The translations under genes were made by a program, and so were the position numbers. This document shows, piece by piece, positions 1-64,000 of a DNA stretch of 64,000 nt. The DNA is taken from the NCBI RefSeq assembly GCF_003426775.1, contig NZ_QJUG01000003.1, positions 1 to 64,000 on the forward strand, written 5' to 3'. The notes under the pieces were generated by a model, which ran no database searches, had not been told where the DNA came from, and saw nothing but the letters and a program-made list of their open reading frames with translations. Source of the DNA: Allorhizocola rhizosphaerae (GTDB taxonomy: Bacteria; Actinomycetota; Actinomycetes; Mycobacteriales; Micromonosporaceae). Each line of letters opens with the position of its first letter. Within the stretch, counting starts at the first letter, position 1.

Positions 1-291
1 TGGACCTCGGCCAGCCTGATCGGCACCTTCGTGCGGACCCAGGGCTACCCCGGCGACAAGCCGATCAACCAGCAGTGGGCCTCCGACGGCACCATCCAGT
101 CCGAGTCGCTGCGGCTGTTCTACAACAACGACACGGTCGGCGGGCAGAGTGGAAGCACCGTATATGTGCCGAACCTAGCCGGTTGCGGGCACTGTAGTGC
201 GGCCATCCACGCCTACGGCGGCAGCCTCAACAGCGGCCCGCGGATCAGGGAACCGGTGTTCAACAACCTCGTCGCTTGGATCAACGCGTAA
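1..291 (+). CDS. Trypsin-like (glutamyl endopeptidase-type) serine protease, C-terminal part
   Basis: The gene enters from outside the window; the frame is open from base 1 to the TAA at 289-291, giving 96 residues. The stretch GGQSGSTVY matches the catalytic-serine loop (GxSG) of secreted chymotrypsin-fold proteases of the V8/glutamyl endopeptidase type. It is followed by a typical ending: a short His-containing strand, a glycine-rich turn and a C-terminal helix (FNNLVAWI). It is presumably secreted, but the signal peptide, His and Asp of the triad lie upstream and cannot be checked. A strong hairpin follows the stop, so this is the end of its transcription unit. Confidence 0.75.
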   Translation, partial: WTSASLIGTFVRTQGYPGDKPINQQWASDGTIQSESLRLFYNNDTVGGQSGSTVYVPNLAGCGHCSAAIHAYGGSLNSGPRIREPVFNNLVAWINA

Positions 292-302
292 CGAATAAAC
301 AT

Positions 303-330
303 GGCCCCGGACAGCTCCCCGTCCGGGGCC
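303..330. terminator. Hairpin terminator after the protease gene
   Basis: A perfect 10-bp inverted repeat (GGCCCCGGAC / GTCCGGGGCC) with an 8-base loop starts 12 bases after the protease stop codon. There is no long U tract, as is common for actinobacterial terminators. Confidence 0.75.
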
Positions 331-366
331 AGCCCCAGCGCCGTCACAGATCAGAGGAAGTCACGC

Positions 367-756
367 ATGCCCCGCTCCACCGCCATGGCCGCGTTGGCAA
401 TGGCCGCGACTCTGCTGGCGGCCTGCGCCGGCGAACGCGGGCCCGGCGCGCCGCAGCCGCACGATCCGGTCAACCCGTCTGTGACCGCGGCCGGTCCGGC
501 AGCGCTCGGCAACGTCACGGGCCTGGTCACGGACGCCGCCGGCAAACCGCTGTCCGGCATCCTGGTGCAGGCGTCCTCATTGGACAACCCACCGCGGCCC
601 GTGCCCGAGATCGCCATCACCACCGACGCGGCGGGCCGCTACACCTGGTCGCTGCAGCCGGGGAAGTACGAGCTCGACGCCGGCGGCGCGAAGACGACCG
701 TCACCGTCACGGCCGGCGAGCACATACAGGCGGCCGATCTGAAGGCGAACGGCTGA
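367..756 (+). CDS. Small lipoprotein with carboxypeptidase regulatory-like domain
   Basis: A 129-residue protein. The ATG at 367 follows an AGAGGAAG ribosome site at 353-360; an in-frame ATG at 301 lies inside the upstream terminator and is unlikely. Residues 1-20 form a lipoprotein signal ending in the lipobox LAAC (lipidated Cys20). Residues ~55-125 look like a beta-sandwich of the carboxypeptidase regulatory type: NVTGLVTDAAGKPLSGILV, then a YTWSLQPGKYELDA strand pair. Such domains occur in exported proteins as adhesion or carrier modules. No catalytic residues are visible and the function is unknown. Confidence 0.7.
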   Translation: MPRSTAMAALAMAATLLAACAGERGPGAPQPHDPVNPSVTAAGPAALGNVTGLVTDAAGKPLSGILVQASSLDNPPRPVPEIAITTDAAGRYTWSLQPGKYELDAGGAKTTVTVTAGEHIQAADLKANG

Positions 757-773
757 AGTAACCGACCTCCGGA

Positions 774-908
774 TTATGCGCCGGGGCGGGCGGGCTCCCA
801 ATAGACCTCGACGCGGTGACCATCCGGATCGTGGGTCTTGAAGCCCACATAGTCCGGCTCGTCGGCGGCCTCGTCGCTGACCGGCAAGCCGAGATGGGTC
901 AGTCGCAT
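774..908 (-). pseudogene. VOC/glyoxalase-family protein with internal deletion
   Basis: A 44-codon frame that joins a typical VOC-family N-terminus (MRLTHLGLPVSDEAADE) directly to a typical VOC C-terminus (YVGFKTHDPDGHRVEVYWEP). Intact relatives are about 120-130 residues, so roughly 80 central residues, including most of the metal-site strands, are missing while the frame is kept. An in-frame GTG two codons upstream, preceded by AGGA, is an alternative start. The product is probably non-functional. It shares the terminator at 926-963 with the convergent arrangement around it. Confidence 0.65.
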
Positions 909-925
909 GGGCACGGGCTCATCCT

Positions 926-963
926 AAGGTGCTGCACGAGCGAATTTTCCCGTGCAGCACCTT
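926..963. terminator. Strong terminator hairpin
   Basis: A perfect 13-bp inverted repeat (AAGGTGCTGCACG / CGTGCAGCACCTT) with a 12-base AT-containing loop lies just beyond the stop of the membrane-anchored protein gene (971-1717, minus strand). Confidence 0.8.
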
Positions 964-970
964 GGCTCCC

Positions 971-1717
971 CTACAGGCGGTGCGCCAGCGGGGCCGACGG
1001 GCGCCGCCACGCGAGCCAGAGCACGAGCCCGGCCAGCGCAAGCGCCAGCCCGAACCCGAGCGGTGTCGCGCCACGGCTCTCGGCCGGGACACCACTTCCG
1101 CCCTCGGCCGAGTCGAGGTCCATCGGGCTCGGCTGATGCGCCTTGCGGACGGCCGCCCGCAGATCATTCCCGGCGTTGAGGCGCTCGACCATCGCGGCCG
1201 CCACAGCGGACAATCCGGATGCTTTGCCGTCGGGCGTCACCTCGACGAGACCGCCCATGCGGGGATCCGCAACGACTTTGCCCGTACCTTCGCCTGTCAC
1301 CAGCGCCTTGCCCGCGGTGACGTCATCGTCGGCGTAGGCGAAGGCGACCTTCCCGTCAGGGGTGAAGACCGCGGCGATCGTGCCGACGACCTGGCCGTCG
1401 CGGTACAGGGCGGCCACCCACTCGTCGCGTGCCACAACGGTCTCGGCCGAGGTGCCGGCGACGAAGGCGGGGTTCCAGTTGTGCAGGTGCACCGGCGCCC
1501 CTGCCGTGTACACGCCGCCTGATCTGCTGGCGTCAAGCCCGACCGACCTGGTCTCCAGCACGTCGCTGGCGACCTGACCCGCGTCATAGGCAAACCACGA
1601 CACGATGGGCTGGGGCGCGGAAGGGGATGCGGATGCGGGCGAACCGAGCAGCACAAGGCCGATGGCGAGCGCCGCCGTCGCCAGCACACCGATGCGTAGC
1701 GTCTTCTTAGCAGTCAT
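971..1717 (-). CDS. Exported protein with C-terminal membrane anchor, partner of papain-like protease
   Basis: 248 residues. Start chosen at the ATG of MTAKKTLRIG; earlier in-frame codons lie inside the upstream protease gene. Residues 1-31 are a signal peptide ending in ASA-SPSA. The middle is an acidic domain of about 180 residues with no family I recognise. Residues ~215-235 form a hydrophobic segment followed by WRR, an anchoring stop-transfer helix without an LPxTG motif. The gene begins 11 bp after the protease stop and must be co-transcribed with it. It could be a membrane-tethered partner, substrate or inhibitor of the protease; that is inference from position only. Confidence 0.75.
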   Translation of the reverse strand: MTAKKTLRIGVLATAALAIGLVLLGSPASASPSAPQPIVSWFAYDAGQVASDVLETRSVGLDASRSGGVYTAGAPVHLHNWNPAFVAGTSAETVVARDEWVAALYRDGQVVGTIAAVFTPDGKVAFAYADDDVTAGKALVTGEGTGKVVADPRMGGLVEVTPDGKASGLSAVAAAMVERLNAGNDLRAAVRKAHQPSPMDLDSAEGGSGVPAESRGATPLGFGLALALAGLVLWLAWRRPSAPLAHRL

Positions 1718-1728
1718 GTCAGCCTCGT

Positions 1729-2292
1729 TCACTGCCGGTAGAGATAGATGAGGGCGGTGGTTGTGGTCCAACTCGAGTTGGAGTTGTAATTGGCCCATTC
1801 GCGGGACGCGGTCGTGCCGGTCAGCGGGTCTATATAGGACACTCCCGTGGAGTAGCCCGTGCTGTAGTACCCACGGATGACGTGGGCGTGCGCGCCACCG
1901 GAGTTCCACGCGATGCCGCTGTAGATCGGGCGCGAGGTGTCGATCTCCGCGACGGTCTGGCCCCAGCTCAGGTCCACCGTGGTGCCGGGGTTGACCCCGT
2001 GGATGTCGAGCGCGCGCATCACGTTCGCCCGCGAGCCCGCCTGGTTCGGGCAGGTCGAGATGCCTTTGCCGTCCTTGACGATCTGGCACTGCGCGATGAT
2101 GCGGCCCGTCTGGTACTTGATAATCATCTTCGAGGCCGCGGCCCAGCACCAATTCGACTGCTCCTGCCGGTAGGCCGTGACGCTGAGGTACCGCTCGGCC
2201 CCGAGCGCCGCGTGCGGTGCGGCGATCGCCAAGCCGAGGGAGACCATCAGCACGGCGACAATCCGTGCCGGGTGCCTCCGCAATCCGTTCAC
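1729..2292 (-). CDS. Secreted papain-like cysteine protease (C39/C70-like)
   Basis: 187 residues. The GTG start at 2292 is set by an AGGAGG site 7 bases upstream; a longer frame to 2373 lacks this. Residues 1-32 are a signal peptide ending in HAALG-AE. The motif QEQSNWCWAAAS gives the oxyanion Gln and nucleophile Cys of papain-like C39_2/C70 peptidases. HAHVIRGYY gives the catalytic His, and YIDPLTG probably the Asp. It should act outside the cell. It heads a two-gene operon with the exported anchored protein at 971-1717. The target is unknown. Confidence 0.8.
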   Translation of the reverse strand: MNGLRRHPARIVAVLMVSLGLAIAAPHAALGAERYLSVTAYRQEQSNWCWAAASKMIIKYQTGRIIAQCQIVKDGKGISTCPNQAGSRANVMRALDIHGVNPGTTVDLSWGQTVAEIDTSRPIYSGIAWNSGGAHAHVIRGYYSTGYSTGVSYIDPLTGTTASREWANYNSNSSWTTTTALIYLYRQ

Positions 2293-2403
2293 GTGCAACC
2301 TCCTGTGGGTTGGTAGGTCGAACCGCGAAGCTGCCCGAAGCGGTTCGCCGCCAAGTATCGGCACCCGTCTCACAGATCCCTCACCTGTTGATCACAAGAC
2401 TGG

Positions 2404-3032
2404 TTGGATGGCTTCGTGGATGGGCCGATTGAGTGGATCGGACGCCGAGCGGTGGACGACGGCGTCGTCGAGGAGTGGTTCCGCCTGGTCGGGCCGGCTG
2501 GCGGGGTTCCGGGGGTCCTGTGGCTTCCGCTCGCCCCGGTGTCCCCACCGCCTGTGGTCCTGCTGGGACACGGCGGTAGCGGGCACAAGCGAAGCGAGCG
2601 CATCATGGGCCTGGCCCATTGGTTTGCGTCACATGCCGGTCTCGCGGCTCTCGCGATCGACGGGCCCTTCCATGGTGATCGAGTTGCCGCTCGGCTGACC
2701 GCTGCGGACTATCAGGCACGCATCGCCGAAGGGGGATCGAAGTCGTCCTCGATCGAATGGCAGACGAATGGAGGGCAACCGTCGACTCCCTTGGGGCCCT
2801 TGGCATCGTGGACACCGAGCACCTCGGATACCTGGGAATGTCCATGGGCACACGGTTCGGCCTTCCTTTGGCGGCCGCCATGGGCGACCAACTCCGCTGT
2901 GTCGTCCTCGGCAAGTTCGGTGTTCGGCAAGGACCGGCCATGCACAAGGGCTTGTTGACCACCGGTGAGAAACGGCCGCTCCGGCGGCTTACCGAGGCCG
3001 CTGGAGGAATCCGGCTTGTGACGGGCCACGGG
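2404..3032 (+). pseudogene. Alpha/beta hydrolase, frameshifted and 3'-decayed
   Basis: The first frame (TTG start) carries a hydrolase N-terminus with the oxyanion-loop motif [12 protein letters not shown] and [10 protein letters not shown]. The continuation ([13 protein letters not shown]..., then the nucleophile elbow GMSMG) is in another frame. The shift maps to the G5 run at 2731-2735. After about 3030 the last third, which should carry the catalytic Asp and His, cannot be found in any frame. Intact relatives are about 240-260 residues. A single-base change in the G run could be a sequencing error, but loss of the 3' part argues for a true pseudogene. Confidence 0.65.
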
Positions 3033-3287
3033 ACGCTGCGCAGGCGCCTTTCCTGGCGACGATCATCTGCGTGCACTGCGGTCGGTTCGGGGCCGAGTCC
3101 TGAGCCTTCACGACCCCACCGTCCATATTGGACGATAATGCCGAGTGGAGGCAACCGGTTGGTGGGCGGCAGGTCCTGCTGCCGATTTCGTTTTCATAAT
3201 CCGCGAACCTGGAGCGCACTCATGCGCGTCATGTCCTCAGCGTAGTTTGAATCTATTCTGACGTTCGAAATAATTACAATGATCCCT

Positions 3288-3316
3288 GTTTCACGCGTCG
3301 CATGTGCACGTGAAAC
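3288..3316. promoter_or_regulatory. Inverted repeat in promoter of LuxR-type regulator
   Basis: 8-bp arms GTTTCACG / CGTGAAAC with a 13-base spacer, 20 bp before the regulator's start and just after an AT-rich stretch (3246-3285) that is unusual here. A candidate autoregulatory operator. Confidence 0.4.
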
Positions 3317-3336
3317 GCATGAACCTGGGGGGTTAC

Positions 3337-4029
3337 ATGGTTTCGAGCCTGCCGGCGTCGGTGCTTGTCTGTCACAACCTGCCCATAGTGCGCGAGGGCC
3401 TGCACAGGATGCTTACCGCCACCCCCGGCATCGATGTTGTCGGTGCCGCTGACAACGTCACGCAAGCGATCGTCGCCGCCCGGCAGACGCGGCCGCACGT
3501 GGTGCTGACCGGCCTGGCGCTCGGCAGCTCCTCGGGGATCGAGGTGATCGAGCGCCTCGGCCGCGAGGATCTCGACCCGCCGCCGCGCTTCCTGATGTAC
3601 GCGACGATCGAGGACAATGAACTGCTCACGGCGGTCCTGCGGGCGGGCGTCAGCGCGGTGCTGGCCGACGACGCGAGCCCGGAGGAGATGGTTCTCGCCG
3701 TGCGCATCGCCGCCCGCGGGCAGGCGATGCTCGGCCCCGGCGTGGCCGAGCGCATGCTGACCTGGTTTCGCGGGCGCAACGGCGAATCCACGGTGCAACC
3801 GACGATGCCCATGTCCGAGCTCGCGGTCCGCTCGCTGACCCCGCGCGAGCGGGAGATCCTGCTGCTCACCGCGAGCGGCATGTCCATTGACGACATAGCA
3901 CACCAACTTTACATTGGACCGACCACCGTGCGGACCCACATCTATCGACTCCGGACCAAACTGCAGGTGAAGGACCGCGCGCAGCTGGTGTCCCTGGCCT
4001 ACCAGGCGGGGCTCATGACGCCCGCTTGA
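3337..4029 (+). CDS. Orphan LuxR/NarL-type regulator with degenerate receiver
   Basis: 230 residues. The ATG at 3337 has a G-rich site (GGGGGG) 5 bases upstream; the GTG at 3304 lies in the operator-like repeat. Residues 8-125 have the response-regulator receiver pattern, but the acidic pair is C12-H13-N14, the phosphoacceptor Asp is Gly59 (VVLTGLAL), and the conserved Lys is Asp111. Only Thr90 of the switch residues remains. Residues ~165-225 are a standard LuxR helix-turn-helix (LTPREREILLL, TVRTHIYRLRTKL). It therefore probably works without phosphorylation. No kinase gene is adjacent. Confidence 0.85.
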   Translation: MVSSLPASVLVCHNLPIVREGLHRMLTATPGIDVVGAADNVTQAIVAARQTRPHVVLTGLALGSSSGIEVIERLGREDLDPPPRFLMYATIEDNELLTAVLRAGVSAVLADDASPEEMVLAVRIAARGQAMLGPGVAERMLTWFRGRNGESTVQPTMPMSELAVRSLTPREREILLLTASGMSIDDIAHQLYIGPTTVRTHIYRLRTKLQVKDRAQLVSLAYQAGLMTPA

Positions 4030-4196
4030 CCCGTGCCAGGCCGACCTCCCGCCACAGGTCGCCCGGCCGGCCGAGCCGTGCGACCTCGTGGCGGACGCGC
4101 AGGTAATACCGCGAGGCGCGCAACTCGTGGGTCATCGCACGCACGCCACACAACTGCATCACCACGCTGATGGTCGCGCTCGCGGTCTCAAAGCTA
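4013..4196 (-). other. Possible C-terminal gene fragment, unrecognised
   Basis: A minus-strand frame running out of the end of the TetR gene to a TGA at 4013-4015. It reads ...MTHELRASRYYLRVRHEVARL..., Arg-rich with gene-like codon use. It overlaps the regulator's stop by 17 bp and has no start of its own. It may be a remnant of a displaced gene or a chance open frame. Confidence 0.2.
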
Positions 4197-4952
4197 ACGC
4201 CTAGCGGGGCGCTTGCCGCGCTTGGGGAGCTCTTGCTGTTCCAGCCGCACAGCCAGGCCGTCGAGCAGGCTCACGAGGCCGAACTCGAAGGCGAGCGCCC
4301 GAATGACCGTCGGGTCTTCGCTCTGCATGCGTTGGTAGCCCTCCAGCAGCTCCGGGTAGTTGGCGGCCTCGGCGGCCTTCTCAAACAGCGGTCCCATCTC
4401 CGCCACGACCGCGCGCGGGTCGCCACCGGACTGGGCGAGCATGCGTTGCCATGAGACCTCGGACAGGGCCCACCCCAGGACGTACACCGTCACCGACGAG
4501 GCGGCGTAATCGACGTTGTAGCCGGCGAAGCCCGCGTCGCGCAGCGCGCCCGTGAGGTGGCTCATGGCCCGCAGCGCGTTGGGGCCGATGGCCGGCCGCG
4601 ACCCCACCAAGGGCACGGCCCACAGGTGCCGGGCAAGCGTGTCGCGCATCGAGTAGGCGAACCGCTGCACGACATCGCGCCAGCGCAGTCCCTCCTCGTC
4701 CAGGGGCACCTTCAGCTCGCCGTAGACCTCGTCGAGCACCAGGTCGAGCAGCTCGTCCTTGTTGGCGACATGCCAGTAGAGGCTGGTGGCACCCGACTTC
4801 AGCCGGGCGGCCAGGCGCCGCATGCTCAGCGCGTCCGCGCCCTCCCCGTCGAGCAGGGCGATCGCCTCCCGCACGATCTGCTCCCGGCCCAGCGTCGGGG
4901 CCTTGGCCTGCCGTTTCTCCCGGGTCCACACCGAGCCCGCCATCTTCTGCAT
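4194..4952 (-). CDS. TetR-family repressor of the adjacent efflux gene
   Basis: 252 residues from the ATG at 4952. An N-terminal helix-turn-helix spans ~20-65 (REQIVREAIALLDGEG, then ALSMRRLAARL, SLYWHVANKDELL), the pattern of TetR regulators with a TetR_C-type ligand domain, which fills the rest. It is divergent from the DHA2 transporter at 5007, and two palindromes lie between them (4971-4987, 4992-5027). It very probably represses the transporter and itself until a drug-like ligand binds. Confidence 0.88.
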   Translation of the reverse strand: MQKMAGSVWTREKRQAKAPTLGREQIVREAIALLDGEGADALSMRRLAARLKSGATSLYWHVANKDELLDLVLDEVYGELKVPLDEEGLRWRDVVQRFAYSMRDTLARHLWAVPLVGSRPAIGPNALRAMSHLTGALRDAGFAGYNVDYAASSVTVYVLGWALSEVSWQRMLAQSGGDPRAVVAEMGPLFEKAAEAANYPELLEGYQRMQSEDPTVIRALAFEFGLVSLLDGLAVRLEQQELPKRGKRPARR

Positions 4953-4970
4953 CACACGAGCATAAACCCT

Positions 4971-4987
4971 CTCGCACACTGTGCGAG
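4971..4987. promoter_or_regulatory. TetR operator half of the divergent promoter (proximal to repressor)
   Basis: A perfect palindrome CTCGCACA-C-TGTGCGAG. It shares the TCGCACA/TGTGCGA core with the second palindrome 4 bp away, as expected for two binding sites of the same dimer. Confidence 0.65.
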
Positions 4988-4991
4988 GATG

Positions 4992-5027
4992 TCGTACAGT
5001 GTGCGAATGCAATCGCACACTGTACGA
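4992..5027. promoter_or_regulatory. TetR operator overlapping the transporter start
   Basis: Perfect 15-bp arms (TCGTACAGTGTGCGA / TCGCACACTGTACGA) separated by 6 bases. The proposed ATG of the transporter (5007) lies in the spacer, so bound repressor would cover the start of the gene. This fits a leaderless or very short-leader transcript. Confidence 0.7.
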
Positions 5028-6545
5028 GAAGAGGTCCCGGTCCGGGACCCCAGGCGCTGGTGGATCCTGGCCGTGCTCTGCCTCAGCCTGCTGGTCCTGG
5101 TCGTCGACAACACCGTGCTCAACCTCGCGATCCCGGCGCTCATGACCGACCTCGGCGCCACGCCGTCGGACATCCAGTGGGTTCTCGACGCGTACATCCT
5201 GGTCTTCGCTGGTTTGCTGCTGACCTCGGGCGCGCTGTCCGACCGCTATGGGCGGCGGCGCATGCTGCTCATCGGGTTGGCCCTGTTCGGCGGGGCGTCG
5301 CTGCTCGCGCTTGTGGTGCAGGAGCCGTGGCACCTGATCGCCGTGCGGGCGCTCATGGGCGTCGGCGGCGCGCTGCTCATGCCCAGCACGCTGTCCATCC
5401 TGATCACCGTCTTCGCCGAGGACGAGCGGCGCAAGGCATTCGCCGCGTGGAGCGCGGTCGCGATGGTCGGCGTGATCGCCGGGCCCACCGTCGGCGGTTT
5501 CCTGCTCGACCAATACTGGTGGGGGTCGATCTTCCTGGCCAACGTGCCGATCGCGATCGTGGCGATCATCGCGGCGCTGCTGCTCATGCCGGAGTCGAAG
5601 GGCCCGGCGCGGGCGATCGACCCACTCGGCGCGGTGCTGTCGACCGTCGGCATGAGCGCCCTCGTCTACGCGATCATCGCCGGGCCGGTCGACGGCTGGT
5701 CCGAGCCGCGCGTGCTGATCGCCGTCGGCTTGGCAGTGGTCGGCCTGATCGCCTTCATCGTCTGGGAGCGGCGGACCGAGCATCCGATGCTGCCGCTGGG
5801 GTTGTTCCGCGACCGCCGGTTCAGCGGCGCCAGTTTTTCCATTGTTCTGCTTTCTTTCGGTACCGGTGCGCTGCTGCTCATGCTCACGCAATACCTCCAG
5901 TTGGTGCAGGGCTACACGCCCATCAAGGCGGGCCTGGCACTGCTGCCCTACGCCGTCGCGGCCGCACTGTTCAACGCGGTCGGCGCCGGGCTGGGCCAGC
6001 GGGTCAGCAACCGCCTGCTGATCGCGGTCGGTCTGGTGGTCATCGCGGCCGGATTCTGCGTCATCGCGTTCCTCGACGCGGACAGCAGCTACGGCACGCT
6101 CATTGCCGGGCTGCTCATCATGGGAGTCGGCGGCGGGTTGGCCGGACCGGCGGCCTACACCACATTGCTGGGCGCGGTGCCGCCACAGCACGCCGGGGTC
6201 GGGTCGGCGCTCAACGACACCGTGCAGCAGGTCGGCATGGCCCTGTCGGTGGCGGTGCTGGGCAGCGTTCTGGCGTCCGTCTACACCGGACGGATGCCAG
6301 AGTCGGCGCCCGACGCGGCGCGCGAGTCGATCGCCGGTGCGGTCGCACTGGGCGACCCGGGCATCATCGCGGCGGCCCGCGAAGCGTTCGTCACCGCAAT
6401 GGCCCTCGGCTCGTGGATCGCCGTCGCCTTCTCACTGGCGGCAGTGGCGCTCGCGCTCATCATGCTGCCCCGCACCAAACCGGCCGCACCCGCAGCACCC
6501 ACAGCCGACCCCACACCGGAACTCGCCAAAACCACCACCCACTAA
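5007..6545 (+). CDS. DHA2-family MFS multidrug exporter
   Basis: 512 residues with about 14 hydrophobic helices, the DHA2 drug:H+ antiporter layout. Motif A appears as GALSDRYGRRR between helices 2 and 3, motif B-like RALMGVGGALLMPSTLSIL follows, and motif C as GPTVGGFLLDQYWW in helix 5. The start is uncertain: ATG 5007 has no ribosome site and lies in the operator; ATG 4989 is the alternative. It probably exports toxic or antibiotic-like compounds and is controlled by the divergent TetR gene. The Pro-rich tail is ordinary. Confidence 0.85.
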   Translation: MQSHTVREEVPVRDPRRWWILAVLCLSLLVLVVDNTVLNLAIPALMTDLGATPSDIQWVLDAYILVFAGLLLTSGALSDRYGRRRMLLIGLALFGGASLLALVVQEPWHLIAVRALMGVGGALLMPSTLSILITVFAEDERRKAFAAWSAVAMVGVIAGPTVGGFLLDQYWWGSIFLANVPIAIVAIIAALLLMPESKGPARAIDPLGAVLSTVGMSALVYAIIAGPVDGWSEPRVLIAVGLAVVGLIAFIVWERRTEHPMLPLGLFRDRRFSGASFSIVLLSFGTGALLLMLTQYLQLVQGYTPIKAGLALLPYAVAAALFNAVGAGLGQRVSNRLLIAVGLVVIAAGFCVIAFLDADSSYGTLIAGLLIMGVGGGLAGPAAYTTLLGAVPPQHAGVGSALNDTVQQVGMALSVAVLGSVLASVYTGRMPESAPDAARESIAGAVALGDPGIIAAAREAFVTAMALGSWIAVAFSLAAVALALIMLPRTKPAAPAAPTADPTPELAKTTTH

Positions 6546-6609
6546 CCCCTTTCCGGTCGAGCCGCGCTACCCAAGTGCCAGCGTGACCGGCCGGTGGCAT
6601 CATTGCCCG

Positions 6610-7098
6610 ATGGAAATCCTGCCTGGCGAGGGCGTGGCATCGGCAAAGGTGGGCCACAGCCGGGACGAGGTCGAGCATCGCCTAGGTGCGCCTATACATC
6701 CCGGCCGCTCACGCAGAGCGGTCTACGACACCGTTCCCCAACTTGTGCTGACCTATACAGAGGACGACACGGTCGAAATCGTGGAGCTCGGCTATTGCGG
6801 TAACGGTGGTGAGGAGGTTTTCTTCGACGATGTTCAGCTGACCTACCGGTTCCTCGACGACGTCGTGGCTGACCTGGCTGCGAAAGGCTACCGCTACGAG
6901 CCGATCGACATCGGATATCGGTTCGAGCCAGGCTTCGCGATCTGGTCGATGGGATCAAGGTGGGCCAGGGACTTGGACCCTGACGCGACGGAGGATGATC
7001 CCCGTCGGGTCTGTGAAGGTGTATCCGTTGCACCGTACGACTACTTCCGGCCGCCGACCGAAGAGGAGATCGAGGCGTACATCCGCAAACTTCGGTGA
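6610..7098 (+). CDS. Hypothetical acidic cytoplasmic protein
   Basis: 162 residues, no signal peptide or membrane segment. It is acidic, with many aromatics (YTEDDTVEIVELGY, FDDVQLTYRFLDDVV, YDYFRPPTEEEIEAYI). The alpha/beta composition is reminiscent of small immunity or SMI1-like proteins, but I see no diagnostic motif and no toxin gene beside it. The ATG at 6610 follows the MFS stop by 64 bp. The third codon position is less strictly G/C than in neighbours, which could mean recent acquisition. Confidence 0.6.
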   Translation: MEILPGEGVASAKVGHSRDEVEHRLGAPIHPGRSRRAVYDTVPQLVLTYTEDDTVEIVELGYCGNGGEEVFFDDVQLTYRFLDDVVADLAAKGYRYEPIDIGYRFEPGFAIWSMGSRWARDLDPDATEDDPRRVCEGVSVAPYDYFRPPTEEEIEAYIRKLR

Positions 7099-7118
7099 GT
7101 CCTTGTAGCCTCTTCGCC

Positions 7119-7202
7119 CCGGCGGTGGAAAAGCCGGATGAGATCACCGGTGTCGGCGTACGCTCCGCGCAGGAGATCATCGCCGAGATCGGTGGGACGT
7201 GA
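7119..7202 (+). pseudogene. Fragment resembling an IS110-family transposase
   Basis: A 27-codon stretch reading ...EITGVGVRSAQEIIAEIG... resembles the conserved C-terminal Transposase_20 block of IS110/IS116/IS902 transposases (usually xxxPGVGxxTAxxxxAEIG). It has no start, no other transposase sequence around it and no visible ends. If the match is right it is a relic of an insertion. Confidence 0.4.
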
Positions 7203-7203
7203 G

Positions 7204-7233
7204 GTGGGACCGGGGCGAAAACCCCGGCCCCAC
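7204..7233. terminator. Terminator hairpin for the PL9 gene
   Basis: 12-bp arms GTGGGACCGGGG / CCCCGGCCCCAC (one mismatch) with a loop CGAAAA, 8 bp past the PL9 stop on the minus strand. It probably serves both converging directions. Confidence 0.75.
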
Positions 7234-7241
7234 AATGGTTT

Positions 7242-9020
7242 TCAGAAGCGGGCTCCCACGTTGGCGTTGTTGCTGGGGCGCAGGAACGTGGTTGACGGGA
7301 TCGAGCCGTCGGCGTTGCGTGGCCCGGTGATGACACTGGGATCAGTGCTCTGCAACGACCAGCTGCCGCCCAGATCCCACGAGTTGCCCGAGCCGCTGGA
7401 GTTCGAACCGTAGGAGTGGGTGGTGCCGTTGGCCACGGCGAGGTTGCCGGTCAGCGTGCTGTCGGAGCGGTCGAAGTCGAACCCGGTCCCGGGGTTGTCC
7501 CACGCGGTGCACCGCTCGATGCGGTGTTGGCCCGGGTTGTTGTTGTCGATGAACCCACTGACCGCGTTGTCCCATGCCATGCTGTTGCGCACCGTGATGT
7601 TGGCCGCCACACCGTTGCCACCGAGCTTGAACCCGTTGCCGTCGCCCGTGAAGTTGGGGATGTTCCACCGGTTGAACCCGTTGCCCCACGCCAGGCTGTT
7701 CTCCACCAGGATGGGCGATTGGAACATCCAGAAGTCCAGGCCGTCGTCGGAGTTGTTCCACAGGCGGGCTCCGCGCACGACGTTTCCGGTACCAGATCCC
7801 TCTTTGATGGCAAGGCCGTCGGCCGACTCGCCGTTGTTGCGGGGGTCGCGGTTGCCGTAACTGTCGAGGTTGACAATGGTGTTGTTGCTCGACGTCAGGA
7901 ACAGGTGGAACCCCGACTCATAGTTGTCCCGGGTCACCAGCCCCTCATAGTAGTTGTTGCTGGAGTCCAGGCCGAAGACGCCATAGGGGCCGTGGATGAT
8001 TTCCAGTCCGATGATGCGCCACCAGTCACCCTCGATGTGGATCGCGCCACGCTCCGGGCGGGGGATGGTCGAGCCGACGGCGCCGGGGGTGTAGGGCATG
8101 TTTTCGCCGTCGAGGATGACCCGCTCGTTGTTGTAGTTGCGCATCGTGATCGGCTGCGACGACGTGCCGTTCTTGAGGATCTGAATGTTGGTGGACGGGG
8201 CGTAGGTGCCACCGCGGATGTAGATGGTGTGTCCGGGCTGGGCCAGATCGACCGCCCGCTGGATGGTCCGAAGTGGAGCGGCAAGCGTGCCCGCGTTGCT
8301 GTCGTTGCCGTTGGTCGCCACGTAGACAGCGTTGCCCGCCGGAGTCGATGGACTGACGCTTGGCGACACGCTCGGCGACACGCTCGGCGAAGGCTGCGCT
8401 CCGTCGTTGACCGCGACGTCGTCGAAACGGGCGCTGGCGTAGAACGTGGCCACGCCCACCTGCCCGCTGGCGAATTGCGTGTCCGTCGCGGTCAGAGCGG
8501 TTCCGCCGTTGACCATGCCGCGCAGCGTGCTGCCCGAGACTTCGAGGCTCAGCGTGTGCCATGTGTTGAGCGAGAACGTGACGCCGGCCGAGGCCAGCGT
8601 GGTCGCCGAGCCACCGACGAGCTTCTTCAGCTCGACCGTGTTGTTGCTGCGCAGCGCGAGATAGTAGTAGCTCGTGGACGACTGGACCCGGGCGAGCACC
8701 GCCACGAACCGGTTGCTGCCGTTGATCGCGGTCGGCTTGACCCGCGCGGTCACCGTGTAGTTGGTCCAGGTGGCCGAGCCGGCGCGGGCACGCGCGTCCG
8801 AGCTCGTGCCGCCCTGCTGATAGACGGGTGTGCCGTCGGCGACCACCGACCACGACCCGCCCGATGTCGTCCAGCCGCCGGCGTTGCCATCGTTGAAGTC
8901 ATCACTGAACAGCGTCGCCGCCGCAGCCGTGGTCGACAGTCCAATCACGACCATCGCCGCCGCGGCCAGGGAGCCCGCGGCGGCCGCCACGAGCCCCTTG
9001 CGCCCGGTTGGCTTTCCCAT
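7242..9020 (-). CDS. Secreted pectate lyase, polysaccharide lyase family 9, with LamG-like N-terminal domain
   Basis: 592 residues. Residues 1-35 are a signal peptide (ATAAAATLFSDDF after the hydrophobic core). Residues ~37-210 form a concanavalin/LamG-like beta-sandwich ending in FDDVAVND. A Ser/Pro linker of repeated PSVS units follows (~213-228). The catalytic part (~232-592) is a right-handed parallel beta-helix with PL9 signatures: DDGLDFWMF, GNGFKLGG and many Asn ladders. PL9 enzymes cleave polygalacturonate by Ca2+-dependent beta-elimination outside the cell. A 14-bp palindrome shared with the PL1 gene lies 49 bp upstream (9069-9082). Confidence 0.85.
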   Translation of the reverse strand: MGKPTGRKGLVAAAAGSLAAAAMVVIGLSTTAAAATLFSDDFNDGNAGGWTTSGGSWSVVADGTPVYQQGGTSSDARARAGSATWTNYTVTARVKPTAINGSNRFVAVLARVQSSTSYYYLALRSNNTVELKKLVGGSATTLASAGVTFSLNTWHTLSLEVSGSTLRGMVNGGTALTATDTQFASGQVGVATFYASARFDDVAVNDGAQPSPSVSPSVSPSVSPSTPAGNAVYVATNGNDSNAGTLAAPLRTIQRAVDLAQPGHTIYIRGGTYAPSTNIQILKNGTSSQPITMRNYNNERVILDGENMPYTPGAVGSTIPRPERGAIHIEGDWWRIIGLEIIHGPYGVFGLDSSNNYYEGLVTRDNYESGFHLFLTSSNNTIVNLDSYGNRDPRNNGESADGLAIKEGSGTGNVVRGARLWNNSDDGLDFWMFQSPILVENSLAWGNGFNRWNIPNFTGDGNGFKLGGNGVAANITVRNSMAWDNAVSGFIDNNNPGQHRIERCTAWDNPGTGFDFDRSDSTLTGNLAVANGTTHSYGSNSSGSGNSWDLGGSWSLQSTDPSVITGPRNADGSIPSTTFLRPSNNANVGARF

Positions 9021-9068
9021 GACCGTTAGCCTCTCCGTATCGGCATACTTGATTGGCCCTCAGCCTAG

Positions 9069-9082
9069 GGAAAGCGCTTTCC
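9069..9082. promoter_or_regulatory. Palindromic operator of the PL9 pectate lyase
   Basis: Perfect palindrome GGAAAGCGCTTTCC with the central CG typical of LacI-family sites and close to cre/CebR-type operators. The identical 14-mer precedes the PL1 pectate lyase at 17192-17205. Confidence 0.7.
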
Positions 9083-9133
9083 TAAGTTCAATAGCCTGCG
9101 TTTGCAGGTTTGTTGCAGTGGCCCGGCTCGTGG

Positions 9134-9658
9134 CTACCCGGTCTTCTCCGGCATGGCCGACGAGTGGTGGTTGATGATGAGCCACTTGCCGTCGCGCAAC
9201 TCGTAGACGTACGTGTAGCGCGCCTCAACCTGCTGCTGCTTTCCGTCTTTGGTGAGGGTGAAGACGTACACGCCCGCGTCGACGGCCGTGTTGTCGTCCA
9301 GGACATGGATGGTCGACTCTTTGATCGCGCCCTGCGGCTTGCCCTCCAGGAAGTGGATGAAGTAGTCGACAATCTCGTTGCGGTCGGTGCGGACGTTGTT
9401 GGAAAGCGTGGGCAGGAGCACCGCGTCCGGCGCGTAGCGGTCGGCCACCCGCTGCGGGTCGCCGGTGGCCAGCGACGCGTTCCATTCGGCGAACAGGTTC
9501 GCGATCGTCTCCTTGGTCGGCGTCTGTGATGCACCGGCGGCGGTCGCCGCGTGGTATGCCGTTACACCCGCTGCCTGGCTTGTGCCGCACGCGGCGGCTC
9601 CCAGCGCCAGCGCTGCGGCAAGCGCACCGGTGACAACGAATCGTGGTGTCCTTCGCAC
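9134..9658 (-). CDS. Lipoprotein of the SgcJ/EcaC (SnoaL-like, DUF4440) family
   Basis: 174 residues. The lipoprotein signal 1-24 ends in LGAAAC. Residues ~48-165 match the SgcJ/EcaC nuclear-transport-factor-2-like fold: IANLFAEWNASLATGDPQRVADRYAPDAVLLPTLSNN, then FLEGKPQGAI, and the ending GKWLIINHHSSAMPE. Members of this fold are ligand-binding or isomerase-like proteins; no specific reaction can be named. It stands alone, 51 bp beyond the PL9 operator. Confidence 0.75.
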   Translation of the reverse strand: MRRTPRFVVTGALAAALALGAAACGTSQAAGVTAYHAATAAGASQTPTKETIANLFAEWNASLATGDPQRVADRYAPDAVLLPTLSNNVRTDRNEIVDYFIHFLEGKPQGAIKESTIHVLDDNTAVDAGVYVFTLTKDGKQQQVEARYTYVYELRDGKWLIINHHSSAMPEKTG

Positions 9659-9769
9659 TCCGAATCCTTTCTCGGCGGGATCTTCAACACCACCAACGAT
9701 GCGGAGTCGCCATCCAGCAACGGGTCAGCGGACCGGCAAGGGAGTGCAAGGTTATGGCAAGGATTGTCT

Positions 9770-9960
9770 TTACGTGGCTTGGGGCGTGCGCAGCACGATG
9801 CGGACGGTCACGCCGCCGGAGGGTGATTCTTCCAGCGATACGGTACCGCCATCGTCCATCAGGAGCTGTTTGACGATCGCGAGACCCAGCCCCGAGCCCG
9901 GCCTGCTTCCGGGCTGCCGCCGCCCGCGCCAGAACCGGTCGAACGCCCGCTCGCGGTCAT
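9770..9960 (-). pseudogene. Histidine-kinase C-terminal fragment
   Basis: About 63 residues of a HATPase_c domain: F-box region RAFDRFWRG and G2 box GSGLGLAIVKQL, then the terminal strands. The N1 and G1 boxes and all upstream domains are missing. The break falls where a second copy of the 3' end of the neighbouring rhodanese gene begins (direct repeat 9957-9979 / 10021-10043). The frame stays open upstream to 10024, but that part is the duplicated rhodanese end read in another frame. Confidence 0.7.
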
Positions 9961-9979
9961 CCGGACTCCGGGGTGTAGG
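9957..9979. repeat. Direct repeat, copy 1 (duplicated end of rhodanese gene)
   Basis: 23 bp identical to 10021-10043; copy starts are 64 bp apart. Copy 2 is the true end of the rhodanese coding region (…TPESG, stop). This copy sits at the kinase-fragment junction and looks like the scar of a duplication/deletion event. Confidence 0.75.
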
Positions 9980-10020
9980 CGCCTCGTCACCGTGGCGCTG
10001 ACCCGGCGCCGCCACCCGGG

Positions 10021-10043
10021 TCATCCGGACTCCGGGGTGTAGG
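10021..10043. repeat. Direct repeat, copy 2
   Basis: See 9957-9979; this copy contains the stop codon and last codons of the rhodanese gene. Confidence 0.75.
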
Positions 10044-10677
10044 TGCCGAGGAGCCGGCCGTCGGAGCTGGTGACGATGGCAAGGGCGACGCGGCGGCGGC
10101 GCATGCGTTCGTTGAGGTCCTTGACTTCCTCGCTGGGCCGCACCGTGCTCACGCCGAACGTCATGGCCTGCTCCGCGGTCAGCTCGCCCGGCTGGTGGTG
10201 CAGCGCGTCATGGGTGAGGATGCCCTGCAGGATGTGGTCGTCGGTCACGACACACAACTGCGCCTCGCGACCGAGCCTTTCCCGCAGCGCCGCGAGGGTC
10301 GTGTCGGTGGGGCAGGTGGGCACGTCGCGGTCGAGATGGTTGCCGACCAGATCGGCGTTGCCGTCAAACGGGAGACCGAAGGACAGCCAGTCCATCTTCC
10401 CGCCCGCGTAATCGTAGACCTGGCGCAAGCCGAGCCGCTGCAGCCGGACCGCCGCACGCGGGCTCATGTCGCACTCCGTGTTGTTGCAGTACGTGATCAC
10501 GGGCCGCTGTGTGTCCAGGGCTGCCGCACTGTCCGCGTCGAGCTCCTTGAGGTGCAGGTGGACTGCGCCGGGCAGGTGCGCCCACTCGTACTCCGGGCGC
10601 GGCAGCACCTCCACCAGCTGGGCCCGGTGCGACGCGATCAGCTGCAACACCGCGGCACGCTCCACGATCTCGACCAT
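10021..10677 (-). CDS. Rhodanese-domain protein with C-terminal CBS pair
   Basis: 218 residues, cytoplasmic. Residues ~5-105 are a rhodanese module (VEVLPRPEYEWAHLPGAVHLHL, then VITYCNNTECDMSPRAA); the Cys in this loop is the likely persulfide carrier. Residues ~115-215 resemble two CBS motifs (TDTTLAALRERLGREAQLCVVTDDHILQGILT, and a second ending VTSSDGRLLGTYT), which usually sense adenine nucleotides. The combination suggests sulfur transfer or redox signalling under nucleotide control. It is divergent from the DoxX-like gene at 10747. Confidence 0.75.
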   Translation of the reverse strand: MVEIVERAAVLQLIASHRAQLVEVLPRPEYEWAHLPGAVHLHLKELDADSAAALDTQRPVITYCNNTECDMSPRAAVRLQRLGLRQVYDYAGGKMDWLSFGLPFDGNADLVGNHLDRDVPTCPTDTTLAALRERLGREAQLCVVTDDHILQGILTHDALHHQPGELTAEQAMTFGVSTVRPSEEVKDLNERMRRRRVALAIVTSSDGRLLGTYTPESG

Positions 10678-10746
10678 GTCCGGGACTTTCCCGCCTCGGG
10701 GCGGGAGAAAACGCGGGTGCCCGATAATGCTTTCGTAAGGACGTCA

Positions 10747-11280
10747 ATGCTTGCCTGCCTACCGGCGCGGGAGTTGAATCGGCTGGTGAACACTTCATCC
10801 ACGAAGCTGGATCGCGCGCTGCTGGCCGTGGTCCGCGTGGGGCTCGGGTTCCTGTGGCTGGGGGGTGCCGGCTGGAAGGTGCCGCCGGAGTTCGCCGACC
10901 TGCGCCACTGGACGGGCTTCGCGGTGCAGTTTCCGGTCCTCCCCCCTTACACGTGGTTGGTGGAGCACGTGGTGTTGCCCAACTTCGCGTTCTTCGGCTG
11001 GGCCGTGCTGTTCCTTGAGGCTTCGCTGGGCGGCTTCCTCCTGGTCGGCCTCGGCACGCGATTCTGGGCGGTGCTCGGGATGGCCCAGACATTGGCCATC
11101 ATCTTTTCGGCGCTGCGGGCTCCGCACGAGTGGCCCTGGTCGTACTTCCTGATGTTCATGGCGCACCTGGCCGTTTTCGCCACGGCGGCCGGGCGCTATG
11201 CCGGAGTCGACGGCGTGTTGCGGCCCGCGTGGCAACGGTCCCGCTCGTGGCCGGCCCGGACCCTGGTGAGGGTGTCATGA
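10747..11280 (+). CDS. DoxX/DoxD-like membrane protein
   Basis: 177 residues from ATG 10747; an internal GTG (VNTSSTK) is possible. Four hydrophobic helices with the DoxX layout: an Arg-initiated first helix (ALLAVVRVGLGFLWLGGAGWKVPPEF), a long loop, and paired helices ending AHLAVFATAAGRYAGVDG. Relatives are thiosulfate:quinone oxidoreductase subunits or redox-linked membrane proteins. The stop overlaps the next gene by ATGA, so the two are translationally coupled. The divergent rhodanese gene fits a thiol/sulfur theme, but this is inference. Confidence 0.7.
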   Translation: MLACLPARELNRLVNTSSTKLDRALLAVVRVGLGFLWLGGAGWKVPPEFADLRHWTGFAVQFPVLPPYTWLVEHVVLPNFAFFGWAVLFLEASLGGFLLVGLGTRFWAVLGMAQTLAIIFSALRAPHEWPWSYFLMFMAHLAVFATAAGRYAGVDGVLRPAWQRSRSWPARTLVRVS

Positions 11281-11363
11281 GCGAGGGCTTGCCCGAGCGA
11301 ATCGAGGGGCATGCGCCGCGGAGCGCAGCGGAGGGACGCCACAGTAGCGAGGGCTTGCCCGAC
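11277..11363 (+). repeat. Start-codon-associated repeat, copy 1
   Basis: An 87-bp stretch beginning ATGAGCGAGGGCTTGCCC and containing GAGCGCAGCGGAG. It abuts the ATGAGCGC that probably was the original start at 11364. It is related to 63399-63490, which likewise abuts an ATGAGTGC start. The block GCGAGGGCTTGCCCGA occurs at both ends of this copy (around 11281 and 11347). Confidence 0.55.
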
Positions 11364-11720
11364 ATGAGCGCGCGGACCGCGGCCGACCGGGCCGCCGTGT
11401 GGCTGGGCGTCGCCTCGCCGGCGAGCCTGATTTTCCTTGTCCTCAAGCGGGAACTGCACTTCGTGCTGATCCCTCAGGCGGGCATCGCCGTTGCCATCGT
11501 GCTCGGCCTGCTGGCGATCGCCGGCGGCTGGCTACGTGTGCGGGCGGTGGTGCTCCTGGCGGGAGCCGGGTTCCTCGCGGCTGCCATCGCGCAAGTCGTG
11601 TTGCAAACCAACGGCTCCTCGCTCGCCACCAACAGCAACGGCTCCACGTTCGGGCTGTGGCTGGGGCTCGGCTTCGGCCTGCTGGCAGTCGCCCTCACCC
11701 GCGCGGACCCGACGCCCTGA
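11277..11720 (+). CDS. Small multi-helix membrane protein
   Basis: 147 residues if started at the ATG that overlaps the DoxX stop. Residues 1-29 (MSEGLPERIEGH...) are encoded by a dispersed repeat, so the ancestral start is probably the ATG at 11364 (MSARTAADRA), giving 118 residues. Four hydrophobic helices follow (~40-57, 63-80, 87-105, 125-140). No catalytic motif; function unknown. It is coupled to the DoxX-like gene. Confidence 0.65.
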   Translation: MSEGLPERIEGHAPRSAAEGRHSSEGLPDMSARTAADRAAVWLGVASPASLIFLVLKRELHFVLIPQAGIAVAIVLGLLAIAGGWLRVRAVVLLAGAGFLAAAIAQVVLQTNGSSLATNSNGSTFGLWLGLGFGLLAVALTRADPTP

Positions 11721-11755
11721 CCCACCACACGAAGCGCCCGGCTCGCCGGCCTCGA

Positions 11756-12598
11756 TCAGCGGCCATCGGAGGTTCGCGGCTGAGCCGTTCCCTGCCACCA
11801 CAGGGTGACCAGCTCGCGTCCGGATGAGCCGAGGTCGGGTGGGGTGTGCTCGCTGATTGCGTCGCGGCGCAGCGCGGCCGCGACATCGCCCGCGCGGTGC
11901 GGCGGCAGGCAGAGGCGGCGGCGGGTGACATCGACGAGCGTTTCAAAGCTCGCATACTCGGCCATCGGCGTGCGGGTCCACCGTTCGGATTCCACGTCGA
12001 GGCCGAGCGCCCGCAGCGCCGCGATGGCGTCCTCGGCCGTGGGGCCTTCCGGCCGGATGATGCCATGGAATTCTTTCCAGTACCGGTTCAGCTCCGCCAA
12101 CGGATGGCGCACCGTGATCTCGGCGATGACGACCCGGCGCGCATGCGAGGTCAGCGCCGCCACAAACGGCTCCAGCTCGGCGACGTTGTAGAGCACGTGA
12201 TGGCACAGCACCACGTCCGCCGGCTCGACCTCGCCCGCGACGTCGGGCCACCTGCCGCACACCAGCCGCGCCTGCACACCCAACGGCGCGGCACGCTTGC
12301 GCAGATCGTCGAGCAGTGGCCGATGCGAGTCCACGGCGGTCAGGCCGGTCAGCAACCGCGCGAGCGGCAGGCTGGCCGCCCCGGCCCCGGCCCCGATGTC
12401 GAGCACGGTGCCGCCGTCGCCGAGCGCCTGCACGGCCAGCCGATGCGACGCGCCTTCCGGATGCGCGATGTAGCGCTCGGCCCGCCGCGCGAACACCTCG
12501 TCGGGCAACACCCACGGCGACTCGTCCACCGCCAACAGGATCGACTCCGGGATGCGCCAGGCGGCCAGGTCGTCCGCCCACGCACGCAAAACGTTCAT
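11756..12598 (-). CDS. SAM-dependent methyltransferase (class I)
   Basis: 280 residues. Motif I is TVLDIGAGAGAASLPLA, followed by the acidic residue in LTAVDSHRP and motif IV-like ADVVLCHHVLYNVAEL. The N-terminal ~60 residues form a helical cap. The ATG overlaps the stop of the permease gene (ATGA), making it the last gene of the PhnD-PhnC-PhnE-like operon read from 14979 down. It may methylate the imported compound or its product. The His-His after motif IV is unusual. The substrate is unknown. Confidence 0.8.
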   Translation of the reverse strand: MNVLRAWADDLAAWRIPESILLAVDESPWVLPDEVFARRAERYIAHPEGASHRLAVQALGDGGTVLDIGAGAGAASLPLARLLTGLTAVDSHRPLLDDLRKRAAPLGVQARLVCGRWPDVAGEVEPADVVLCHHVLYNVAELEPFVAALTSHARRVVIAEITVRHPLAELNRYWKEFHGIIRPEGPTAEDAIAALRALGLDVESERWTRTPMAEYASFETLVDVTRRRLCLPPHRAGDVAAALRRDAISEHTPPDLGSSGRELVTLWWQGTAQPRTSDGR

Positions 12599-13365
12599 GA
12601 GGTCGCTCCCAATCTGCGGCGCACCGCGCGCGAGGCTCGATCGACAACCAGGATGATGGCGAGTATCGCAAGGATCAGCGTGGACAGTTCGTCGTACCGG
12701 AAAAGTTTGAGTGAGATGGCGAGCTCCTGCCCGATCCCACCGGCGCCGACGAAGCCCAGCACGGTCGAGGTGCGCAGATTGCACTCCCACTGATAGAGCA
12801 GCAGCGAGGCCAGTCCCGGCGCGGCCTGCGGGACGACGGCCAGCATGGCGGTGGCCGGGCGGCCCGCGCCGGTCAGCCGCAGCGCCTCGACCGGGCCGGG
12901 GTCCACCGCCTCCATCTGCTCGGCGCACAGCTTGGCCAACAGTCCCGCGCCGTGCACGGCCAATGCCATCGCACCGGCCGCCGCTCCCGGGCCGACCGTT
13001 GCCACGAACAGCAACGCCCACAACAGGTCTGGCACACCGCGCAGCATCGCCGCGACGACACGCGCCGCGGAGCGCAGCGGGCGCGGCGCCTGCACGTTGC
13101 CCGCGATCAGAAACGCCAGCGGCAGCCCGAGCAGAGCGGCAAACAGCAGGCCGGTCAACGAGATCTGCACCGTCTCGACCACCGCCGCGGCCACGTCGCC
13201 CAGGAACTCCCGCGAGAGGTCCGGCGACAGGAAGCCCTCGATCAGCGCGGCGGCCCCCTGCCTGCCCTGCACGAGCGCGGCGACGCTCACCCCGCTGCCG
13301 CTCACCGCCCATCCGAGGACGACAGCCAGCGCGGCCGTCCCGACCCACCGCGAAGTCGTCGTCAC
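12595..13365 (-). CDS. Phosphonate-type (PhnE-like) ABC permease
   Basis: 256 residues, GTG start overlapping the ATPase stop. About six transmembrane helices. The inner-membrane component signature appears near the end as EALRLTGAGRPATAMLAVVPQAAPG, and the sequence STVLGFVGAGGIGQEL matches PhnE-type permeases of phosphonate/phosphite importers. It forms the membrane channel with the ATPase at 13362-14072 and the binding protein at 14077-14979. Confidence 0.85.
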   Translation of the reverse strand: MTTTSRWVGTAALAVVLGWAVSGSGVSVAALVQGRQGAAALIEGFLSPDLSREFLGDVAAAVVETVQISLTGLLFAALLGLPLAFLIAGNVQAPRPLRSAARVVAAMLRGVPDLLWALLFVATVGPGAAAGAMALAVHGAGLLAKLCAEQMEAVDPGPVEALRLTGAGRPATAMLAVVPQAAPGLASLLLYQWECNLRTSTVLGFVGAGGIGQELAISLKLFRYDELSTLILAILAIILVVDRASRAVRRRLGATS

Positions 13366-14072
13366 GTGTAAATCTCCGCGCCGATGGTGGCACCGTCATG
13401 GGCCAGGCGCCCGTCGCGCAGCGCCAGGATGCGGGGGAACCGGCCCGCCACCGCCAGGTCGTGCGTCGCGACGATGACCGTCACCGAGCCGGGCAGCGCG
13501 CACAGCGCGTCCACGGCCGCCGCCGCGTTGACCGGGTCGAGCCCGCTGGTCGGCTCGTCGGCGAGGATCAGGCGCGGGCCGGGCAGCAGCGCACGGATGA
13601 GCGCGACCCGCTGCCGCTGCCCTCCGGACAGCTCACGCACCGGGGCGCTCAGTGACTCGGCGACGCCGTGGCGTTCGGCGAGCGTGCCGAGCCGGACGGC
13701 GTAACGACTCGGCACGCGTCCACACAGGACGGTCAACCAATCGCGCACCGTCCACTCTGGACTGCTACCCATAAAAGCATTTGTCCGGGCAGTCAGACCC
13801 GGCACCAGATCGCCGCCCTGCCGGATGACACCGGTGGCGCGGCGCACGGCCCGGCGCTGCGCCGCGGAATACGGGTCCATCCCGCCCACCCGCACGGACC
13901 CGGTGGCGCAGACCGCGCCCAGCAGCGCACGCAGCAATGTGGACTTGCCCGCGCCGGACGGCCCGAGCAGCGCGACGTGCTCCCCCGCGGCGATCCGCAG
14001 GCTCAGCCCGTCGACCGCGCGCAACCGGCGGTGCGCGAAGTCGACCGTCAGATCACTGGTGTGGATGTCCAC
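13362..14072 (-). CDS. Phosphonate-type (PhnC-like) ABC ATPase
   Basis: 236 residues. Walker A GPSGAGKST, Q-loop GVIRQGG, signature LSGGQRQR, Walker B LILADEP and the switch His in VATHD are all intact. It is slightly shorter than PhnC proteins (~250-270). It begins 4 bp after the binding-protein gene and overlaps the permease gene, a compact operon. It powers import of whatever the PhnD-like lipoprotein binds. Confidence 0.87.
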   Translation of the reverse strand: MDIHTSDLTVDFAHRRLRAVDGLSLRIAAGEHVALLGPSGAGKSTLLRALLGAVCATGSVRVGGMDPYSAAQRRAVRRATGVIRQGGDLVPGLTARTNAFMGSSPEWTVRDWLTVLCGRVPSRYAVRLGTLAERHGVAESLSAPVRELSGGQRQRVALIRALLPGPRLILADEPTSGLDPVNAAAAVDALCALPGSVTVIVATHDLAVAGRFPRILALRDGRLAHDGATIGAEIYT

Positions 14073-14076
14073 TCGT

Positions 14077-14979
14077 TCAGCCGTTCGTGGTGAGCAGGCC
14101 GAGATCCGTGGCGGCGCGCCGGATCGGTTCGTAGTCGGCAGGGGTGACCGCCGTGTATCCCTTGGCCCGCATCAGATCGAGCAGCACCGTGTCCTGAATG
14201 GACACGAACGCGTCGGCGAGCGCGGCCCGCGCCGGTTCACCGAGGGCCGCGCGCATCACCCACGGATAGCCCTGGACGCGGCGCTCGGCGATGACGCGCA
14301 ACCTGCCGGCCGGCACCTTGCCCTCCTTCTCCAGGCGGCGCAGGATCCGAAGCTCGATGCCGCCCGCGTCCGCCTGCCCGCTCAGCACCGCTTGCGCGGT
14401 CGCGTCGTGGCCGCCGGTGAAGCTGACCCTGCGCAGTGGCGGGCATTCGTCGACCTTGCGCGGCGAGCATTTCGCCCCCGCGTCCGCGAGCATGAGGCGC
14501 GGATACAGGCTGCCAGAAGTGGAGCTGACGTCGCCGAACGCGAACGACCGTCCGGCTTGGACGATGTCGGCGCGCAGGTCACGATGGGGCACGTCGTCGC
14601 GGACCACGATGGCCGACACATACTCCGCCGTGCCCGTCTCGTGGTCGATCTCGGTGACCAGCGGCGTGAGCTTCGCCTGCTGCTCGGCCTGCACATAGGT
14701 GAGCCCGCCCAGATAGGCCAGGTCGATCCGCCCACCGGCGAGCGCCGCCACCACGCCCGCGTAGTCGGCCGCGACGAACAGCTCCACCTTGACGCCCAGG
14801 CGTTGGCGCAGGTGCTCGGCGAACGGTTCATACTTGGCGCGCTGCTGCTCCGGCGCGATGTTGGGGATCAGGCCGACACGAAGCGTTTCCGGAAGCCCGT
14901 TTTCTTCAGAAGCTTTTCCTCCAGTACACGCCGAGGCGAACACGAGCGTCAGGACGATCAAGGACACGAGTCGGCGCAC
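14077..14979 (-). CDS. PhnD-like solute-binding lipoprotein
   Basis: 300 residues. The signal ends in ASAC (Cys18). The body matches the phosphate/phosphite/phosphonate-binding family: RVGLIPNIAPEQQRAKYEPFAEHLRQRLGVKVELFVAADYAGVVAALAGGRIDLAYLGG, then DVSSTSGSLYPRLML. The SSTSG loop binds the oxyanion in PhnD/PtxB proteins. It is the first gene of the operon 14979-11756 and is divergent from the AhpD-like/radical SAM pair. From memory, mycobacteria have a similar pairing (Rv1680, PhnD-like, with Rv1681, radical SAM). Confidence 0.85.
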   Translation of the reverse strand: MRRLVSLIVLTLVFASACTGGKASEENGLPETLRVGLIPNIAPEQQRAKYEPFAEHLRQRLGVKVELFVAADYAGVVAALAGGRIDLAYLGGLTYVQAEQQAKLTPLVTEIDHETGTAEYVSAIVVRDDVPHRDLRADIVQAGRSFAFGDVSSTSGSLYPRLMLADAGAKCSPRKVDECPPLRRVSFTGGHDATAQAVLSGQADAGGIELRILRRLEKEGKVPAGRLRVIAERRVQGYPWVMRAALGEPARAALADAFVSIQDTVLLDLMRAKGYTAVTPADYEPIRRAATDLGLLTTNG

Positions 14980-15074
14980 GCCTACAACGGAACCATGCGC
15001 GTGCCGGTTCGTGTCTTACGAAACGATGACATCCTTGAGTGCGTCGATGACAACACGAGCACGGGCCGCCTAGC

Positions 15075-15635
15075 GTGATCGCCGTGACTGCCGTCCGTCT
15101 GCTCGCCGCCGCCGACGCCCCGCTGCTGGCTGCTCCGTATTACCGGGGCGGCGACCCGGGCCCGATCGTGCGCTCGCTGGCCCACGTGCCCGAGCTGCTG
15201 GAGGCGGCCATGCCGTTCATCGGTGTGGCGCTCGGGCCGTCGGGGATCCCGTGGCGGACCAAGGAGCTGGTGATAGTCCGGGTTTCCGCGCGGGCCGGGT
15301 GTCGGTACTGCGTGCAGGCGCACACCGCCGTCGCGCTCGACGCGGGCCTGACGCGCGACGAGATCCTGGCGCTGCGGCTCGCACACGACTTCCGGCAGGT
15401 GTTCACCGATCCACGCGAACGCGCGGTGATCGCCTGGTCCGATGCCGCGACATCGTTGACCCCGCCCGACCCGCAGACGCGGGCGGAGGCGGCCGAGCAC
15501 CTCGCCGAGCACGAACTGGTCGAGTTGACCGTCCTCGCCGGGGCCACGCTGATGCTCAACCGGCTCGCGACGATGCTCGAATTGCCCACGGCGCCAAGCA
15601 CTCTGGCCCGTCTCAACGAGCTGGCTCTCGCATGA
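15075..15635 (+). CDS. AhpD-like (carboxymuconolactone decarboxylase family) protein
   Basis: 186 residues from GTG 15075 (GTG 15084 also possible). It is all-helical with the redox motif CRYCVQAH around residue 77, the CxxC...H of AhpD-type peroxidase adaptors, followed by TAVALDAGLTRDEILAL. Such proteins reduce peroxides or accept thiol electrons; some act in ring-cleavage pathways. It overlaps the radical SAM gene by ATGA, so the pair is co-translated, and it is divergent from the PhnD-like operon. Confidence 0.8.
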   Translation: MIAVTAVRLLAAADAPLLAAPYYRGGDPGPIVRSLAHVPELLEAAMPFIGVALGPSGIPWRTKELVIVRVSARAGCRYCVQAHTAVALDAGLTRDEILALRLAHDFRQVFTDPRERAVIAWSDAATSLTPPDPQTRAEAAEHLAEHELVELTVLAGATLMLNRLATMLELPTAPSTLARLNELALA

Positions 15636-16459
15636 GCGAGATCGCTGAAGCGGTAGCCGGTGGGCGGCTGCCGGGTCGGCTTTGGATGTATGCCAACTAC
15701 CACTGCAACCTGGCGTGCACCTACTGCCTGACCGAATCTGCGCCGCAGGTGCCGCGCCGCGAACTGGGCCCAACCCGCATGGTCGAGATCGCGCGGGAGG
15801 CGTCCGAGCTCGGCTTCACCGACCTCGGCGTCACGGGGGGCGAGCCGTTCCTGCTCATGTGGCTGCCGCAGACGCTGGCCGAGATGGCAACGCATCTGCC
15901 CGTGCTGGTGCTGACCAACGGCACACTGTTCAGCCCGAAGCGGCTGGCCCGGCTGGAGCCGATCCGCGGGAGCTCCGTGGCCATGCAGATCTCGCTGGAC
16001 CGGCCCGATCCCGACGCCAACGACGAGATGCGCGGCGCGGAAAACTTCGCCAAGGTCGTCGACGCCATCCCGCGTTTGGTAGATCTAGGCATTAGGGTAC
16101 GCATCGCGACCACCGTGGAGTCCATTGAGGACGCTGAGCTGGACCGCCTGTGCGCGCTGCACCGACAGCTGGGCGTGCCCGACGAAGACCACGTCATCCG
16201 ACCCATCGTGCGCCGCGGCCGGGCCGTGGACTACCGGCTCGGGGTCGACGCCCAGCGCGATGACCTGCCCGCCGAGCTGACCATCACCACCGACGGGGCC
16301 TACTGGAGCCCGTTCGGTCCGACCGTCCACAGTGGAGTCGTCGGCACCGACCTGCTGATCACGCGCACCACGAGCCCGCTGAGCGTGCCCGCCAACGCCC
16401 TGCTGCGATTGGTCGAGGCCCGGCCACCGGGCGACGACATGACGCTCAATATCCGTTGA
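15632..16459 (+). CDS. Radical SAM enzyme (Rv1681-like)
   Basis: 275 residues. The cluster motif CNLACTYC (Cys at about 30, 34, 37) ligates the 4Fe-4S centre; TGGEPFLL is the SAM-binding GGE motif, and VLVLTNGTLF the next strand. The core is compact, with no SPASM cysteines visible in the C-terminus, so it probably carries one cluster. Overlap with the AhpD-like gene and divergence from the PhnDCE-like operon suggest a shared pathway. The substrate is unknown; small-molecule or peptide modification are both open. Confidence 0.82.
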   Translation: MSEIAEAVAGGRLPGRLWMYANYHCNLACTYCLTESAPQVPRRELGPTRMVEIAREASELGFTDLGVTGGEPFLLMWLPQTLAEMATHLPVLVLTNGTLFSPKRLARLEPIRGSSVAMQISLDRPDPDANDEMRGAENFAKVVDAIPRLVDLGIRVRIATTVESIEDAELDRLCALHRQLGVPDEDHVIRPIVRRGRAVDYRLGVDAQRDDLPAELTITTDGAYWSPFGPTVHSGVVGTDLLITRTTSPLSVPANALLRLVEARPPGDDMTLNIR

Positions 16460-16570
16460 GCGTGAAGCCATCGGTGCCCGGTCGGGTACCCTTAAAAAAA
16501 ACCGGCGACGGACCGGAAGGCCGACATGTAGCATGCTTGGCCATGGAGTGTTTTGCCGCTTGGCGGGTTC

Positions 16571-16610
16571 GTCCCTGAGGGAGTTCATCGGACCATCCAC
16601 CCCTCAGGAC
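16571..16610 (+). promoter_or_regulatory. 5'-UTR hairpin before the GNAT gene
   Basis: Arms GTCCCTGAGGG / CCCTCAGGAC (one bulge) with about a 19-base loop. The hairpin ends just before the GAAAGG ribosome site at 16611-16616 and could affect translation. I do not recognise a known riboswitch class. Confidence 0.35.
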
Positions 16611-16625
16611 GAAAGGCACACTCCC

Positions 16626-17108
16626 ATGTTCATCCGTTCCTTCGTTCAGCCTGACCTCCCACGGCTGGTCGAGCTGACCATCGAGACCTTCGGACCGTTC
16701 TACGAGCAGTCGTTCCGGCGCATCGTTGGCGAGGCCGTTTTCGCCAACCAGCACGGCAACTGGCGCGACGACTACCGCACGCAAGTGCCGCAGCTGCACG
16801 ACCCGAGCCAGCACAGGCAGGTCGCGGTCGCGCAGGTCGACGAGATCATCGTCGGTTATGTGGCGTGGAGCGTCGATCCGGCGCGCAAAAACGCCACCAT
16901 CGTGATGCTGGCGACGTCAGCCGACCATCGCAGACACGGACTCGGCACGGCGCTTTGCGAACACGCCTTCGCGCACATGCGATCGCTTGGCGCCGAGGTG
17001 GTCGAGATCGGCACCGGCGGCGACCCGTTCCATGCACCCGCGAGGGCCTTGTACGAAAGCCTCGGGTGCACCCTGTTCCCGGTCGCGCACTATTTCCGCC
17101 AGCTCTGA
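16626..17108 (+). CDS. GNAT-family N-acetyltransferase
   Basis: 160 residues, ATG 16626 with GAAAGG about 10 bases upstream. Standard GNAT layout: FIRSFVQPDLPRLVELTIETF, the central strand VAQVDEIIVGYVAWSVD, motif A (MLATSADHRRHGLGTALCEHAF, the acetyl-CoA R/QxxGxG/A loop as RRHGLG) and motif B (ARALYESLGC). The substrate amine cannot be named. It is monocistronic, between a 5' hairpin and a strong terminator. Confidence 0.83.
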   Translation: MFIRSFVQPDLPRLVELTIETFGPFYEQSFRRIVGEAVFANQHGNWRDDYRTQVPQLHDPSQHRQVAVAQVDEIIVGYVAWSVDPARKNATIVMLATSADHRRHGLGTALCEHAFAHMRSLGAEVVEIGTGGDPFHAPARALYESLGCTLFPVAHYFRQL

Positions 17109-17117
17109 CGCACGCGC

Positions 17118-17159
17118 GCAAGGACCGTTGAGCAGCTCCGGCTGCCAAACGGTCCTTGC
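17118..17159. terminator. Terminator after the GNAT gene
   Basis: Perfect 12-bp arms GCAAGGACCGTT / AACGGTCCTTGC with an 18-base loop, 10 bp beyond the stop. Confidence 0.8.
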
Positions 17160-17191
17160 ATTCATCGATTGATTCTGACATGCTGTCGGTC

Positions 17192-17205
17192 GGAAAGCGC
17201 TTTCC
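17192..17205. promoter_or_regulatory. Palindromic operator of the PL1 pectate lyase
   Basis: GGAAAGCGCTTTCC, identical to the site before the PL9 gene (9069-9082). It lies 119 bp before the PL1 start, probably within or near its promoter. Confidence 0.7.
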
Positions 17206-17323
17206 TAGCTGGTGTACCGGGCAGCGCCAGCGTTGTCCACGCGTGTGATAAGCCGGGCGGCGCGGTCGGCGGGTCGCACGTCCCGTTTCGTCGTGTGACG
17301 AGCTAGCCCCTTCGGAGACGAAG

Positions 17324-18709
17324 ATGCGCTTCAAAACTGTTTTCGCGTGTGTCGGTCTGTTGACCGGTGCCGTGGTGGTGTTGTCTCAGCCCGCCGCGCA
17401 TGCCGCGCCCGTCCGGTATGAGGCAGAGAATTCCCCGGCGGTGTGCACGGGCACGATCGATTCGAACTGGGCCGGGTTTTCCGGGTCCGGGTTTTGCAAC
17501 GGCAACAACGCGGTCGGTGCCTACCTGCAGTTCACCGTGAACGCTTCGGCTGCGGGCACCGCCACGTTGGGGGTGCGGTTCGCCAATGGCACCACGACCG
17601 CCCGGCCGGCGGGTTTGGTCGTCAACGGGTCCACGGTTCAGACGCCGTCGTTTGAGGGCACCGCAGCGTGGAACACGTGGGTTACCAAGACCCTGTCGGT
17701 GTCTGTGAACGCGGGCAGCAACACGATCCGGCTCAACCCGACCACCGCCAACGGGCTGCCCAATGTGGACTGGCTGGATTTCGAGGTCGGTGGCGGTAAT
17801 CCGCAACCGCCCGGTGGGATCGTCGGCTGGGCCACACAGGGTGGCGGCACGACCGGTGGTGCGGGCGGCCCGACGGTGACGGTCACCAACTGGAACGACT
17901 TCCGCACTCAGGCGCAGGCCTCCGGTGCCCGCACGATTCTGGTCAGCGGCATGCTGTCCGGTTCGGGCACGGTGGAGATCAGCGCCAACAAGACAATTCG
18001 CGGTGTCGGCGCCAGTTCGGGGGTTTCCGGGACCACGTTGAACATCGAGGACATGCGTCCGGCGAATGTGATCATTCAGAACATGAACATTCGTGGGGTG
18101 CGGGGTACTGATGCGATCCAGATCGAGAACGCCACGCACATCTGGATCGATCACAACACGATGTCCTCGACGATCGAGAGTGATCCGGACTTTTATGACG
18201 GGATGCTGGACTGCACGCATGCCTGTGATTATGTGACGGTGTCGTGGAACATCATCCGTAATCACTGGAAGACGTCGCTGGTGGGGCATTCGGACAGCAA
18301 TTCTGGTGAGGATCGGGGTCATCTGCGGATCACGTATCATCACAACTGGTTTGACCGGACGTTTGAGCGTAGTCCGCGGGTGCGGTTCGGTGAGACGGTG
18401 CACGTGTACAACAATTTTTACTCGAACGTGAACAACAACTCGGCTTCGTATGCGATCGCGTCGACGATGGATGCGGGTTTGCTGGTTGAGGGCAATGTGT
18501 TCGAAAACGTGCAGCAGGCGTGCTGGTCGGCAAGTGGCTACGCCGATTCTGATCCGGGTCGGTTGGTGGCGCGTAACAATTCGCTGACCAATTCCGGTCC
18601 GTGTGAGACCAACGGCTCGGTGGCAGCCGTGCCGTACAGCTACACGGCCGAAAACGTCGCCACTGTCAAGGGATCCGTCACCGCCAACGCGGGCGCGGGC
18701 AAACTCTAG
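17324..18709 (+). CDS. Secreted CBM35 - pectate lyase family 1
   Basis: 461 residues. Signal peptide 1-28 (ending AAHA-AP). Residues ~31-160 form a CBM35-type module (YEAENSP...NVDWLDFEV) that binds uronic-acid polymers. A Gly/Pro linker leads to the catalytic beta-helix (~168-461) with WIDHNT, the Ca-binding DGMLDCTHACDYVTVSWN, and RSPRVRFGETVHVYNNFY carrying the catalytic Arg region. The enzyme cleaves polygalacturonate by beta-elimination outside the cell. The upstream palindrome shared with the PL9 gene implies joint regulation. Confidence 0.9.
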   Translation: MRFKTVFACVGLLTGAVVVLSQPAAHAAPVRYEAENSPAVCTGTIDSNWAGFSGSGFCNGNNAVGAYLQFTVNASAAGTATLGVRFANGTTTARPAGLVVNGSTVQTPSFEGTAAWNTWVTKTLSVSVNAGSNTIRLNPTTANGLPNVDWLDFEVGGGNPQPPGGIVGWATQGGGTTGGAGGPTVTVTNWNDFRTQAQASGARTILVSGMLSGSGTVEISANKTIRGVGASSGVSGTTLNIEDMRPANVIIQNMNIRGVRGTDAIQIENATHIWIDHNTMSSTIESDPDFYDGMLDCTHACDYVTVSWNIIRNHWKTSLVGHSDSNSGEDRGHLRITYHHNWFDRTFERSPRVRFGETVHVYNNFYSNVNNNSASYAIASTMDAGLLVEGNVFENVQQACWSASGYADSDPGRLVARNNSLTNSGPCETNGSVAAVPYSYTAENVATVKGSVTANAGAGKL

Positions 18710-18723
18710 ACACGACACCACAC

Positions 18724-18752
18724 GCGGCGGCCGGCCTCCATCCGGTCGCCGC
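18724..18752. terminator. Terminator after PL1 pectate lyase
   Basis: 11-bp arms GCGGCGGCCGG / CCGGTCGCCGC with one mismatch, 14 bp after the stop. The rest of the 260-bp gap to 18970 holds only a presumptive promoter. Confidence 0.6.
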
Positions 18753-18969
18753 GCGAAAGCAGCCCCCACCCGGGTGCGACTTGCCCCGGCAAGACGCACA
18801 CCAACCACCCCCGCCGGCATCTCGGCGCAGCGGCCATGCGGGACGGCCGGTGCGAGGCACCATGCGAGGTAGCACCATCCACTTCGGACGGCATGGGGGG
18901 TCGGGTGGCCATGCGGGCGCGCTTTTGGGATGATCTCCGCGTTGGGTGACGGTGGAAGGGACCAGCACG

Positions 18970-19452
18970 ATGGACGTGGAGCGCACAGATCTTCCCGGAA
19001 TTGGGCTGCGGCACGAGTTTCGCACGACTCGCGGCCAGCACGCGGCAGTGATCTCGCATCACACCGGCCGTCGCGATGTGGTGGTCTATGACCGCAACGA
19101 TCCCGACACCGCGCTCGCGATTTTGACCCTGACCCCGGACGAGGCCAACGGCCTGGCGGAGTTGTTGGGTACCGCCCGGTTGGTGGAACGGTTGGCACAG
19201 CTGAACAAGCAGGCCACCGGGCTGGTGACGTCACAGACCCCGATCGCCACGGACTCGGTCTACGACGGGCAGACACTCGGCGACACCCAGGCGCGCACCC
19301 GCACGGGCGCGTCCATCGTGGCGGTGGTGCGCGGCAGTGAGGTGATCGCGTCCCCACGGCCGGACTTCCGGTTCCGCGGGGGCGACATCGTCGTGGTGGT
19401 CGGGACCGAGGAAGGGACCGCTGCGGTGGCCCAGATCCTGGCCCACGGTTAG
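18970..19452 (+). CDS. TrkA-C domain regulatory subunit (KhtT-like)
   Basis: 160 residues. ATG 18970 has GGAAGGG about 9 bases upstream. The N-terminal ~75 residues are a small domain of KhtT type (RHEFRTTRGQHAAVISHHTGRRDVVVY). Residues ~85-160 are a TrkA-C/RCK_C domain (GASIVAVVRGSEVIASPRPDFRFRGGDIVVVVGTEEG) that binds nucleotide or cyclic-di-AMP. It is followed after 14 bp by the antiporter gene, the KhtT-KhtU arrangement in which the soluble subunit gates K+/H+ exchange. Confidence 0.82.
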   Translation: MDVERTDLPGIGLRHEFRTTRGQHAAVISHHTGRRDVVVYDRNDPDTALAILTLTPDEANGLAELLGTARLVERLAQLNKQATGLVTSQTPIATDSVYDGQTLGDTQARTRTGASIVAVVRGSEVIASPRPDFRFRGGDIVVVVGTEEGTAAVAQILAHG

Positions 19453-19466
19453 CCGGGACAGCGGGC

Positions 19467-20663
19467 ATGCACAGCGCCATTGTCCTGATTGAAATCGGCG
19501 CCATCGTCCTCGGCCTGGGACTGTTGGGCGCGCTTTCGGTGCGGTGGAGCATCTCCCCGATCCCGCTGTATCTTCTGGCCGGTTTGGCGTTCGGCAAGGG
19601 TGGCGTCCTCCCGTTGGCCACGAGCGAGGAGTTCACCGCGACCGGTGCCGAGATCGGCGTGATCCTGCTGCTGTTCACCCTGGGACTGGAATACACCGCG
19701 CCGGAACTGGTGGGCACGCTGCGCAACAACGCCCCGGCGGGCCTGGTCGATCTCGTGCTCAACGCGGCGCCGGGGGTCGCGGTCGCGCTGCTGCTCGGGT
19801 GGGGACCGGTCGCGGCTGTCGCACTCGGCGGCATCACCTATGTCACGTCCTCCGGCATCGCCGCCAAGGTCATGGCCGACCTCGGCTGGGTCGGCAACCG
19901 CGAGGTGCCGGTGGTGCTGTCGCTGCTGGTGTTCGAAGACCTCACCATGGCCATCTATCTGCCGATTCTCACCGCGCTACTCGCCGGGGCGGGTCTGCTG
20001 GCGGGGTCGATCACCCTGGCGATCGCGGCGGCCACGATCACCGTCATCCTCGTCATCGCGTTGCGGTTCGGCGGGCTCGTGGAGCGTCTTGTCGCCTCGC
20101 CCAGCGAGGAGGTGCTGCTGCTCAAGGTGCTCGGGCTGACCCTGCTCGTGGCCGGTGTGGCGCAGTACCTGCAGGTGTCGGCGGCCGTGGGCGCCTTCCT
20201 GGTGGGGATAGCGCTGTCCGGCCCGCTCGCGCACACCGCCCGCCAACTGCTCACCCCGCTGCGGGACCTGTTCGCCGCGGTGTTCTTCGTCTTCTTCGGG
20301 CTGCACACGGACCCGACGCTGCTGCCACCGGTGGCGTGGATCGCCGCGCTCATGGCCCTGGCGGGGATCGCCACGAAGCTGGCCACCGGCTGGTGGGCCG
20401 CCCGCCGCGCCGGGATCGGCACCGCGGGGCGCCTTCGCGCCGGGGCGGCGCTGATGCCGCGGGGCGAGTTCAACATCGTCATCGCCGGGCTGGCCGTTGC
20501 GGCGGGCATCAACCCTCAGCTGGGGCCGCTGGCCGCCGCGTATGTGCTGATCCTCGCCGTGTTCGGCCCGATCGCGGCGCGCGGTATCGAACCTCTGGCG
20601 CGCTGGAACGCCGCACGCAGGCGCCGCCGCCTGACGGTGACGCCGGAACCGACTGCGGACTGA
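19467..20663 (+). CDS. CPA2-family K+(Na+)/H+ antiporter (KhtU-like)
   Basis: 398 residues with 12-13 predicted membrane helices. It matches CPA2 antiporters: PLYLLAGLAFGKGGVLPL, a discontinuous helix region YVTSSGIAAKVMADL, and VVLSLLVFEDLTMAIYLP carrying the ion-binding ED/D pair. There is no C-terminal RCK domain, consistent with a separate KhtT-like subunit upstream. It probably exports K+ in exchange for protons under alkaline or osmotic stress. Confidence 0.85.
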   Translation: MHSAIVLIEIGAIVLGLGLLGALSVRWSISPIPLYLLAGLAFGKGGVLPLATSEEFTATGAEIGVILLLFTLGLEYTAPELVGTLRNNAPAGLVDLVLNAAPGVAVALLLGWGPVAAVALGGITYVTSSGIAAKVMADLGWVGNREVPVVLSLLVFEDLTMAIYLPILTALLAGAGLLAGSITLAIAAATITVILVIALRFGGLVERLVASPSEEVLLLKVLGLTLLVAGVAQYLQVSAAVGAFLVGIALSGPLAHTARQLLTPLRDLFAAVFFVFFGLHTDPTLLPPVAWIAALMALAGIATKLATGWWAARRAGIGTAGRLRAGAALMPRGEFNIVIAGLAVAAGINPQLGPLAAAYVLILAVFGPIAARGIEPLARWNAARRRRRLTVTPEPTAD

Positions 20664-20669
20664 CGCCAG

Positions 20670-20684
20670 TACCCCCTAGGGGTA
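20670..20684. promoter_or_regulatory. CsoR-type operator 1
   Basis: TACCCC-CTA-GGGGTA palindrome, the classical actinobacterial copper-repressor box, 83 bp before csoR and 6 bp after the antiporter stop. Confidence 0.8.
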
Positions 20685-20712
20685 TGATCGGGGTCACGCG
20701 CCGGGTGGTTGA

Positions 20713-20727
20713 TACCCGAGGGGGGTA
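20713..20727. promoter_or_regulatory. CsoR-type operator 2
   Basis: TACCC-GAGGG-GGGTA, a second copper box 29 bp downstream of the first, so repression probably involves two tetramers. Confidence 0.7.
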
Positions 20728-20766
20728 GGGGTAGATTCATGGGTAGGACGAATGGGGGTGCTGATA

Positions 20767-21036
20767 ATGGACAAGAAGGCTGACAGTCTGGCCCGGCTGC
20801 GCCGGGTGGAGGGGCAGATGCGCGGCCTGCAGCGGATGGTCAAGGCGGACGCATACTGCATTGATGTGTTGACGCAGGTGTCCGCGGCGACCAAGGCGTT
20901 GCAGTCGTTCGCGCTGGAGTTGCTGCACGAGCACATGGCCACGTGCGTCGTCGACGCCGCGGTCAAGGGCGGCCCCGAAGCCGACGCAAAGGTGAAGGAA
21001 GCCTCCGACGCCATCGCCCGCCTCGTCCGATCCTGA
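20767..21036 (+). CDS. csoR: Copper-sensing repressor CsoR
   Basis: 89 residues, all-helical. The Cu(I) ligands have the CsoR spacing Cys31-His56-Cys60 (YCIDVL, LLHEHM, TCVV). ATG 20767 is preceded by GGGGGTG; an ATG five codons upstream is possible. It represses its own operon (copZ, His-rich protein, copA) through the two boxes at 20670 and 20713 and is released by Cu(I). Confidence 0.92.
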   Translation: MDKKADSLARLRRVEGQMRGLQRMVKADAYCIDVLTQVSAATKALQSFALELLHEHMATCVVDAAVKGGPEADAKVKEASDAIARLVRS

Positions 21037-21065
21037 CAAACACTGACACCAGAGGAGCTTTCGCC

Positions 21066-21275
21066 ATGACCATTCAGACCTACACCGTTTCCGGCATGAC
21101 CTGCGGCCACTGCGTCAACTCCGTCAGCTCGGAGATCGGCAAGCTGCCCGGCGTGCGGGACGTCAAGGTCGACCTGGCGTCGGGTGCGGTGACCGTGCAG
21201 TCGGAGCAGCCGCTCGACGACACGGCCGTGGCCGCGGCCGTCGATGAGGCGGGATATGAGGTGGTGAGGGCGTGA
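21066..21275 (+). CDS. copZ: Copper chaperone CopZ (HMA domain)
   Basis: 69 residues, a single heavy-metal-associated domain with GMTCGHCVNSV carrying the CxxC that binds Cu(I). AGAGGAG precedes the ATG. It lies 29 bp after csoR and overlaps the next gene by 4 bp. It should hand copper to the N-terminal HMA domain of the CopA homologue downstream. Confidence 0.92.
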   Translation: MTIQTYTVSGMTCGHCVNSVSSEIGKLPGVRDVKVDLASGAVTVQSEQPLDDTAVAAAVDEAGYEVVRA

Positions 21276-22183
21276 AGACACCAGCGCAGCTAGGGTTGTT
21301 CGGGTTCGGCCTGGTGGCGGTGTTCGCGGTGGCTTGGGGAGCCGGCACTCTCGCCGGCCCCATCGCCGCCCCGTCCGAGGGTGATGCCGCGCACGGGGGC
21401 GGGCATGAGGAGCCCGCCGGCAGTCCGGTGAAGATCCCCGGCGGGTTGCAGGTCGCGCAGGATGGTTACCGGCTTGAGCTCACCACACCGACCCTGTCGA
21501 CGGTGGACGCGCAGCCGTTCACGTTCAAGGTGATCGGGCCGGACGGCAAGCCCGTGACGGCCTATACCACCGCGCATGAGAAGGACCTGCATTTGATTGT
21601 GGTGCGCCGTGACCTGTCCGGGTTCCAGCATGTGCACCCGGCGCTCGGGCCCGACGGGCTGTGGTCGGTGCCGCTGAAGGTGGCCGAGCCGGGCGTTTAT
21701 CGGGTGTTCGCCGACTTCGTGCCGGCGGGCCGGGCCGAGGGCCTGATCCTGGGCGCGGACGTCAATGTGCCGGGTGACTTCCGGCCGCGGGCCGTGCCGG
21801 TCGGTGTGGTCGACGACTACACCGTCACGCTGGAGGGCGACCTCGTCCCGGGCACGTCGTCGAAGCTCACGCTGACCGTGTCCAAGGGCGGCAAGCCGGT
21901 CACCGATCTGCAGCCTTATTTGGGTGCGTTCGGTCACCTGGTCGCGTTGCGCCACGGTGATCTGGCCTATCTGCACGTGCACCCCGACGAAGGCACCAAG
22001 GCCGGGCCGCAGATCGTGTTCTACGCCGAGGTTCCCAGCGCCGGCACCTACGGGCTGTATCTGGACTTCCAGCACGAGGGCACGGTGCGCACGGTGTCGT
22101 TCACCGCGACCACCGCGGGTGTCGTGACTCCTCCAACCCCAACCCCTACACCGAGCAAGGACGGGCACGGACATGGTCACTAA
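21272..22183 (+). CDS. Exported His-rich copper-operon protein
   Basis: 303 residues. GTG start overlapping the copZ stop. Residues 1-30 are an uncleaved or cleaved signal anchor. The body has two beta-rich halves with repeated His motifs ([18 protein letters not shown] and [16 protein letters not shown]), and the tail is DGHGHGH. The LHLxVV...HVHP pattern is common in uncharacterised proteins encoded between copZ and copA in actinobacteria. It probably binds or buffers copper outside the membrane. It overlaps copA by 11 bp. Confidence 0.8.
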
Positions 22184-24389
22184 AATCGCCGCGCAGCAGA
22201 TCGAGCTGGCGATCGGCGGGATGACCTGTGCCTCGTGCGCCGCACGGATCGAGAAGAAACTCAACCGGCTCGACGGTGTGACGGCGACGGTCAACTACGC
22301 CACCGAAAAGGCGCACATCACCTTCCCCGACACGGTGACACCACAGGAGCTGGTGTCCACTGTGGAGGCGACCGGCTACACGGCGGCGCTTCCGTCCACT
22401 GTGGAGGAGGCGGCCGAGGTCGATGAGCTCAAGCCGTTGCGTGACCGGCTGATCACCTCGATGGTGTTGTCGGTGCCGGTCATTGCGCTGGCGATGATTC
22501 CGGCGCTGCAGTTCACCTTCTGGCAGTGGCTCTCGCTGGCTCTGGCCGCACCGGTCGTGGTCTATGCCGGCTGGCCGTTCCACCGGGCGGCCTGGGCAAA
22601 CCTGCGGCATGGCGCCGCGACCATGGACACTTTGATTTCTGTCGGTACCCTGGCGGCGTTCGGCTGGTCAGTCTATGCCCTGTTTTTTGGTACCGCGGGC
22701 GAACCCGGCATGACGCACCCGTTCAGTTTCGCGATCGAGCGGGGCTCCGGCGCGGGCAACATCTACCTCGAGGTCGCGGCCGGGGTCACGATGTTCATTC
22801 TTGCCGGACGCTTCTTCGAGGCGCGGTCCAAGCGGCGGGCCGGTGCCGCTCTGCGCGCGCTGCTCGAACTCGGCGCCAAGGACGTGGCCGTGCTGCGCGG
22901 CGGTGTGGAGACGCGCATCCCGATCGACCGGCTGGTCGTGGGCGACCGGTTCGTGGCCCGGCCCGGGGAGAAGATCGCCACCGACGGCGTCATCGTCGAC
23001 GGCGTGTCCACGGTGGACAACTCGATGGTGACCGGCGAATCGGTGCCCGTCGACGTGCAGCCCGGTGATCGGGTGGTCGGCGCGACGGTCAACGTCAGCG
23101 GCCGCCTCGTGATCGCGGCGCAGCGGGTCGGCGCCGACACCCAACTCGCCCAGATGGCCAAGCTCGTGGAGCAGGCCCAGACCGGCAAAGCGGCGGTGCA
23201 GCGGCTGGCCGACCGGGTGTCGGCGGTGTTCGTGCCCATCGTCATCGCGCTCGCCGTGGCCACGCTTGGCTTCTGGCTCGGCACGGGCGGAGGTCTGACG
23301 GCGGCATTCACCGCGGCCGTGGCCGTGCTGATCATCGCCTGCCCCTGCGCGCTAGGGCTGGCCACGCCGACCGCGTTGCTGGTCGGCACCGGACGCGGCG
23401 CGCAGCTGGGCATCCTGATCAAAGGTCCGGAGGTGCTGGAGTCCACCAGGACGGTCGACACCATCGTGCTGGACAAGACCGGCACGGTCACCACCGGGCA
23501 CATGACCCTGCTCGATGCCGTCATCGCGGAAGGCGAGGACCACGACGAGGTGCTGCACGTGGCCGGGGCACTGGAGTCCGCGTCCGAACACCCGATTGCC
23601 AAGGCCATCGCGGCGGCTGCGGCTTCCACCGGTACCGTCGACAAGTTTTTGAACGTAGAAGGATTGGGTGTCAGCGGGACCGTCGGCGACAAGAAGGCGT
23701 TGGCCGGGCGTGCGGCTTTGATGGCCGAGCACGGCCTGGACATGCCCGCCCAGCTGGAGTCGGCGCGCCAGGAAGCGCAGGCCAAGGGGCACACGGCGGT
23801 CCTGGTCGGCTGGGACGGCCGGGTGCGGGCGGTGCTGGCTGTCGCTGATGCCGTCAAGCCCACCAGCAAGGCGGCCGTCGCCGCGCTGCGTGGACTGGGG
23901 TTGACGCCGGTCCTGCTCACGGGCGACAACACCACCGTGGCCCACACGATCGCGGCCGAGGTCGGCATCGACCAGGTGATCGCCGAGGTGCTGCCGCAGG
24001 ACAAGGTGGAGGTGGTGAAACGTCTTCAGGCGCAGGGCAAAGTCGTGGCGATGGTCGGCGACGGGGTCAACGACGCCGCCGCGCTGGCGCAGGCCGACCT
24101 GGGTTTGGCCATGGGCACCGGCACCGACGTGGCCATCGAGGCGTCGGACCTGACGCTGGTGCGCGGTGACCTGATGGCCGCGGTGGATGCGATCCGCCTG
24201 TCCCGCAAAACTTTGGGCACCATCAAGGGCAACCTGTTCTGGGCGTTCGCCTACAACGTGGCCGCCCTGCCCCTGGCCGCCATCGGGGTGCTCAACCCCA
24301 TGATCGCCGGACTCACCATGGCGCTGTCATCGGTGTTCGTGGTCTCCAACAGCCTACGACTACGCCGATTCAAGGCAATCGCGGCGTAA
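22173..24389 (+). CDS. copA: Cu(I)-exporting P1B-type ATPase
   Basis: 738 residues. N-terminal HMA domain with [15 protein letters not shown], eight membrane helices, the metal-site CPC in [13 protein letters not shown], phosphorylation motif DKTGTVTTG, the conserved HP in SEHPIAKAI, and the hinge [15 protein letters not shown]...NPMIAG...S pattern in the last two helices supports Cu+ specificity (P1B-1). It is the last gene of the csoR operon and pumps copper out; a terminator follows. Confidence 0.93.
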
Positions 24390-24400
24390 CGTTGCTGCCG

Positions 24401-24423
24401 GGCGCGTCCACAGTGGACGCGCC
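24401..24423. terminator. Terminator of the copper operon
   Basis: 11-bp perfect arms GGCGCGTCCAC / GTGGACGCGCC around one base, 12 bp beyond the copA stop. It also contains the dispersed TCCACNGTGGA core. Confidence 0.75.
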
Positions 24424-24554
24424 TGGCCTCACCATCCCGGACATCATCGACCGGGCCGAGCGGGTCCATCACTGATCCTAGGTAGCGCCACGGGCGCGGT
24501 CGGAGTCAGTATGGTACGAGCATGAGCCACGCTGACGGTAGGGGAGGCCACATT

Positions 24555-25481
24555 ATGTCGGAGCTGAAACGGTACCGGACAATGGTTTCCGACAACGCAC
24601 TCTGGGTCGACTTCCCATTCCGCGCCGACGACATCGTGATCAGCCCACCGGCGAAATGCGGCACGAGCTGGATGCAGATGCTGTGCGCCTTGCTGATCTT
24701 TGATACGCCGCGGTTTCACCGTCCGCTGACCGAGATCTCACCATGGCTCGACGCCACCACCTACGACTTCACCGCGACGGTCGCCACGCTGGAGGCCCAG
24801 AAGCACCGGCGCTTTATCAAGACGCACACCCCGCTGGACGGGTTGCCCATCGTCGAGGGCGTGACCTACATCTGCGTCGGGCGTGACCCCCGCGACGTGG
24901 CCATATCGTTCGACCACGCGATGGCCAACGTCGCCCCGGAGGCGATGCAGAAGGCCGCGGCCATGGTCGGCCTCGGTCCCGACGATGCCCCGCCGCCACC
25001 ACCCGAGGACCCGGTCGAGCGGTTCCGGATCTGGGCCGACGCGGAATTCATCAACGGACCCGATGGCATGGGCGCGACGATGGCCAACATGATCCACCAC
25101 CTGCAGACCTACTGGGACCGGCGGCACGAGCCACATGTCGTGCTGTTCCACTACCACGAGCTGCTGGCAGACCTGCCCGGTCAGATGCGCCGCCTGGCCG
25201 ATGCGCTGGGCATCGACGTCACGACCGAGCGCATCGAGCAGCTTGCCGCCGAGGCCGCCTTCGACCGCATGCGGGACCGCGCCGACGAGCTCGCACCCGG
25301 CCTCGACAGCAACATCTGGCGCAGCAACCGCGCCTTCTTCCACTCCGGCACCAGCGGGCAGTGGCGAGGGCTGCTCGGTCCCGACGACATCCGTCACTAC
25401 CAAGACCGCCTGGCCGAGCTCGCCTCGCCCGACCTCATCGACTGGCTCCACACCGGCTCGGCCGGCGGGCCGGACCGCTAG
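24555..25481 (+). CDS. PAPS-type sulfotransferase
   Basis: 308 residues from ATG 24555, which has GGGGAGG about 8 bases upstream; ATG 24522 is an alternative. The 5'-phosphosulfate loop reads PPAKCGTSWMQ, the catalytic-base region is RRFIKTHTPLDGLP, and the 3'-phosphate motif is YICVGRDPRDVAISFDHA. This is a cytosolic Sulfotransfer_1-type enzyme moving sulfate from PAPS to a hydroxyl of a small molecule. No biosynthetic genes are adjacent, so the acceptor is unknown. Confidence 0.87.
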   Translation: MSELKRYRTMVSDNALWVDFPFRADDIVISPPAKCGTSWMQMLCALLIFDTPRFHRPLTEISPWLDATTYDFTATVATLEAQKHRRFIKTHTPLDGLPIVEGVTYICVGRDPRDVAISFDHAMANVAPEAMQKAAAMVGLGPDDAPPPPPEDPVERFRIWADAEFINGPDGMGATMANMIHHLQTYWDRRHEPHVVLFHYHELLADLPGQMRRLADALGIDVTTERIEQLAAEAAFDRMRDRADELAPGLDSNIWRSNRAFFHSGTSGQWRGLLGPDDIRHYQDRLAELASPDLIDWLHTGSAGGPDR

Positions 25482-25651
25482 GCACACGGCTGCGGTGAAG
25501 GCCGGCGATTCCGCGATGCTGCCACTCCGACGCTCTGGGCGCGCTGCGCCCCGGGATTCCCGCCCCGCTGATCGTCCAGTTAGGACAGCAGCTCAATGCG
25601 TGCCGATTTGGGTATCCTCCATCCCAACACGGGTTGACAGGGAGAATAGAA

Positions 25652-26455
25652 GTGAGTAGCACGATGCAGCGCGAGCGGGCGGCGGCACGGGCCCGGCTGG
25701 AGCGTCAGATCGCCGAGAAACTCGAAAAGGCCAAGCGCCGCAGGCAGCGCACGATCATCGCCGGATCGGTGACCGCCGGGCTGGTGCTGATCGGTGCTGT
25801 GGTCTGGGCGATCACGGCCAACGGCGGCGAGAAGCCCGCCGACGCGGCGCCGCAGGATCCGGGCTGCGTCTGGACTCCCGACGACACCACGGCCAACCCT
25901 GATCTGAAGGATGTGGGAGCCCCGCCGACGGGCAAGGCCCCCGCCAAGGGCACGCAGACCATGACCCTGGACATGAACATCGGCGTGGTCGAGATCGAGG
26001 TGGCGACCGCCAAGGCGCCGTGCACCGCGCAGAGCATGACCTACCTGGCGAACAAGAACTTCTTCGACAACACCAAGTGCCACCGCCTCGTGACCGATGG
26101 GATCCACGTGCTTCAGTGTGGCGACCCTTCCGCGAAGGGCACGGGCGGCCCGTCCTACAAGTTCGCCGAGGAGAACAAGCCCGACAAGACCGACTACTCG
26201 CAAAACTATCCCGAGGGCACGGTGGCGATGGCCAAGGCCCAGGCACCCGGTTCGACCGGCAGCCAGTTCTTCCTGGTCTGGGGCGAGACCCCGCTTCCCG
26301 GCGACTACACCATCCTGGGCAAGATAACCAAGGGCCTCGATCTGATCAAGAAGGTCGGCGCCGAAGGCGCCACCGAGGCCGACGCCAACGGCCTCACCGC
26401 ACCGAAGAGCGAAGTCATCATCAAGAAGCTCACCATCACGCCGCCCCAGTCCTGA
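25652..26455 (+). CDS. Membrane-anchored cyclophilin-type peptidyl-prolyl isomerase
   Basis: 267 residues. GTG 25652 with GGGAG 7 bases upstream. N-terminal basic coiled segment (RERAAARARLERQIAEKLEKAKRRR cut to its essentials: Arg/Glu-rich, residues 6-31), one membrane helix (~34-57), then a cyclophilin domain (~100-265) with FFDNTKCHRLV, GTVAMAKAQAPGSTGSQFFLVWG and YTILGKITKGLDLI. The catalytic Arg (CHRLV) is present. The catalytic domain probably faces outside and helps fold exported proteins. Confidence 0.85.
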   Translation: MSSTMQRERAAARARLERQIAEKLEKAKRRRQRTIIAGSVTAGLVLIGAVVWAITANGGEKPADAAPQDPGCVWTPDDTTANPDLKDVGAPPTGKAPAKGTQTMTLDMNIGVVEIEVATAKAPCTAQSMTYLANKNFFDNTKCHRLVTDGIHVLQCGDPSAKGTGGPSYKFAEENKPDKTDYSQNYPEGTVAMAKAQAPGSTGSQFFLVWGETPLPGDYTILGKITKGLDLIKKVGAEGATEADANGLTAPKSEVIIKKLTITPPQS

Positions 26456-26559
26456 GCCGCACCGGAAGGTTTTGAATACGAATACCGGAAGGTGGCCCCG
26501 ATACCTTCGGGCACCAGCCGGCCAAACGGACACGCCATTGTTGAGGGGGAGGGCGCCGG

Positions 26560-26596
26560 CCTCGGGATGCGACCACACCATCCCCACATCCCGAGG
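26560..26596. terminator. Inverted repeat between convergent genes
   Basis: 10-bp arms CCTCGGGATG / CATCCCGAGG with a 17-base loop in the 258-bp gap between the cyclophilin and ankyrin genes, which converge here. Probably a bidirectional terminator. No gene is supported in the rest of the gap. Confidence 0.55.
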
Positions 26597-26713
26597 TCGG
26601 CCTTCCCACCGTTGCGGCGCAAGCCGTCCGGTGTGGCGTTGTGCTCGGCGAGGATGTGGGCCGCGGTGCTGGTGCCTTCGGCGGCCACCGACTGATCTTT
26701 GCCCGCCTGACGG

Positions 26714-28240
26714 TTATCGGTTCACTGCCGTGACGGGTTCGAGCACAGCGGCGGTCGAGGGCTGGTGTAGGTGTCGGGCCCAATCCAGCGGGGTGGCGTC
26801 GAAGCGTTGGTCGCGCAGGTGAGGGTCCGCGCCCAGTTCCAGCAGCAGACGGGTGAGTGCGGCGTTGCCGTTTCCGGCGCTCTGGTGCAGTGCGGTCTCC
26901 CAAGGCTGTTCGACCGGGGCATCGCCGCGCCCGTAGGCGTTGACGTCGAAGCCGAGTTCAGTAAGCAGAGTGACGGTCGCGATGGGCGCCTGGGTCGCGG
27001 CCCACACGATGAGCCCGGGGCGGCTGCGGCGGGCTTCGGCCACAGCGTCGGGATGCGCGGCGACGATACGGTCCACTGTGGACCGATCGGCGCGGAACGC
27101 CGCGGCGATCAGCTCGCGCACCGGGTCGGGGCCCGGCGGCGCGGCGCCCTGCGCGACAAGGTAGTCCGCGATCCCGGTGTCGCCGTTGAGCAAGGCCAGC
27201 TCGACCGGCGTCCGGCCGTCGCCGGGACCCCACGCGGGCCCATCGTCTTCGAACGGCGAGCGGAAGTCGACGCCGTGTTCGGCCAGCAGCCGTACCCGCG
27301 CGGCCTGGTGGTGTTCGACGGCCCAGCGCAGCTGGACCCGCAGCATCCGCGCGGGCGTGGCGAGATCGGCGATCCGCCTCTTCCACGGCCCGCCGTCGCC
27401 GGCGCCGAGCCCGTAGTCGAACAGCAGCTCCAGGTGGGAGTTGTCCGGGTCGAACATCCGGTTGTAGAGGGTCTGTGCGTCGTTGGGATCGGCGCCCGCG
27501 TCAAGCAGCAGCCGGCCCAACGCTTGCCAGTGCGGGTGGTGGGGCTGGCGCCGCGTGCCGAGCTCGCCGTGGCCGAACACCCCGGTCAGCAACGTGAACG
27601 GCGATGGCAGGGCGTCGAACAGGTAGCCCTCGTCGGGGTCGGCACCCGCGTCGAGCAGCAGCCGGGCGACCGCCAATACATCCGCGGCGGGCACGGCCAG
27701 GTCGAATCGCGAGTAGACGAGGTAGTACAGCGGCCGCCAGCGAAACGGGCCACCCCGCTCGGTCGCCCGGCGCGGCTGCTCGGCGAGCAGCCGGCCGACG
27801 TCGTGTGGGCGGGCGGCGGCCGCAGCGGCCCAAATGTCCATTGTGGTCAGGTCGGGATGGGCAGCGAGCAGCTGCCTGGCCTGCGCCCAGCGCGCCGGAC
27901 CGTCCTCACGGCTGTAGGTCAGGCATGCCAGGCGGCAGAACTCGTGCGCCGGGCCGGCCGCGGGAGCCGCGCCCAGGCCGGTGTCCCAGCCGTGCTCGGC
28001 AACGGTTTCCAGATATCGCGTGAGCCGGGGCCAGCTGGCAAACCCGTACTCGCGGGCGACGACCAACTGTGCCGCGCTGAGCCGCAAACCGCCGGTGTCG
28101 CCGGGCACGGCGCCCGGGTGGTGGCGGGCCAGCCGCGCGATGGCGTCGGGGTCGCCGGCCCGAACGGCCCGCTGCAGGGCACGCGCTTGCCGGCGAAAGC
28201 TGTCGAGGTGGGGACGGTCGGGCATGTCCAGGGTCGGCAC
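26714..28240 (-). CDS. Ankyrin-repeat protein
   Basis: 508 residues. GTG 28240 is chosen because GAGAGGAGG lies 6 bases upstream; the longer frame to 28372 lacks a ribosome site. Several ankyrin units are recognisable: ARLLLDAGADPDEGYLF, LGRLLLDAGADPNDAQTL, VRLLAEHGVDF, LALLNGDTGIADYLVAQGA, LTRLLLELGADPHLRDQ. No signal peptide. The first ~100 residues (FRRQARALQRAVRAGDPDAIARL) resemble the helical lead-in of actinobacterial ankyrin proteins. It is a cytoplasmic protein-binding scaffold of unknown partner. Confidence 0.82.
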   Translation of the reverse strand: MPTLDMPDRPHLDSFRRQARALQRAVRAGDPDAIARLARHHPGAVPGDTGGLRLSAAQLVVAREYGFASWPRLTRYLETVAEHGWDTGLGAAPAAGPAHEFCRLACLTYSREDGPARWAQARQLLAAHPDLTTMDIWAAAAAARPHDVGRLLAEQPRRATERGGPFRWRPLYYLVYSRFDLAVPAADVLAVARLLLDAGADPDEGYLFDALPSPFTLLTGVFGHGELGTRRQPHHPHWQALGRLLLDAGADPNDAQTLYNRMFDPDNSHLELLFDYGLGAGDGGPWKRRIADLATPARMLRVQLRWAVEHHQAARVRLLAEHGVDFRSPFEDDGPAWGPGDGRTPVELALLNGDTGIADYLVAQGAAPPGPDPVRELIAAAFRADRSTVDRIVAAHPDAVAEARRSRPGLIVWAATQAPIATVTLLTELGFDVNAYGRGDAPVEQPWETALHQSAGNGNAALTRLLLELGADPHLRDQRFDATPLDWARHLHQPSTAAVLEPVTAVNR

Positions 28241-28486
28241 GATGGCCTCCTCTCGTCTGCCTGATGTCCGCTCGTTCAGGCCGAAAGGAGAACGATGGTG
28301 GAGCGTGCTGCACCCGCCAGGTGGGCTGAGCCCATTTCCGCGGACCGGTGGCTCCCTGGCAGCCGTCGCCATCCTAACCCAGTCGCGGGCGCTATGGCAG
28401 CGTGCCGGGCGCGGGCCAGGTGCCGTCGATCAGGCGACGCAGCCGACGCAGTGGGTGATCTGGCCGCAGCAACCACGCGCAGGCGC

Positions 28487-29308
28487 TCAGCCCTTGCCAA
28501 GACCACTGGTGAGCCCGCTGATGAGGTGCCGCTCCGCGATCGCGTAGAACGCCAGCGACGGCACCATGGCCAGTGTCACGTATGCCAGAACCCGTGCCGT
28601 GTCAGTCGAATATTGAGTCTGGAACTGCCGCACGCCCAGGGGAAGAGTCCACCACTCCGAGTCGTTGAAGACAATCAGCGGTAGCAGGAAGTTGTTCCAG
28701 CTTCCCACGATCGCGAGCACCGACACGGTCGCGATGGCCGGGCGGGCCATCGGCAGCAGGATGCGCCAGAAGAAGCCGAACGGGCTGCACCCATCGAGCA
28801 CCGCCGACTCCTCCACCTCGGCCGGGATGGACCGGAAGAAGCTGCGCAGGATGATGATGGTGACCGGCAGCCCGAACGCCGCCTGCGGCAGGATCACCCC
28901 GAGCGGGTTGTCGAGCAGCCCCATCGACCGGAGCAACACAAACAGCGGCAGGATCGCCACAGCGAACGGGAACATGAGCCCGACCGCGAAAAGCGTGAAA
29001 ACCCCTTCCCTGCCCGGGAACGAGTACCGCGCGAACACAAACGCGGCCATCGCCGCGACGATGACGACGAGCGCCGTCGTCGCGAGCGCCACACCGAAGC
29101 TGTTGCCCATCTGGCGCCAGAACATCTCGGACCCGAGCACATCCGTGTAATTGCCGAGAATCCACGGATCGGGCAACCCGAACGGACTGTTGAACAGCTG
29201 CCCGTTGTCCTTGAACCCACCGAGCACGCCGAAAACGATGGGCACGACAATCGCGGCCCCGACCGCGATGCTCGTCAGATGCAGGGCTGTGGAGCGCACA
29301 CGCCTCAT
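28487..29308 (-). CDS. Sugar ABC permease (BxlG/MalG-type)
   Basis: 273 residues. ATG 29308 overlaps the stop of the upstream permease (ATGA). Six helices with the CUT1 EAA motif VEESAVLDGCSPFGFFWRILLPMARP. It is the third gene of the operon read from 31510. It pairs with the permease at 29305-30237. No ATPase is encoded here; such systems usually share a genomic MsiK ATPase. Probable substrate xylooligosaccharides, from the xylanase/xylosidase context. Confidence 0.87.
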   Translation of the reverse strand: MRRVRSTALHLTSIAVGAAIVVPIVFGVLGGFKDNGQLFNSPFGLPDPWILGNYTDVLGSEMFWRQMGNSFGVALATTALVVIVAAMAAFVFARYSFPGREGVFTLFAVGLMFPFAVAILPLFVLLRSMGLLDNPLGVILPQAAFGLPVTIIILRSFFRSIPAEVEESAVLDGCSPFGFFWRILLPMARPAIATVSVLAIVGSWNNFLLPLIVFNDSEWWTLPLGVRQFQTQYSTDTARVLAYVTLAMVPSLAFYAIAERHLISGLTSGLGKG

Positions 29309-30237
29309 CGCTGGTCTCCCATCGTGGTGATCGCGCCCTGCAGGTCCCGGCGCAACACGAATCGCTGATACAACAGTCCGAACAGGAGGCTCAGCAGGAA
29401 GATGACCATGCTGATCGCGCTGGCGTACCCGACGTGGAAGCGCTTGAAGCCCTCCTGGAACATGGTGATGGCCAGCGTTTCCGAGGCGCGGATGGGCCCG
29501 CCGCCGGTGAGCACCCACACCATGTCGAACAGCTGGATCGTGCCCAGGATGGACAGGAACACGCTCACCCGGATCGTCGGCCCGAGCAGCGGCAGTGTCA
29601 CATAGCGAAAAGCGTGCCACGGACCGGCCCCGTCCAAGGCCGCCGCCTCGTGCAACTCGGCCGGAATGCCTTGGCGCCCGGCGAGATACAGGATCGTGTG
29701 GAACCCGAAGTACTTCCACGAGATGACCAGGAACACCGAATACATGACGGTCGACGTGTCGGCCAGCCAGACCGCGCCCAGGTCGCCCAGCCCGATCAGC
29801 CGGGTCACGTGGTTGGCCAGGCCCTGATTGGGCGAGAAGATCATCGTGAACAGGATCGCGGTGACGACCTCCGACAGCACATACGGCGCGAAGAAGAGCA
29901 TGCGATACACCCGCCGCCCGCGCAGCGGCTGGTTGAGCAGCATGGCCAGGGCCAGCGCCACGGGCAGCTGGACCGCCACCGACAGCGCGATCAGCAGCAG
30001 CGTGCGTTCGAGGTCACCCAGGAAGATCTCGTCGGCGATCAGCCGGCGGAAGTTGTCCAGCCCGATGAAGTTGGTCGGGGTACCAAATCCATTCCAATTG
30101 AAGAAGCTGGCATAGGCCGCGACGACGATCGGCGTGAGCACCAGCAGCCCGAACATGACCAGTGCGGGCGCCAGAAACAGGATTATCGTGCGCCAATCGC
30201 GCCTGCGGCGGGGCGGCTCAGCCCCGCTTGGCCGCAT
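29305..30237 (-). CDS. Sugar ABC permease (BxlF/MalF-type)
   Basis: 310 residues. The N-terminal basic segment (PPRRRRDW) precedes six helices. EAA motif: ELHEAAALDGAGPWHAFRYVTLPLLGP. It overlaps the binding-protein gene by 20 bp; a later start is possible. It forms the CUT1 heterodimer with the downstream permease. Confidence 0.87.
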   Translation of the reverse strand: MRPSGAEPPRRRRDWRTIILFLAPALVMFGLLVLTPIVVAAYASFFNWNGFGTPTNFIGLDNFRRLIADEIFLGDLERTLLLIALSVAVQLPVALALAMLLNQPLRGRRVYRMLFFAPYVLSEVVTAILFTMIFSPNQGLANHVTRLIGLGDLGAVWLADTSTVMYSVFLVISWKYFGFHTILYLAGRQGIPAELHEAAALDGAGPWHAFRYVTLPLLGPTIRVSVFLSILGTIQLFDMVWVLTGGGPIRASETLAITMFQEGFKRFHVGYASAISMVIFLLSLLFGLLYQRFVLRRDLQGAITTMGDQR

Positions 30238-31510
30238 CGGTGATGTCCTTGACGACCTTCTCCGGGCTGGCCTTGCCCGCCATCAGCTCGGCCACGCTGT
30301 CGTTGACCTGCTGCCCGACGGCGGGCGCATATGCCTGGTCGAGAAAGAGCTGGAACCCGGTGCCCTTCGCCAGCGCCTGGGACACCAGCTTCAGGTGGGG
30401 TTCGGTGACGGCGTCCTGCGCGGCCTTGACCACCGGCAGCAGCGCACCCGCCTTGGCGTAGGAGCGCACGTTTTCCGGCTGGGCAAGGAACTTCAGGAAC
30501 TCGACCGCCTCGGCCGGCGCCTTGCGGCCCACGGCAAACCCGCCACCGCCGCCGAAGATGTCCGTGTTCGGGCCCTTGCCGCCGTCGACCGCGGGGAACG
30601 GGAAGAACCCGAGCTTGTCGCCCAGGCCCTGTTTGCCCTGCGACGATTCTTTTTGGACACCGGGCGCCCACTGGCCCATCAATTCCATGGCCGCCTTGCC
30701 GTTGCCCATCGTGGCCGCCTGACCGTCTGATGCGGAGTATCCGGCGGCGAGGAAGCCTGGCTGGAACGGTTGCAGGTCAACGAGTTCCTTCAGGCGTGTG
30801 CCGGCCGTGACGAAGTCGGGCTTGGTGAAGTCTTTGTCCTGTGCGGCCCGCTTGAGCGCGTCGACCCCGGCCACCCGCATGGCCAGATATGCCCAGTAGT
30901 AATGCCCCGGCCACTTTTCCTTGCCCGCCAACGCGATCGGGATGATGCCCGCGGCCTTGAGCTTGCGTACAGAATCGAGGAACTCGCTCCACGTCTGCGG
31001 CGGTGCGCTGATCCCGGCCGCAGCGAACAGCTCCTTGTTGTACCAGAACCCAACCATGCCGGTATCTATCGGTAGCGCATAGATTCTTTGATTTATCGTG
31101 TACGCGTCGAGAGCCGCAGGAATCAGGCTGTCCTTCAAGGGTGCGATGTCCTGCGTGATGTCCTTGGCCATGCCTGCCTCGGCCTGCTGGCCCAAGACGC
31201 CGCCACCCCACGTGTGGAAGATGTCCGGCGGGTCGCCCGCCTGGACGTTGGTGGTCAGCTTGGTCTTGAAGGCATCGTTCTCCAGCGGCGTGACCTCGAA
31301 CTTGACGCCGGGACGGGCGGCCTCGAACTGCTGGGCCAGCGTCGCCCACTGCGATTTCATCGGATCGGTGTTGGCGATGTGCCACCACCTGATGGTCCCG
31401 CCGGAAGGGCCGGTGCTGCCGCCGTCGCCGCAGGCGCCAAGGGCTGCCGCGCCCATGCCCGCGCCGATCAGCCCCAGCAACGACCGCCGGTTGATGCGAT
31501 TGGAGTCCAT
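30218..31510 (-). CDS. Sugar-binding lipoprotein (BxlE-like, CUT1)
   Basis: 430 residues from ATG 31510; ATG 31531 is in frame but has a poorer ribosome site. Residues 7-27 hold an RRSLLG twin-arginine-like motif and the lipobox LGAC (Cys27), so export may be by Tat. The body is a family-1 solute-binding protein (IRWWHIANTDPMKSQWATLAQQFEAARPGVKFEV; later EKWPGHYYWAYLAM). It is first in the importer operon, with a CGAAAGTTTCG box 45 bp upstream. Likely ligand xylobiose or longer xylooligomers, by context. Confidence 0.85.
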   Translation of the reverse strand: MDSNRINRRSLLGLIGAGMGAAALGACGDGGSTGPSGGTIRWWHIANTDPMKSQWATLAQQFEAARPGVKFEVTPLENDAFKTKLTTNVQAGDPPDIFHTWGGGVLGQQAEAGMAKDITQDIAPLKDSLIPAALDAYTINQRIYALPIDTGMVGFWYNKELFAAAGISAPPQTWSEFLDSVRKLKAAGIIPIALAGKEKWPGHYYWAYLAMRVAGVDALKRAAQDKDFTKPDFVTAGTRLKELVDLQPFQPGFLAAGYSASDGQAATMGNGKAAMELMGQWAPGVQKESSQGKQGLGDKLGFFPFPAVDGGKGPNTDIFGGGGGFAVGRKAPAEAVEFLKFLAQPENVRSYAKAGALLPVVKAAQDAVTEPHLKLVSQALAKGTGFQLFLDQAYAPAVGQQVNDSVAELMAGKASPEKVVKDITDAAKRG

Positions 31511-31554
31511 GGGATTGCGCCATCCCTCCATAGCTCATGGGCCACGGGCGCCGT

Positions 31555-31565
31555 CGAAAGTTTCG
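31555..31565. promoter_or_regulatory. XlnR/BxlR-type operator of the importer
   Basis: Perfect CGAAA-G-TTTCG palindrome. The same arms precede the GH10 xylanase (37944-37954). In Streptomyces, BxlR/XlnR-type LacI repressors use CGAAA-N-TTTCG sites, to my knowledge. Confidence 0.72.
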
Positions 31566-31574
31566 GGACTTGAC

Positions 31575-31589
31575 TCGCAACTGTTGCGA
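31575..31589. promoter_or_regulatory. Second palindrome before the importer
   Basis: Perfect TCGCAAC-T-GTTGCGA, 9 bp beyond the first operator, between the LacI stop and the binding-protein gene. It has a different sequence class, so possibly a different regulator. Confidence 0.5.
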
Positions 31590-31623
31590 TTGCAGCGCAC
31601 GTTACGGCCTCGTCGCGTCTCGG

Positions 31624-32664
31624 TCAAGGCTTGATCGGGGGCGCGGTGCTCTCCCGCACCACGAGCTCGGTCACGAGCTCCAACCGGTGCTGCGGCAGGG
31701 GATCGCCCTTCCGCAAGGTGATCACCATCGATGCGGCGGCCGCGGCCATCCGGCGCAGCGGCTGGCGGATCGTGGTCATCGCGGGGATCGCCCACTGCGC
31801 CGGGGGCAGGTCGTCGAAGCCGACCACGCTCACCTCCGTGGGCACGCGCAGCCCCGCCTCGTGCGCCGCCTGATAAACCCCGATGGCCTGCAAGTCGTTG
31901 CAGGCGAAGAAGGCCGTCGGCCGATCCTTGAGCTTCAACAGCTTGCGCCCCGCCGCGAGCCCGTCCTGCAGGTGAAAGTCGCCCTCGTAGACCAGCGCCG
32001 GGTCGACCGGCACCCCCGCGGCGTCCATCGCCGCGCGATAGCCGTCGAACCGCGCGCGGCTGGACAGCACGCCCGCCGGGCCGGTCACGATCGCGATCCG
32101 CCGGTGGCCGAGCTCCAGCAGATGGCGCGTCGCGGCCAGGCCGCCGTTCCAGTTCGTCGCCCCCACCGACGGGAACTGATGGTCGGGCTCGCCGGTCGGA
32201 TCCACGAGCACGAACGGGATCCCGCGGCTGTGCAACTGCTCCCGCTGCCCACTGTCCAAACCGGAGAACACCGAGATGACCCCGGCCGGCCTGCGGCGCA
32301 GCACCCCCTCCACCCAACCCTTGCCGGGGGTGTGCCGGCCGCGCAGCTCCGAAAGCACCACCGAGAGCTGGTTGTCCCACGCGACCTGCTCGACTCCCTT
32401 GATGACCTCCATCGCGTAGGCGCCCTCCAGCTCGTGGAAGACCAGCTCGATGATGTCGGCGGAGGCGGCCCGCTTTTTCGGGCGGTGGAAGCCGTGCTGG
32501 CGAATCAAGGACTCCACCAGCGCGCGGGTCTCGGGTGCGACATCGACGCGGCCGTTGACCACCTTCGAAACGGTCGGCACCGACACGCCAGCCAGTTCTG
32601 CGATCTCCGTGATGGTTTTCGACCGGCGCCCGGCGGCGGTTGGCTCGGTCGTCGCGCTCGTCAT
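31624..32664 (-). CDS. LacI-family repressor (BxlR-like)
   Basis: 346 residues. The HTH is TITEIAELAGVSVPTVSKVVNGRVDVAPETRA (residues ~17-48), followed by the hinge and a periplasmic-binding-protein-like sensor domain (SADIIELVFHELEGAYAMEVIKGVE ... VVGFDDLPPAQWAIPAMTTIRQPL). It sits directly upstream of the importer operon on the same strand and divergent from GH43. It is the best candidate to bind the CGAAANTTTCG boxes and to be induced by xylose or xylobiose. Confidence 0.87.
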   Translation of the reverse strand: MTSATTEPTAAGRRSKTITEIAELAGVSVPTVSKVVNGRVDVAPETRALVESLIRQHGFHRPKKRAASADIIELVFHELEGAYAMEVIKGVEQVAWDNQLSVVLSELRGRHTPGKGWVEGVLRRRPAGVISVFSGLDSGQREQLHSRGIPFVLVDPTGEPDHQFPSVGATNWNGGLAATRHLLELGHRRIAIVTGPAGVLSSRARFDGYRAAMDAAGVPVDPALVYEGDFHLQDGLAAGRKLLKLKDRPTAFFACNDLQAIGVYQAAHEAGLRVPTEVSVVGFDDLPPAQWAIPAMTTIRQPLRRMAAAAASMVITLRKGDPLPQHRLELVTELVVRESTAPPIKP

Positions 32665-32803
32665 GCGGTGGAGTGTAGCCAGCGTGCGGCCGCGGGTCGT
32701 CCAGCATTTCGATGGTTGTTTCGACGACCGGGGCGCGTGCAGCGCCCTTGACCGCGGAGCCGGCCGCGCCTAGCATCCAGGCGGTGACGATCGGAATTCG
32801 GCC

Positions 32804-32814
32804 CGAAACTTTCA
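32804..32814. promoter_or_regulatory. Degenerate XlnR/BxlR-type box before GH43
   Basis: CGAAA-C-TTTCA: one mismatch from the palindrome, 34 bp before the GH43 start. Weaker than the other two copies but in the expected place. Confidence 0.5.
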
Positions 32815-32848
32815 GCGCATCCCTTCGCGACGGGCGGGCGGGCGGCCG

Positions 32849-34387
32849 ATGACCCAGCCGACTGGACACCCCGGCTACGACAACCCGGTGATCCCCGGCT
32901 TCCACCCCGATCCCAGTGTCTGCCGCGTCGGCAGCGACTACTACCTGGTCACCTCCAGCTTCGAATACTTTCCCGGCGTCCCGCTGTTTCACAGCCGGGA
33001 TCTGGTGCACTGGCGGCAGATCGGCAACGTGCTCGACCGGCCGACGCAACTGCCGCTGCCGGGCGACCTGCCCGCGTCTGCGGGCATCTACGCGCCGACG
33101 CTGCGCCATCACGACGGCCGGTTCTGGCTCATCACGACAAGCGCCGGCGGCGGCGGCAACTTCATCGTGTCCGCCGAGCGTCCCGAAGGGCCATGGTCGG
33201 ATCCGGTGTGGGTGGACCTGCCCGGCATCGACCCCGACCTGGCTTGGGACGAGGACGCAAACTGCTACTGCGCCACGGCCGGGTGCCAGATCGCGCGCAT
33301 CGACCACGTCACCGGCAAGGTGCTCGACGGGCCATCCCCCATCTGGTCGGGCACCGGGTTGCAGGCACCCGAGGCACCACACCTGTATCGCATCGACGAC
33401 TGGTGGTATTTATTGATCGCCGAAGGGGGGACCGAGCGCGGCCACGGCGTTTCCATCGCCCGCGCCCGCCACCCGCTCGGCCCCTACGAGCCCGCGCCGC
33501 ACAACCCGATCCTGACGCACCGCAGCACCAACCTGCCCATCCAGAGCACCGGGCACGCCGATCTGGTCCAGGCCGAGGACGGCAGCTGGTGGATGGTGCT
33601 GCTGGGCACGCGCCCGCGCGGCTACACCCCGGGCTTTCACGTGCTCGGGCGGGAGACGTTCCTGGCCCCGGTGTCGTGGGTGGACGGTTGGCCGACCGTG
33701 GCGACGGTCGAGCCACGACAGACCGCCGCGCCCGCCTGGCACCCGCTGCCCGCGCCCGCACCGCGCGACGACTTCGACGCCGATGCGCTTGCGCCCGAGT
33801 GGGTTTCGCCGCGTGCGCGGCCGGACGGGGCGTGGTCGCTGGGCGAACGGCCGGGGTGGCTCACCCTGCACGCGACCGGCGACACGCTGGACCGGCCCGG
33901 ATACACCATGATCGCAAGACGCCAGCAGCACCACGACTGCCACGTCAGCGTGCTGCTCGACGCCGACGCGGGGCGCGGCGGGCTGAGCGTGCGGCTGGAC
34001 GAGGCGCACCACTACGACCTGGAGGTCGGCGACGGCCTCGTGCGTGTCGTTGCCCGCATCGGCCCGCTGCGCCAGACCGTTGCCGAGCAAGCTTGTGAGG
34101 CAGGGCCCGTTGTTCTCACCATCGGCATGCGCACGCTCGACGTCCTGCCCCCGTCGGTGACGTCCGCCGATCAGGCAAACGCACCGACGGGAACCCTCGT
34201 CGGCGCGCCCGACACGATCAGCTTCGGGCTCCTCGCACCGGAACCGGCCGTGCTGGCCGAACTGGACGGGCGTTATCTGTCCACAGAGGTCGCTGTCGGC
34301 TTCACCGGGCGGGTCATCGGCATGTATGCCACGGCCGGCACCGTCCACTTTGACTGGTTCGAATACCGCGCCGCAGCCACTGCATGA
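32849..34387 (+). CDS. GH43 beta-xylosidase / arabinofuranosidase
   Basis: 512 residues, no signal peptide, so cytoplasmic. Residues ~10-310 are the five-bladed propeller. The catalytic base Asp is in NPVIPGFHPDPSV, the pKa-modulating Asp in PGIDPDLAWDED, and the acid Glu in QAPEAPHLYR. The C-terminal ~190 residues are the beta-xylosidase C-terminal concanavalin-like domain (DDFDADALAPEW..., HYDLEVGDGLVRVVARIG). It should cleave imported xylooligosaccharides to xylose. Its TGA overlaps the next gene's ATG. Confidence 0.88.
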   Translation: MTQPTGHPGYDNPVIPGFHPDPSVCRVGSDYYLVTSSFEYFPGVPLFHSRDLVHWRQIGNVLDRPTQLPLPGDLPASAGIYAPTLRHHDGRFWLITTSAGGGGNFIVSAERPEGPWSDPVWVDLPGIDPDLAWDEDANCYCATAGCQIARIDHVTGKVLDGPSPIWSGTGLQAPEAPHLYRIDDWWYLLIAEGGTERGHGVSIARARHPLGPYEPAPHNPILTHRSTNLPIQSTGHADLVQAEDGSWWMVLLGTRPRGYTPGFHVLGRETFLAPVSWVDGWPTVATVEPRQTAAPAWHPLPAPAPRDDFDADALAPEWVSPRARPDGAWSLGERPGWLTLHATGDTLDRPGYTMIARRQQHHDCHVSVLLDADAGRGGLSVRLDEAHHYDLEVGDGLVRVVARIGPLRQTVAEQACEAGPVVLTIGMRTLDVLPPSVTSADQANAPTGTLVGAPDTISFGLLAPEPAVLAELDGRYLSTEVAVGFTGRVIGMYATAGTVHFDWFEYRAAATA

Positions 34388-35208
34388 CCACAGGTCTGGT
34401 CGAGCTCATCCTCGACGCGTCCGCGGTACCGTGGACAACGGAAGTCATCGGCGGCATCCACGCGGCCGGCCTGTCCGCGATTGTGTCGCGTGCGGACCGG
34501 CGGCCGCAGTCGTTGCGCAGGCAACTGCGCAGCATCGGCCGCCGGCCCGCCGATGGTGTCATCATCGTCAATGCGAGGCACCAGCCGCTGGCGCACATCG
34601 ACCTGTGGCGCCTCACCCTTCCGGCCGTCGTGGTCGACCTGGCGGGGGCACGGTCGTCGGGGTTTCCCACGATCGGCACGGCCAATTGGTCGGGCGCGCT
34701 ACACGCCACCGATCATCTGATTCGCTTGGGGCACAAGCGGATCGGTTTCATCGGCGGACCGGCGCAACTGCTGTGCGACCAGGAGCGGCACAACGGGTAC
34801 CGTGCCGCGCTCGAAGCCGCCGGGCTGGCCTTCGACGACGGGCTGGTGCGCCGGGACGGCGATGCCGACCACCCGACGGGCCTCGCCGAGGGTATGCGCC
34901 TGCTGGGCTTGCCCTTGCCGCCCACGGCCATCATCACCACCAGTGATCACGCCGCGTTCGGGGTGTACGAGGCGATCCGGCGGCGCGGGCTGCGGGTGGC
35001 CGATGACGTGAGCGTTGTGGGGTTCGATGACCTGCCGGCCGCGCTGCGGGCCTCGCCCCCGCTGACGACGACCCGGCAGCCGGTGCGCGACATGGCCGTG
35101 CTGGCGGCGCGCACACTGATGCGCAAGGAACATGTGGGCGCGTCGCGTGTCGAGGTGGCCACCGAGCTGCGAATCCGCCACAGCACGGGGCCGCCCGCGT
35201 TCGGTTGA
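34384..35208 (+). CDS. LacI-family sensor domain lacking the DNA-binding region
   Basis: 274 residues. The sequence starts directly with the first strand of the LacI/GalR effector domain (LVELILDASAVPWTTEVIGGIHAAGLSAIVS) and continues to VVGFDDLPAAL and LTTTRQPVRDMAVLAARTL. The usual 60-residue HTH and hinge are absent. It cannot be missing through start choice, because the ATG overlaps the GH43 stop (ATGA), and the upstream sequence is GH43. It may bind sugar and modulate the true repressor, or be a relic. Confidence 0.8.
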   Translation: MTTGLVELILDASAVPWTTEVIGGIHAAGLSAIVSRADRRPQSLRRQLRSIGRRPADGVIIVNARHQPLAHIDLWRLTLPAVVVDLAGARSSGFPTIGTANWSGALHATDHLIRLGHKRIGFIGGPAQLLCDQERHNGYRAALEAAGLAFDDGLVRRDGDADHPTGLAEGMRLLGLPLPPTAIITTSDHAAFGVYEAIRRRGLRVADDVSVVGFDDLPAALRASPPLTTTRQPVRDMAVLAARTLMRKEHVGASRVEVATELRIRHSTGPPAFG

Positions 35209-35373
35209 CGGGTGCCCGAACCACCGAGGTCGTCGGCTGAGCGGATCCTGCTGATCGTCTCCGGCCCAGGCCACGTGGCCGCCCGGGGGTCGCAGGAGCT
35301 CGCAATTACGCTACAGATGAACTGTCGCGTGTGGAACGCATACCGACGCCGAATGACTGAACCAGGAGTCGTG

Positions 35374-36084
35374 ATGACCACGTTCCGGCTGAGCCTGCCG
35401 GTTGCCGAGGCCTTTCCCGGTACCCTCATCATTTTGGTGACCGCCGAAGGGTTACGCGGCACGGAGCCGTGGCCCGAGCCCGCCAAGGCCCTCGAAGAGA
35501 TGGAGGCCGAGGTCGCGGCTGGGACATGGGCGCCGGCGGACGAGGACCACCGGCGCATCGCGTCGTGGCATGCCGCCTACCGCTCCTTCGGCACCAACCC
35601 GCGGCGCGAACGGCCGAGCGTCGACGCCCTCGCCCGCCGCCTCGCTCGCAAAGGTGCCCTGCCGCGCATCAACCCCGCCGTTGACACCTACAACACCGTG
35701 TCCGTGCGCTATGGCCTGCCCGCAGGCGCCTTCGACCTCGCCGCCGTCATCGGTGACATCCATATCCGGTACGCCGACGGAACCGAGGATTTCACCCCGC
35801 TCGGTGAACCCGACGTCATCGAGCACCCGAAGCCAGGCGAGATCATCTATACCGACGACGCCTCGGTGCTCACCCGCCACTGGAACCACCGCGACGCACA
35901 CCGCACCCGTGTCAGCGAGCACTCGCGGCACGTCACCTTCATCATGGAGACCGTCGAATCCGCGCGGGACAAGGAGGCACTGTCCCACGCCGCGCATCGG
36001 CTCAGCGGCTGGCTCACACCGCACGCCGACCGGGTGACGACCCAATACCTCAGCCCGCAAAGCCCGCAGGCACGGATAGCTTGA
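35374..36084 (+). CDS. B3/B4 (tRNA-binding-like) domain protein
   Basis: 236 residues from ATG 35374 (CAGGAG about 6 bases upstream); ATG 35353 is also possible. It matches stand-alone B3/B4 domains related to the editing region of phenylalanyl-tRNA synthetase beta: ASWHAAYRSFGTNPRRERPSVDALARRL, LPRINPAVDTYNTVSVRYGLPAGAFD, GEIIYTDDASVLTRHWNHRDAHRTRV. These free-standing proteins are thought to act on tRNA or on misacylated substrates; the exact role is unknown. No signal peptide. The 165 bp before it show no gene. Confidence 0.82.
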   Translation: MTTFRLSLPVAEAFPGTLIILVTAEGLRGTEPWPEPAKALEEMEAEVAAGTWAPADEDHRRIASWHAAYRSFGTNPRRERPSVDALARRLARKGALPRINPAVDTYNTVSVRYGLPAGAFDLAAVIGDIHIRYADGTEDFTPLGEPDVIEHPKPGEIIYTDDASVLTRHWNHRDAHRTRVSEHSRHVTFIMETVESARDKEALSHAAHRLSGWLTPHADRVTTQYLSPQSPQARIA

Positions 36085-36140
36085 GCGCCGGCGGCCTGGT
36101 GGGCGCGGCCGGGTCGGCTCACCCGGTCGCGCCCGCCGAA

Positions 36141-38139
<1,999 letters not shown>

Positions 38140-39228
38140 GTGGTCGACCACCGAGACGTAGCCAACCACCATCCCCTGGCTCACGTGCGTCAACAGCGGG
38201 GCTGGACGCTGGCCGATGTCGCCCGGATCGTGGCGCGCCGTTCCGTGGTGGAGTCGGCATCGTTTGACCGTAGGGGTTTCCTCGTCGTTTCAGGCGAGCT
38301 GTTGGCTACGGCTGCTGGGGCGTCACCGCGGACAGTGCCGGAACCAGTGTTATCAGCGGTTGACGGCCGCCATGCCGGATCGGAAATGTTGGCTGCGATG
38401 CGAGCGAGGCTCGAAAAGCTGTGGCATCTTGACGATCTGCTCGGCGGCGGACCGTGCTTTGCCGCCGCGGGCTCAGACCTGCGCCTGGTGATCAGCGTGC
38501 TCGGCCGTGCCGGCTATAGCGGCACGACCGAGGCTGGGCTGTACTCGGTGGCCGCGTCCATCGCCCGGTTCGCTGGCTTCGCCGCATTTGACACCGGACT
38601 ACACGCTGCAGCTCAACGGTTTTGGCATGCCGGGCTGCGAGCCGCACACATCGCCGGCGATCGGGGTGAGGCGGTCTACATCCTGTCCAACCTTGCCCTG
38701 CAAGACATATACGTCAACCATGCGCGTACTGCTCTGGACATTCTCGAGGCCGCGCGCTCCAGCGTGGACAGTGCACATAAGACGGTGCTTGCCATGCTGG
38801 ATTGCTGGCAAGCGCGTGCCCACGCCGTCCGTGGCGAGAGGCGGCAGGCAGCGGCACTACTCAATCGGGCGGACGACCAGTACGACAGGCGCAGCGAGGG
38901 CGACGACCCACCATGGATCTATTGGATGCCGCAGCCGTCTCAGACCGCCGAAGCGGGGACCGCGATGCGAGAGATCGGGCAGTTGACGCAAGCCCAACGC
39001 ATGCTCACCGAAGGCTTACAGAGCCTGCCGAGCGATGCCGCACGCGAACGCAACCTCTACCTGGTCCAGTTGGCCGAGACGCATTTGGACGCCGGAGAGC
39101 CGGAACAGGCTGTCGCCACAGCGCGTCAAGCACTCCAGGCAATCCCAGCAGTCGAATCGGCAAGGATCAGAGAACACATGGACGCGCTCCTGCACCGCCT
39201 CCCCGGTGAGAGGGTTTCACCAGACTAG
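38140..39228 (+). CDS. XRE/TPR-type regulator with a truncated DNA-binding domain
   Basis: 362 residues from GTG 38140. It begins like actinobacterial XRE-TPR regulators (HPLAHVRQQRGWTLADVARIVARRS) and then jumps straight to the segment that normally follows about 60-70 residues later (FDRRGFLVVSGELLATAAG). Helix-turn-helix recognition elements are therefore missing, but the frame is intact. Residues ~120-360 are TPR-like helices (AGLRAAHIAGDRGEAVYILSNLALQDIYV...). Probably a deletion derivative; a peptide or partner-binding role could persist. Confidence 0.7.
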   Translation: MVDHRDVANHHPLAHVRQQRGWTLADVARIVARRSVVESASFDRRGFLVVSGELLATAAGASPRTVPEPVLSAVDGRHAGSEMLAAMRARLEKLWHLDDLLGGGPCFAAAGSDLRLVISVLGRAGYSGTTEAGLYSVAASIARFAGFAAFDTGLHAAAQRFWHAGLRAAHIAGDRGEAVYILSNLALQDIYVNHARTALDILEAARSSVDSAHKTVLAMLDCWQARAHAVRGERRQAAALLNRADDQYDRRSEGDDPPWIYWMPQPSQTAEAGTAMREIGQLTQAQRMLTEGLQSLPSDAARERNLYLVQLAETHLDAGEPEQAVATARQALQAIPAVESARIREHMDALLHRLPGERVSPD

Positions 39229-40199
39229 TTGGTGCAGGTTCACGGCGTCGGCCATGGCCTGGCAGCCGGCGTCGTTGGGGTGCAGGTGGTCGCCGCTGTC
39301 GTACGCGGGCTGCAGTGTGAATGGGTCGTCCGGCATCGCGGTGGCCGCGGCGAAGTCGAACACGCCGTCGAATGCGCCACTGGTGCGGATCCAGTTGTTG
39401 ACCGCGCTCCAGGTGGCCCTCCGCTGCGGGGTGTCGACGAACGAGCCGCCGAACGGGGTCAGCGTCGCGCCGTAGATTCGCAGCCCGCGCGCCCGGGTCA
39501 AGGCGATCACCTGTTGCCGGTGGTGGCCGAGGTGTCGGTGATGGAGTCGCCCAGCGCGATGACGGTGCCGACCACCCGGGTCGGAGCCTGCACGTCTATC
39601 CCGTCGATGAGCAACCAGCACGGCAGGTCGGTGAAGCCGCTTCCGGTCGGGGATGCCGCCGCGTCGCCGTTGGCGATGAAGTTGCCCTGGGCGGTGAAGG
39701 GATGCATCGTCACCGGGCCCGTGGGTCCGGGCACGAAAACGCTGACAAGCAGCGTCGACAGGGGCGCCACGGTCAGCTGGACCGGGTCGCTCAGCGCGCG
39801 CCCGCCGGCCGCGAGCGTGACATCCTTGCGGCCGCCGAAGGTCAGCGACCGGAGCGTGCCGGGCGCGACGTCCGCATTGGATGCCTGTACCGCGACGGTC
39901 GCATGCGCGACCCGGATCGACCGCTGCCCGAACGTGTTGGTCAGCCGAACCCGCACCCTGTCCCCGCCGGCGCTGACGAAGGCGACGTTGCGCACGGTCT
40001 GGTCGGTCAGGCCGGTACCGGCCGGGCAGCCCGGATTCCACGGGATGGGCACCCCGACGACCGGGCCGGCCGCCCAGGCCGTCACCCAGTTGCCGGGGCG
40101 AGCGCGGTCATCCGCCTGGGCCGGAGCACCGGCGGGCGCCGATGAGGGAGCGGCCAGCGCTACGGCAACGACTACACCAGCGATGAACAAGCGGCGCAT
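39217..40199 (-). pseudogene. SGNH/GDSL-family secreted hydrolase, internally deleted and frameshifted
   Basis: The 5' part (ATG 40199, signal peptide, then NWVTAWAAGPVVGVP... to the GDSL block ALGDSITDTS) runs into a TGA at 39507. The 3' part, in another frame, continues as QQVIALTRARGLRIYGATLTPFGGSF and ends with the catalytic Asp/His block SGDHLHPNDAGCQAMADAV. About 100 residues between blocks I and V (carrying the Gly and Asn oxyanion blocks) are missing at the junction near 39510. Intact relatives are about 430 residues. The 3' end overlaps the XRE-like gene. Confidence 0.75.
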
Positions 40200-40298
40200 G
40201 CCCACTCCCCACGACTCCATCGATGCATCTAATAATCGCTATCCTAGACGAGCCGCCGTGTGCCGTCATGGGGCCGGACGGCGGCAAGACAGGTCGTG

Positions 40299-40329
40299 CG
40301 CCGTCGAACGTGGACCTAAGTTCATGATC
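40299..40329 (-). repeat. Dispersed 31-bp repeat, copy B
   Basis: The reverse complement matches 46979-47009 at 29 of 31 positions. Both copies are intergenic. Confidence 0.65.
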
Positions 40330-40342
40330 AACCAGAAAGAGG

Positions 40343-40828
40343 TCAGGGCCAGTAGAGGGAGAGGATTTGTTGGGTGATGTTCACCTGGCGGCAGCCGAGT
40401 TGCGTGGTCGCGTAGCCGGTTGAGGCCATGACGCACAGGTTGTGCGGGCCGGGGAAGATGAACTGGCCCGGGTTCTCGGGATCGATGGACGGTCCTATCT
40501 CGACACCACTGGCGTCGTCGCGCGTGCTGAGGTTGAACCCGTGGGCACCGACGTCGGCGCGATACAGGTTGGCCCATTGCATGCCGAACAGGTATCCGCC
40601 ATGCGGGTTGGGCATCAGGTAGAGCCAGACGTTGACCGGCTGGCCCGGGTTGCCGGGGTTGACGGCCCAGCCGACGACGTCGAGGTGTCCGTCCGGCGCG
40701 GTCCCGATGACGTCGACGGCGCCATAGGGCGCGGAAGCCACGGCCGGCGTGGCGGGGCCGAGGGTAACCCCGGTGGTCACGAGGACCGCGGCAACGACAG
40801 TGGCGGCGATCCGGCGCGGTGTTCTCAT
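40343..40828 (-). CDS. Secreted hypothetical protein
   Basis: 161 residues. Signal peptide 1-32 (ending AVASA). The mature part is rich in Gly, Asn and aromatics: GHLDVVGWAVNPGNPGQPVNVWLYLMPN, and a Cys pair (NLCVMA...LGCRQV). The GHLDxVxW...P pattern resembles short domains repeated in actinobacterial exported proteins, but I cannot name a family. It is monocistronic. The 192-bp gap to 41021 holds no other gene. Confidence 0.65.
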   Translation of the reverse strand: MRTPRRIAATVVAAVLVTTGVTLGPATPAVASAPYGAVDVIGTAPDGHLDVVGWAVNPGNPGQPVNVWLYLMPNPHGGYLFGMQWANLYRADVGAHGFNLSTRDDASGVEIGPSIDPENPGQFIFPGPHNLCVMASTGYATTQLGCRQVNITQQILSLYWP

Positions 40829-41020
40829 GCGCGGGACTCCTTCCGGGCGACGGGCTATGGGCGCCGGGCGACGGCGATGGACGATGGGATGGCGACGCCG
40901 GCAGAAAGAGTGTCGTCAGGCGGCGCCAGCGAAGTCAACCATTTCCATTTGCAGATTAGTTGCAGCCGCCGGATGGGCCGCGAAAGCGCAGCACTGCGCT
41001 TGGAAAGCCAGGCGAGGAGC

Positions 41021-41923
41021 CTACGTGGCGGTCGCGGCCAGGGTGAGCGAGCCGAGCAGGGCGGCGTCCTGGGCGAAGGCGGACAGCACGATCTCGGGCG
41101 GGTTCGGGAGGGCACGCGAGAGGCGGTCCGTGAGCAGCCGGCGGATCAGGTCGTTGCGGGCCACACCACCCACCAACACGAGCCGCTGCGGGTCCAGCAG
41201 GAGGCAGCAGGTCGTGACATGCTGGGCCAGAGCCTCCACTCTGGACACCAGCTCATCCCGCACCCGGCCCGAGGCCAGTGCGGCCTCGCCGATCCCGGCC
41301 GCGCCGCCCGCAACGCCGAGCGACTCGGCCAGCTCGTCCAAAGCACGGCCCGAGAACTCCCGCTCCAGCAACGGTTGCGGCGACGCGGGCCAGTCGCGGC
41401 CCGTGACGGCGTAGGCGATTTCGCCCGCCGCGCCGTGCCGTCCCGCCACCACCGCGCCGTTGACCGTGATGGCCGCCGCGACGCCCGTCCCGAGCCCGAC
41501 CACCAGCCCCGGATCCGCGTCACGCAACGCGCCGTGGTGCAGTTCGGCCAACGCCGCCGCGTTGAGGTCGTTGGACACGCGCACCCGCGCAACGCCCAGA
41601 TGCGTGCGCACCGCCTCGGCCAGCCGCAGACCTTCCCACCCCGGCACATTGGGCGCCAGGTCTATGCCGTCGTCGCGGATGACGCCGGGCGAGGCGATCC
41701 CGGCGGCGTGCAGGGTGCCGCCGGTCTCGGTGATGAGCTTCTGTGCGACGTCCAGCGCGCGCGCCAGCGCCTGCCGCGCGCCCTTGGCCGCCAGAGTCGG
41801 CAGTCGTTGTGAGATGAGCAGCTGCCCGCCCGCATCGCCGATTCCGATTGCCATTTTGGTACCGCCGAAGTCGATGCCGAGCAGGCGGCGATCACTGTCA
41901 TCGGCCGTGGAACTCAAGCTCAC
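41021..41923 (-). CDS. ROK-family sugar kinase-like protein without the zinc motif
   Basis: 300 residues; GTG 41923 with GAGAGGG upstream, overlapping the lyase stop. The phosphate loop LLGIDFGGTKMAIGI and the ROK core (VRVSNDLNAAALAELHHGA, GLGTGVAAAITVNG) are present. However, the CxCGxxGCxE zinc-binding signature expected after GAAGEIAY is absent (AVTGRDWPASPQPLLE). The product may phosphorylate a sugar-like molecule with a changed active site. It is the last gene of the minus-strand catabolic cluster starting at 49367. Confidence 0.8.
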   Translation of the reverse strand: MSLSSTADDSDRRLLGIDFGGTKMAIGIGDAGGQLLISQRLPTLAAKGARQALARALDVAQKLITETGGTLHAAGIASPGVIRDDGIDLAPNVPGWEGLRLAEAVRTHLGVARVRVSNDLNAAALAELHHGALRDADPGLVVGLGTGVAAAITVNGAVVAGRHGAAGEIAYAVTGRDWPASPQPLLEREFSGRALDELAESLGVAGGAAGIGEAALASGRVRDELVSRVEALAQHVTTCCLLLDPQRLVLVGGVARNDLIRRLLTDRLSRALPNPPEIVLSAFAQDAALLGSLTLAATAT

Positions 41924-43383
41924 CGAGCGGCCCTCTCCGCGACCGCGCCGGCCAGCTTCGCCTCCGCGCGCTGTAGCCGCTCGCGCAGAGCGGCCACGCG
42001 CACGGCCGAGCCCTCCAGCGCGGACCGCAGCCGCTTCACCTGAGCCCGCACCGCGTCTTCGCCCGGCCCGTCGGCCTGCCTGCGCCGCAACACCAGCTCC
42101 GGCCGGACCGCCGCCGCGATGAGATCTCGCACCGCGGCGTCCGTCAGTTCGCCCGCCACGCCAACGGCTTCCGCCGCCGATCGCACGCCCTCCTCCGTCC
42201 ACGTCGAAGGTGCGCCGCCCCGAATCAGCCTGCCTACCACCGAATGCGCGCCGCGGAACGGCACGCCATGCCGCGCCAGCGCGTCAGCCGCGGCCGTCGT
42301 GGTCGCGCCCGACGCCACGATCGCCTCGCCCGTGGGCGGGCGCAGCGGCTCCAGCCGCACGAACAGCCCGCTCAGCAAGGCGAAGAACCGCCGCGCCCGA
42401 TCGTTGCTCTCCCACAACCGCATCTGCACGTCGGTCGTCGCGTTATTGGAGTCCTCCCACCAGGCCGCGCCCACGTTGTTGAGCACCGACGCGGCATCCG
42501 CCGCGGCCGCGCCCGCCATCGACACCAGATGCTCCAGCACGACCGGGTTGCGCTTCTGCGGCATGATGCTGCTGCCCTGGGTGAACTCCTCGGGCGTCAC
42601 GACCCACTCCCAGCTGAGCCAGTCCATCAGCGTGCGGGCCACACGCGCCCCGGTGGCCAGCGCCTGCGCGTTGAGCGCACCGTTGCGCGCCAGGTGGTCG
42701 GCCCCCGCCACCGCCTCATACGAATTGACGATCACCTCGTCGAACCCGAGCAGCTCGGCCAGCCTCCCGGAAGCGATGTCCAGATCCGTGCCGGCGAACG
42801 CGCACGACCCCAGCGGCGACCGGTTCATCTCCTCCAGCATTGCGGCATAGGCCATCGCCTGCCCCGTCAGAGCCTCCGCGTATCCCGCCAGCACATGACC
42901 CATGCTCGTCGGCTGCGCCGGCCGCCGGTGCGTGTATCCAATCACGACGACATCGGCATGGCGATCCGCCCGATCCAGCAGCGTCGTCCCGGCGCTCACC
43001 AGTTCGTCGAACACCGCCAACAACTGTGCGCGCAACACCATCCGGAACACCCCGGCGTCCAGATCGTTGCGGCTGCGCGCGAGCTGCACGTTGAGCTGTG
43101 CCGTGGTGATGCCCGCCGCCTCGGCGAGCCGCCGCTCAAGCGTGTAGTACACGTCCTCGACCGACCCGTCGTAGACGAACTCCTCGGGCCGATCGCCTTC
43201 GAGCGCCAGCAACCCGCGCAGCATCTGGGCGGCCGACTCGGCGGGGATCAGCGCCTGCTCGGCGAGCATGACCACGTGCGCCTTGCTCGCATGCACCATC
43301 GGGCCATACAGATAAGCCGCGTGATGGTCGAACACCGGCCGCAAGTGGTGCTGCTGATAGATGGTCAGTGATGTCTCGGTCAT
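41920..43383 (-). CDS. Fumarase/aspartase-superfamily lyase (argininosuccinate lyase-like)
   Basis: 487 residues. The superfamily signature GSSIMPQKRNP with the catalytic Ser is intact, and IGYTHRRPAQPTSMGH corresponds to the ArgH GYTHLQ block. The usual HTGRSRND is QLARSRND, losing the His. Members add or remove amines at fumarate. With a transporter and creatininase-like hydrolase alongside, it probably works on an N-substituted aspartate-like compound rather than argininosuccinate. The C-terminal ~90 residues are an Arg-rich helical extension. It overlaps both neighbours by 4 bp. Confidence 0.82.
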   Translation of the reverse strand: MTETSLTIYQQHHLRPVFDHHAAYLYGPMVHASKAHVVMLAEQALIPAESAAQMLRGLLALEGDRPEEFVYDGSVEDVYYTLERRLAEAAGITTAQLNVQLARSRNDLDAGVFRMVLRAQLLAVFDELVSAGTTLLDRADRHADVVVIGYTHRRPAQPTSMGHVLAGYAEALTGQAMAYAAMLEEMNRSPLGSCAFAGTDLDIASGRLAELLGFDEVIVNSYEAVAGADHLARNGALNAQALATGARVARTLMDWLSWEWVVTPEEFTQGSSIMPQKRNPVVLEHLVSMAGAAAADAASVLNNVGAAWWEDSNNATTDVQMRLWESNDRARRFFALLSGLFVRLEPLRPPTGEAIVASGATTTAAADALARHGVPFRGAHSVVGRLIRGGAPSTWTEEGVRSAAEAVGVAGELTDAAVRDLIAAAVRPELVLRRRQADGPGEDAVRAQVKRLRSALEGSAVRVAALRERLQRAEAKLAGAVAERAAR

Positions 43384-44162
43384 GGCCTCCCCTTCGCATT
43401 ACCGTTCCATGTGTGCAGGAGTTCGCGCAGCCGCACCGCTGCCAGCTCTCGCACGCGCGCCGCGGCGGCGGGAGTGACCAGCGAGGGGTGACCGGACCAG
43501 CCCTGCCAAGGGTCCGGATTGGACTCGACGAGCACATACGGATGCGCGGTCGCCAGCTTGGGCTTGGGCGGCAGATCCGAAACAGCACCCAAATGCACGG
43601 CCTCCGAGTCGAACGCCAGCGCCGCCGCCGTCTCATACGCGCCGCCGTGCCCCCGCGACGGGAGCTCACCGAAGATCTCCGTGGTCTCCTTCGGCGTGAT
43701 GAGCTGAAACCAGTTGGCCAGCAATAGACTGCACCGCTGCCGCCCCGACACCCACTCCATCGCCGACCGCACCGTGGACATATTCGCATCGTGTCCGTTC
43801 ACGACCAGCACCCGCGGAAAGCCCGACGCCACAATGCCTTCCAGCACATCGCACATGTATGCCAGCGCGACCTCCGGCCGCACGCCGATCGTGCCGGGCC
43901 AATGCCGCGTCTGTCCCGGCACCGCCGTGTAGGCGACGGCCGGATACAACACGGCCCTGAACCCGTCCACTTCGGACGCGAACCCGTCCGCGAGAATCAG
44001 GTCGGTCCCGAGCGGCAAGTGCGGCCCGTGCCATTCGACCGCGCCGACCGGCAGCACCGCGAAGTCTGCCGCGCCCGCGACCCGGTCGAGCTCGTGGCCC
44101 GGAACCCGGGTCGCGGGCAGCGACCCACCCCCCACAATCCAGGCGGAAATCAGTTCGTCCAT
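43380..44162 (-). CDS. Creatininase-family amidohydrolase
   Basis: 260 residues. Metal-site motifs of the creatinine amidohydrolase family are present: VLPVGAVEWHGPHLPLGTD (Glu, His, Asp ligands), VLVVNGHDANMS, and RGHGGAYETAAALAFD. The family hydrolyses cyclic or formyl amides using Zn/Mn. It sits between the permease gene (13-bp overlap) and the lyase gene. It probably opens a lactam or amide in the imported compound or in the lyase product; inference from context. Confidence 0.83.
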   Translation of the reverse strand: MDELISAWIVGGGSLPATRVPGHELDRVAGAADFAVLPVGAVEWHGPHLPLGTDLILADGFASEVDGFRAVLYPAVAYTAVPGQTRHWPGTIGVRPEVALAYMCDVLEGIVASGFPRVLVVNGHDANMSTVRSAMEWVSGRQRCSLLLANWFQLITPKETTEIFGELPSRGHGGAYETAAALAFDSEAVHLGAVSDLPPKPKLATAHPYVLVESNPDPWQGWSGHPSLVTPAAAARVRELAAVRLRELLHTWNGNAKGRP

Positions 44163-45904
44163 TGCTCAGCCCGCCTCCCGCCGCGCTCCAGCCGGCCGGA
44201 GAACCACATCACCACAAAGATCAGCACAACCTGAAGCATGCCGTATGCGGCGGCCGTCCCGATCTCAAACGAGTACATCCGGTTATTGATGGCCACCGAA
44301 ATCGGCACGGTCGACGACGTGTAGATGAGGACCGATGCCACGAACTCGCCCACGCCGTGCACGAACGCCAGCAGCGCACCCACGATGACGCCAGGCAGCA
44401 TGAGCCGCACGGTGATGGTGACGAACGCGCGCCCCCACGACGCGCCGAGGTTGCGCGCCGCCTCCTCCAGCGACGGGTCGACCAGCGCCAGCGACGCCGA
44501 GCTCGCCCGGAACACCAACGGCAGGAAGCGCACGAAATAGGCCAGCGGCAGGATCCAGAACGTCCCGATCAGGGCCTGCCCGAAGCTGAAGGCCGTCCCC
44601 GTGCTGAAGGCAGAGATGAGATTGATTGCCACTACGGTACCGGGCAGAGCCCAAGCGATCATGACGGCCACATCGAGCAGTCCCCGCCCCACGAACTTCA
44701 GCCTTCGCACCGCATAGGCGATGAGCACCCCGACCACCACGCACCCGGCCGTCGCGAGCAAACTCATCTTGAGCGAGTTGAGGATCGGCTCGAACGCCTT
44801 GGGCTCGCTGAAAATCGTCTCGAAGTTCTCGACCGTGTACTTCGACGGGATGACCTCCGTGGTCCACGACCCGTCGGCGGAGAACGCCACCAGCGCGATC
44901 GTCGCCACCGGCGCCAGCAGCACGACCGACGCGAGCACCGACGCGATCGGCGCGAGGACGCGCCCGATCGGGTTGCTGATCTCCCGCCGCTGGGTCGAGA
45001 TCCCCTTGGACTGCGACATGTAGCTGCGCCGTCCCTCGTACCATCGCATAAGAAGCAAGAACAGGATGGAGACCAGGCCGAGCACCGACGCGTAGGTGGA
45101 GGCCATCGGCAGATCCCCGTTGGTACGGTTGATATAGATCTGCATCGTCATGGTCTGGTCGACGCCGAACAGCAGCGGCGCGGTGTAGCTCGCCAGCGAC
45201 GTCATAAACACCAGCAGCGAGGCCGAAACCAGCGCGGGCGTCAGCATGGGCAGCAACACGGTGCGCCACACGCGAATCCGCCCGGCCCCCAGATTGTAGG
45301 CGGCCTCCTCAATGGACGGGTCCATCCCCGCGAGCGCCGCCGACGTGGCCAGGTAGAAGAACGGATACATCGTGAACGTGTGCACCACGAGCACGCCCGC
45401 GATGTCGTCGAACGCGAGCACGGGTTTCTCGGCCCCGAACACCTGCTGCAGCCAGCGCGGCAGAATCCCTATCTCGCTGTACAGCAACTGAAACGAGATG
45501 GCGCCAATCAACGGTGGCAACGCGGCGGGCACGAGAATGAACGCCTCGATGAGCCCGCGCCCGCGAAACGAGAACCGCTTCAACAGGAATGCCATTGCCA
45601 CGCCGACGACCCCGCACAGCAGCACGCTCGCCAGCGAGATGCCCAGCGACGTGATGAGCGACGTGCGCGCGACACCCGACGACGACAGGAATTGCGCGTA
45701 GTTGACCGTCCCGTCCTCGCTCACGCTCTCGACGAATGTGGCCAGCATCGGCTGCACCACATAGCCCCACAGGATGAGCGCCAGCGGCAGGACGAGCAGG
45801 TAGGGGAACCACACGGATCCGGCTCCGCCGCGCAGCCGCTCGGCAAGGCTCAGACGGCGGGCCGAGACGGTGGTCGACGCAACGCTCACGGCTTGACCAC
45901 CCAC
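44150..45904 (-). CDS. Two-domain ABC permease (FbpB/PotBC-like fusion)
   Basis: 584 residues with about 12 helices. There are two binding-protein-dependent permease domains in one chain: EAA-type motifs IEEAAYNLGAGRIRVWRTVLLPML (~210-240) and LEEAARNLGASWGRAFVTITVRLMLPG (~480-510). This layout is typical of Fe3+-, phosphonate- (AEP) and organic-acid-type importers of the PotBC class. It overlaps the ATPase gene by 19 bp and the creatininase gene by 13 bp. Confidence 0.86.
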   Translation of the reverse strand: MGGQAVSVASTTVSARRLSLAERLRGGAGSVWFPYLLVLPLALILWGYVVQPMLATFVESVSEDGTVNYAQFLSSSGVARTSLITSLGISLASVLLCGVVGVAMAFLLKRFSFRGRGLIEAFILVPAALPPLIGAISFQLLYSEIGILPRWLQQVFGAEKPVLAFDDIAGVLVVHTFTMYPFFYLATSAALAGMDPSIEEAAYNLGAGRIRVWRTVLLPMLTPALVSASLLVFMTSLASYTAPLLFGVDQTMTMQIYINRTNGDLPMASTYASVLGLVSILFLLLMRWYEGRRSYMSQSKGISTQRREISNPIGRVLAPIASVLASVVLLAPVATIALVAFSADGSWTTEVIPSKYTVENFETIFSEPKAFEPILNSLKMSLLATAGCVVVGVLIAYAVRRLKFVGRGLLDVAVMIAWALPGTVVAINLISAFSTGTAFSFGQALIGTFWILPLAYFVRFLPLVFRASSASLALVDPSLEEAARNLGASWGRAFVTITVRLMLPGVIVGALLAFVHGVGEFVASVLIYTSSTVPISVAINNRMYSFEIGTAAAYGMLQVVLIFVVMWFSGRLERGGRRAEQWTN

Positions 45905-46959
45905 AGCCGGTCCGCATTGAACCGCAGCCCCGCCCGATCGCCGATGGCCACATTGGACGGCGCGTCCACGGCCGCGACCATCAACTCGTTGCCATCCACG
46001 TCAACGGTCAAATGCGTGGCCATCCCCGTGAACTCCACCCCAGTCACGCGCGCCTGGACCACACCATCACCTTCGGCGCTCGCCAGCACGATGTGCTCGG
46101 GCCGGGCCGAAACCCACGCCGTGTCACCCTCGCTGAGGCCATGTCCCTCGGGCGCGCCCGCCGCGACCGTCGCCCCACCCGGCAGCCGCACCGCAACCCG
46201 TTGCGCCTCAGCCGAAACCACGGGCAGCGACAGCACGTTGCTGCGGCCGATGAACCGGGCCACAAAGGCGTTGGCGGGCTTGCCATAGACCTCCTGCGGC
46301 GTGCCGATCTGCTGCACCCGCCCGGATTGCATGACCGCGATCCGGTCGGACATCGCCATGGCCTCCGCCTGATCGTGCGTCACGTAGATGGCGGTCGTAC
46401 CCGCCTCCCGCTGGATCCGCCTGATCTCCATGCGCGTCTCCTCGCGCAGCTTGGCGTCCAGATTGGACAACGGCTCGTCGAGCAGGAGCAGGCGCGGGCG
46501 GATCACCAGCGCACGGGCCAGCGCCACCCGCTGCTGCTGCCCGCCCGACAGCGCGTCGATCCGGCGCGACCCGTATCCGTCCAGATGCACCTCTGCCAGT
46601 GCTTCGCCGACACGCCTGGCCGACTCGGCGCGCGACACCCGCCGCACCCTCAGTCCGTAGGCGACGTTCTGCGCCACCGTCATATGCGGGAACAGCGCGT
46701 AATTCTGAAACACCATGCCGGTGTCGCGCTTGTTCGGTGCCAGCCGGGTCACGTCCTGCTCGCCGAAGTGGATGTGCCCGGCCGTGGGGAAGTAGAAGCC
46801 CGCAACCATGCGCAGGGTGGTGGTCTTGCCGCATCCGCTCGGCCCGAGCAGGGTGAAGAACTCCCCCGCCCCGATGGTGAGGCTGACGTCGTCGACCGCG
46901 GCCGCGTCCCCGCCCCGGGCGAAGCGCTTGCTCACCGAGCTCAGTTTGACGTCAATCAT
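45886..46959 (-). CDS. ABC ATPase of PotA/FbpC type with TOBE domain
   Basis: 357 residues. Walker A GPSGCGKTT, Q-loop MVFQNYALFPHMT, signature LSGGQQQR, Walker B LLLLDEPLSNLD, switch His YVTHDQ. Residues ~240-355 form a TOBE-like regulatory domain. The QNYALFPHMTV segment is diagnostic for the spermidine/Fe3+/sulfate branch. It drives the permease at 44150-45904. Confidence 0.88.
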   Translation of the reverse strand: MIDVKLSSVSKRFARGGDAAAVDDVSLTIGAGEFFTLLGPSGCGKTTTLRMVAGFYFPTAGHIHFGEQDVTRLAPNKRDTGMVFQNYALFPHMTVAQNVAYGLRVRRVSRAESARRVGEALAEVHLDGYGSRRIDALSGGQQQRVALARALVIRPRLLLLDEPLSNLDAKLREETRMEIRRIQREAGTTAIYVTHDQAEAMAMSDRIAVMQSGRVQQIGTPQEVYGKPANAFVARFIGRSNVLSLPVVSAEAQRVAVRLPGGATVAAGAPEGHGLSEGDTAWVSARPEHIVLASAEGDGVVQARVTGVEFTGMATHLTVDVDGNELMVAAVDAPSNVAIGDRAGLRFNADRLWVVKP

Positions 46960-46978
46960 GCTCTCCCCTTCTCAAGCC

Positions 46979-47009
46979 GATCATGAACTTCAGTCCACGT
47001 TCGACGGCG
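46979..47009 (+). repeat. Dispersed 31-bp repeat, copy A
   Basis: Begins GATCATGAACTT and ends GTTCGACGGCG; inverted relative to copy B at 40299-40329, with 2 mismatches. It lies between the ATPase and binding-protein genes. Confidence 0.65.
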
Positions 47010-47042
47010 TGTCGTGACACCAACCTCATGGTCAACACCGGT

Positions 47043-47056
47043 GGCCCGGCCGGGCC
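47043..47056. promoter_or_regulatory. GC-rich palindrome between binding-protein and ATPase genes
   Basis: GGCCCGGCCGGGCC, in the 171-bp gap separating the solute-binding protein gene from the transporter genes. Such hairpins often allow higher expression of the binding protein; inference. Confidence 0.4.
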
Positions 47057-47130
47057 GCCGCGATGCGGTGCGGCAGCCCGCCGCCGGGGCGCGCTGCCCG
47101 GCTCCGGTCCAGCGCGCCCGTCAAGGCCCG

Positions 47131-48186
47131 TCAGCCCTTGTTCTTGATGTTGGCGTTCCAGTGGTTGATCCAGGCGGTCTCGTTCTTGCCCACCACGTCC
47201 CAGTTGACGTTCATCGGCTTGAGGTTGAGCTTGGACAGCCACTCCGGCTGCTGCTGGATCGGGATGGCCGGGATCTGGAAGTAGTCCTTGGCCAGGCTGG
47301 CCCGCAGGGTACCGTCGAAAAGGAATTCAAGGAAAAGTTTGGCCCCGGTGGTGTTGCCGCCCTTGATCATCGCCACGCCGTCCACCAGGATCGGTGCGCC
47401 GGAGGCTGGCATGACATAGCCGAAGGGCATCTTCGCCTGGCCCTCGGCCTGCAGCAGGATGTCCTGCAGGTTCCAGGCGCTGAGCACGCCCTGGCCGCGC
47501 GCCATCTTCACGTAGAGGTCGGTCGGATTGGCCGCGTATTCGACGGTGTTGGCGTCGAGCTTGCGCAGCCAGTCATAGCCGGGCTGCGGGTTGCTGCCGT
47601 CGGCCGAGAACCGCTGGATCATCGAGGCGTAGATGGACCGCATGGTGCCGGACGCGGGCACGTCGCGGATGATCACCTTGTCCTTCCACTTTGGATCGAT
47701 CAGGTCGTCCCAGTCCTTCGGCGCCTGGTCGGCCGGGACGAGTTTGTTGTTGTACATGATGACTTCCGGGAGCAGGATCTCGCCGAACCAGCGGCCCTGC
47801 GCGTCCCTGTAGCGGGCGTCCATCTGCCCGGCGAAGGCCGGCTGCCACGCCTCCAACAGGCCCTCGTTGGCGCCTGCCGTCAAACCCTGCTGCGTGCCGC
47901 CCCACCAGACGGAGCCCTGCGGGTTGCTCTTCTCGGCGCGGGTGCGCTCCAGCACCTCCTGCGCGCCCATGTTGAGCACCTCCACCTTGCCCTTGTACTC
48001 CGGGTATTTGGCGGTGAACTGCTCCACGACGTAGTCGGTGACCTTCTTGTCGCGGGCGCTGTAGATGACAAACTTCTGTGCTTGTGTACCGCTTCCGGCC
48101 GGCGCGGGATCGCCCGATCCGCCGCATGCCGCTAAGCCGGCCGTGACCATCGCGCCTAACGCGATGAGAGCCAGGCGACGTTTCAT
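47131..48186 (-). CDS. Fe3+/putrescine-class solute-binding lipoprotein
   Basis: 351 residues. ATG 48186 with GGAGG 8 bases upstream. Lipobox LAAC (Cys21). The body resembles AfuA/FbpA-type or AEP-binding proteins: FVIYSARDKKVTDYVVEQFTAKYPEYKGKVEVL, GSVWWGGTQQGL, DWDDLIDPKWKDKVIIRD. Tyr pairs needed for Fe3+ are not obvious, so the ligand is probably a small organic anion or amine. It follows the ROK regulator by 20 bp. Confidence 0.83.
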   Translation of the reverse strand: MKRRLALIALGAMVTAGLAACGGSGDPAPAGSGTQAQKFVIYSARDKKVTDYVVEQFTAKYPEYKGKVEVLNMGAQEVLERTRAEKSNPQGSVWWGGTQQGLTAGANEGLLEAWQPAFAGQMDARYRDAQGRWFGEILLPEVIMYNNKLVPADQAPKDWDDLIDPKWKDKVIIRDVPASGTMRSIYASMIQRFSADGSNPQPGYDWLRKLDANTVEYAANPTDLYVKMARGQGVLSAWNLQDILLQAEGQAKMPFGYVMPASGAPILVDGVAMIKGGNTTGAKLFLEFLFDGTLRASLAKDYFQIPAIPIQQQPEWLSKLNLKPMNVNWDVVGKNETAWINHWNANIKNKG

Positions 48187-48206
48187 TGTCGTGCCTCCAA
48201 AGGTTT

Positions 48207-49367
48207 TCAAGGGATGGAAGGGAGACGCACCGCCGCCGACAGGGCATAGCTGATCGCGCCGTGCAACACCGCTTGGTCGCCGAGAACGGCCCGCCGGACC
48301 TCGGTCGCGGCCGGGGCCTTCGCCGAGACCAGATCCTGCATTCGCGCCAGCGCCGCGTCGTCGAGCTGCGCCGCCGCACCGCTGAGCAACACCCGGCCCG
48401 GGTCGACGACGCAGGCGCAGGAGATGATGAGCCGGGCCCACGCGCCGAGCACCTCGTCGAGGTAGGCGCGGGCCGCGACGGAGGACTCGGCCAGCCGGAC
48501 CAACTCGCTGACCGGTGACTCAGGACGGCGGCCGGGGTGCAGTGCCACCACCCGTTCTGCGATCGCGTTGGCCGACCACATGGCCTCGAACGGCCCGACG
48601 CCGCTGTAGGCCCGGTCGGTGAACCCGTCCAGCGGGAGGAAGCCGACCTCGCCGGCCGCACCGCTCGCACCCCGGCGCACCTTGCCGTCGAGCACGAGCC
48701 CCGCGCCGATGCCGTCGGCCACGTGCAGCAGCAACAGGTCGTCGACGTCTTTGCCGGCCCCGGCGACGCGCTCCCCCGCGGCCATCAGGTTGACGTCGTT
48801 GTCCACGATCACGGGCACGCCCAGCTCGTGTTGCACGGACTGGCCGATCGGACGGGCCTCGACCAGGCCGACGGACGGGGCCAGGCGCACCGCGCCGTCG
48901 ACGGAGACGCCGGGCACCGCGATGGCCACGCCGCGCAGCGACGGGCGGGCGTCATCGACGAGTTCGAGCACGAACTGGCACACGGTCTCGACCATGTCGC
49001 CCGCGAGCCGGGCCGTGCGGTGCGCGATCACCGCGCCGTTGCTGTCGGCGATCTCGCACGTGATCCGGGGCGGCTCAAGGGAAACGGCCGCGACGAGTTC
49101 GGCGCGCGGGTTGAACTCGAGCATCGCGCGCGGGCGGCCCGTGGTGTTGGTGCCCGAGCCGGGGCCGCGCTCGATGAGGTAGCCCTCGGCGACGAGGTCT
49201 CGCACCAGGGCAGTGAGCGTCGCCGGAGGCAGCCCGGTCAGCTCGGCGAGGTCCGCCCGGGACAGCACCCGGGCCTCCCTGGCCGCCGAAATCACCGACA
49301 GGCGCTTGATTTCACGCGACCGCTCCCGGCTGACCGGGCTGGTCGGCGTCTTCTCCATGACAATCAC
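48207..49367 (-). CDS. ROK-family transcriptional regulator
   Basis: 386 residues. Winged HTH at ~20-80 (REIKRLSVISAAREARVLSRADLAELTGLPPATLTALVRDLVAEGYLIERG), then a ROK sensor domain (GVAIAVPGVSVDGAVRL, VIVDNDVNLMAAGE). GTG 49367 is favoured by AGGAAG 6 bases upstream; ATG 49358 is possible. It heads the catabolic cluster and probably represses it through the inverted repeat at 49370-49390. The ROK zinc cysteines are also missing here. Confidence 0.85.
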   Translation of the reverse strand: MIVMEKTPTSPVSRERSREIKRLSVISAAREARVLSRADLAELTGLPPATLTALVRDLVAEGYLIERGPGSGTNTTGRPRAMLEFNPRAELVAAVSLEPPRITCEIADSNGAVIAHRTARLAGDMVETVCQFVLELVDDARPSLRGVAIAVPGVSVDGAVRLAPSVGLVEARPIGQSVQHELGVPVIVDNDVNLMAAGERVAGAGKDVDDLLLLHVADGIGAGLVLDGKVRRGASGAAGEVGFLPLDGFTDRAYSGVGPFEAMWSANAIAERVVALHPGRRPESPVSELVRLAESSVAARAYLDEVLGAWARLIISCACVVDPGRVLLSGAAAQLDDAALARMQDLVSAKAPAATEVRRAVLGDQAVLHGAISYALSAAVRLPSIP

Positions 49368-49792
49368 CGTTTCTTCCTACTATGAAGAAAATGCTTGGTC
49401 AAGTAACGAATGGATCTCGGTAGAACCTAGCCGATGGCGCGCGGTGCACCTTCTTCGCCGATCGGTCCACGGTTGTCCGAAAGCCGGTCAAGCCAAGGCC
49501 ACTCGGCCGCTCGCCTCGCGCCGCATTGGACAGACAGTAGTGAGACCCGACGGCGAAGGCAAATGCCTACGCGAGGCCGCAAGGTGGGCAAAAACCCCGC
49601 CAATTTTTTCGATAAGGAAGAAAGTCGGCTCGAGCTATTGACGTCGCTCCGCGAAGATCCCTAGTGTTCGGCAGCGAAGGTCCTTCCAGAGCTGACGCGA
49701 ATCGCGATGGCCACCCACGCACACTGCGCCGACCGGCCAGGCGCGCCCCTTAATTACTAGAGAGAATTAATCTACCGAAGAGGTATGCCTAC
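49368..49792. other. 425-bp divergent intergenic region
   Basis: Holds the ROK promoter/operator on the left. On the right is an AT-rich patch with TTAATT...AATTAA (49751-49771), probably promoter of the PIG-L gene. Short open frames in between have no ribosome sites or gene-like composition. No RNA gene recognised. Confidence 0.5.
49370..49390. promoter_or_regulatory. Probable ROK-regulator operator
   Basis: Inverted repeat TTTCTTC - 7 bases - GAAGAAA immediately upstream of the ROK gene start; TTTCNTC-like arms resemble NagC/Mlc-class (ROK) AT-rich sites. Confidence 0.45.
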
Positions 49793-52483
49793 ATGAGATG
49801 GGCCACCATGACCGCGCTCGCGATGTGCGGTCTGCTGCTGACCACCGGGTTAGGACAACCGGTAGGCGCAAAGGACAACACGGCCGTCGACCTGGACATC
49901 ATGTTCATCGGCGCGCACCCGGACGACGAAGCCGGCCAGCTCGGCATGTTCGGATACTGGAACGAGTACCACCACATGAAGGCGGGCGTCATCACGATGA
50001 CCCGCGGCGAGGGCGGCGGCAACGCGGTCGGCCTCGAAGAGGGCCCGGCCCTGGGCATCCTGCGCGAGGCCGAGGAGCGGCGCGCCGTCAAGTGGGCCGG
50101 CATCGACCACATCTACAACCTCGACGCGCTCGATTTCTATTACACCGCAAGCGCTCCGCTGTCCGAGAAGATCTGGGGCTACCACAACTCGCTGTCGCGC
50201 ATCGTGCGCGTGTTGCGCACGACGCGGCCCGAGGTCATCGTCACCATGGACCCGTCGGCCACTCAGGGCAACCACGGCAACCACCAGGAGGCCGCGATGC
50301 TCGCGGTCGAGGCGTTCTACGCCGCGGCCGACCCCAACGCGTTCCCGGAGCAGCTGAGCAAGGAGGGCCTCAAGACGTTCCGTCCGGGGCGCCTGTTCCA
50401 GATCGGCGGCGGTGGTGCCGGCGCGCCCGGCCAGGCGTGCGAGACCGCGCCGTTCACACCGGCTCAACCCACCAATGTGGTCTTCGGGACGTGGGCGGGC
50501 TACGAGTCCGCCCGCCACAACGGCACCCGCTGGAACCAGGTCAACGTGTGGGCCCGGCGGGAATACGCCAGCCAGGGCTGGGCGGGCACGCCCGACGCGC
50601 AGCCCGACCCCGCGCAGATCGGCTGCACCCGGATCACGCTGCTCGACAGCCGCACACCCTACCCGGACCCGCGAGTCGGCGGCACCGCCGCGCTGCAGGG
50701 CACCAACATCCGGGCGCAGGGCGGCCTGCCGCTGGGCACCGAACTGCACCTGCGGTCCGAGTGGAATGTGCTCGGCGGGGTCCCGTTTGAGGTCAAGGCA
50801 CACGTGCGGGCTGAGCACACCTTGCCGGGTGCCAAGGTGTCGCTGGAGGTTCCGGCCGGCTGGACCGTGCAGGGCAACGGCGACCTGGGCACCATCCCGG
50901 GCAACGGGAGGGAGAAGGTGGCCACGTTCACCGTCACCGCACCGCAGAATATCGTTGCGGGCGAACGGTTCCGGCTCAAGGCGCACATGACGACGCCGCG
51001 GGACGGGTCGGGCACCAACTCGACGCTCGTGCAGGCGACCGCGCCGGTGCGCGGAACGCTGGAGCCGCTCCCCGAGATCGGGCTGTTCCGCCAATGGACC
51101 GAGCGCAACAACGTGCAGGCGCTCGACGCTCTGATCGCCTCTATGATGAGCATTTCCAGTGGGGGTACCAGATCCGTCCGCGTCGACCTGACAAACCACA
51201 GTCAGCAGACCCAGTCGGGCACGGTCAAACTGAACCTCCCCGCCGGGTTCGCGGCGGCGCAGGCCCAGCAGTCGTACAGCGGACTCGCCCCCGGAGCGCG
51301 CACGTCGGTCACGTTCACCGTGACCAACACGGACGCCAGCCTGCCCACGGCCAACCGCGCGCCCAACGACGGCGCGTATCCGGTGCAGATCGAGACCAGC
51401 TACACCGGGGGCAGCGCCACCGAGCGGGGCGTGTTCAACCTCGTGCCCGTGACGACGATCCCCAAGACGGGCACCGCACCGATCGTGGACGGCACGGCGG
51501 GCGCGGGTGAATACACCGGCCCGGTGATCGACATCTCCACCAGGTGGGAGGGCACGCCGGCACCGGCGAGCGACATCTCCGGCACGGCGCAGCTCACGTG
51601 GACCGACGAGGCCCTGTACGTCATCTTGAACATCACCGATGACGTGCTTGGTACCGTGTTGCCGCCCAACGACTGCAAACGGCCACGGCGCAACGACAAC
51701 GTGGAGTTCGGCATCGACCCGCGTGGTGGCTCCCCCAACACGTCGACCGTCTTCAACGCGGCGCTGTTCCCGATCACGCGCGACGCGGCCAACGGCAACC
51801 CGCCGTGCTTCGCCCGCGAACGCGACAACCACCAGGGCGGCCCGGCAACCGCGCCCGGGATGCAGATCGCCTCCGTGGTGACGAGCAACCCGTACACCGG
51901 TTACCGGATCGAGGCGAAGATTCCGTTCAGCGTGCTGCCGGACACCATCGACCCGGCCGCCATGGGCATGAACATCCTGGTGAACGACTCCGACACGCAG
52001 GATCTGACCGGCCAGACCCGGGTGGGCTGGTCCACCTGGGCCGGTGTGCGGGCCGATCCGTGGCGTTGGGGCGTGGCACGGGTGGACGGCTACCCGGTCA
52101 AGCCGCCTGCGCCGAAGGAGCCCATCATTCCGGACACCGCGGCTCTAAGCGTGAACTCGCCGCAGACCATCCTGCAGTCCACTTCGGACGGCTTGGCGCC
52201 GGGCGGATACACCAAACTGCCTGACGGCACCATCGAGGTCGATGACGTGTCCACACGGGACGGTCGGGTCGCGTTCGAACTCGAAGCGGAACGGGCCGGC
52301 ACCGCACGGGTGTTCATCTGGGACGGCACGAGGGTCGTGGCCAATACGGTGGTCGAGTTCGGCGGTGACGGTGAGCGCGATGTCGTGCTGCCGCTGTCGG
52401 CCGCCCTGCCCACGGGCGCGACGCTGCTGGTGTCATTTCAGTCCGGCGACGCCACCGCCGCAGCGGGTCACCGCCTGAGCTGA
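49793..52483 (+). CDS. Large secreted PIG-L deacetylase-like protein with NEW3- and CBM9-like domains
   Basis: 896 residues. Signal peptide 1-26. The PIG-L/LmbE domain (~33-290) has the zinc motif AHPDDE (41-46) and the downstream QGNHGNHQEA His pair. Beta-sandwich regions follow (~320-400, and a NEW3-like stretch SVRVDLTNHSQQTQSGTVKLNLPAGF at ~465-540). A DOMON/CBM9-like carbohydrate-binding domain lies at ~560-770 (APIVDGTAGAGEY, then ALYVILNITDDV). It may N-deacetylate sugar chains outside the cell. Monocistronic; a strong terminator follows. Confidence 0.8.
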   Translation: MRWATMTALAMCGLLLTTGLGQPVGAKDNTAVDLDIMFIGAHPDDEAGQLGMFGYWNEYHHMKAGVITMTRGEGGGNAVGLEEGPALGILREAEERRAVKWAGIDHIYNLDALDFYYTASAPLSEKIWGYHNSLSRIVRVLRTTRPEVIVTMDPSATQGNHGNHQEAAMLAVEAFYAAADPNAFPEQLSKEGLKTFRPGRLFQIGGGGAGAPGQACETAPFTPAQPTNVVFGTWAGYESARHNGTRWNQVNVWARREYASQGWAGTPDAQPDPAQIGCTRITLLDSRTPYPDPRVGGTAALQGTNIRAQGGLPLGTELHLRSEWNVLGGVPFEVKAHVRAEHTLPGAKVSLEVPAGWTVQGNGDLGTIPGNGREKVATFTVTAPQNIVAGERFRLKAHMTTPRDGSGTNSTLVQATAPVRGTLEPLPEIGLFRQWTERNNVQALDALIASMMSISSGGTRSVRVDLTNHSQQTQSGTVKLNLPAGFAAAQAQQSYSGLAPGARTSVTFTVTNTDASLPTANRAPNDGAYPVQIETSYTGGSATERGVFNLVPVTTIPKTGTAPIVDGTAGAGEYTGPVIDISTRWEGTPAPASDISGTAQLTWTDEALYVILNITDDVLGTVLPPNDCKRPRRNDNVEFGIDPRGGSPNTSTVFNAALFPITRDAANGNPPCFARERDNHQGGPATAPGMQIASVVTSNPYTGYRIEAKIPFSVLPDTIDPAAMGMNILVNDSDTQDLTGQTRVGWSTWAGVRADPWRWGVARVDGYPVKPPAPKEPIIPDTAALSVNSPQTILQSTSDGLAPGGYTKLPDGTIEVDDVSTRDGRVAFELEAERAGTARVFIWDGTRVVANTVVEFGGDGERDVVLPLSAALPTGATLLVSFQSGDATAAAGHRLS

Positions 52484-52496
52484 ACATCCGCAACAC

Positions 52497-52529
52497 CAAG
52501 GGGACCGGTCTCACCCACCGGTCCCCTTG
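52497..52529. terminator. Terminator after the PIG-L gene
   Basis: Perfect 13-bp arms CAAGGGGACCGGT / ACCGGTCCCCTTG followed by CTTTATT. Confidence 0.85.
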
Positions 52530-52589
52530 CTTTATTGGACAGCCGGCCATCGGTGGCGCGTCAAAGATGCGCCACCGTGGGCGCGGTGT

Positions 52590-52790
52590 GGGCCGGACCT
52601 CACTGTGGCGATGCCGGGCAGCGTCACGTCCAGCACGGCCAGATCGGGCCGATGCCTGCCCGCCATCCGCACCGCTTCGTGGCCGCAGCCCACGGCGACC
52701 ACCTACAACCCGCCGCGCGCAGCCTGTCGGCCAGCAGCTCGCGCAGATCCGGTTCGTCTTCCACCACCAGCAACCGGTACAGGCCAGACA
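52590..52790 (-). pseudogene. Response-regulator receiver remnant
   Basis: The minus strand reads RLLVVEDEPDLRELLADRLRAAG, the first helix and acidic pair of a receiver domain. After a frame change near 52710 it reads ...GHEAVRMAGRHRPDLAVLDVTLPG, the phosphoacceptor strand. No DNA-binding domain follows. A decayed two-component gene of which only about half the receiver survives. Confidence 0.6.
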
Positions 52791-52827
52791 GCGTGCGGCC
52801 CGAAGCTAAGCGCGACCTGAGAGCCCG

Positions 52828-53241
52828 CTACCGATCGGCGGTGCAGGCGGGACAGGTACCGAAAATGTCCAGGGTATGGGAAACCTCGGCGAAGCCATGC
52901 TGGGCGGCGACGCGGTCGGCCCACCTTTCGACAGCGGGGCCGATGATGTCGATGGTACGGGCGCAATAGCGGCAGACCAGATGATGGTGGTGTTGCTTGC
53001 CCTGCCCGCACAGCCGGAAAAGCTGCTCGCCGTTGGGCAGGCGCATGGTGTCTGCCTCACCCGCGTCGGCAAGGACCTGCAGGTTGCGATAGACCGTCGC
53101 GAGCCCGATCTTGCTGCCCTGCAGGCGCAGCTCGGTGAAGAGCTGTTGCGCCGTGCGGAAGTCGTCGGTGTGGCGCAGCAATGCGAGGATCTCCTCACGC
53201 TGCCTGGTGTTGCGCATGGCGCCGGGGACGTTTTCGGTCAC
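52828..53241 (-). CDS. zur: Fur-family metalloregulator, probably Zur
   Basis: 137 residues. GTG 53241 with GGGAGG about 6 bases upstream. Winged HTH (RQREEILALLRHTDDFRTAQQLFTELRL; SKIGLATVYRNLQVLADAG), then the metal-binding HHHHLVCRYC and terminal CPAC, giving the two CxxC structural zinc motifs and the His-rich sensory site. The adjacent zinc-type ABC genes and Zur-like boxes at 54639 and 60212 favour Zur over Fur. It may be co-transcribed with the upstream anchor-M genes (78-bp gap). Confidence 0.82.
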   Translation of the reverse strand: MTENVPGAMRNTRQREEILALLRHTDDFRTAQQLFTELRLQGSKIGLATVYRNLQVLADAGEADTMRLPNGEQLFRLCGQGKQHHHHLVCRYCARTIDIIGPAVERWADRVAAQHGFAEVSHTLDIFGTCPACTADR

Positions 53242-53319
53242 TGTGACCTCCCTGCTTCGCGTGAGGCCGCCCAGGGCCAGTTCGGAGCGGCCCTGGGCGA
53301 CCGGCATGAGGCGGGTTGG

Positions 53320-53955
53320 CTAGTTGGTCGCGACGAAGGTGTAGTTCACCGGGCCGGACGACACGGTCGCGCCGTCGGAGGCGCGGACGCCGGTGACCTC
53401 GAACGTGACGGTGTAGGTGCCCGCCGCTTCGACGGCCCAGTTGACGTGACCGTGCGCGTTGACGTTGAGCGTGCGCGAGTCGGGCATCCCGTCCTCGCTG
53501 TCGAACCACTTCGTGACCGCGCCGAACGTGCCGACCGTGTAGACGCTGAATCCGTTGGGTCCGGACATTCCGGTGAGCTTGAGCTGCAGGTTGTTGTTTT
53601 GCAGCACGCCGCTCGGGACGCCGAGGGTGTTCCAGCCCAGCCACAGGAGCCCGGACTTCTGGGTCTGCGGCAGGATCCACACGGTGTCCCCGGGGTTGCC
53701 GAGGAACGCGTAGCTGCTCCCGCTGGGCACTGTGGTCTTCGCGGCCGCAGGCGCCGACAGGGTCACGGTGGCCGGGTCACGCTCGACGCCCGGCGAGACG
53801 GTGTCGTCGAAAACCTTGACGGAGAAGGAGTTGTTCACCCAGTTCACATCGACGGCATCGGCGTGGCCCTGGGAGAGGGTGACGGCGTGCGCCGGCGCGG
53901 CGGCGAATGCGACGAGCGCGGTCGCCATCACGCCGCTGAGCATGAGGCGCTTCAT
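53320..53955 (-). CDS. Secreted choice-of-anchor-M domain protein
   Basis: 211 residues. Signal peptide 1-24 (AHA-VTL). One anchor-M/surface-repeat unit: VTLSQGHADAVDVNW, SSYAFLGNPGDTVWILPQTQKSGLLWLGWNT, GMPDSRTLNVNAHGHVNWAVEAAGTYTVTFEV. The H-x-H and GHAD motifs suggest metal binding. No sortase signal or membrane anchor, so it is released or bound by partners. Its ATG overlaps the stop of the paralogue upstream, a tandem duplication. Confidence 0.83.
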   Translation of the reverse strand: MKRLMLSGVMATALVAFAAAPAHAVTLSQGHADAVDVNWVNNSFSVKVFDDTVSPGVERDPATVTLSAPAAAKTTVPSGSSYAFLGNPGDTVWILPQTQKSGLLWLGWNTLGVPSGVLQNNNLQLKLTGMSGPNGFSVYTVGTFGAVTKWFDSEDGMPDSRTLNVNAHGHVNWAVEAAGTYTVTFEVTGVRASDGATVSSGPVNYTFVATN

Positions 53956-54611
53956 GAGCTGGCTCCTAACACGTTGAAGCGGTAGACGACCGGGCCCGAG
54001 CTGACGACCTTGTTGGTGTTGGCGTCGCGAGCCGTGACCACGAACACGAGGTAGTACGAGCCGGACTTGGTGAAGGCCCAGTTGGCGTGCATGTGCGTGC
54101 CCGCGGCCACCGTGAAGCTGTCGGGCAGCCCGTTGCGGCTGTTGAGCAGCACGGTCGGCGCGCCGACCTCATCGGTGGTGAACAGGCTGAAGTGCCCGGG
54201 TCCGTAGACGCCGGCCAGCTTGATCCGCACGCTGTCGCCGACCAGCGCGCCCGGCTCGATCTCCTCGGTCCCGATCCCGGCGAACAGCAGGTTGGGGTCT
54301 TCGACCTGAGGCAGGATCCACACCGGCGCGCCCGGCGCGCCGAGGAAGGCGTAGGCCGGGTCATCCGGCACGGCCAGCTGGGCCGAAGACTTGACCTCGA
54401 TGATGACGTCGCACGGCTCGCGTTCGACACCCGGCTCGACGGTCTCGTCATGCACGTGAACGTGCAGCTGCCCGTCCTCGTAGGCGACGCCGATGACGTC
54501 GGCGTGCCCCTGGTTGAGCACGACCGGGGCCGCCTGGGCCGGTGCGGCGCCGACCGCGATCGTTGCGGCCGTGCCAAGAGCGACCAGCAGGGACCTGGTG
54601 CGCATGCGCAT
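53952..54611 (-). CDS. Secreted choice-of-anchor-M domain protein
   Basis: 219 residues from ATG 54611 (AAAGGAA about 7 bases upstream). Signal peptide 1-27. The same domain as the next gene: VVLNQGHADVIGVAYEDGQLHVHVHDETV (extra His-x-His pairs), AYAFLGAPGAPVWILPQ, GLPDSFTVAAGTHMHANWAFTKSGSYYLVFVV. The His content supports a zinc-scavenging role outside the cell; inference. A Zur-like box lies just upstream. Confidence 0.83.
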   Translation of the reverse strand: MRMRTRSLLVALGTAATIAVGAAPAQAAPVVLNQGHADVIGVAYEDGQLHVHVHDETVEPGVEREPCDVIIEVKSSAQLAVPDDPAYAFLGAPGAPVWILPQVEDPNLLFAGIGTEEIEPGALVGDSVRIKLAGVYGPGHFSLFTTDEVGAPTVLLNSRNGLPDSFTVAAGTHMHANWAFTKSGSYYLVFVVTARDANTNKVVSSGPVVYRFNVLGASS

Positions 54612-54638
54612 AGATATTCCTTTCAAGAGGGTGGAGCA

Positions 54639-54669
54639 TCTAACGAAAACCATAACCGTTTTCATTAGA
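54639..54669. promoter_or_regulatory. Zur-like operator before the anchor-M genes
   Basis: 12-bp arms TCTAACGAAAAC / GTTTTCATTAGA (one mismatch) with a 7-base spacer, 27 bp before the start. It overlaps the 3' end of the permease gene. GAAAAC...GTTTTC matches the AT-rich style of Zur/Fur boxes and stands out in this GC-rich DNA. Confidence 0.6.
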
Positions 54670-55516
54670 CGTGTCGAGCGCGCATCGCGAGACGGCGCAC
54701 CAACCCGTGTTTCGGCGCGAAAACCCAGCACAGCAGGAAAATCACGGTCACCACGAGCACGATGAGCCCGCCCGCGGCAAGGTTGTACGCATAGGACAGG
54801 TACAGCCCCGACACGGCCGAAAATGCGGCGATGGCCGGAGCGAGCAGCATCATGAGCCCGAGCCGGTCGGTCAGCAGCCGCGCCGCCGCCGCCGGGGTGA
54901 TGAGCAGCGCCAGCACCAGAATGTTGCCGACCGCTTGCAGCGACACGACAATGGCGAGAGTCACCATCGTGTACAAAGCGATGTCCAAAGCGAACAGATG
55001 GTGCCCGGCGGCCCGTGCGGTCTCCCGATCCAGCGCGACCGCGACCAGCCGCCTATGCAAAAACGCTGTCGCGGCAAGCAAAGCCGTGCCCGCGACCAGC
55101 ACCGTGCGCACATCCTGATCCGAGATGCCGAGAATCTGTCCGAAAAGGAACGACTCCAGCGAGCCGCCGTAGCCCGGCGTGGCACTGAGCACCACGATCC
55201 CGAGCGCGAACGCGGCGGCGAAAAACACGCCGATCACCGCATCCTCCTTCAGCCGCCGATTCTGCGACAGCACGGCGATGAGCACCGCCGTGGCAACCCC
55301 GGCCACCGCGCCACCGAGCGCCAGATTGAGGTGCAACGCGAACGCAATCGCCACACCGGGAAAGACCGCATGTGCGACCGCGTCACCGATGAAGGCCATG
55401 CCGCGCAGCACCACATGCGTGCCGACAATGCCGCAGACGACACCGGAAGCCAGGCACATCAGCAGCGCGCGCTGCATGAAGGCGTGCTGCCACGGTTCCA
55501 TCAAAAAATCGATCAT
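54665..55516 (-). CDS. Zinc/manganese-type ABC permease (anchored-repeat ABC system)
   Basis: 283 residues from ATG 55516, which overlaps the ATPase stop. About eight helices of the ZnuB/ABC-3 family: FMQRALLMCLASGVVCGIVGTHVVLRGMAFIGDAVAHAVFPG, and ALLITPAAAARLLTDRL. It belongs to the transporter class annotated as 'anchored repeat-type ABC transporter, permease'. It works with the ATPase (55513) and binding lipoprotein (56199). Confidence 0.88.
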   Translation of the reverse strand: MIDFLMEPWQHAFMQRALLMCLASGVVCGIVGTHVVLRGMAFIGDAVAHAVFPGVAIAFALHLNLALGGAVAGVATAVLIAVLSQNRRLKEDAVIGVFFAAAFALGIVVLSATPGYGGSLESFLFGQILGISDQDVRTVLVAGTALLAATAFLHRRLVAVALDRETARAAGHHLFALDIALYTMVTLAIVVSLQAVGNILVLALLITPAAAARLLTDRLGLMMLLAPAIAAFSAVSGLYLSYAYNLAAGGLIVLVVTVIFLLCWVFAPKHGLVRRLAMRARHV

Positions 55517-56202
55517 ATGGGTACCCCGAAAGCCTTCAGCCACACCTGCGGATCGGTGAGCTCGTCCGGTGGCCCGTCCGCGATGACGGTCCGGTTGAGC
55601 AGGCACAGCCTGGTGCACACCTGCCGTGCCGCGGGCAGGTCGTGCGTGGTCATGAGCACCGCCACGTCCTCCCGCCGAAGTTTGGTCAGCAGGTCCGTCA
55701 GCGCCTGCTGGGTGGGCGTGTCCAGGCCGGTGAACGGCTCGTCGAGCAGCAGGACCCGTGGCCGCAGCGCCAGCGCGCGGGCGACCAGCACCCGCTGGCG
55801 CTGCCCGCCCGACAGCTCACCGATCGGGCGCCCGCGCAGCGCGAGCATGTCCACCTGCGACAGTGCCTCCTCGGCGACCGCCCTGTGCGAAGCGGTGAAC
55901 CGGCGGTGCGCCAACGCCGAGCGCACCGCCTTCTCCACGCTGATCGGATAGTCCCACGCGAACTCGTGCCGCTGCGGCACATAGCCCACGGTGCCCATCG
56001 CCTGGCGCGGGCCCCGCCCGCCCACCGTGATCCGCCCCGCCGAGACGGGCAACAGCCCGAGCACCGCGCGCAGCAGTGTCGTCTTGCCCGCGCCGTTGGG
56101 CCCGATCAGGCCGACGAGCTCACCGGGAGCGACCACCAGCCGGACGTCCTCCAGCACCGTGCGCCCGGCCAGCTCGACCCGCACCCCTTGCGCGTCAATC
56201 AT
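55513..56202 (-). CDS. Zinc/manganese-type ABC ATPase
   Basis: 229 residues from ATG 56202, overlapping the binding-protein stop. Walker A GPNGAGKTT, Q-loop GYVPQRHEFAWDYP, signature LSGGQRQR, Walker B VLLLDEPFTGLD, switch His MTTHD. The QRHEFAWDYPISV segment is typical of ZnuC/MntB-type ATPases. Confidence 0.9.
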   Translation of the reverse strand: MIDAQGVRVELAGRTVLEDVRLVVAPGELVGLIGPNGAGKTTLLRAVLGLLPVSAGRITVGGRGPRQAMGTVGYVPQRHEFAWDYPISVEKAVRSALAHRRFTASHRAVAEEALSQVDMLALRGRPIGELSGGQRQRVLVARALALRPRVLLLDEPFTGLDTPTQQALTDLLTKLRREDVAVLMTTHDLPAARQVCTRLCLLNRTVIADGPPDELTDPQVWLKAFGVPI

Positions 56203-58451
56203 CGCCGCCTCCGCCAAAGCAGGAGCAGCACACCGAGCACAACGACAACTGCCGCAGCGCCCACCGCAACCCACGGAAACTCGGCGGGCCGGCTGTCTTG
56301 TGCGACGACGGCCGCCGTCGATGACGGTGCGACGGTGGGAGACTGGGTCGGAGTCGGGATTGGACCATCACCGGCGAGGATGGTCAGCGTCTGCCGGTCC
56401 GTGACCGTCGTACCGCTGTTGAGTGTGGCGCTCATCTCGATGTCGAGCTGATACGCGCCCTGCGTGGTGAACACCCAGTTGCCGTGCGCGTGGGTGTTGG
56501 TCTCGATCGTGCTGCGCTGCGGCATCGGTTTGGCGCTGTCGAACACCTGCAACGGCTCGCCGAACGCGCCATTGAGGAACAGCAGCATCTTCCCCGGCCC
56601 GCGCACCCCGTGCAGCGTCCAGCTCATCTCACGCTTCACCTCGGCCGCGACCTGTGGATCCTGCGTGTTCCACCCGGGCCACAGCACTCCCGGCTGCTGC
56701 ACCTGAGGGAACAACCACACCTTGCTTCCCGGAGCACCGAGGAAGGCGAACCTGTCGTCGGAAGGCACCTCGATGACGGCTTTGTCACCGGCCTTCAACA
56801 CGACATCACGCAGCTCCCGCCACGCCGACGGCTGCGTGGTGTCGTCGCGCAACTGGATGCGCCACTTGCCGTCCACGAAGCGTGGTCCGATGTCGACATG
56901 GCCGTCCGCGATGACGATCGGCGATGCTTGCGACAGCTGCGACAACTTCGGGCCGCCCGCTTCACCCAGGCACGAGCGCAGCTCGGAAGCATTGTGGCGC
57001 ATCATCTTCAGGTAGGTGTCGGCCTGACTGTCGAACGAGTCACCGTACAACTTGCACACTCGCACGCCCCGGTCGGCGGCGACCTGTTGCAGCACACCGC
57101 CGCGATGCGCCAAGTGTGGCTCCAGGAACACCGCGGGCACCTTGAGATTGCCGATCGTCTCGGTGAGCTTGCGCACCTGCTCGACGCTTGGCTCCTGCGC
57201 AGGGTTGGGCACCACGAAGCCCGCCACCGTCATGTCATAGGCCGCGGCCAGATAACCGAAGGCGTCGTGAGTCGTGATGAGCTGCCGCCGCCCGGACGGT
57301 ATCGCGGAAATCCGCTCCCGCACAAAGGCATCCAGGGCGTCCAGCTCGGCGAGGTATGCCCGGCTTCGGGCGGCATATCCCTGCGCCCCGGCAGGGTCGG
57401 CTTTGGACAGTGTATCCCGGATGAGTTGCACATAGGCCTTCACATTGCGCACGTCCTGCCACAGGTGCGGGTCGATTTCGCCGTGCACGTGCTTGCCGAG
57501 AACCGCCTGTGGCAACTGATGGATTTGCTTTCCGGCGGTGCCGAGAAAGCCGAACCGGGCATCGGCGGGCACGCTGACCAGCGCCTTGTTCGGCACATCG
57601 ATGACCACCTGATCCGCGGCGATCACGTCCTGCTTGCGCCCGCTGATCGCGTCGCTGTACGCGTAGACCTGGCCCTTGTCGATGTCCACGGTCAGGTCGG
57701 TGTGCCCCTTGCCGAGGATGGTGGGCTTGCCCGCGGTCTGCGGGTCGACGCCCACCGCGAAGGTGAAGGTCCCCTCTCCCGCGGGTTTGCCTTGCACCTG
57801 CGCGGTGAGCGTCAGCTGGTAGATGCCGGGCGTGGTGAACGCCCAGTTGAGGTGGGTGTGCGCGGCCGGTGGGAGCACCGCCACGTCCTTTTCGTCCAAG
57901 CCATCAGCGGAGTTGAAGTACACCGTGGGCTCGCCGAGCGCACCCGTCAGATAGACGACGAGCGCGCCCGGTCCCTCCAGTTTGGACGCTCGCAGGTGGA
58001 CATCGTCGGCCCGTGACAGACCGCCCGTCCCGCGCACGGCCAGGCCCAGCCAGATCACGTCCAGCCCGAGGTCTTCGACGAGCGGGATCACGTGCGCGCC
58101 GTACATCTCCGCCGACTCGGCCAGCGACACGTTGGGTATCCCCTTGGGCGCGTTGGCGTCGATCGCCTTGATCAGCGCGTGCGGCTCCAGCAGGAGGTGG
58201 TTGGTGAACACCACATCGGCCTTGGTCACCTTCACCGCGTCGGCGGGCGTGGGCTCGTACGAGTGCGGGTCCGCGCCCGGTGGCACGAGCGAGTCGACGA
58301 CCACACGGTCGCCGCCGACGTTGCGCGCAAGATCGGCGATGATCTCAGTGCTGGCGACGACCCGAATGTCACTGTCGCTGTTGGACAGTGCGGTGCACCC
58401 GGTGGAGGCGACGGCCAGGCACATCGCCAGCGTGACGGCACGCCATCTCAT
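56199..58451 (-). CDS. Anchored-repeat zinc-binding protein: ZnuA-like fold interrupted by an anchor-M module, with a second module and membrane anchor
   Basis: 750 residues from ATG 58451. Lipobox STGC (Cys19). Residues ~25-110 are the N-terminal part of a ZnuA/MntC-like protein (PPGADPHSYEPTPADAVKV with the first metal His). An anchor-M module is inserted at ~115-315. The ZnuA fold resumes with GEIDPHLWQDVRN, RQLITTHDAFGYLAAAY, FLEPHLAHRGGVLQQVA and KLYGDSFDS, supplying the other ligands. A second anchor-M module (~530-690), a Pro/Ser/Thr stretch, and a C-terminal helix ending WRRRR follow. Other genes of the operon overlap at both ends. Confidence 0.87.
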   Translation of the reverse strand: MRWRAVTLAMCLAVASTGCTALSNSDSDIRVVASTEIIADLARNVGGDRVVVDSLVPPGADPHSYEPTPADAVKVTKADVVFTNHLLLEPHALIKAIDANAPKGIPNVSLAESAEMYGAHVIPLVEDLGLDVIWLGLAVRGTGGLSRADDVHLRASKLEGPGALVVYLTGALGEPTVYFNSADGLDEKDVAVLPPAAHTHLNWAFTTPGIYQLTLTAQVQGKPAGEGTFTFAVGVDPQTAGKPTILGKGHTDLTVDIDKGQVYAYSDAISGRKQDVIAADQVVIDVPNKALVSVPADARFGFLGTAGKQIHQLPQAVLGKHVHGEIDPHLWQDVRNVKAYVQLIRDTLSKADPAGAQGYAARSRAYLAELDALDAFVRERISAIPSGRRQLITTHDAFGYLAAAYDMTVAGFVVPNPAQEPSVEQVRKLTETIGNLKVPAVFLEPHLAHRGGVLQQVAADRGVRVCKLYGDSFDSQADTYLKMMRHNASELRSCLGEAGGPKLSQLSQASPIVIADGHVDIGPRFVDGKWRIQLRDDTTQPSAWRELRDVVLKAGDKAVIEVPSDDRFAFLGAPGSKVWLFPQVQQPGVLWPGWNTQDPQVAAEVKREMSWTLHGVRGPGKMLLFLNGAFGEPLQVFDSAKPMPQRSTIETNTHAHGNWVFTTQGAYQLDIEMSATLNSGTTVTDRQTLTILAGDGPIPTPTQSPTVAPSSTAAVVAQDSRPAEFPWVAVGAAAVVVVLGVLLLLWRRRR

Positions 58452-60181
58452 GCCGCGGCCCTCCTGCGCCGCATGACGAAGGTGAGGACGACACCCGCGG
58501 CGAGCAATCCCGTGCCGGTCACAAGGATCGGCGTGAGCGAGTCGCCCGTGCGCGGCAGGCCACCGCAACCGGTCGTGCGCTTGGCGTGCGGGCGCGGATC
58601 GACGTCGCCGACCACGATCGTCACCGTGGCGGTGTCGCTTGTGGACTGCGACTGCTGCCGGAACGTCAGCTTGTACACGCCCTGCTTCGTGAAGGCCCAG
58701 TTGCCGTGCGCGTGCGTGCCAGCCGCGACGGTGAACGTGTCGGGTAGGCCGTCACCGCTGTTGAAGTGAATCCGGGGCTGGCCGAGCGAGGTGTATTCGT
58801 AGACCGCGACCCGGCCCGGTCCGCTCACCTTCGTCAGCGACCACTGCACCGGACTGCTGACCGACTCGGTGTTCCAACCCAGCCAGATGATGCCGCTGCG
58901 CTGCGTCTGCGGAATCTGCCAGATCGTCGAGCCGGCCGGCCCAAGGAACTCGAACCCGGCCGGGAGGGTGATCGCCGCCGCGGGCTTGAGATGCAGCACG
59001 ACATCGGCCGGGTCGCGCACCGCGTCGGTCTTGACCCCGATATCGATCCGTCCATTCACGATCCGGCTGGCGATGTCGGCGTGTCCGTTGTCGACGATCG
59101 GCAGGTTGACGGTGGTAGGAATGCATGCGGGCGAAGTGCTGGTTGGCGGGGTCGTTGTCGCCGAAGGGCTCGGCGTCTGGCTCGTCGAAGGGCTCGGCGA
59201 GGCGCTTGGCGAACGACTGGGCGAAGCGCTGGGCGACACGCTCGTCGGCGGCCCCTCCACGACGACGGTCACGGGCGCGGAAACCGATGGCGCGAAGTCA
59301 TTGTCGTACTTGGGAATGAAATGAGCCGTTATCTCGTGGGTGCCGGACGGGAGGCTCGTGGTGGTAAGAGTCGCCGTGCCACCGTCCACATTGGTGTGTC
59401 CCAGCGACCCACCCGCATGGCGGAAGTCGACCCAGCCCACCGCGCCTTGCGGCTGCACCGTCGCGGTCAGCGTGACCTGCCGGTCGGAGACGGACGCCGT
59501 CAGCTGAGTCTGCGTCGAGGTGGGCGTCACCGTGTCGCCGACCACCCAGGTGTAGCGCACCGGATCGGAGCTGACCTGGCCGCCACCGGCCAGCGTCGCC
59601 TTCGCCTGGAAGGTGAGCTCGTAGCGGCCGAGCGCGGTGAAACTCCAGTTGACGTGGGCATGCGTGTGCACCGGCACGGCCTGCGTCCGGTAGCTCGTGT
59701 CGCTGGAGCTGAACAGGCGAATGGGCTCACCGAGCGGGCCGACCTGGAACATCTCCAACCGGCCCGGCCCACTGACGCCCTTGAGCTCCAACTGCACCTG
59801 GTCATCGGCGAACACACCCGAGTCGAGGCTCTGCGTGTCCCACCCGGCATACAGCAGACCGTCGACGGGATCCTGCGGCGCGACCCACACCGTGTCGCCC
59901 GGCGCGCCGAGGAACCCGAACTGCGGCTCGTCGGGGATCTGGAGCGCGGCGGCCTCCTTGAGCTGGAAGATCACCTCTTCGGCGGGCTTGTAGGTGTAGG
60001 GCGTGCTGCCGATGCGGGTCTGCAGCCGCAAGCGGCCGTCCGTGTATTGCATGTCTATGACGTCGGTGTGCACGTCGTGCAGCACGAGTCGCGACCCGCC
60101 GGCCGGTGGCTGCGCGGCACCCGGTGCCGCCAAGCCAAGCCCCGCCAGCAGCATCGCGGCAACAACAAATCGTGACCTCAT
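58448..60181 (-). CDS. LPxTG-anchored surface protein with two anchor-M modules
   Basis: 577 residues from ATG 60181. Signal peptide 1-23. Anchor-M module 1 (~30-235: HDVHTDVIDMQYTDGRLRLQTRIG ... THAHVNWSFTALGRYELTF), an Ig-like domain (~240-330), a Ser/Pro/Thr stalk (~335-375), module 2 (~380-540: VDNGHADIASRIVNGRIDIGV ... GTHAHGNWAFTKQGVYKLTF), then the sortase signal LPRTGDS, a hydrophobic helix and RRRR. First gene of the zinc-type operon, probably the surface zinc-capturing component. A Zur-like box is 31 bp upstream. Confidence 0.87.
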   Translation of the reverse strand: MRSRFVVAAMLLAGLGLAAPGAAQPPAGGSRLVLHDVHTDVIDMQYTDGRLRLQTRIGSTPYTYKPAEEVIFQLKEAAALQIPDEPQFGFLGAPGDTVWVAPQDPVDGLLYAGWDTQSLDSGVFADDQVQLELKGVSGPGRLEMFQVGPLGEPIRLFSSSDTSYRTQAVPVHTHAHVNWSFTALGRYELTFQAKATLAGGGQVSSDPVRYTWVVGDTVTPTSTQTQLTASVSDRQVTLTATVQPQGAVGWVDFRHAGGSLGHTNVDGGTATLTTTSLPSGTHEITAHFIPKYDNDFAPSVSAPVTVVVEGPPTSVSPSASPSRSPSASPSPSTSQTPSPSATTTPPTSTSPACIPTTVNLPIVDNGHADIASRIVNGRIDIGVKTDAVRDPADVVLHLKPAAAITLPAGFEFLGPAGSTIWQIPQTQRSGIIWLGWNTESVSSPVQWSLTKVSGPGRVAVYEYTSLGQPRIHFNSGDGLPDTFTVAAGTHAHGNWAFTKQGVYKLTFRQQSQSTSDTATVTIVVGDVDPRPHAKRTTGCGGLPRTGDSLTPILVTGTGLLAAGVVLTFVMRRRRAAA

Positions 60182-60211
60182 CAGCCTTCCGTTCCTCCCC
60201 GCGTTATTAGC

Positions 60212-60224
60212 AACGATTATCGTT
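60212..60224. promoter_or_regulatory. Zur-like operator before the zinc transporter operon
   Basis: Perfect AACGAT-T-ATCGTT palindrome within the AT-rich stretch 60203-60232, the core pattern (ATNAT flanked by inverted arms) of actinobacterial Zur boxes. Confidence 0.65.
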
Positions 60225-60272
60225 ACCATACGTCACTCATAAACGGAAGGGGTAAGCGCCCTGGATGAGATG

Positions 60273-60288
60273 AACCTCGCGTGAGGTT
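60273..60288 (+). promoter_or_regulatory. Small hairpin before the glycosyltransferase gene
   Basis: AACCTC-GCGT-GAGGTT followed by TTTGC; could be an attenuator or a start-up terminator between the divergent units. Confidence 0.3.
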
Positions 60289-60340
60289 TTGCTCAGGCCG
60301 ACCTCATCGCCGGCTCACCGCCGGCCCGCACTGTCGTGGG

Positions 60341-61522
60341 ATGGAAGCTGCTCTGGCGGTGGTCTTCGCCGTGCTCACCGTGCTGCATATGGCGTACTAT
60401 CCGCTCTCGGTCCTGTTCGAGGCGCGGGCGCGGTCCCGCCCGGCGACGCGCTACCTGGACAGCCCGTCGCCGCTGGTTTCGGTCATCATCCCGGCCTACA
60501 ACGAACGGCTCGTCATCGCGGCCTGCCTGGATTCGGTGCTCGCCGATCGGTACCAAAACAAAGAAATCATTGTTATCGACGACGGTTCGACCGACGGCAC
60601 CCTGGCGGTGCTCGACCGCTATCGGCATCGTCCGGGCGTGACGGTGCTCGCGCAGGCCAACGGCGGCAAGGCAAGCGCGCTCAACGCGGGCATCGCCCTG
60701 GCCAACGGCGAGATCATGGTGTTCGCGGACGCGGATGGCGTGTTCGCCGCCGACACCATCGACCGGCTGCTCGACGGGTTTGACCGGCCGGACGTCGGCG
60801 CGGTCTGCGGCAACGACACACCGTCCAACCTCGATAGTGCGTTGCCGCGCCTGCTCGCCCTGCTCACGCACGTCACGTCGCTCGTGCGCCGGGCGCTGTC
60901 GGTGGTGAACTGCCTGTCCATCGTGTCCGGCAACTGCGGCGCGTTGCGCAGCCGGGTCGTGCGGGAGGTGGGCGGCTTCACCGAGGGCATGGTCGGCGAG
61001 GACCTCGAAATCACGTGGCGGGTGCATCGCGCCGGCTACCGGGTGACGTTCCAGCCGCGGGCCATGGTGCGCGCGGAGGTCCCGTCGACCGTTGGGGCGC
61101 TTTGGAAACAGCGCGTCCGCTGGACCCGCGGCCTGATCCAGACCGCGCGGATGCACCGCGACATGCTGTGCCGCCCGCGATATGGCGCGGTCAGCTACTA
61201 CATCACGCTCAACCTCATCACCACGCTGCTGCTGGCACCGCTGCAGCTCGCGTTCCTGGCCGTGCTCATCGGCACCACCTCCCTCGGCGACATCGCCGGG
61301 CTGGTGGTGTCGTTGACGATAACCCTTGCCCTGGTCGACTTCTGCTTGGCCGCCGGGCTCGATCGCGCCTGGCGAGATTTGAGATTCCTTTATCTGATAC
61401 CAGGAATGCTCCTGTACTCCACGGTGCTGAGCGCGGTCGTGCTGTGGGCGTGGCTGCACGAGCTGCGCGGCACGCCCGCGCACTGGAACAAGCTTGCCCG
61501 CCGGGCGAACGTGCCGCGCTGA
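60341..61522 (+). CDS. Membrane-bound family 2 glycosyltransferase (processive, PgaC/hyaluronan-synthase-like)
   Basis: 393 residues from ATG 60341; the frame is open from 60281 but the added residues are not membrane-like. N-terminal helix, then the GT2 core: VSVIIPAYNERLVIAACLDSVL, IIVIDDGSTDGTL (UDP-binding DD), FADADGVF (DxD), EDLEITWRVHRAGY (catalytic base), and KQRVRWTRG (QxxRW). Three C-terminal helices form the translocation channel. Probably makes a beta-linked exopolysaccharide, for example poly-N-acetylglucosamine-like. The PIG-L gene nearby would fit deacetylation. Confidence 0.85.
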   Translation: MEAALAVVFAVLTVLHMAYYPLSVLFEARARSRPATRYLDSPSPLVSVIIPAYNERLVIAACLDSVLADRYQNKEIIVIDDGSTDGTLAVLDRYRHRPGVTVLAQANGGKASALNAGIALANGEIMVFADADGVFAADTIDRLLDGFDRPDVGAVCGNDTPSNLDSALPRLLALLTHVTSLVRRALSVVNCLSIVSGNCGALRSRVVREVGGFTEGMVGEDLEITWRVHRAGYRVTFQPRAMVRAEVPSTVGALWKQRVRWTRGLIQTARMHRDMLCRPRYGAVSYYITLNLITTLLLAPLQLAFLAVLIGTTSLGDIAGLVVSLTITLALVDFCLAAGLDRAWRDLRFLYLIPGMLLYSTVLSAVVLWAWLHELRGTPAHWNKLARRANVPR

Positions 61523-62407
61523 TCACGCTGCCACGGCGGGCACCTCGTGCTCCTGCATCAGCGCATCGATGACCTCCGGTGCGGCGGCGCAATGCGCGCC
61601 ATACCTGGCATTGATCTCCAACACGGCGGGCATGCCGTCCGCCCGCCGCCGGATATCCACATCGGACGGTCCAAACAGGCCGATCGCGCGCACCGCGGCC
61701 ACCGCCAGCGCACCCACGTCGAGGTCGTCCACCCGGGACACCGCCACGCCGTTGCCCACCTCCCCGCCCGTCAGCGCGTCCTTGCGCAGCACGCCGCCCG
61801 CGACACCGCCGTCGGCCGACAGGTACAGGTTCACCGCGTATTCCGCGCCGGGAAGGAACTCCTGCAACACGAACCGGTCCTCGGTGATGCCGTCCAGGAT
61901 GGTGCGCGGGTCGCGGTGCACCGTCACGCCGCGCGCGCCCCTGCCCGACCGGGGCTTGCGCAGCACCGGCAGGCCGAGCCGCCGCTGGACCTCGGTGGCG
62001 GTGACCATCTCGCCGGCGAGCACGGTCTCGGGCACGGCCACCGACATCAGTTGCAGGCACTGGAAGGTGAGCCACTTGTCCGACGCCACGTTTACCGACA
62101 GCGGATCGCCGACCGCGATGGTGATGCCGCCGCGCTGCGCGGTCTGCTTGACCGCGGCGAGCACGGGCAGCTCCTCGGTCACCGTGGGCACGACGACGCG
62201 GACGGCGTAGGCGCGGCACAGCTCGAACACGGTGGGCACGAAGCGCGACGAGCTCGCGGGCGGCACGACCCGCGTGGGGTAGGGAGCCCAGCCCACCTCA
62301 CGCGCATCCACCCCGACGACGTGGCGGCCGCGGGCGAACAGCTCCCCGGCGACGGCCCGGCCAGCGGGCCCACCGACACCGGTGACCAGATATGTGGGCC
62401 CGCTCAT
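61523..62407 (-). CDS. ATP-grasp enzyme
   Basis: 294 residues from ATG 62407 (GTG 62410 one codon earlier). N-terminal Rossmann-like PylC/carbamoyl-phosphate-type fold (TYLVTGVGGPAGRAVAGELFARGRHVVGVD), then the ATP-grasp domain: GLPVLRKPRSGRGARGV, RFVLQEFLPGAEYAVNLYL, DVDIRRRADGMPAVLEINARYG (Mg-binding E/N). Such enzymes ligate carboxylates to amines. It is coupled to the PIG-L gene (stop/start overlap). Possibly adds an amino-acid or carboxyl group to a sugar-like acceptor; inference. Confidence 0.83.
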   Translation of the reverse strand: MSGPTYLVTGVGGPAGRAVAGELFARGRHVVGVDAREVGWAPYPTRVVPPASSSRFVPTVFELCRAYAVRVVVPTVTEELPVLAAVKQTAQRGGITIAVGDPLSVNVASDKWLTFQCLQLMSVAVPETVLAGEMVTATEVQRRLGLPVLRKPRSGRGARGVTVHRDPRTILDGITEDRFVLQEFLPGAEYAVNLYLSADGGVAGGVLRKDALTGGEVGNGVAVSRVDDLDVGALAVAAVRAIGLFGPSDVDIRRRADGMPAVLEINARYGAHCAAAPEVIDALMQEHEVPAVAA

Positions 62408-63354
62408 CACAGCTCACCCGGTGTCGCGCGCAGGAGGCGTACCGGTTCGAAGCCCTCGGCCAGGCGGACCTTGGCCTGCGCGCCCCGGAAGAGCGCGATG
62501 CCACGGACCCGCTCGGCCGACATGTACGCCTTGCCCCTCTGATCGGCGTGCGCCCCCACCGCCGCGATCTTCAGGTCCACGTAATCCTCGACATCCACAA
62601 ACACACGCGGGTCGAAATCGGTTGTCACCGAAGGGCTTTCGTAGCACAGGATCGCGGAGTGGCTGCGCGCCGCCTGCAGGGTGGCCACATGCGCCGCGCG
62701 ATGATCGGCGTGCTGGTCGTTGGCGGAATGGGTGAAGATGATGTCCGGGTTGAACCGACGCACCACGGCCTCGATAGCCGCCACCGCCTCGGGCTCGTGC
62801 GCGGCCAGCCGCGTGTCCGGCAGGTCGAGCACGCGCACCTGGCTCACCCCGAGCAGGCGCCCCGCCGCCACAGCCTCCCGCGCCCGCTCCTCGGCGCTGC
62901 CGCCGTTGCCCCCGCGCGTCAGCACGAGTGCGAAGATCTCGTGGCCGGAGTCGGCGAGCTTGGCCACCGTCGCGCCGCACGCGAGTTCGAGGTCGTCCGG
63001 GTGGGCGCCCACGACCAGCACGCGGCGGGCAGCCCGCACAGGCACGGGCCGGGCCGGCGTCACCGCGGCGATCCCGCCGACCCCACCGAGCACGAGCACA
63101 CTGCTCGCGGTGACGGCGAGCCCGGCGGGCGTCTGGTCGTGGTTGCCGGTGAACAGGCACCAGAGATTGGCGCCAAGCCCCGACCACAGGCACACATGGA
63201 TCGCCCACAGTCCGGGGATCCTGCCACGCAACCGGCCCGGCACCGCGACCGCGGCGAGGGCGAAAACTCCCGTGAGGATGACACATACAGCCACGGTCCC
63301 AATCTGGCCGCACGCGATGAGGCCGCTATGAACCGCACATGAGACGGTTCTCAT
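62407..63354 (-). CDS. Membrane-anchored PIG-L family deacetylase
   Basis: 315 residues. Three or four hydrophobic helices in residues 1-98, then a PIG-L/LmbE domain with VVGAHPDDLE, LVLTRGGNGGS, FTHSANDQHADHRAAHVATLQAAR (zinc His pair) and YESPSVTTDF. After the last helix the charged VRAARR suggests the enzyme domain is cytoplasmic, but orientation is uncertain. Overlaps the ATP-grasp gene. Probably removes N-acyl groups from an amino sugar in a surface-polymer or small-molecule pathway. Confidence 0.84.
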   Translation of the reverse strand: MRTVSCAVHSGLIACGQIGTVAVCVILTGVFALAAVAVPGRLRGRIPGLWAIHVCLWSGLGANLWCLFTGNHDQTPAGLAVTASSVLVLGGVGGIAAVTPARPVPVRAARRVLVVGAHPDDLELACGATVAKLADSGHEIFALVLTRGGNGGSAEERAREAVAAGRLLGVSQVRVLDLPDTRLAAHEPEAVAAIEAVVRRFNPDIIFTHSANDQHADHRAAHVATLQAARSHSAILCYESPSVTTDFDPRVFVDVEDYVDLKIAAVGAHADQRGKAYMSAERVRGIALFRGAQAKVRLAEGFEPVRLLRATPGEL

Positions 63355-63398
63355 CCGGGCCTCACCGGCGCGTCACGCGGGTCGCGCAGGCTGTCAGC

Positions 63399-63494
63399 AT
63401 GAGTGAGAGCTTGCCCAGGCGAACCATGCGAGTGGGCCGCTCCGAAGCCAAGCGCAGCGGAGTGACGCCGGAGCCGGCGGAGGTGCCGGCATGA
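63399..63494 (+). CDS. 31-residue leader peptide encoded by a start-associated repeat
   Basis: ATG 63399 to TGA 63494, starting MSESLPRRTMRVGRSEAKRS. The TGA overlaps the ATG of the next gene (ATGA), the arrangement of translational coupling. The sequence is related to the repeat at 11277-11363 that encodes MSEGLPERIEGH. Either a coupled leader or simply a dispersed repeat with an open frame. Confidence 0.4.
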   Translation: MSESLPRRTMRVGRSEAKRSGVTPEPAEVPA

Positions 63495-63856
63495 GTGCAC
63501 AGCAAATCGCGACCGGTGTCGCGCTGGTCGCACTGACCGCACTGGTCACGGCGCTGGGACTGCCCGCGCTGCTGCCGGCCGCCGACGTGCCGCCCATCGT
63601 CGTCAACCCGGCGGGCGCCGTCGACCCAATGAGCCCGGTGAGCCCGGTGAGCCCGGAAGGGCCGATGGACGGCGACGATCAGGGCGACGACGATGGCCTG
63701 GACGACGACGGCCCGGACAACGGCCACATGGGCGGGGGTGACGATGCCGACGACAGGGAAGGTACCGGTTCCGGCGATGACGGCGGCACGGACGACGACC
63801 GTGGCGATGACGGAGACGACGACGAACGGGATGACAACGACGGAGACGACGACTGA
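63491..63856 (+). CDS. Exported, extremely acidic Asp-rich protein
   Basis: 121 residues. A hydrophobic segment at 6-31 (signal anchor or signal peptide), a short VSPVSPEG linker, then a tail of about 65 residues that is almost only Asp, Gly, Glu, Arg and Asn. Such tails bind Ca2+ or other cations. It overlaps the next gene, a histidine kinase, by 26 bp, so it may be an accessory or sensed component of that system; inference. Confidence 0.65.
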   Translation: MSAQQIATGVALVALTALVTALGLPALLPAADVPPIVVNPAGAVDPMSPVSPVSPEGPMDGDDQGDDDGLDDDGPDNGHMGGGDDADDREGTGSGDDGGTDDDRGDDGDDDERDDNDGDDD

Positions 63857-64000
63857 GCAGCGATGGCACAGGCCGGCGCTCAGCCTGCGATTGCGGCTGC
63901 TGGGCTGGGCCCTGGCCCTGCTCGCGCTGGCCAGCCTCGCCTCGGTGCTGGTGATCCGGCAGGTGCTGCTCAACCAGTTGGAGAACCGCGTTGCCGCCGA
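63831..64000 (+). CDS. Sensor histidine kinase, N-terminal part
   Basis: 56 codons before the window ends. ATG 63831 gives MTTTETTTEQRWHRPALSLRLRLLGWALALLALASL...: a short cytoplasmic start, a first membrane helix (~residues 24-44) and the beginning of a sensor loop (QVLLNQLENRVAA). This is the usual N-terminus of OmpR-class actinobacterial kinases. HAMP, HisKA and HATPase domains would lie beyond the window. Confidence 0.7.
   Translation, partial: MTTTETTTEQRWHRPALSLRLRLLGWALALLALASLASVLVIRQVLLNQLENRVAA

Follow-up and report, generated by a model that had tools for sequence, protein, structure and literature searches.

The gene set described here raises the question of what a phosphonate-type importer, a methyltransferase, a thiol-redox protein and a radical SAM enzyme accomplish together. 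It was found in a stretch of 64,000 nucleotides from the soil actinobacterium Allorhizocola rhizosphaerae (contig NZ_QJUG01000003.1, positions 1 to 64,000), to which we refer as the window, and its relatives are scattered across Actinobacteria. The set is conserved yet uncharacterised, and the imported ion is probably a small mineral oxyanion of selenium or arsenic that is passed to the radical enzyme. As a more specific reading, we propose a cassette for the uptake and conversion of a metalloid oxyanion, with selenium in the form of selenite slightly favoured over arsenic, to which we assign a probability of about 0.38.

The set comprises six genes with tight 4-bp overlaps. The reverse strand encodes a class I SAM-dependent methyltransferase (11,756–12,598; PF13649, 39 bits), a PhnE-type ABC permease (12,595–13,365; TIGR01097, 246 bits, equivalog cut-off 217), a PhnC-like ABC ATPase (13,362–14,072; PF00005, with TIGR02315 as best NCBIfam model at 124 bits, below its cut-off of 266) and a predicted oxyanion-binding lipoprotein (14,077–14,979; TIGR01098, the phosphate/phosphite/phosphonate subfamily, 184 bits, cut-off 112). 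Divergent from these, the forward strand encodes a thiol-redox protein of the CMD/AhpD fold (15,075–15,635; PF02627, 61 bits; TIGR00778 above cut-off) and a radical SAM enzyme of 275 residues (15,632–16,459; PF04055, 64 bits, cut-off 29.5). The 95 bp between both units (14,980–15,074) contain a block that is conserved in an alignment with three Nonomuraea genomes (CTTACGAA..TGAC.TC..GCGTCG.TGAC), and a promoter scan of this region found no sigma-70-like promoter. A preliminary description of the locus had captured this layout correctly, including the tight overlaps and the 95-bp divergent gap, and had missed an extension on the upstream side. There, a DoxX/DoxD membrane protein (approximately 10,747–11,280, forward strand, start codon uncertain; PF04173 above cut-off) and a membrane protein of the Rv1678 family (11,277–11,720, forward strand; NF049986, 78 bits, cut-off 50) correspond to the N- and C-terminal halves of mycobacterial Rv1678. 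The DoxX protein shares 41% identity over 151 residues with the DoxX part of an Rv1678-type protein in a related locus (L050). Divergent from its gene lies that of a rhodanese and CBS-domain protein (10,021–10,677, reverse strand; PF00581, 48 bits; PF00571, 43 bits), which finds matches of 33–35% identity in loci L042–L044 and whose association with the set is loose. Fusions of ArsR and rhodanese are encoded near the radical SAM gene in three Actinomycetospora loci, L042 among them.

The radical SAM family falls into three clades, namely the CMD-linked clade A, in which the window protein is placed with a support of 100/100, the Rv1681-like clade B with a TusA-like N-terminus, and clade C, whose members are fused to a phosphoesterase. 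In three Nonomuraea genomes, all six genes are found in the same order with identities of 67–85%, and the arrangement is thus more than a product of chance. The methyltransferase is 68–71% identical to orthologues in L039, L040 and L047, and three of its cysteines are kept in the aligned Nonomuraea proteins. A CMD gene adjoins the radical SAM gene in all 20 close relatives, and a PhnD-fold protein is encoded nearby in 24 of 46 loci, with four subfamilies of binding proteins and several arrangements. These counts bear out the co-occurrence across Actinobacteria that had been suggested initially and speak against the objection, raised at the same time, that it might not be conserved. With nine changes of the binding-protein label on the tree of the radical SAM enzymes, both components were joined several times independently. 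The methyltransferases beside the enzyme belong to different families (that of the window, a TPMT-like family c7 and an ArsM-like family c31), and thiol and sulfur proteins, including CMD, DoxX, TusA, rhodanese and redoxin, recur in its vicinity.

Such recurrent and independent linkage is difficult to reconcile with an ordinary phosphate or phosphonate importer located by chance beside an unrelated redox pair. The permease, which exceeds the PhnE cut-off, would conform to this explanation, whereas the binding protein does not reach the PhnD model (TIGR03431, 181 compared to 261 bits) and the C-P lyase component PhnJ is absent from all 21 clade-A genomes, including that of A. rhizosphaerae, in a search that detected the E. 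coli control. A plain C-P lyase phosphonate system was rejected for lack of PhnJ, and the pattern of co-occurrence largely disposes of the chance explanation, which is very improbable. The initial concern that the lipoprotein might be a plain binder of phosphate or phosphonate is, in light of the missing C-P lyase, not borne out in full.

The lipoprotein, with its lipobox cysteine at position 18, contains further clues to the transported ion. Its best match in the PDB by sequence is the phosphite-binding protein PtxB, as are all twelve best matches of its structure model (pLDDT 89). Mapping onto PtxB (PMC5700983) places Asn 40, Tyr 73, Tyr 120, Ser 153-Thr 154-Ser 155, His 191 and the capping Tyr 238 in the pocket. 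All oxygen ligands of PtxB (two tyrosines, the STS motif and the histidine) and the capping tyrosine are thus conserved, and the STS-H combination is invariant in 15 binding proteins. The aspartate that stabilizes the cap in PtxB (Asp 16) is replaced by Asn 40 in the window protein and its Nonomuraea orthologues. By sequence and model, the pocket is PtxB-like and its predicted ligand a small XO3-type anion. This anion could be phosphite itself, with its P-H bond serving the radical SAM enzyme in the synthesis of an organophosphorus compound or with the importer simply delivering reduced phosphorus, which would agree with the nearest solved structures in sequence and fold and with the retention of the tyrosine that makes the P-H...pi contact (Tyr 238). 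We regard phosphite as improbable, in view of the exchanged cap partner, the lack of PhnJ in clade A and the fact that no phosphite dehydrogenase-like gene stands out among the annotated neighbours; it would also leave the selenocysteine (Sec) and ArsM genes found near related enzymes unexplained.

The radical SAM enzyme carries a CX3CX2C motif (Cys 25, Cys 29 and Cys 32), which is invariant in an alignment of 12 sequences and assigns it to the superfamily. It contains only four cysteines and thus no auxiliary cluster of the SPASM type. An assignment as ArsS was rejected (TIGR04167, 39 bits compared to a cut-off of 300), the likeness being limited to the superfamily core. In its partner, the CxxC..H motif is invariant in 19 sequences, as expected for a thiol-redox protein of the AhpD/CMD family. 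Both proteins might instead modify an organic metabolite, a peptide or RNA, with the importer being co-regulated for another purpose such as the supply of a cofactor element. The structure model of the enzyme is mediocre (pLDDT 71), and its best structural neighbours, RiPP maturases and MoaA, which would fit an organic substrate, are matches at the level of the superfamily only. An importer is found within 10 kb of the enzyme in only 9 of 20 clade-A loci, and the pair can thus do without it locally. The lack of a SPASM-type cluster, the fact that no small conserved open reading frame or peptide precursor was seen and the repeated recruitment of binding proteins make an organic substrate quite unlikely.

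If a metalloid oxyanion is the substrate, several related loci point to selenium. The binding proteins of L041 (328 bits), L042 (352 bits) and L108 (307 bits), the first two from sister loci in clade A, exceed the cut-off of TIGR04553 (250 bits), whose designation as selenate transporter is a putative name only, whereas the window protein with 145 bits stays below and is closest to phosphite binders. In L041, genes for SelD (313 bits), SelA (399 bits), SelB (246 bits) and tRNA-Sec are located within 13 kb around a series encoding CMD, radical SAM enzyme, DoxX, binding protein, ATPase and permease, and in N. basaltis (L039) a convincing tRNA-Sec follows about 80 bp after the radical SAM gene. 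Of the roughly 20 loci in clade A, no more than two are in contact with Sec genes, the cassette itself contains no gene for selenium or arsenic, and the window contains no tRNA. A tRNA-Sec predicted by ARAGORN in L095 was rejected as a false positive, since it lies inside the reading frame of a response regulator and folds poorly. SelD is encoded in 19 of 21 clade-A genomes compared to 240 of 396 in the phylum (p about 0.003, not corrected for the tree) and in 1 of 12 of clade B; within Nonomuraea, it is present in 38 of 55 genomes overall and in all four carriers, a difference that is not significant. With SelD being this widespread in the phylum and in Nonomuraea, its presence says little, and we have thus rejected genome co-occurrence alone as an argument for selenium and retained a modest enrichment.

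Other relatives direct attention to arsenic. In this case, arsenite or arsenate would be imported and the radical SAM enzyme would act as an alternative to ArsS that makes adenosylated or other organoarsenicals, which transferases encoded elsewhere in the genome would turn into arsenosugar-like products. An ArsM-like methyltransferase (NF040538, 345 bits, below the cut-off of 500) is part of the clade-C operons L052, L054, L056 and L057, which also contain a PhnDEC or PstS-type system. An ArsM gene with an in-frame TGA is located about 7 kb from a clade-A enzyme (G267), and ArsP_1 permeases adjoin clade-B genes in L107, L110 and L111. TIGR04282, named as arsenosugar glycosyltransferase, is found in 16 of 16 genomes with the radical SAM enzyme (E ≤ 2e-32) compared to about 89 of 396 overall, and these genomes lack ArsS, which did not exceed its cut-off in any of 32 genomes. 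In contrast, arsenic may be handled in A. rhizosphaerae by a PhnD-ArsM-ArsI locus that is encoded apart from the cassette, on a different contig, the window methyltransferase is not ArsM-like and, by sequence comparison, the lipoprotein appears to have no cysteine around the position that binds arsenite in AioX. We regard arsenic as rather unlikely. Our literature search on TIGR04553, TIGR04282 and Sao proteins found nothing that gives a function.

In the proposed cassette for metalloid oxyanions, the lipoprotein would bind a small XO3-type anion in its PtxB-like pocket for import by PhnC and PhnE. The CMD protein, DoxX and thiol partners would then reduce the element and keep it thiol-reactive, and the radical SAM enzyme would form a C-Se or C-As bond by transferring a group derived from SAM, for which 5'-deoxyadenosyl, the group transferred by ArsS, is the likeliest candidate. 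Nucleoside phosphorylases and transferases of TIGR04282 or TIGR04283 are encoded near the enzyme in several relatives, as expected if an adenosyl product were converted into a sugar. The methyltransferase may finally cap or detoxify the product. The preliminary description had proposed the uptake and radical-based conversion of an oxyanion-containing compound, and our findings support this in part. The gene content, its conservation and co-localisation, the oxyanion-type residues of the pocket and the absence of C-P lyase are results of this analysis; we infer that the radical enzyme converts the imported anion, and likewise which element is involved, how it is reduced, that an adenosyl group is transferred and in which order the steps occur. 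For prokaryotes, a specific selenium transporter of high affinity has yet to be established (PMC13188914, PMC11097638). In a bolder and doubtful version, a dedicated selenite importer and an enzyme forming a C-Se bond would constitute a SelD-independent route to organoselenium and the first specific selenium transport system of bacteria, with related clades acting likewise on arsenic and Rv1678–Rv1681 of M. tuberculosis as a derived branch. If a C-Se bond is formed, arsenic would no longer be the only metalloid in the chemistry of radical SAM enzymes. Our analysis has widened a local observation to a family of three clades that draw on a common repertoire of proteins and for which few ligands come into consideration. 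A single ligand screen together with an enzyme assay would thus address both the question of the selenium transporter and the function of Rv1680 and Rv1681, for which we found no paper assigning one.

Among known systems, PtxB of the PtxABC transporters resembles the window lipoprotein in its pocket, whereas overall identity is about 30%, Asp 16 is exchanged and the neighbouring genes encode radical SAM, CMD and methyltransferase proteins. Sister loci employ binding proteins above the cut-off of the putative selenate transporter TIGR04553, and the window protein shares only 28–32% identity with these proteins. The arsenosugar pathway (ArsM, ArsS, the CMD protein TIGR04169 and TIGR04282/TIGR04283) resembles the family in its combination of radical SAM enzyme, methyltransferase, CMD protein and oxyanion importer, and relatives of the window locus in their phosphorylase and transferases. 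The cassette differs by its radical SAM enzyme, which is not ArsS, by a CMD protein that reaches 21 bits with the TIGR04169 model, whose cut-off is 120, and by the absence of ArsM. The arsinothricin cluster arsQML also combines a radical SAM enzyme and a methyltransferase acting on a metalloid, with ArsL being a longer (428 residues) noncanonical enzyme (PMC8552651), but contains neither PhnDCE nor a CMD protein. The Rv1678-Rv1679-Rv1680-Rv1681 cluster (NF049986, NF049984, NF049985, NF049973) shares a homologous radical SAM enzyme with a PhnD-fold protein beside it. The link to Rv1680-Rv1681 drawn in the preliminary description is real, as reflected in 40% identity over 257 residues to an Rv1681-type enzyme and in the above-cut-off match to the Rv1678 family, although the window enzyme with 226.6 bits does not reach the equivalog cut-off of Rv1681 (NF049973, 380 bits) and is not its equivalog. 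It also lacks the TusA-like N-terminal segment found in clade B (hhalign probability 99%). Unlike the window lipoprotein, Rv1680-type proteins have no signal peptide, no adjoining ATPase and permease and no STS-H motif; a role of Rv1680 in uptake was thus rejected, and this part of the earlier proposal does not carry over to mycobacteria. In the window, the counterpart of Rv1678 is split into two genes, FadE16 is absent from the locus, and the set includes a true lipoprotein-dependent ABC importer and a CMD protein.

The six genes of the cassette are present and arranged as proposed in the preliminary description. Pfam and NCBIfam models assign a class I methyltransferase, a PhnE permease exceeding the equivalog cut-off, a PhnC-like ATPase and a phosphate/phosphite/phosphonate-type substrate-binding protein (SBP) containing a lipobox to one unit, and a CMD/AhpD and a radical SAM protein to the other. 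Most gene junctions overlap by 4 bp, with the ATPase and SBP genes separated by a 4-bp gap. The divergent units are 95 bp apart (14980-15074), and about 40 bp of this promoter region, which are conserved in Nonomuraea, could possibly act as a shared operator. For the GNAT acetyltransferase immediately downstream (16626-17108), no clearly conserved association with the cassette emerged. The relationship to mycobacterial Rv1678-Rv1681 raised in the preliminary description is visible in the window itself, since both halves of Rv1678 flank the cassette in a region that had been overlooked: the protein encoded at 11277-11720 scores above the cut-off of the model for the 'Rv1678 family membrane protein', and the preceding gene corresponds to the DoxX half, with 41% identity to the intact protein of L050, a locus also containing an Rv1681-type radical SAM protein.

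The phylogeny of the radical SAM proteins defines three clades. Clade A, including the window protein of 275 residues, is monophyletic (support 100/100) and sister to clades B and C at the drawn midpoint root. Clade B takes in the Rv1681 type (537 bits for L050, above the cut-off of 380), carries a TusA-like N-terminus (hhalign 99%) and shows the gene order DoxX/Rv1678, FadE16, SBP, radical SAM; at L107 (9001-11973), L110 and L111, its members reside in an operon of an ArsP_1 permease, a free TusA-like protein, the TusA-fused enzyme and a TPMT-like methyltransferase, from which an SBP is absent. Clade C is fused to a calcineurin-like metallophosphoesterase domain (PF12850; L098:8839-10536, L057:9552-11246 and 11 further loci), with additional conserved cysteines in its N-terminal region, and is adjoined by ArsM-like methyltransferases, PhnDEC and PstS-type transporters and aldehyde dehydrogenase, or by TIGR04282/TIGR04283 transferases.

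In a scan of genomes from 84,980 species, the window radical SAM protein matched 11 loci. The full set of six, with its gene order preserved, recurs in three Nonomuraea genomes, and a fourth retains at least CMD, radical SAM, SBP and permease. The closest relatives of the window enzyme are found in this genus (about 85% identity), and no clade-A member was found in a further 300 genomes from the same family as the window, which together suggest horizontal transfer. After addition of genomes of the same order, phylum and family, 46 loci of up to 20 kb were examined, with genes called by a simple codon-usage caller. CMD adjoins the radical SAM gene in 20 of 20 clade-A loci (19 by clustering, L045 by tblastn) and DoxX homologues are located nearby in 18 of the 20 by our own count. 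The proposed co-occurrence with a PhnD-fold protein is conserved, being found in several different arrangements in 24 of the 46 loci compared to the few per cent expected by chance from eight PF12974 matches in the window's own 8.8-Mb genome. The counts given here lack a full correction for common descent, and linkage is under-counted because many genomes are drafts. On the tree, this neighbourhood requires 9 changes compared to an average of 15.7 for shuffled labels; it is thus clustered, yet was gained or lost several times. The SBPs are of four kinds, namely the window/Nonomuraea, TIGR04553, clade-C and cytosolic Rv1680 types. Near the Actinomycetospora cassettes, an ArsR-family regulator is fused to a rhodanese domain (L042:4667-5347, with homologues in L043 and L044).

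With respect to the substrate, C-P lyase was found in none of 21 clade-A genomes, which argues against phosphonate use. In favour of selenium are selD, selA, selB and tRNA-Sec surrounding the Pseudonocardia cassette, tRNA-Sec directly downstream of the radical SAM gene in N. basaltis, SelD in 19 of 21 clade-A genomes vs 61% of the phylum sample, and SBPs at L108 and at the Pseudonocardia and Actinomycetospora loci that reach 307-352 bits with the putative selenate model TIGR04553 (cut-off 250). In favour of arsenic are the ArsM-like genes beside clade C, an ArsM-like gene (L091:1535-2345) with an in-frame TGA, likely encoding selenocysteine, about 7 kb from the clade-A gene of another genome (G267), and the arsenosugar-type transferase TIGR04282 in 16 of 16 radical SAM-bearing genomes (of 396 sampled), all without ArsS; about 89 genomes carry TIGR04282 at E≤2e-32, as counted by eye. 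Several of the family names (selenate, arsenosugar) were themselves given on the basis of gene context and so do not constitute independent proof. The window cassette itself holds neither selenium nor arsenic genes, which counts against both elements. Selenium is slightly favoured, since a separate arsenic-type locus of the same genome outside the window (L134:8180-13011, L135:3496-7856) encodes an ArsI/CadI VOC enzyme, three PhnD-type SBPs, two permeases, one ATPase, ArsM (286 bits) and another ArsM-like protein, which scores 326 bits with the model for arsinothricin ArsM.

In the proposed mechanism, the imported substrate anion would be reduced and trapped by thiols via CMD, whose CxxC..H motif is invariant in our alignment, and DoxX, joined in relatives by TusA, rhodanese and redoxin. 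The next step may be a SAM-derived radical transfer, by analogy with ArsS and ArsL, which catalyse adenosylation and aminocarboxypropyl transfer, respectively (reviewed in PMC12159101), before the product would be capped by methyl transfer. Nucleoside phosphorylases and TIGR04282/TIGR04283 transferases beside the radical SAM gene in relatives would fit an adenosyl intermediate that is converted into a sugar conjugate. Elsewhere in the window's genome (L114:8041-12798), a TIGR04282-like transferase, a nucleoside phosphorylase, a GT2 and a sugar epimerase, 68% identical to one near a clade-B gene, are clustered, and an odd 98-nt tRNA-Ser(act) lies at L114:6304-6401.

The twelve best structural matches of the model of the window SBP (pLDDT 89) are all PtxB, in complex with phosphite or methylphosphonate or in apo form, in agreement with the sequence search. 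The PtxB ligand residues Y49, Y94, S124-T125-S126 and H155 and the cap residue Y203 (PMC5700983) correspond to Y73, Y120, S153-T154-S155, H191 and Y238, whereas D16 is replaced by N40. The STS motif and the histidine are invariant across 15 lipoprotein SBPs, in contrast to Rv1680-type proteins, which lack both and also a signal peptide. A pocket shaped for HPO3(2-), as in PtxB, would be expected to accommodate trigonal-pyramidal selenite or arsenite as well.
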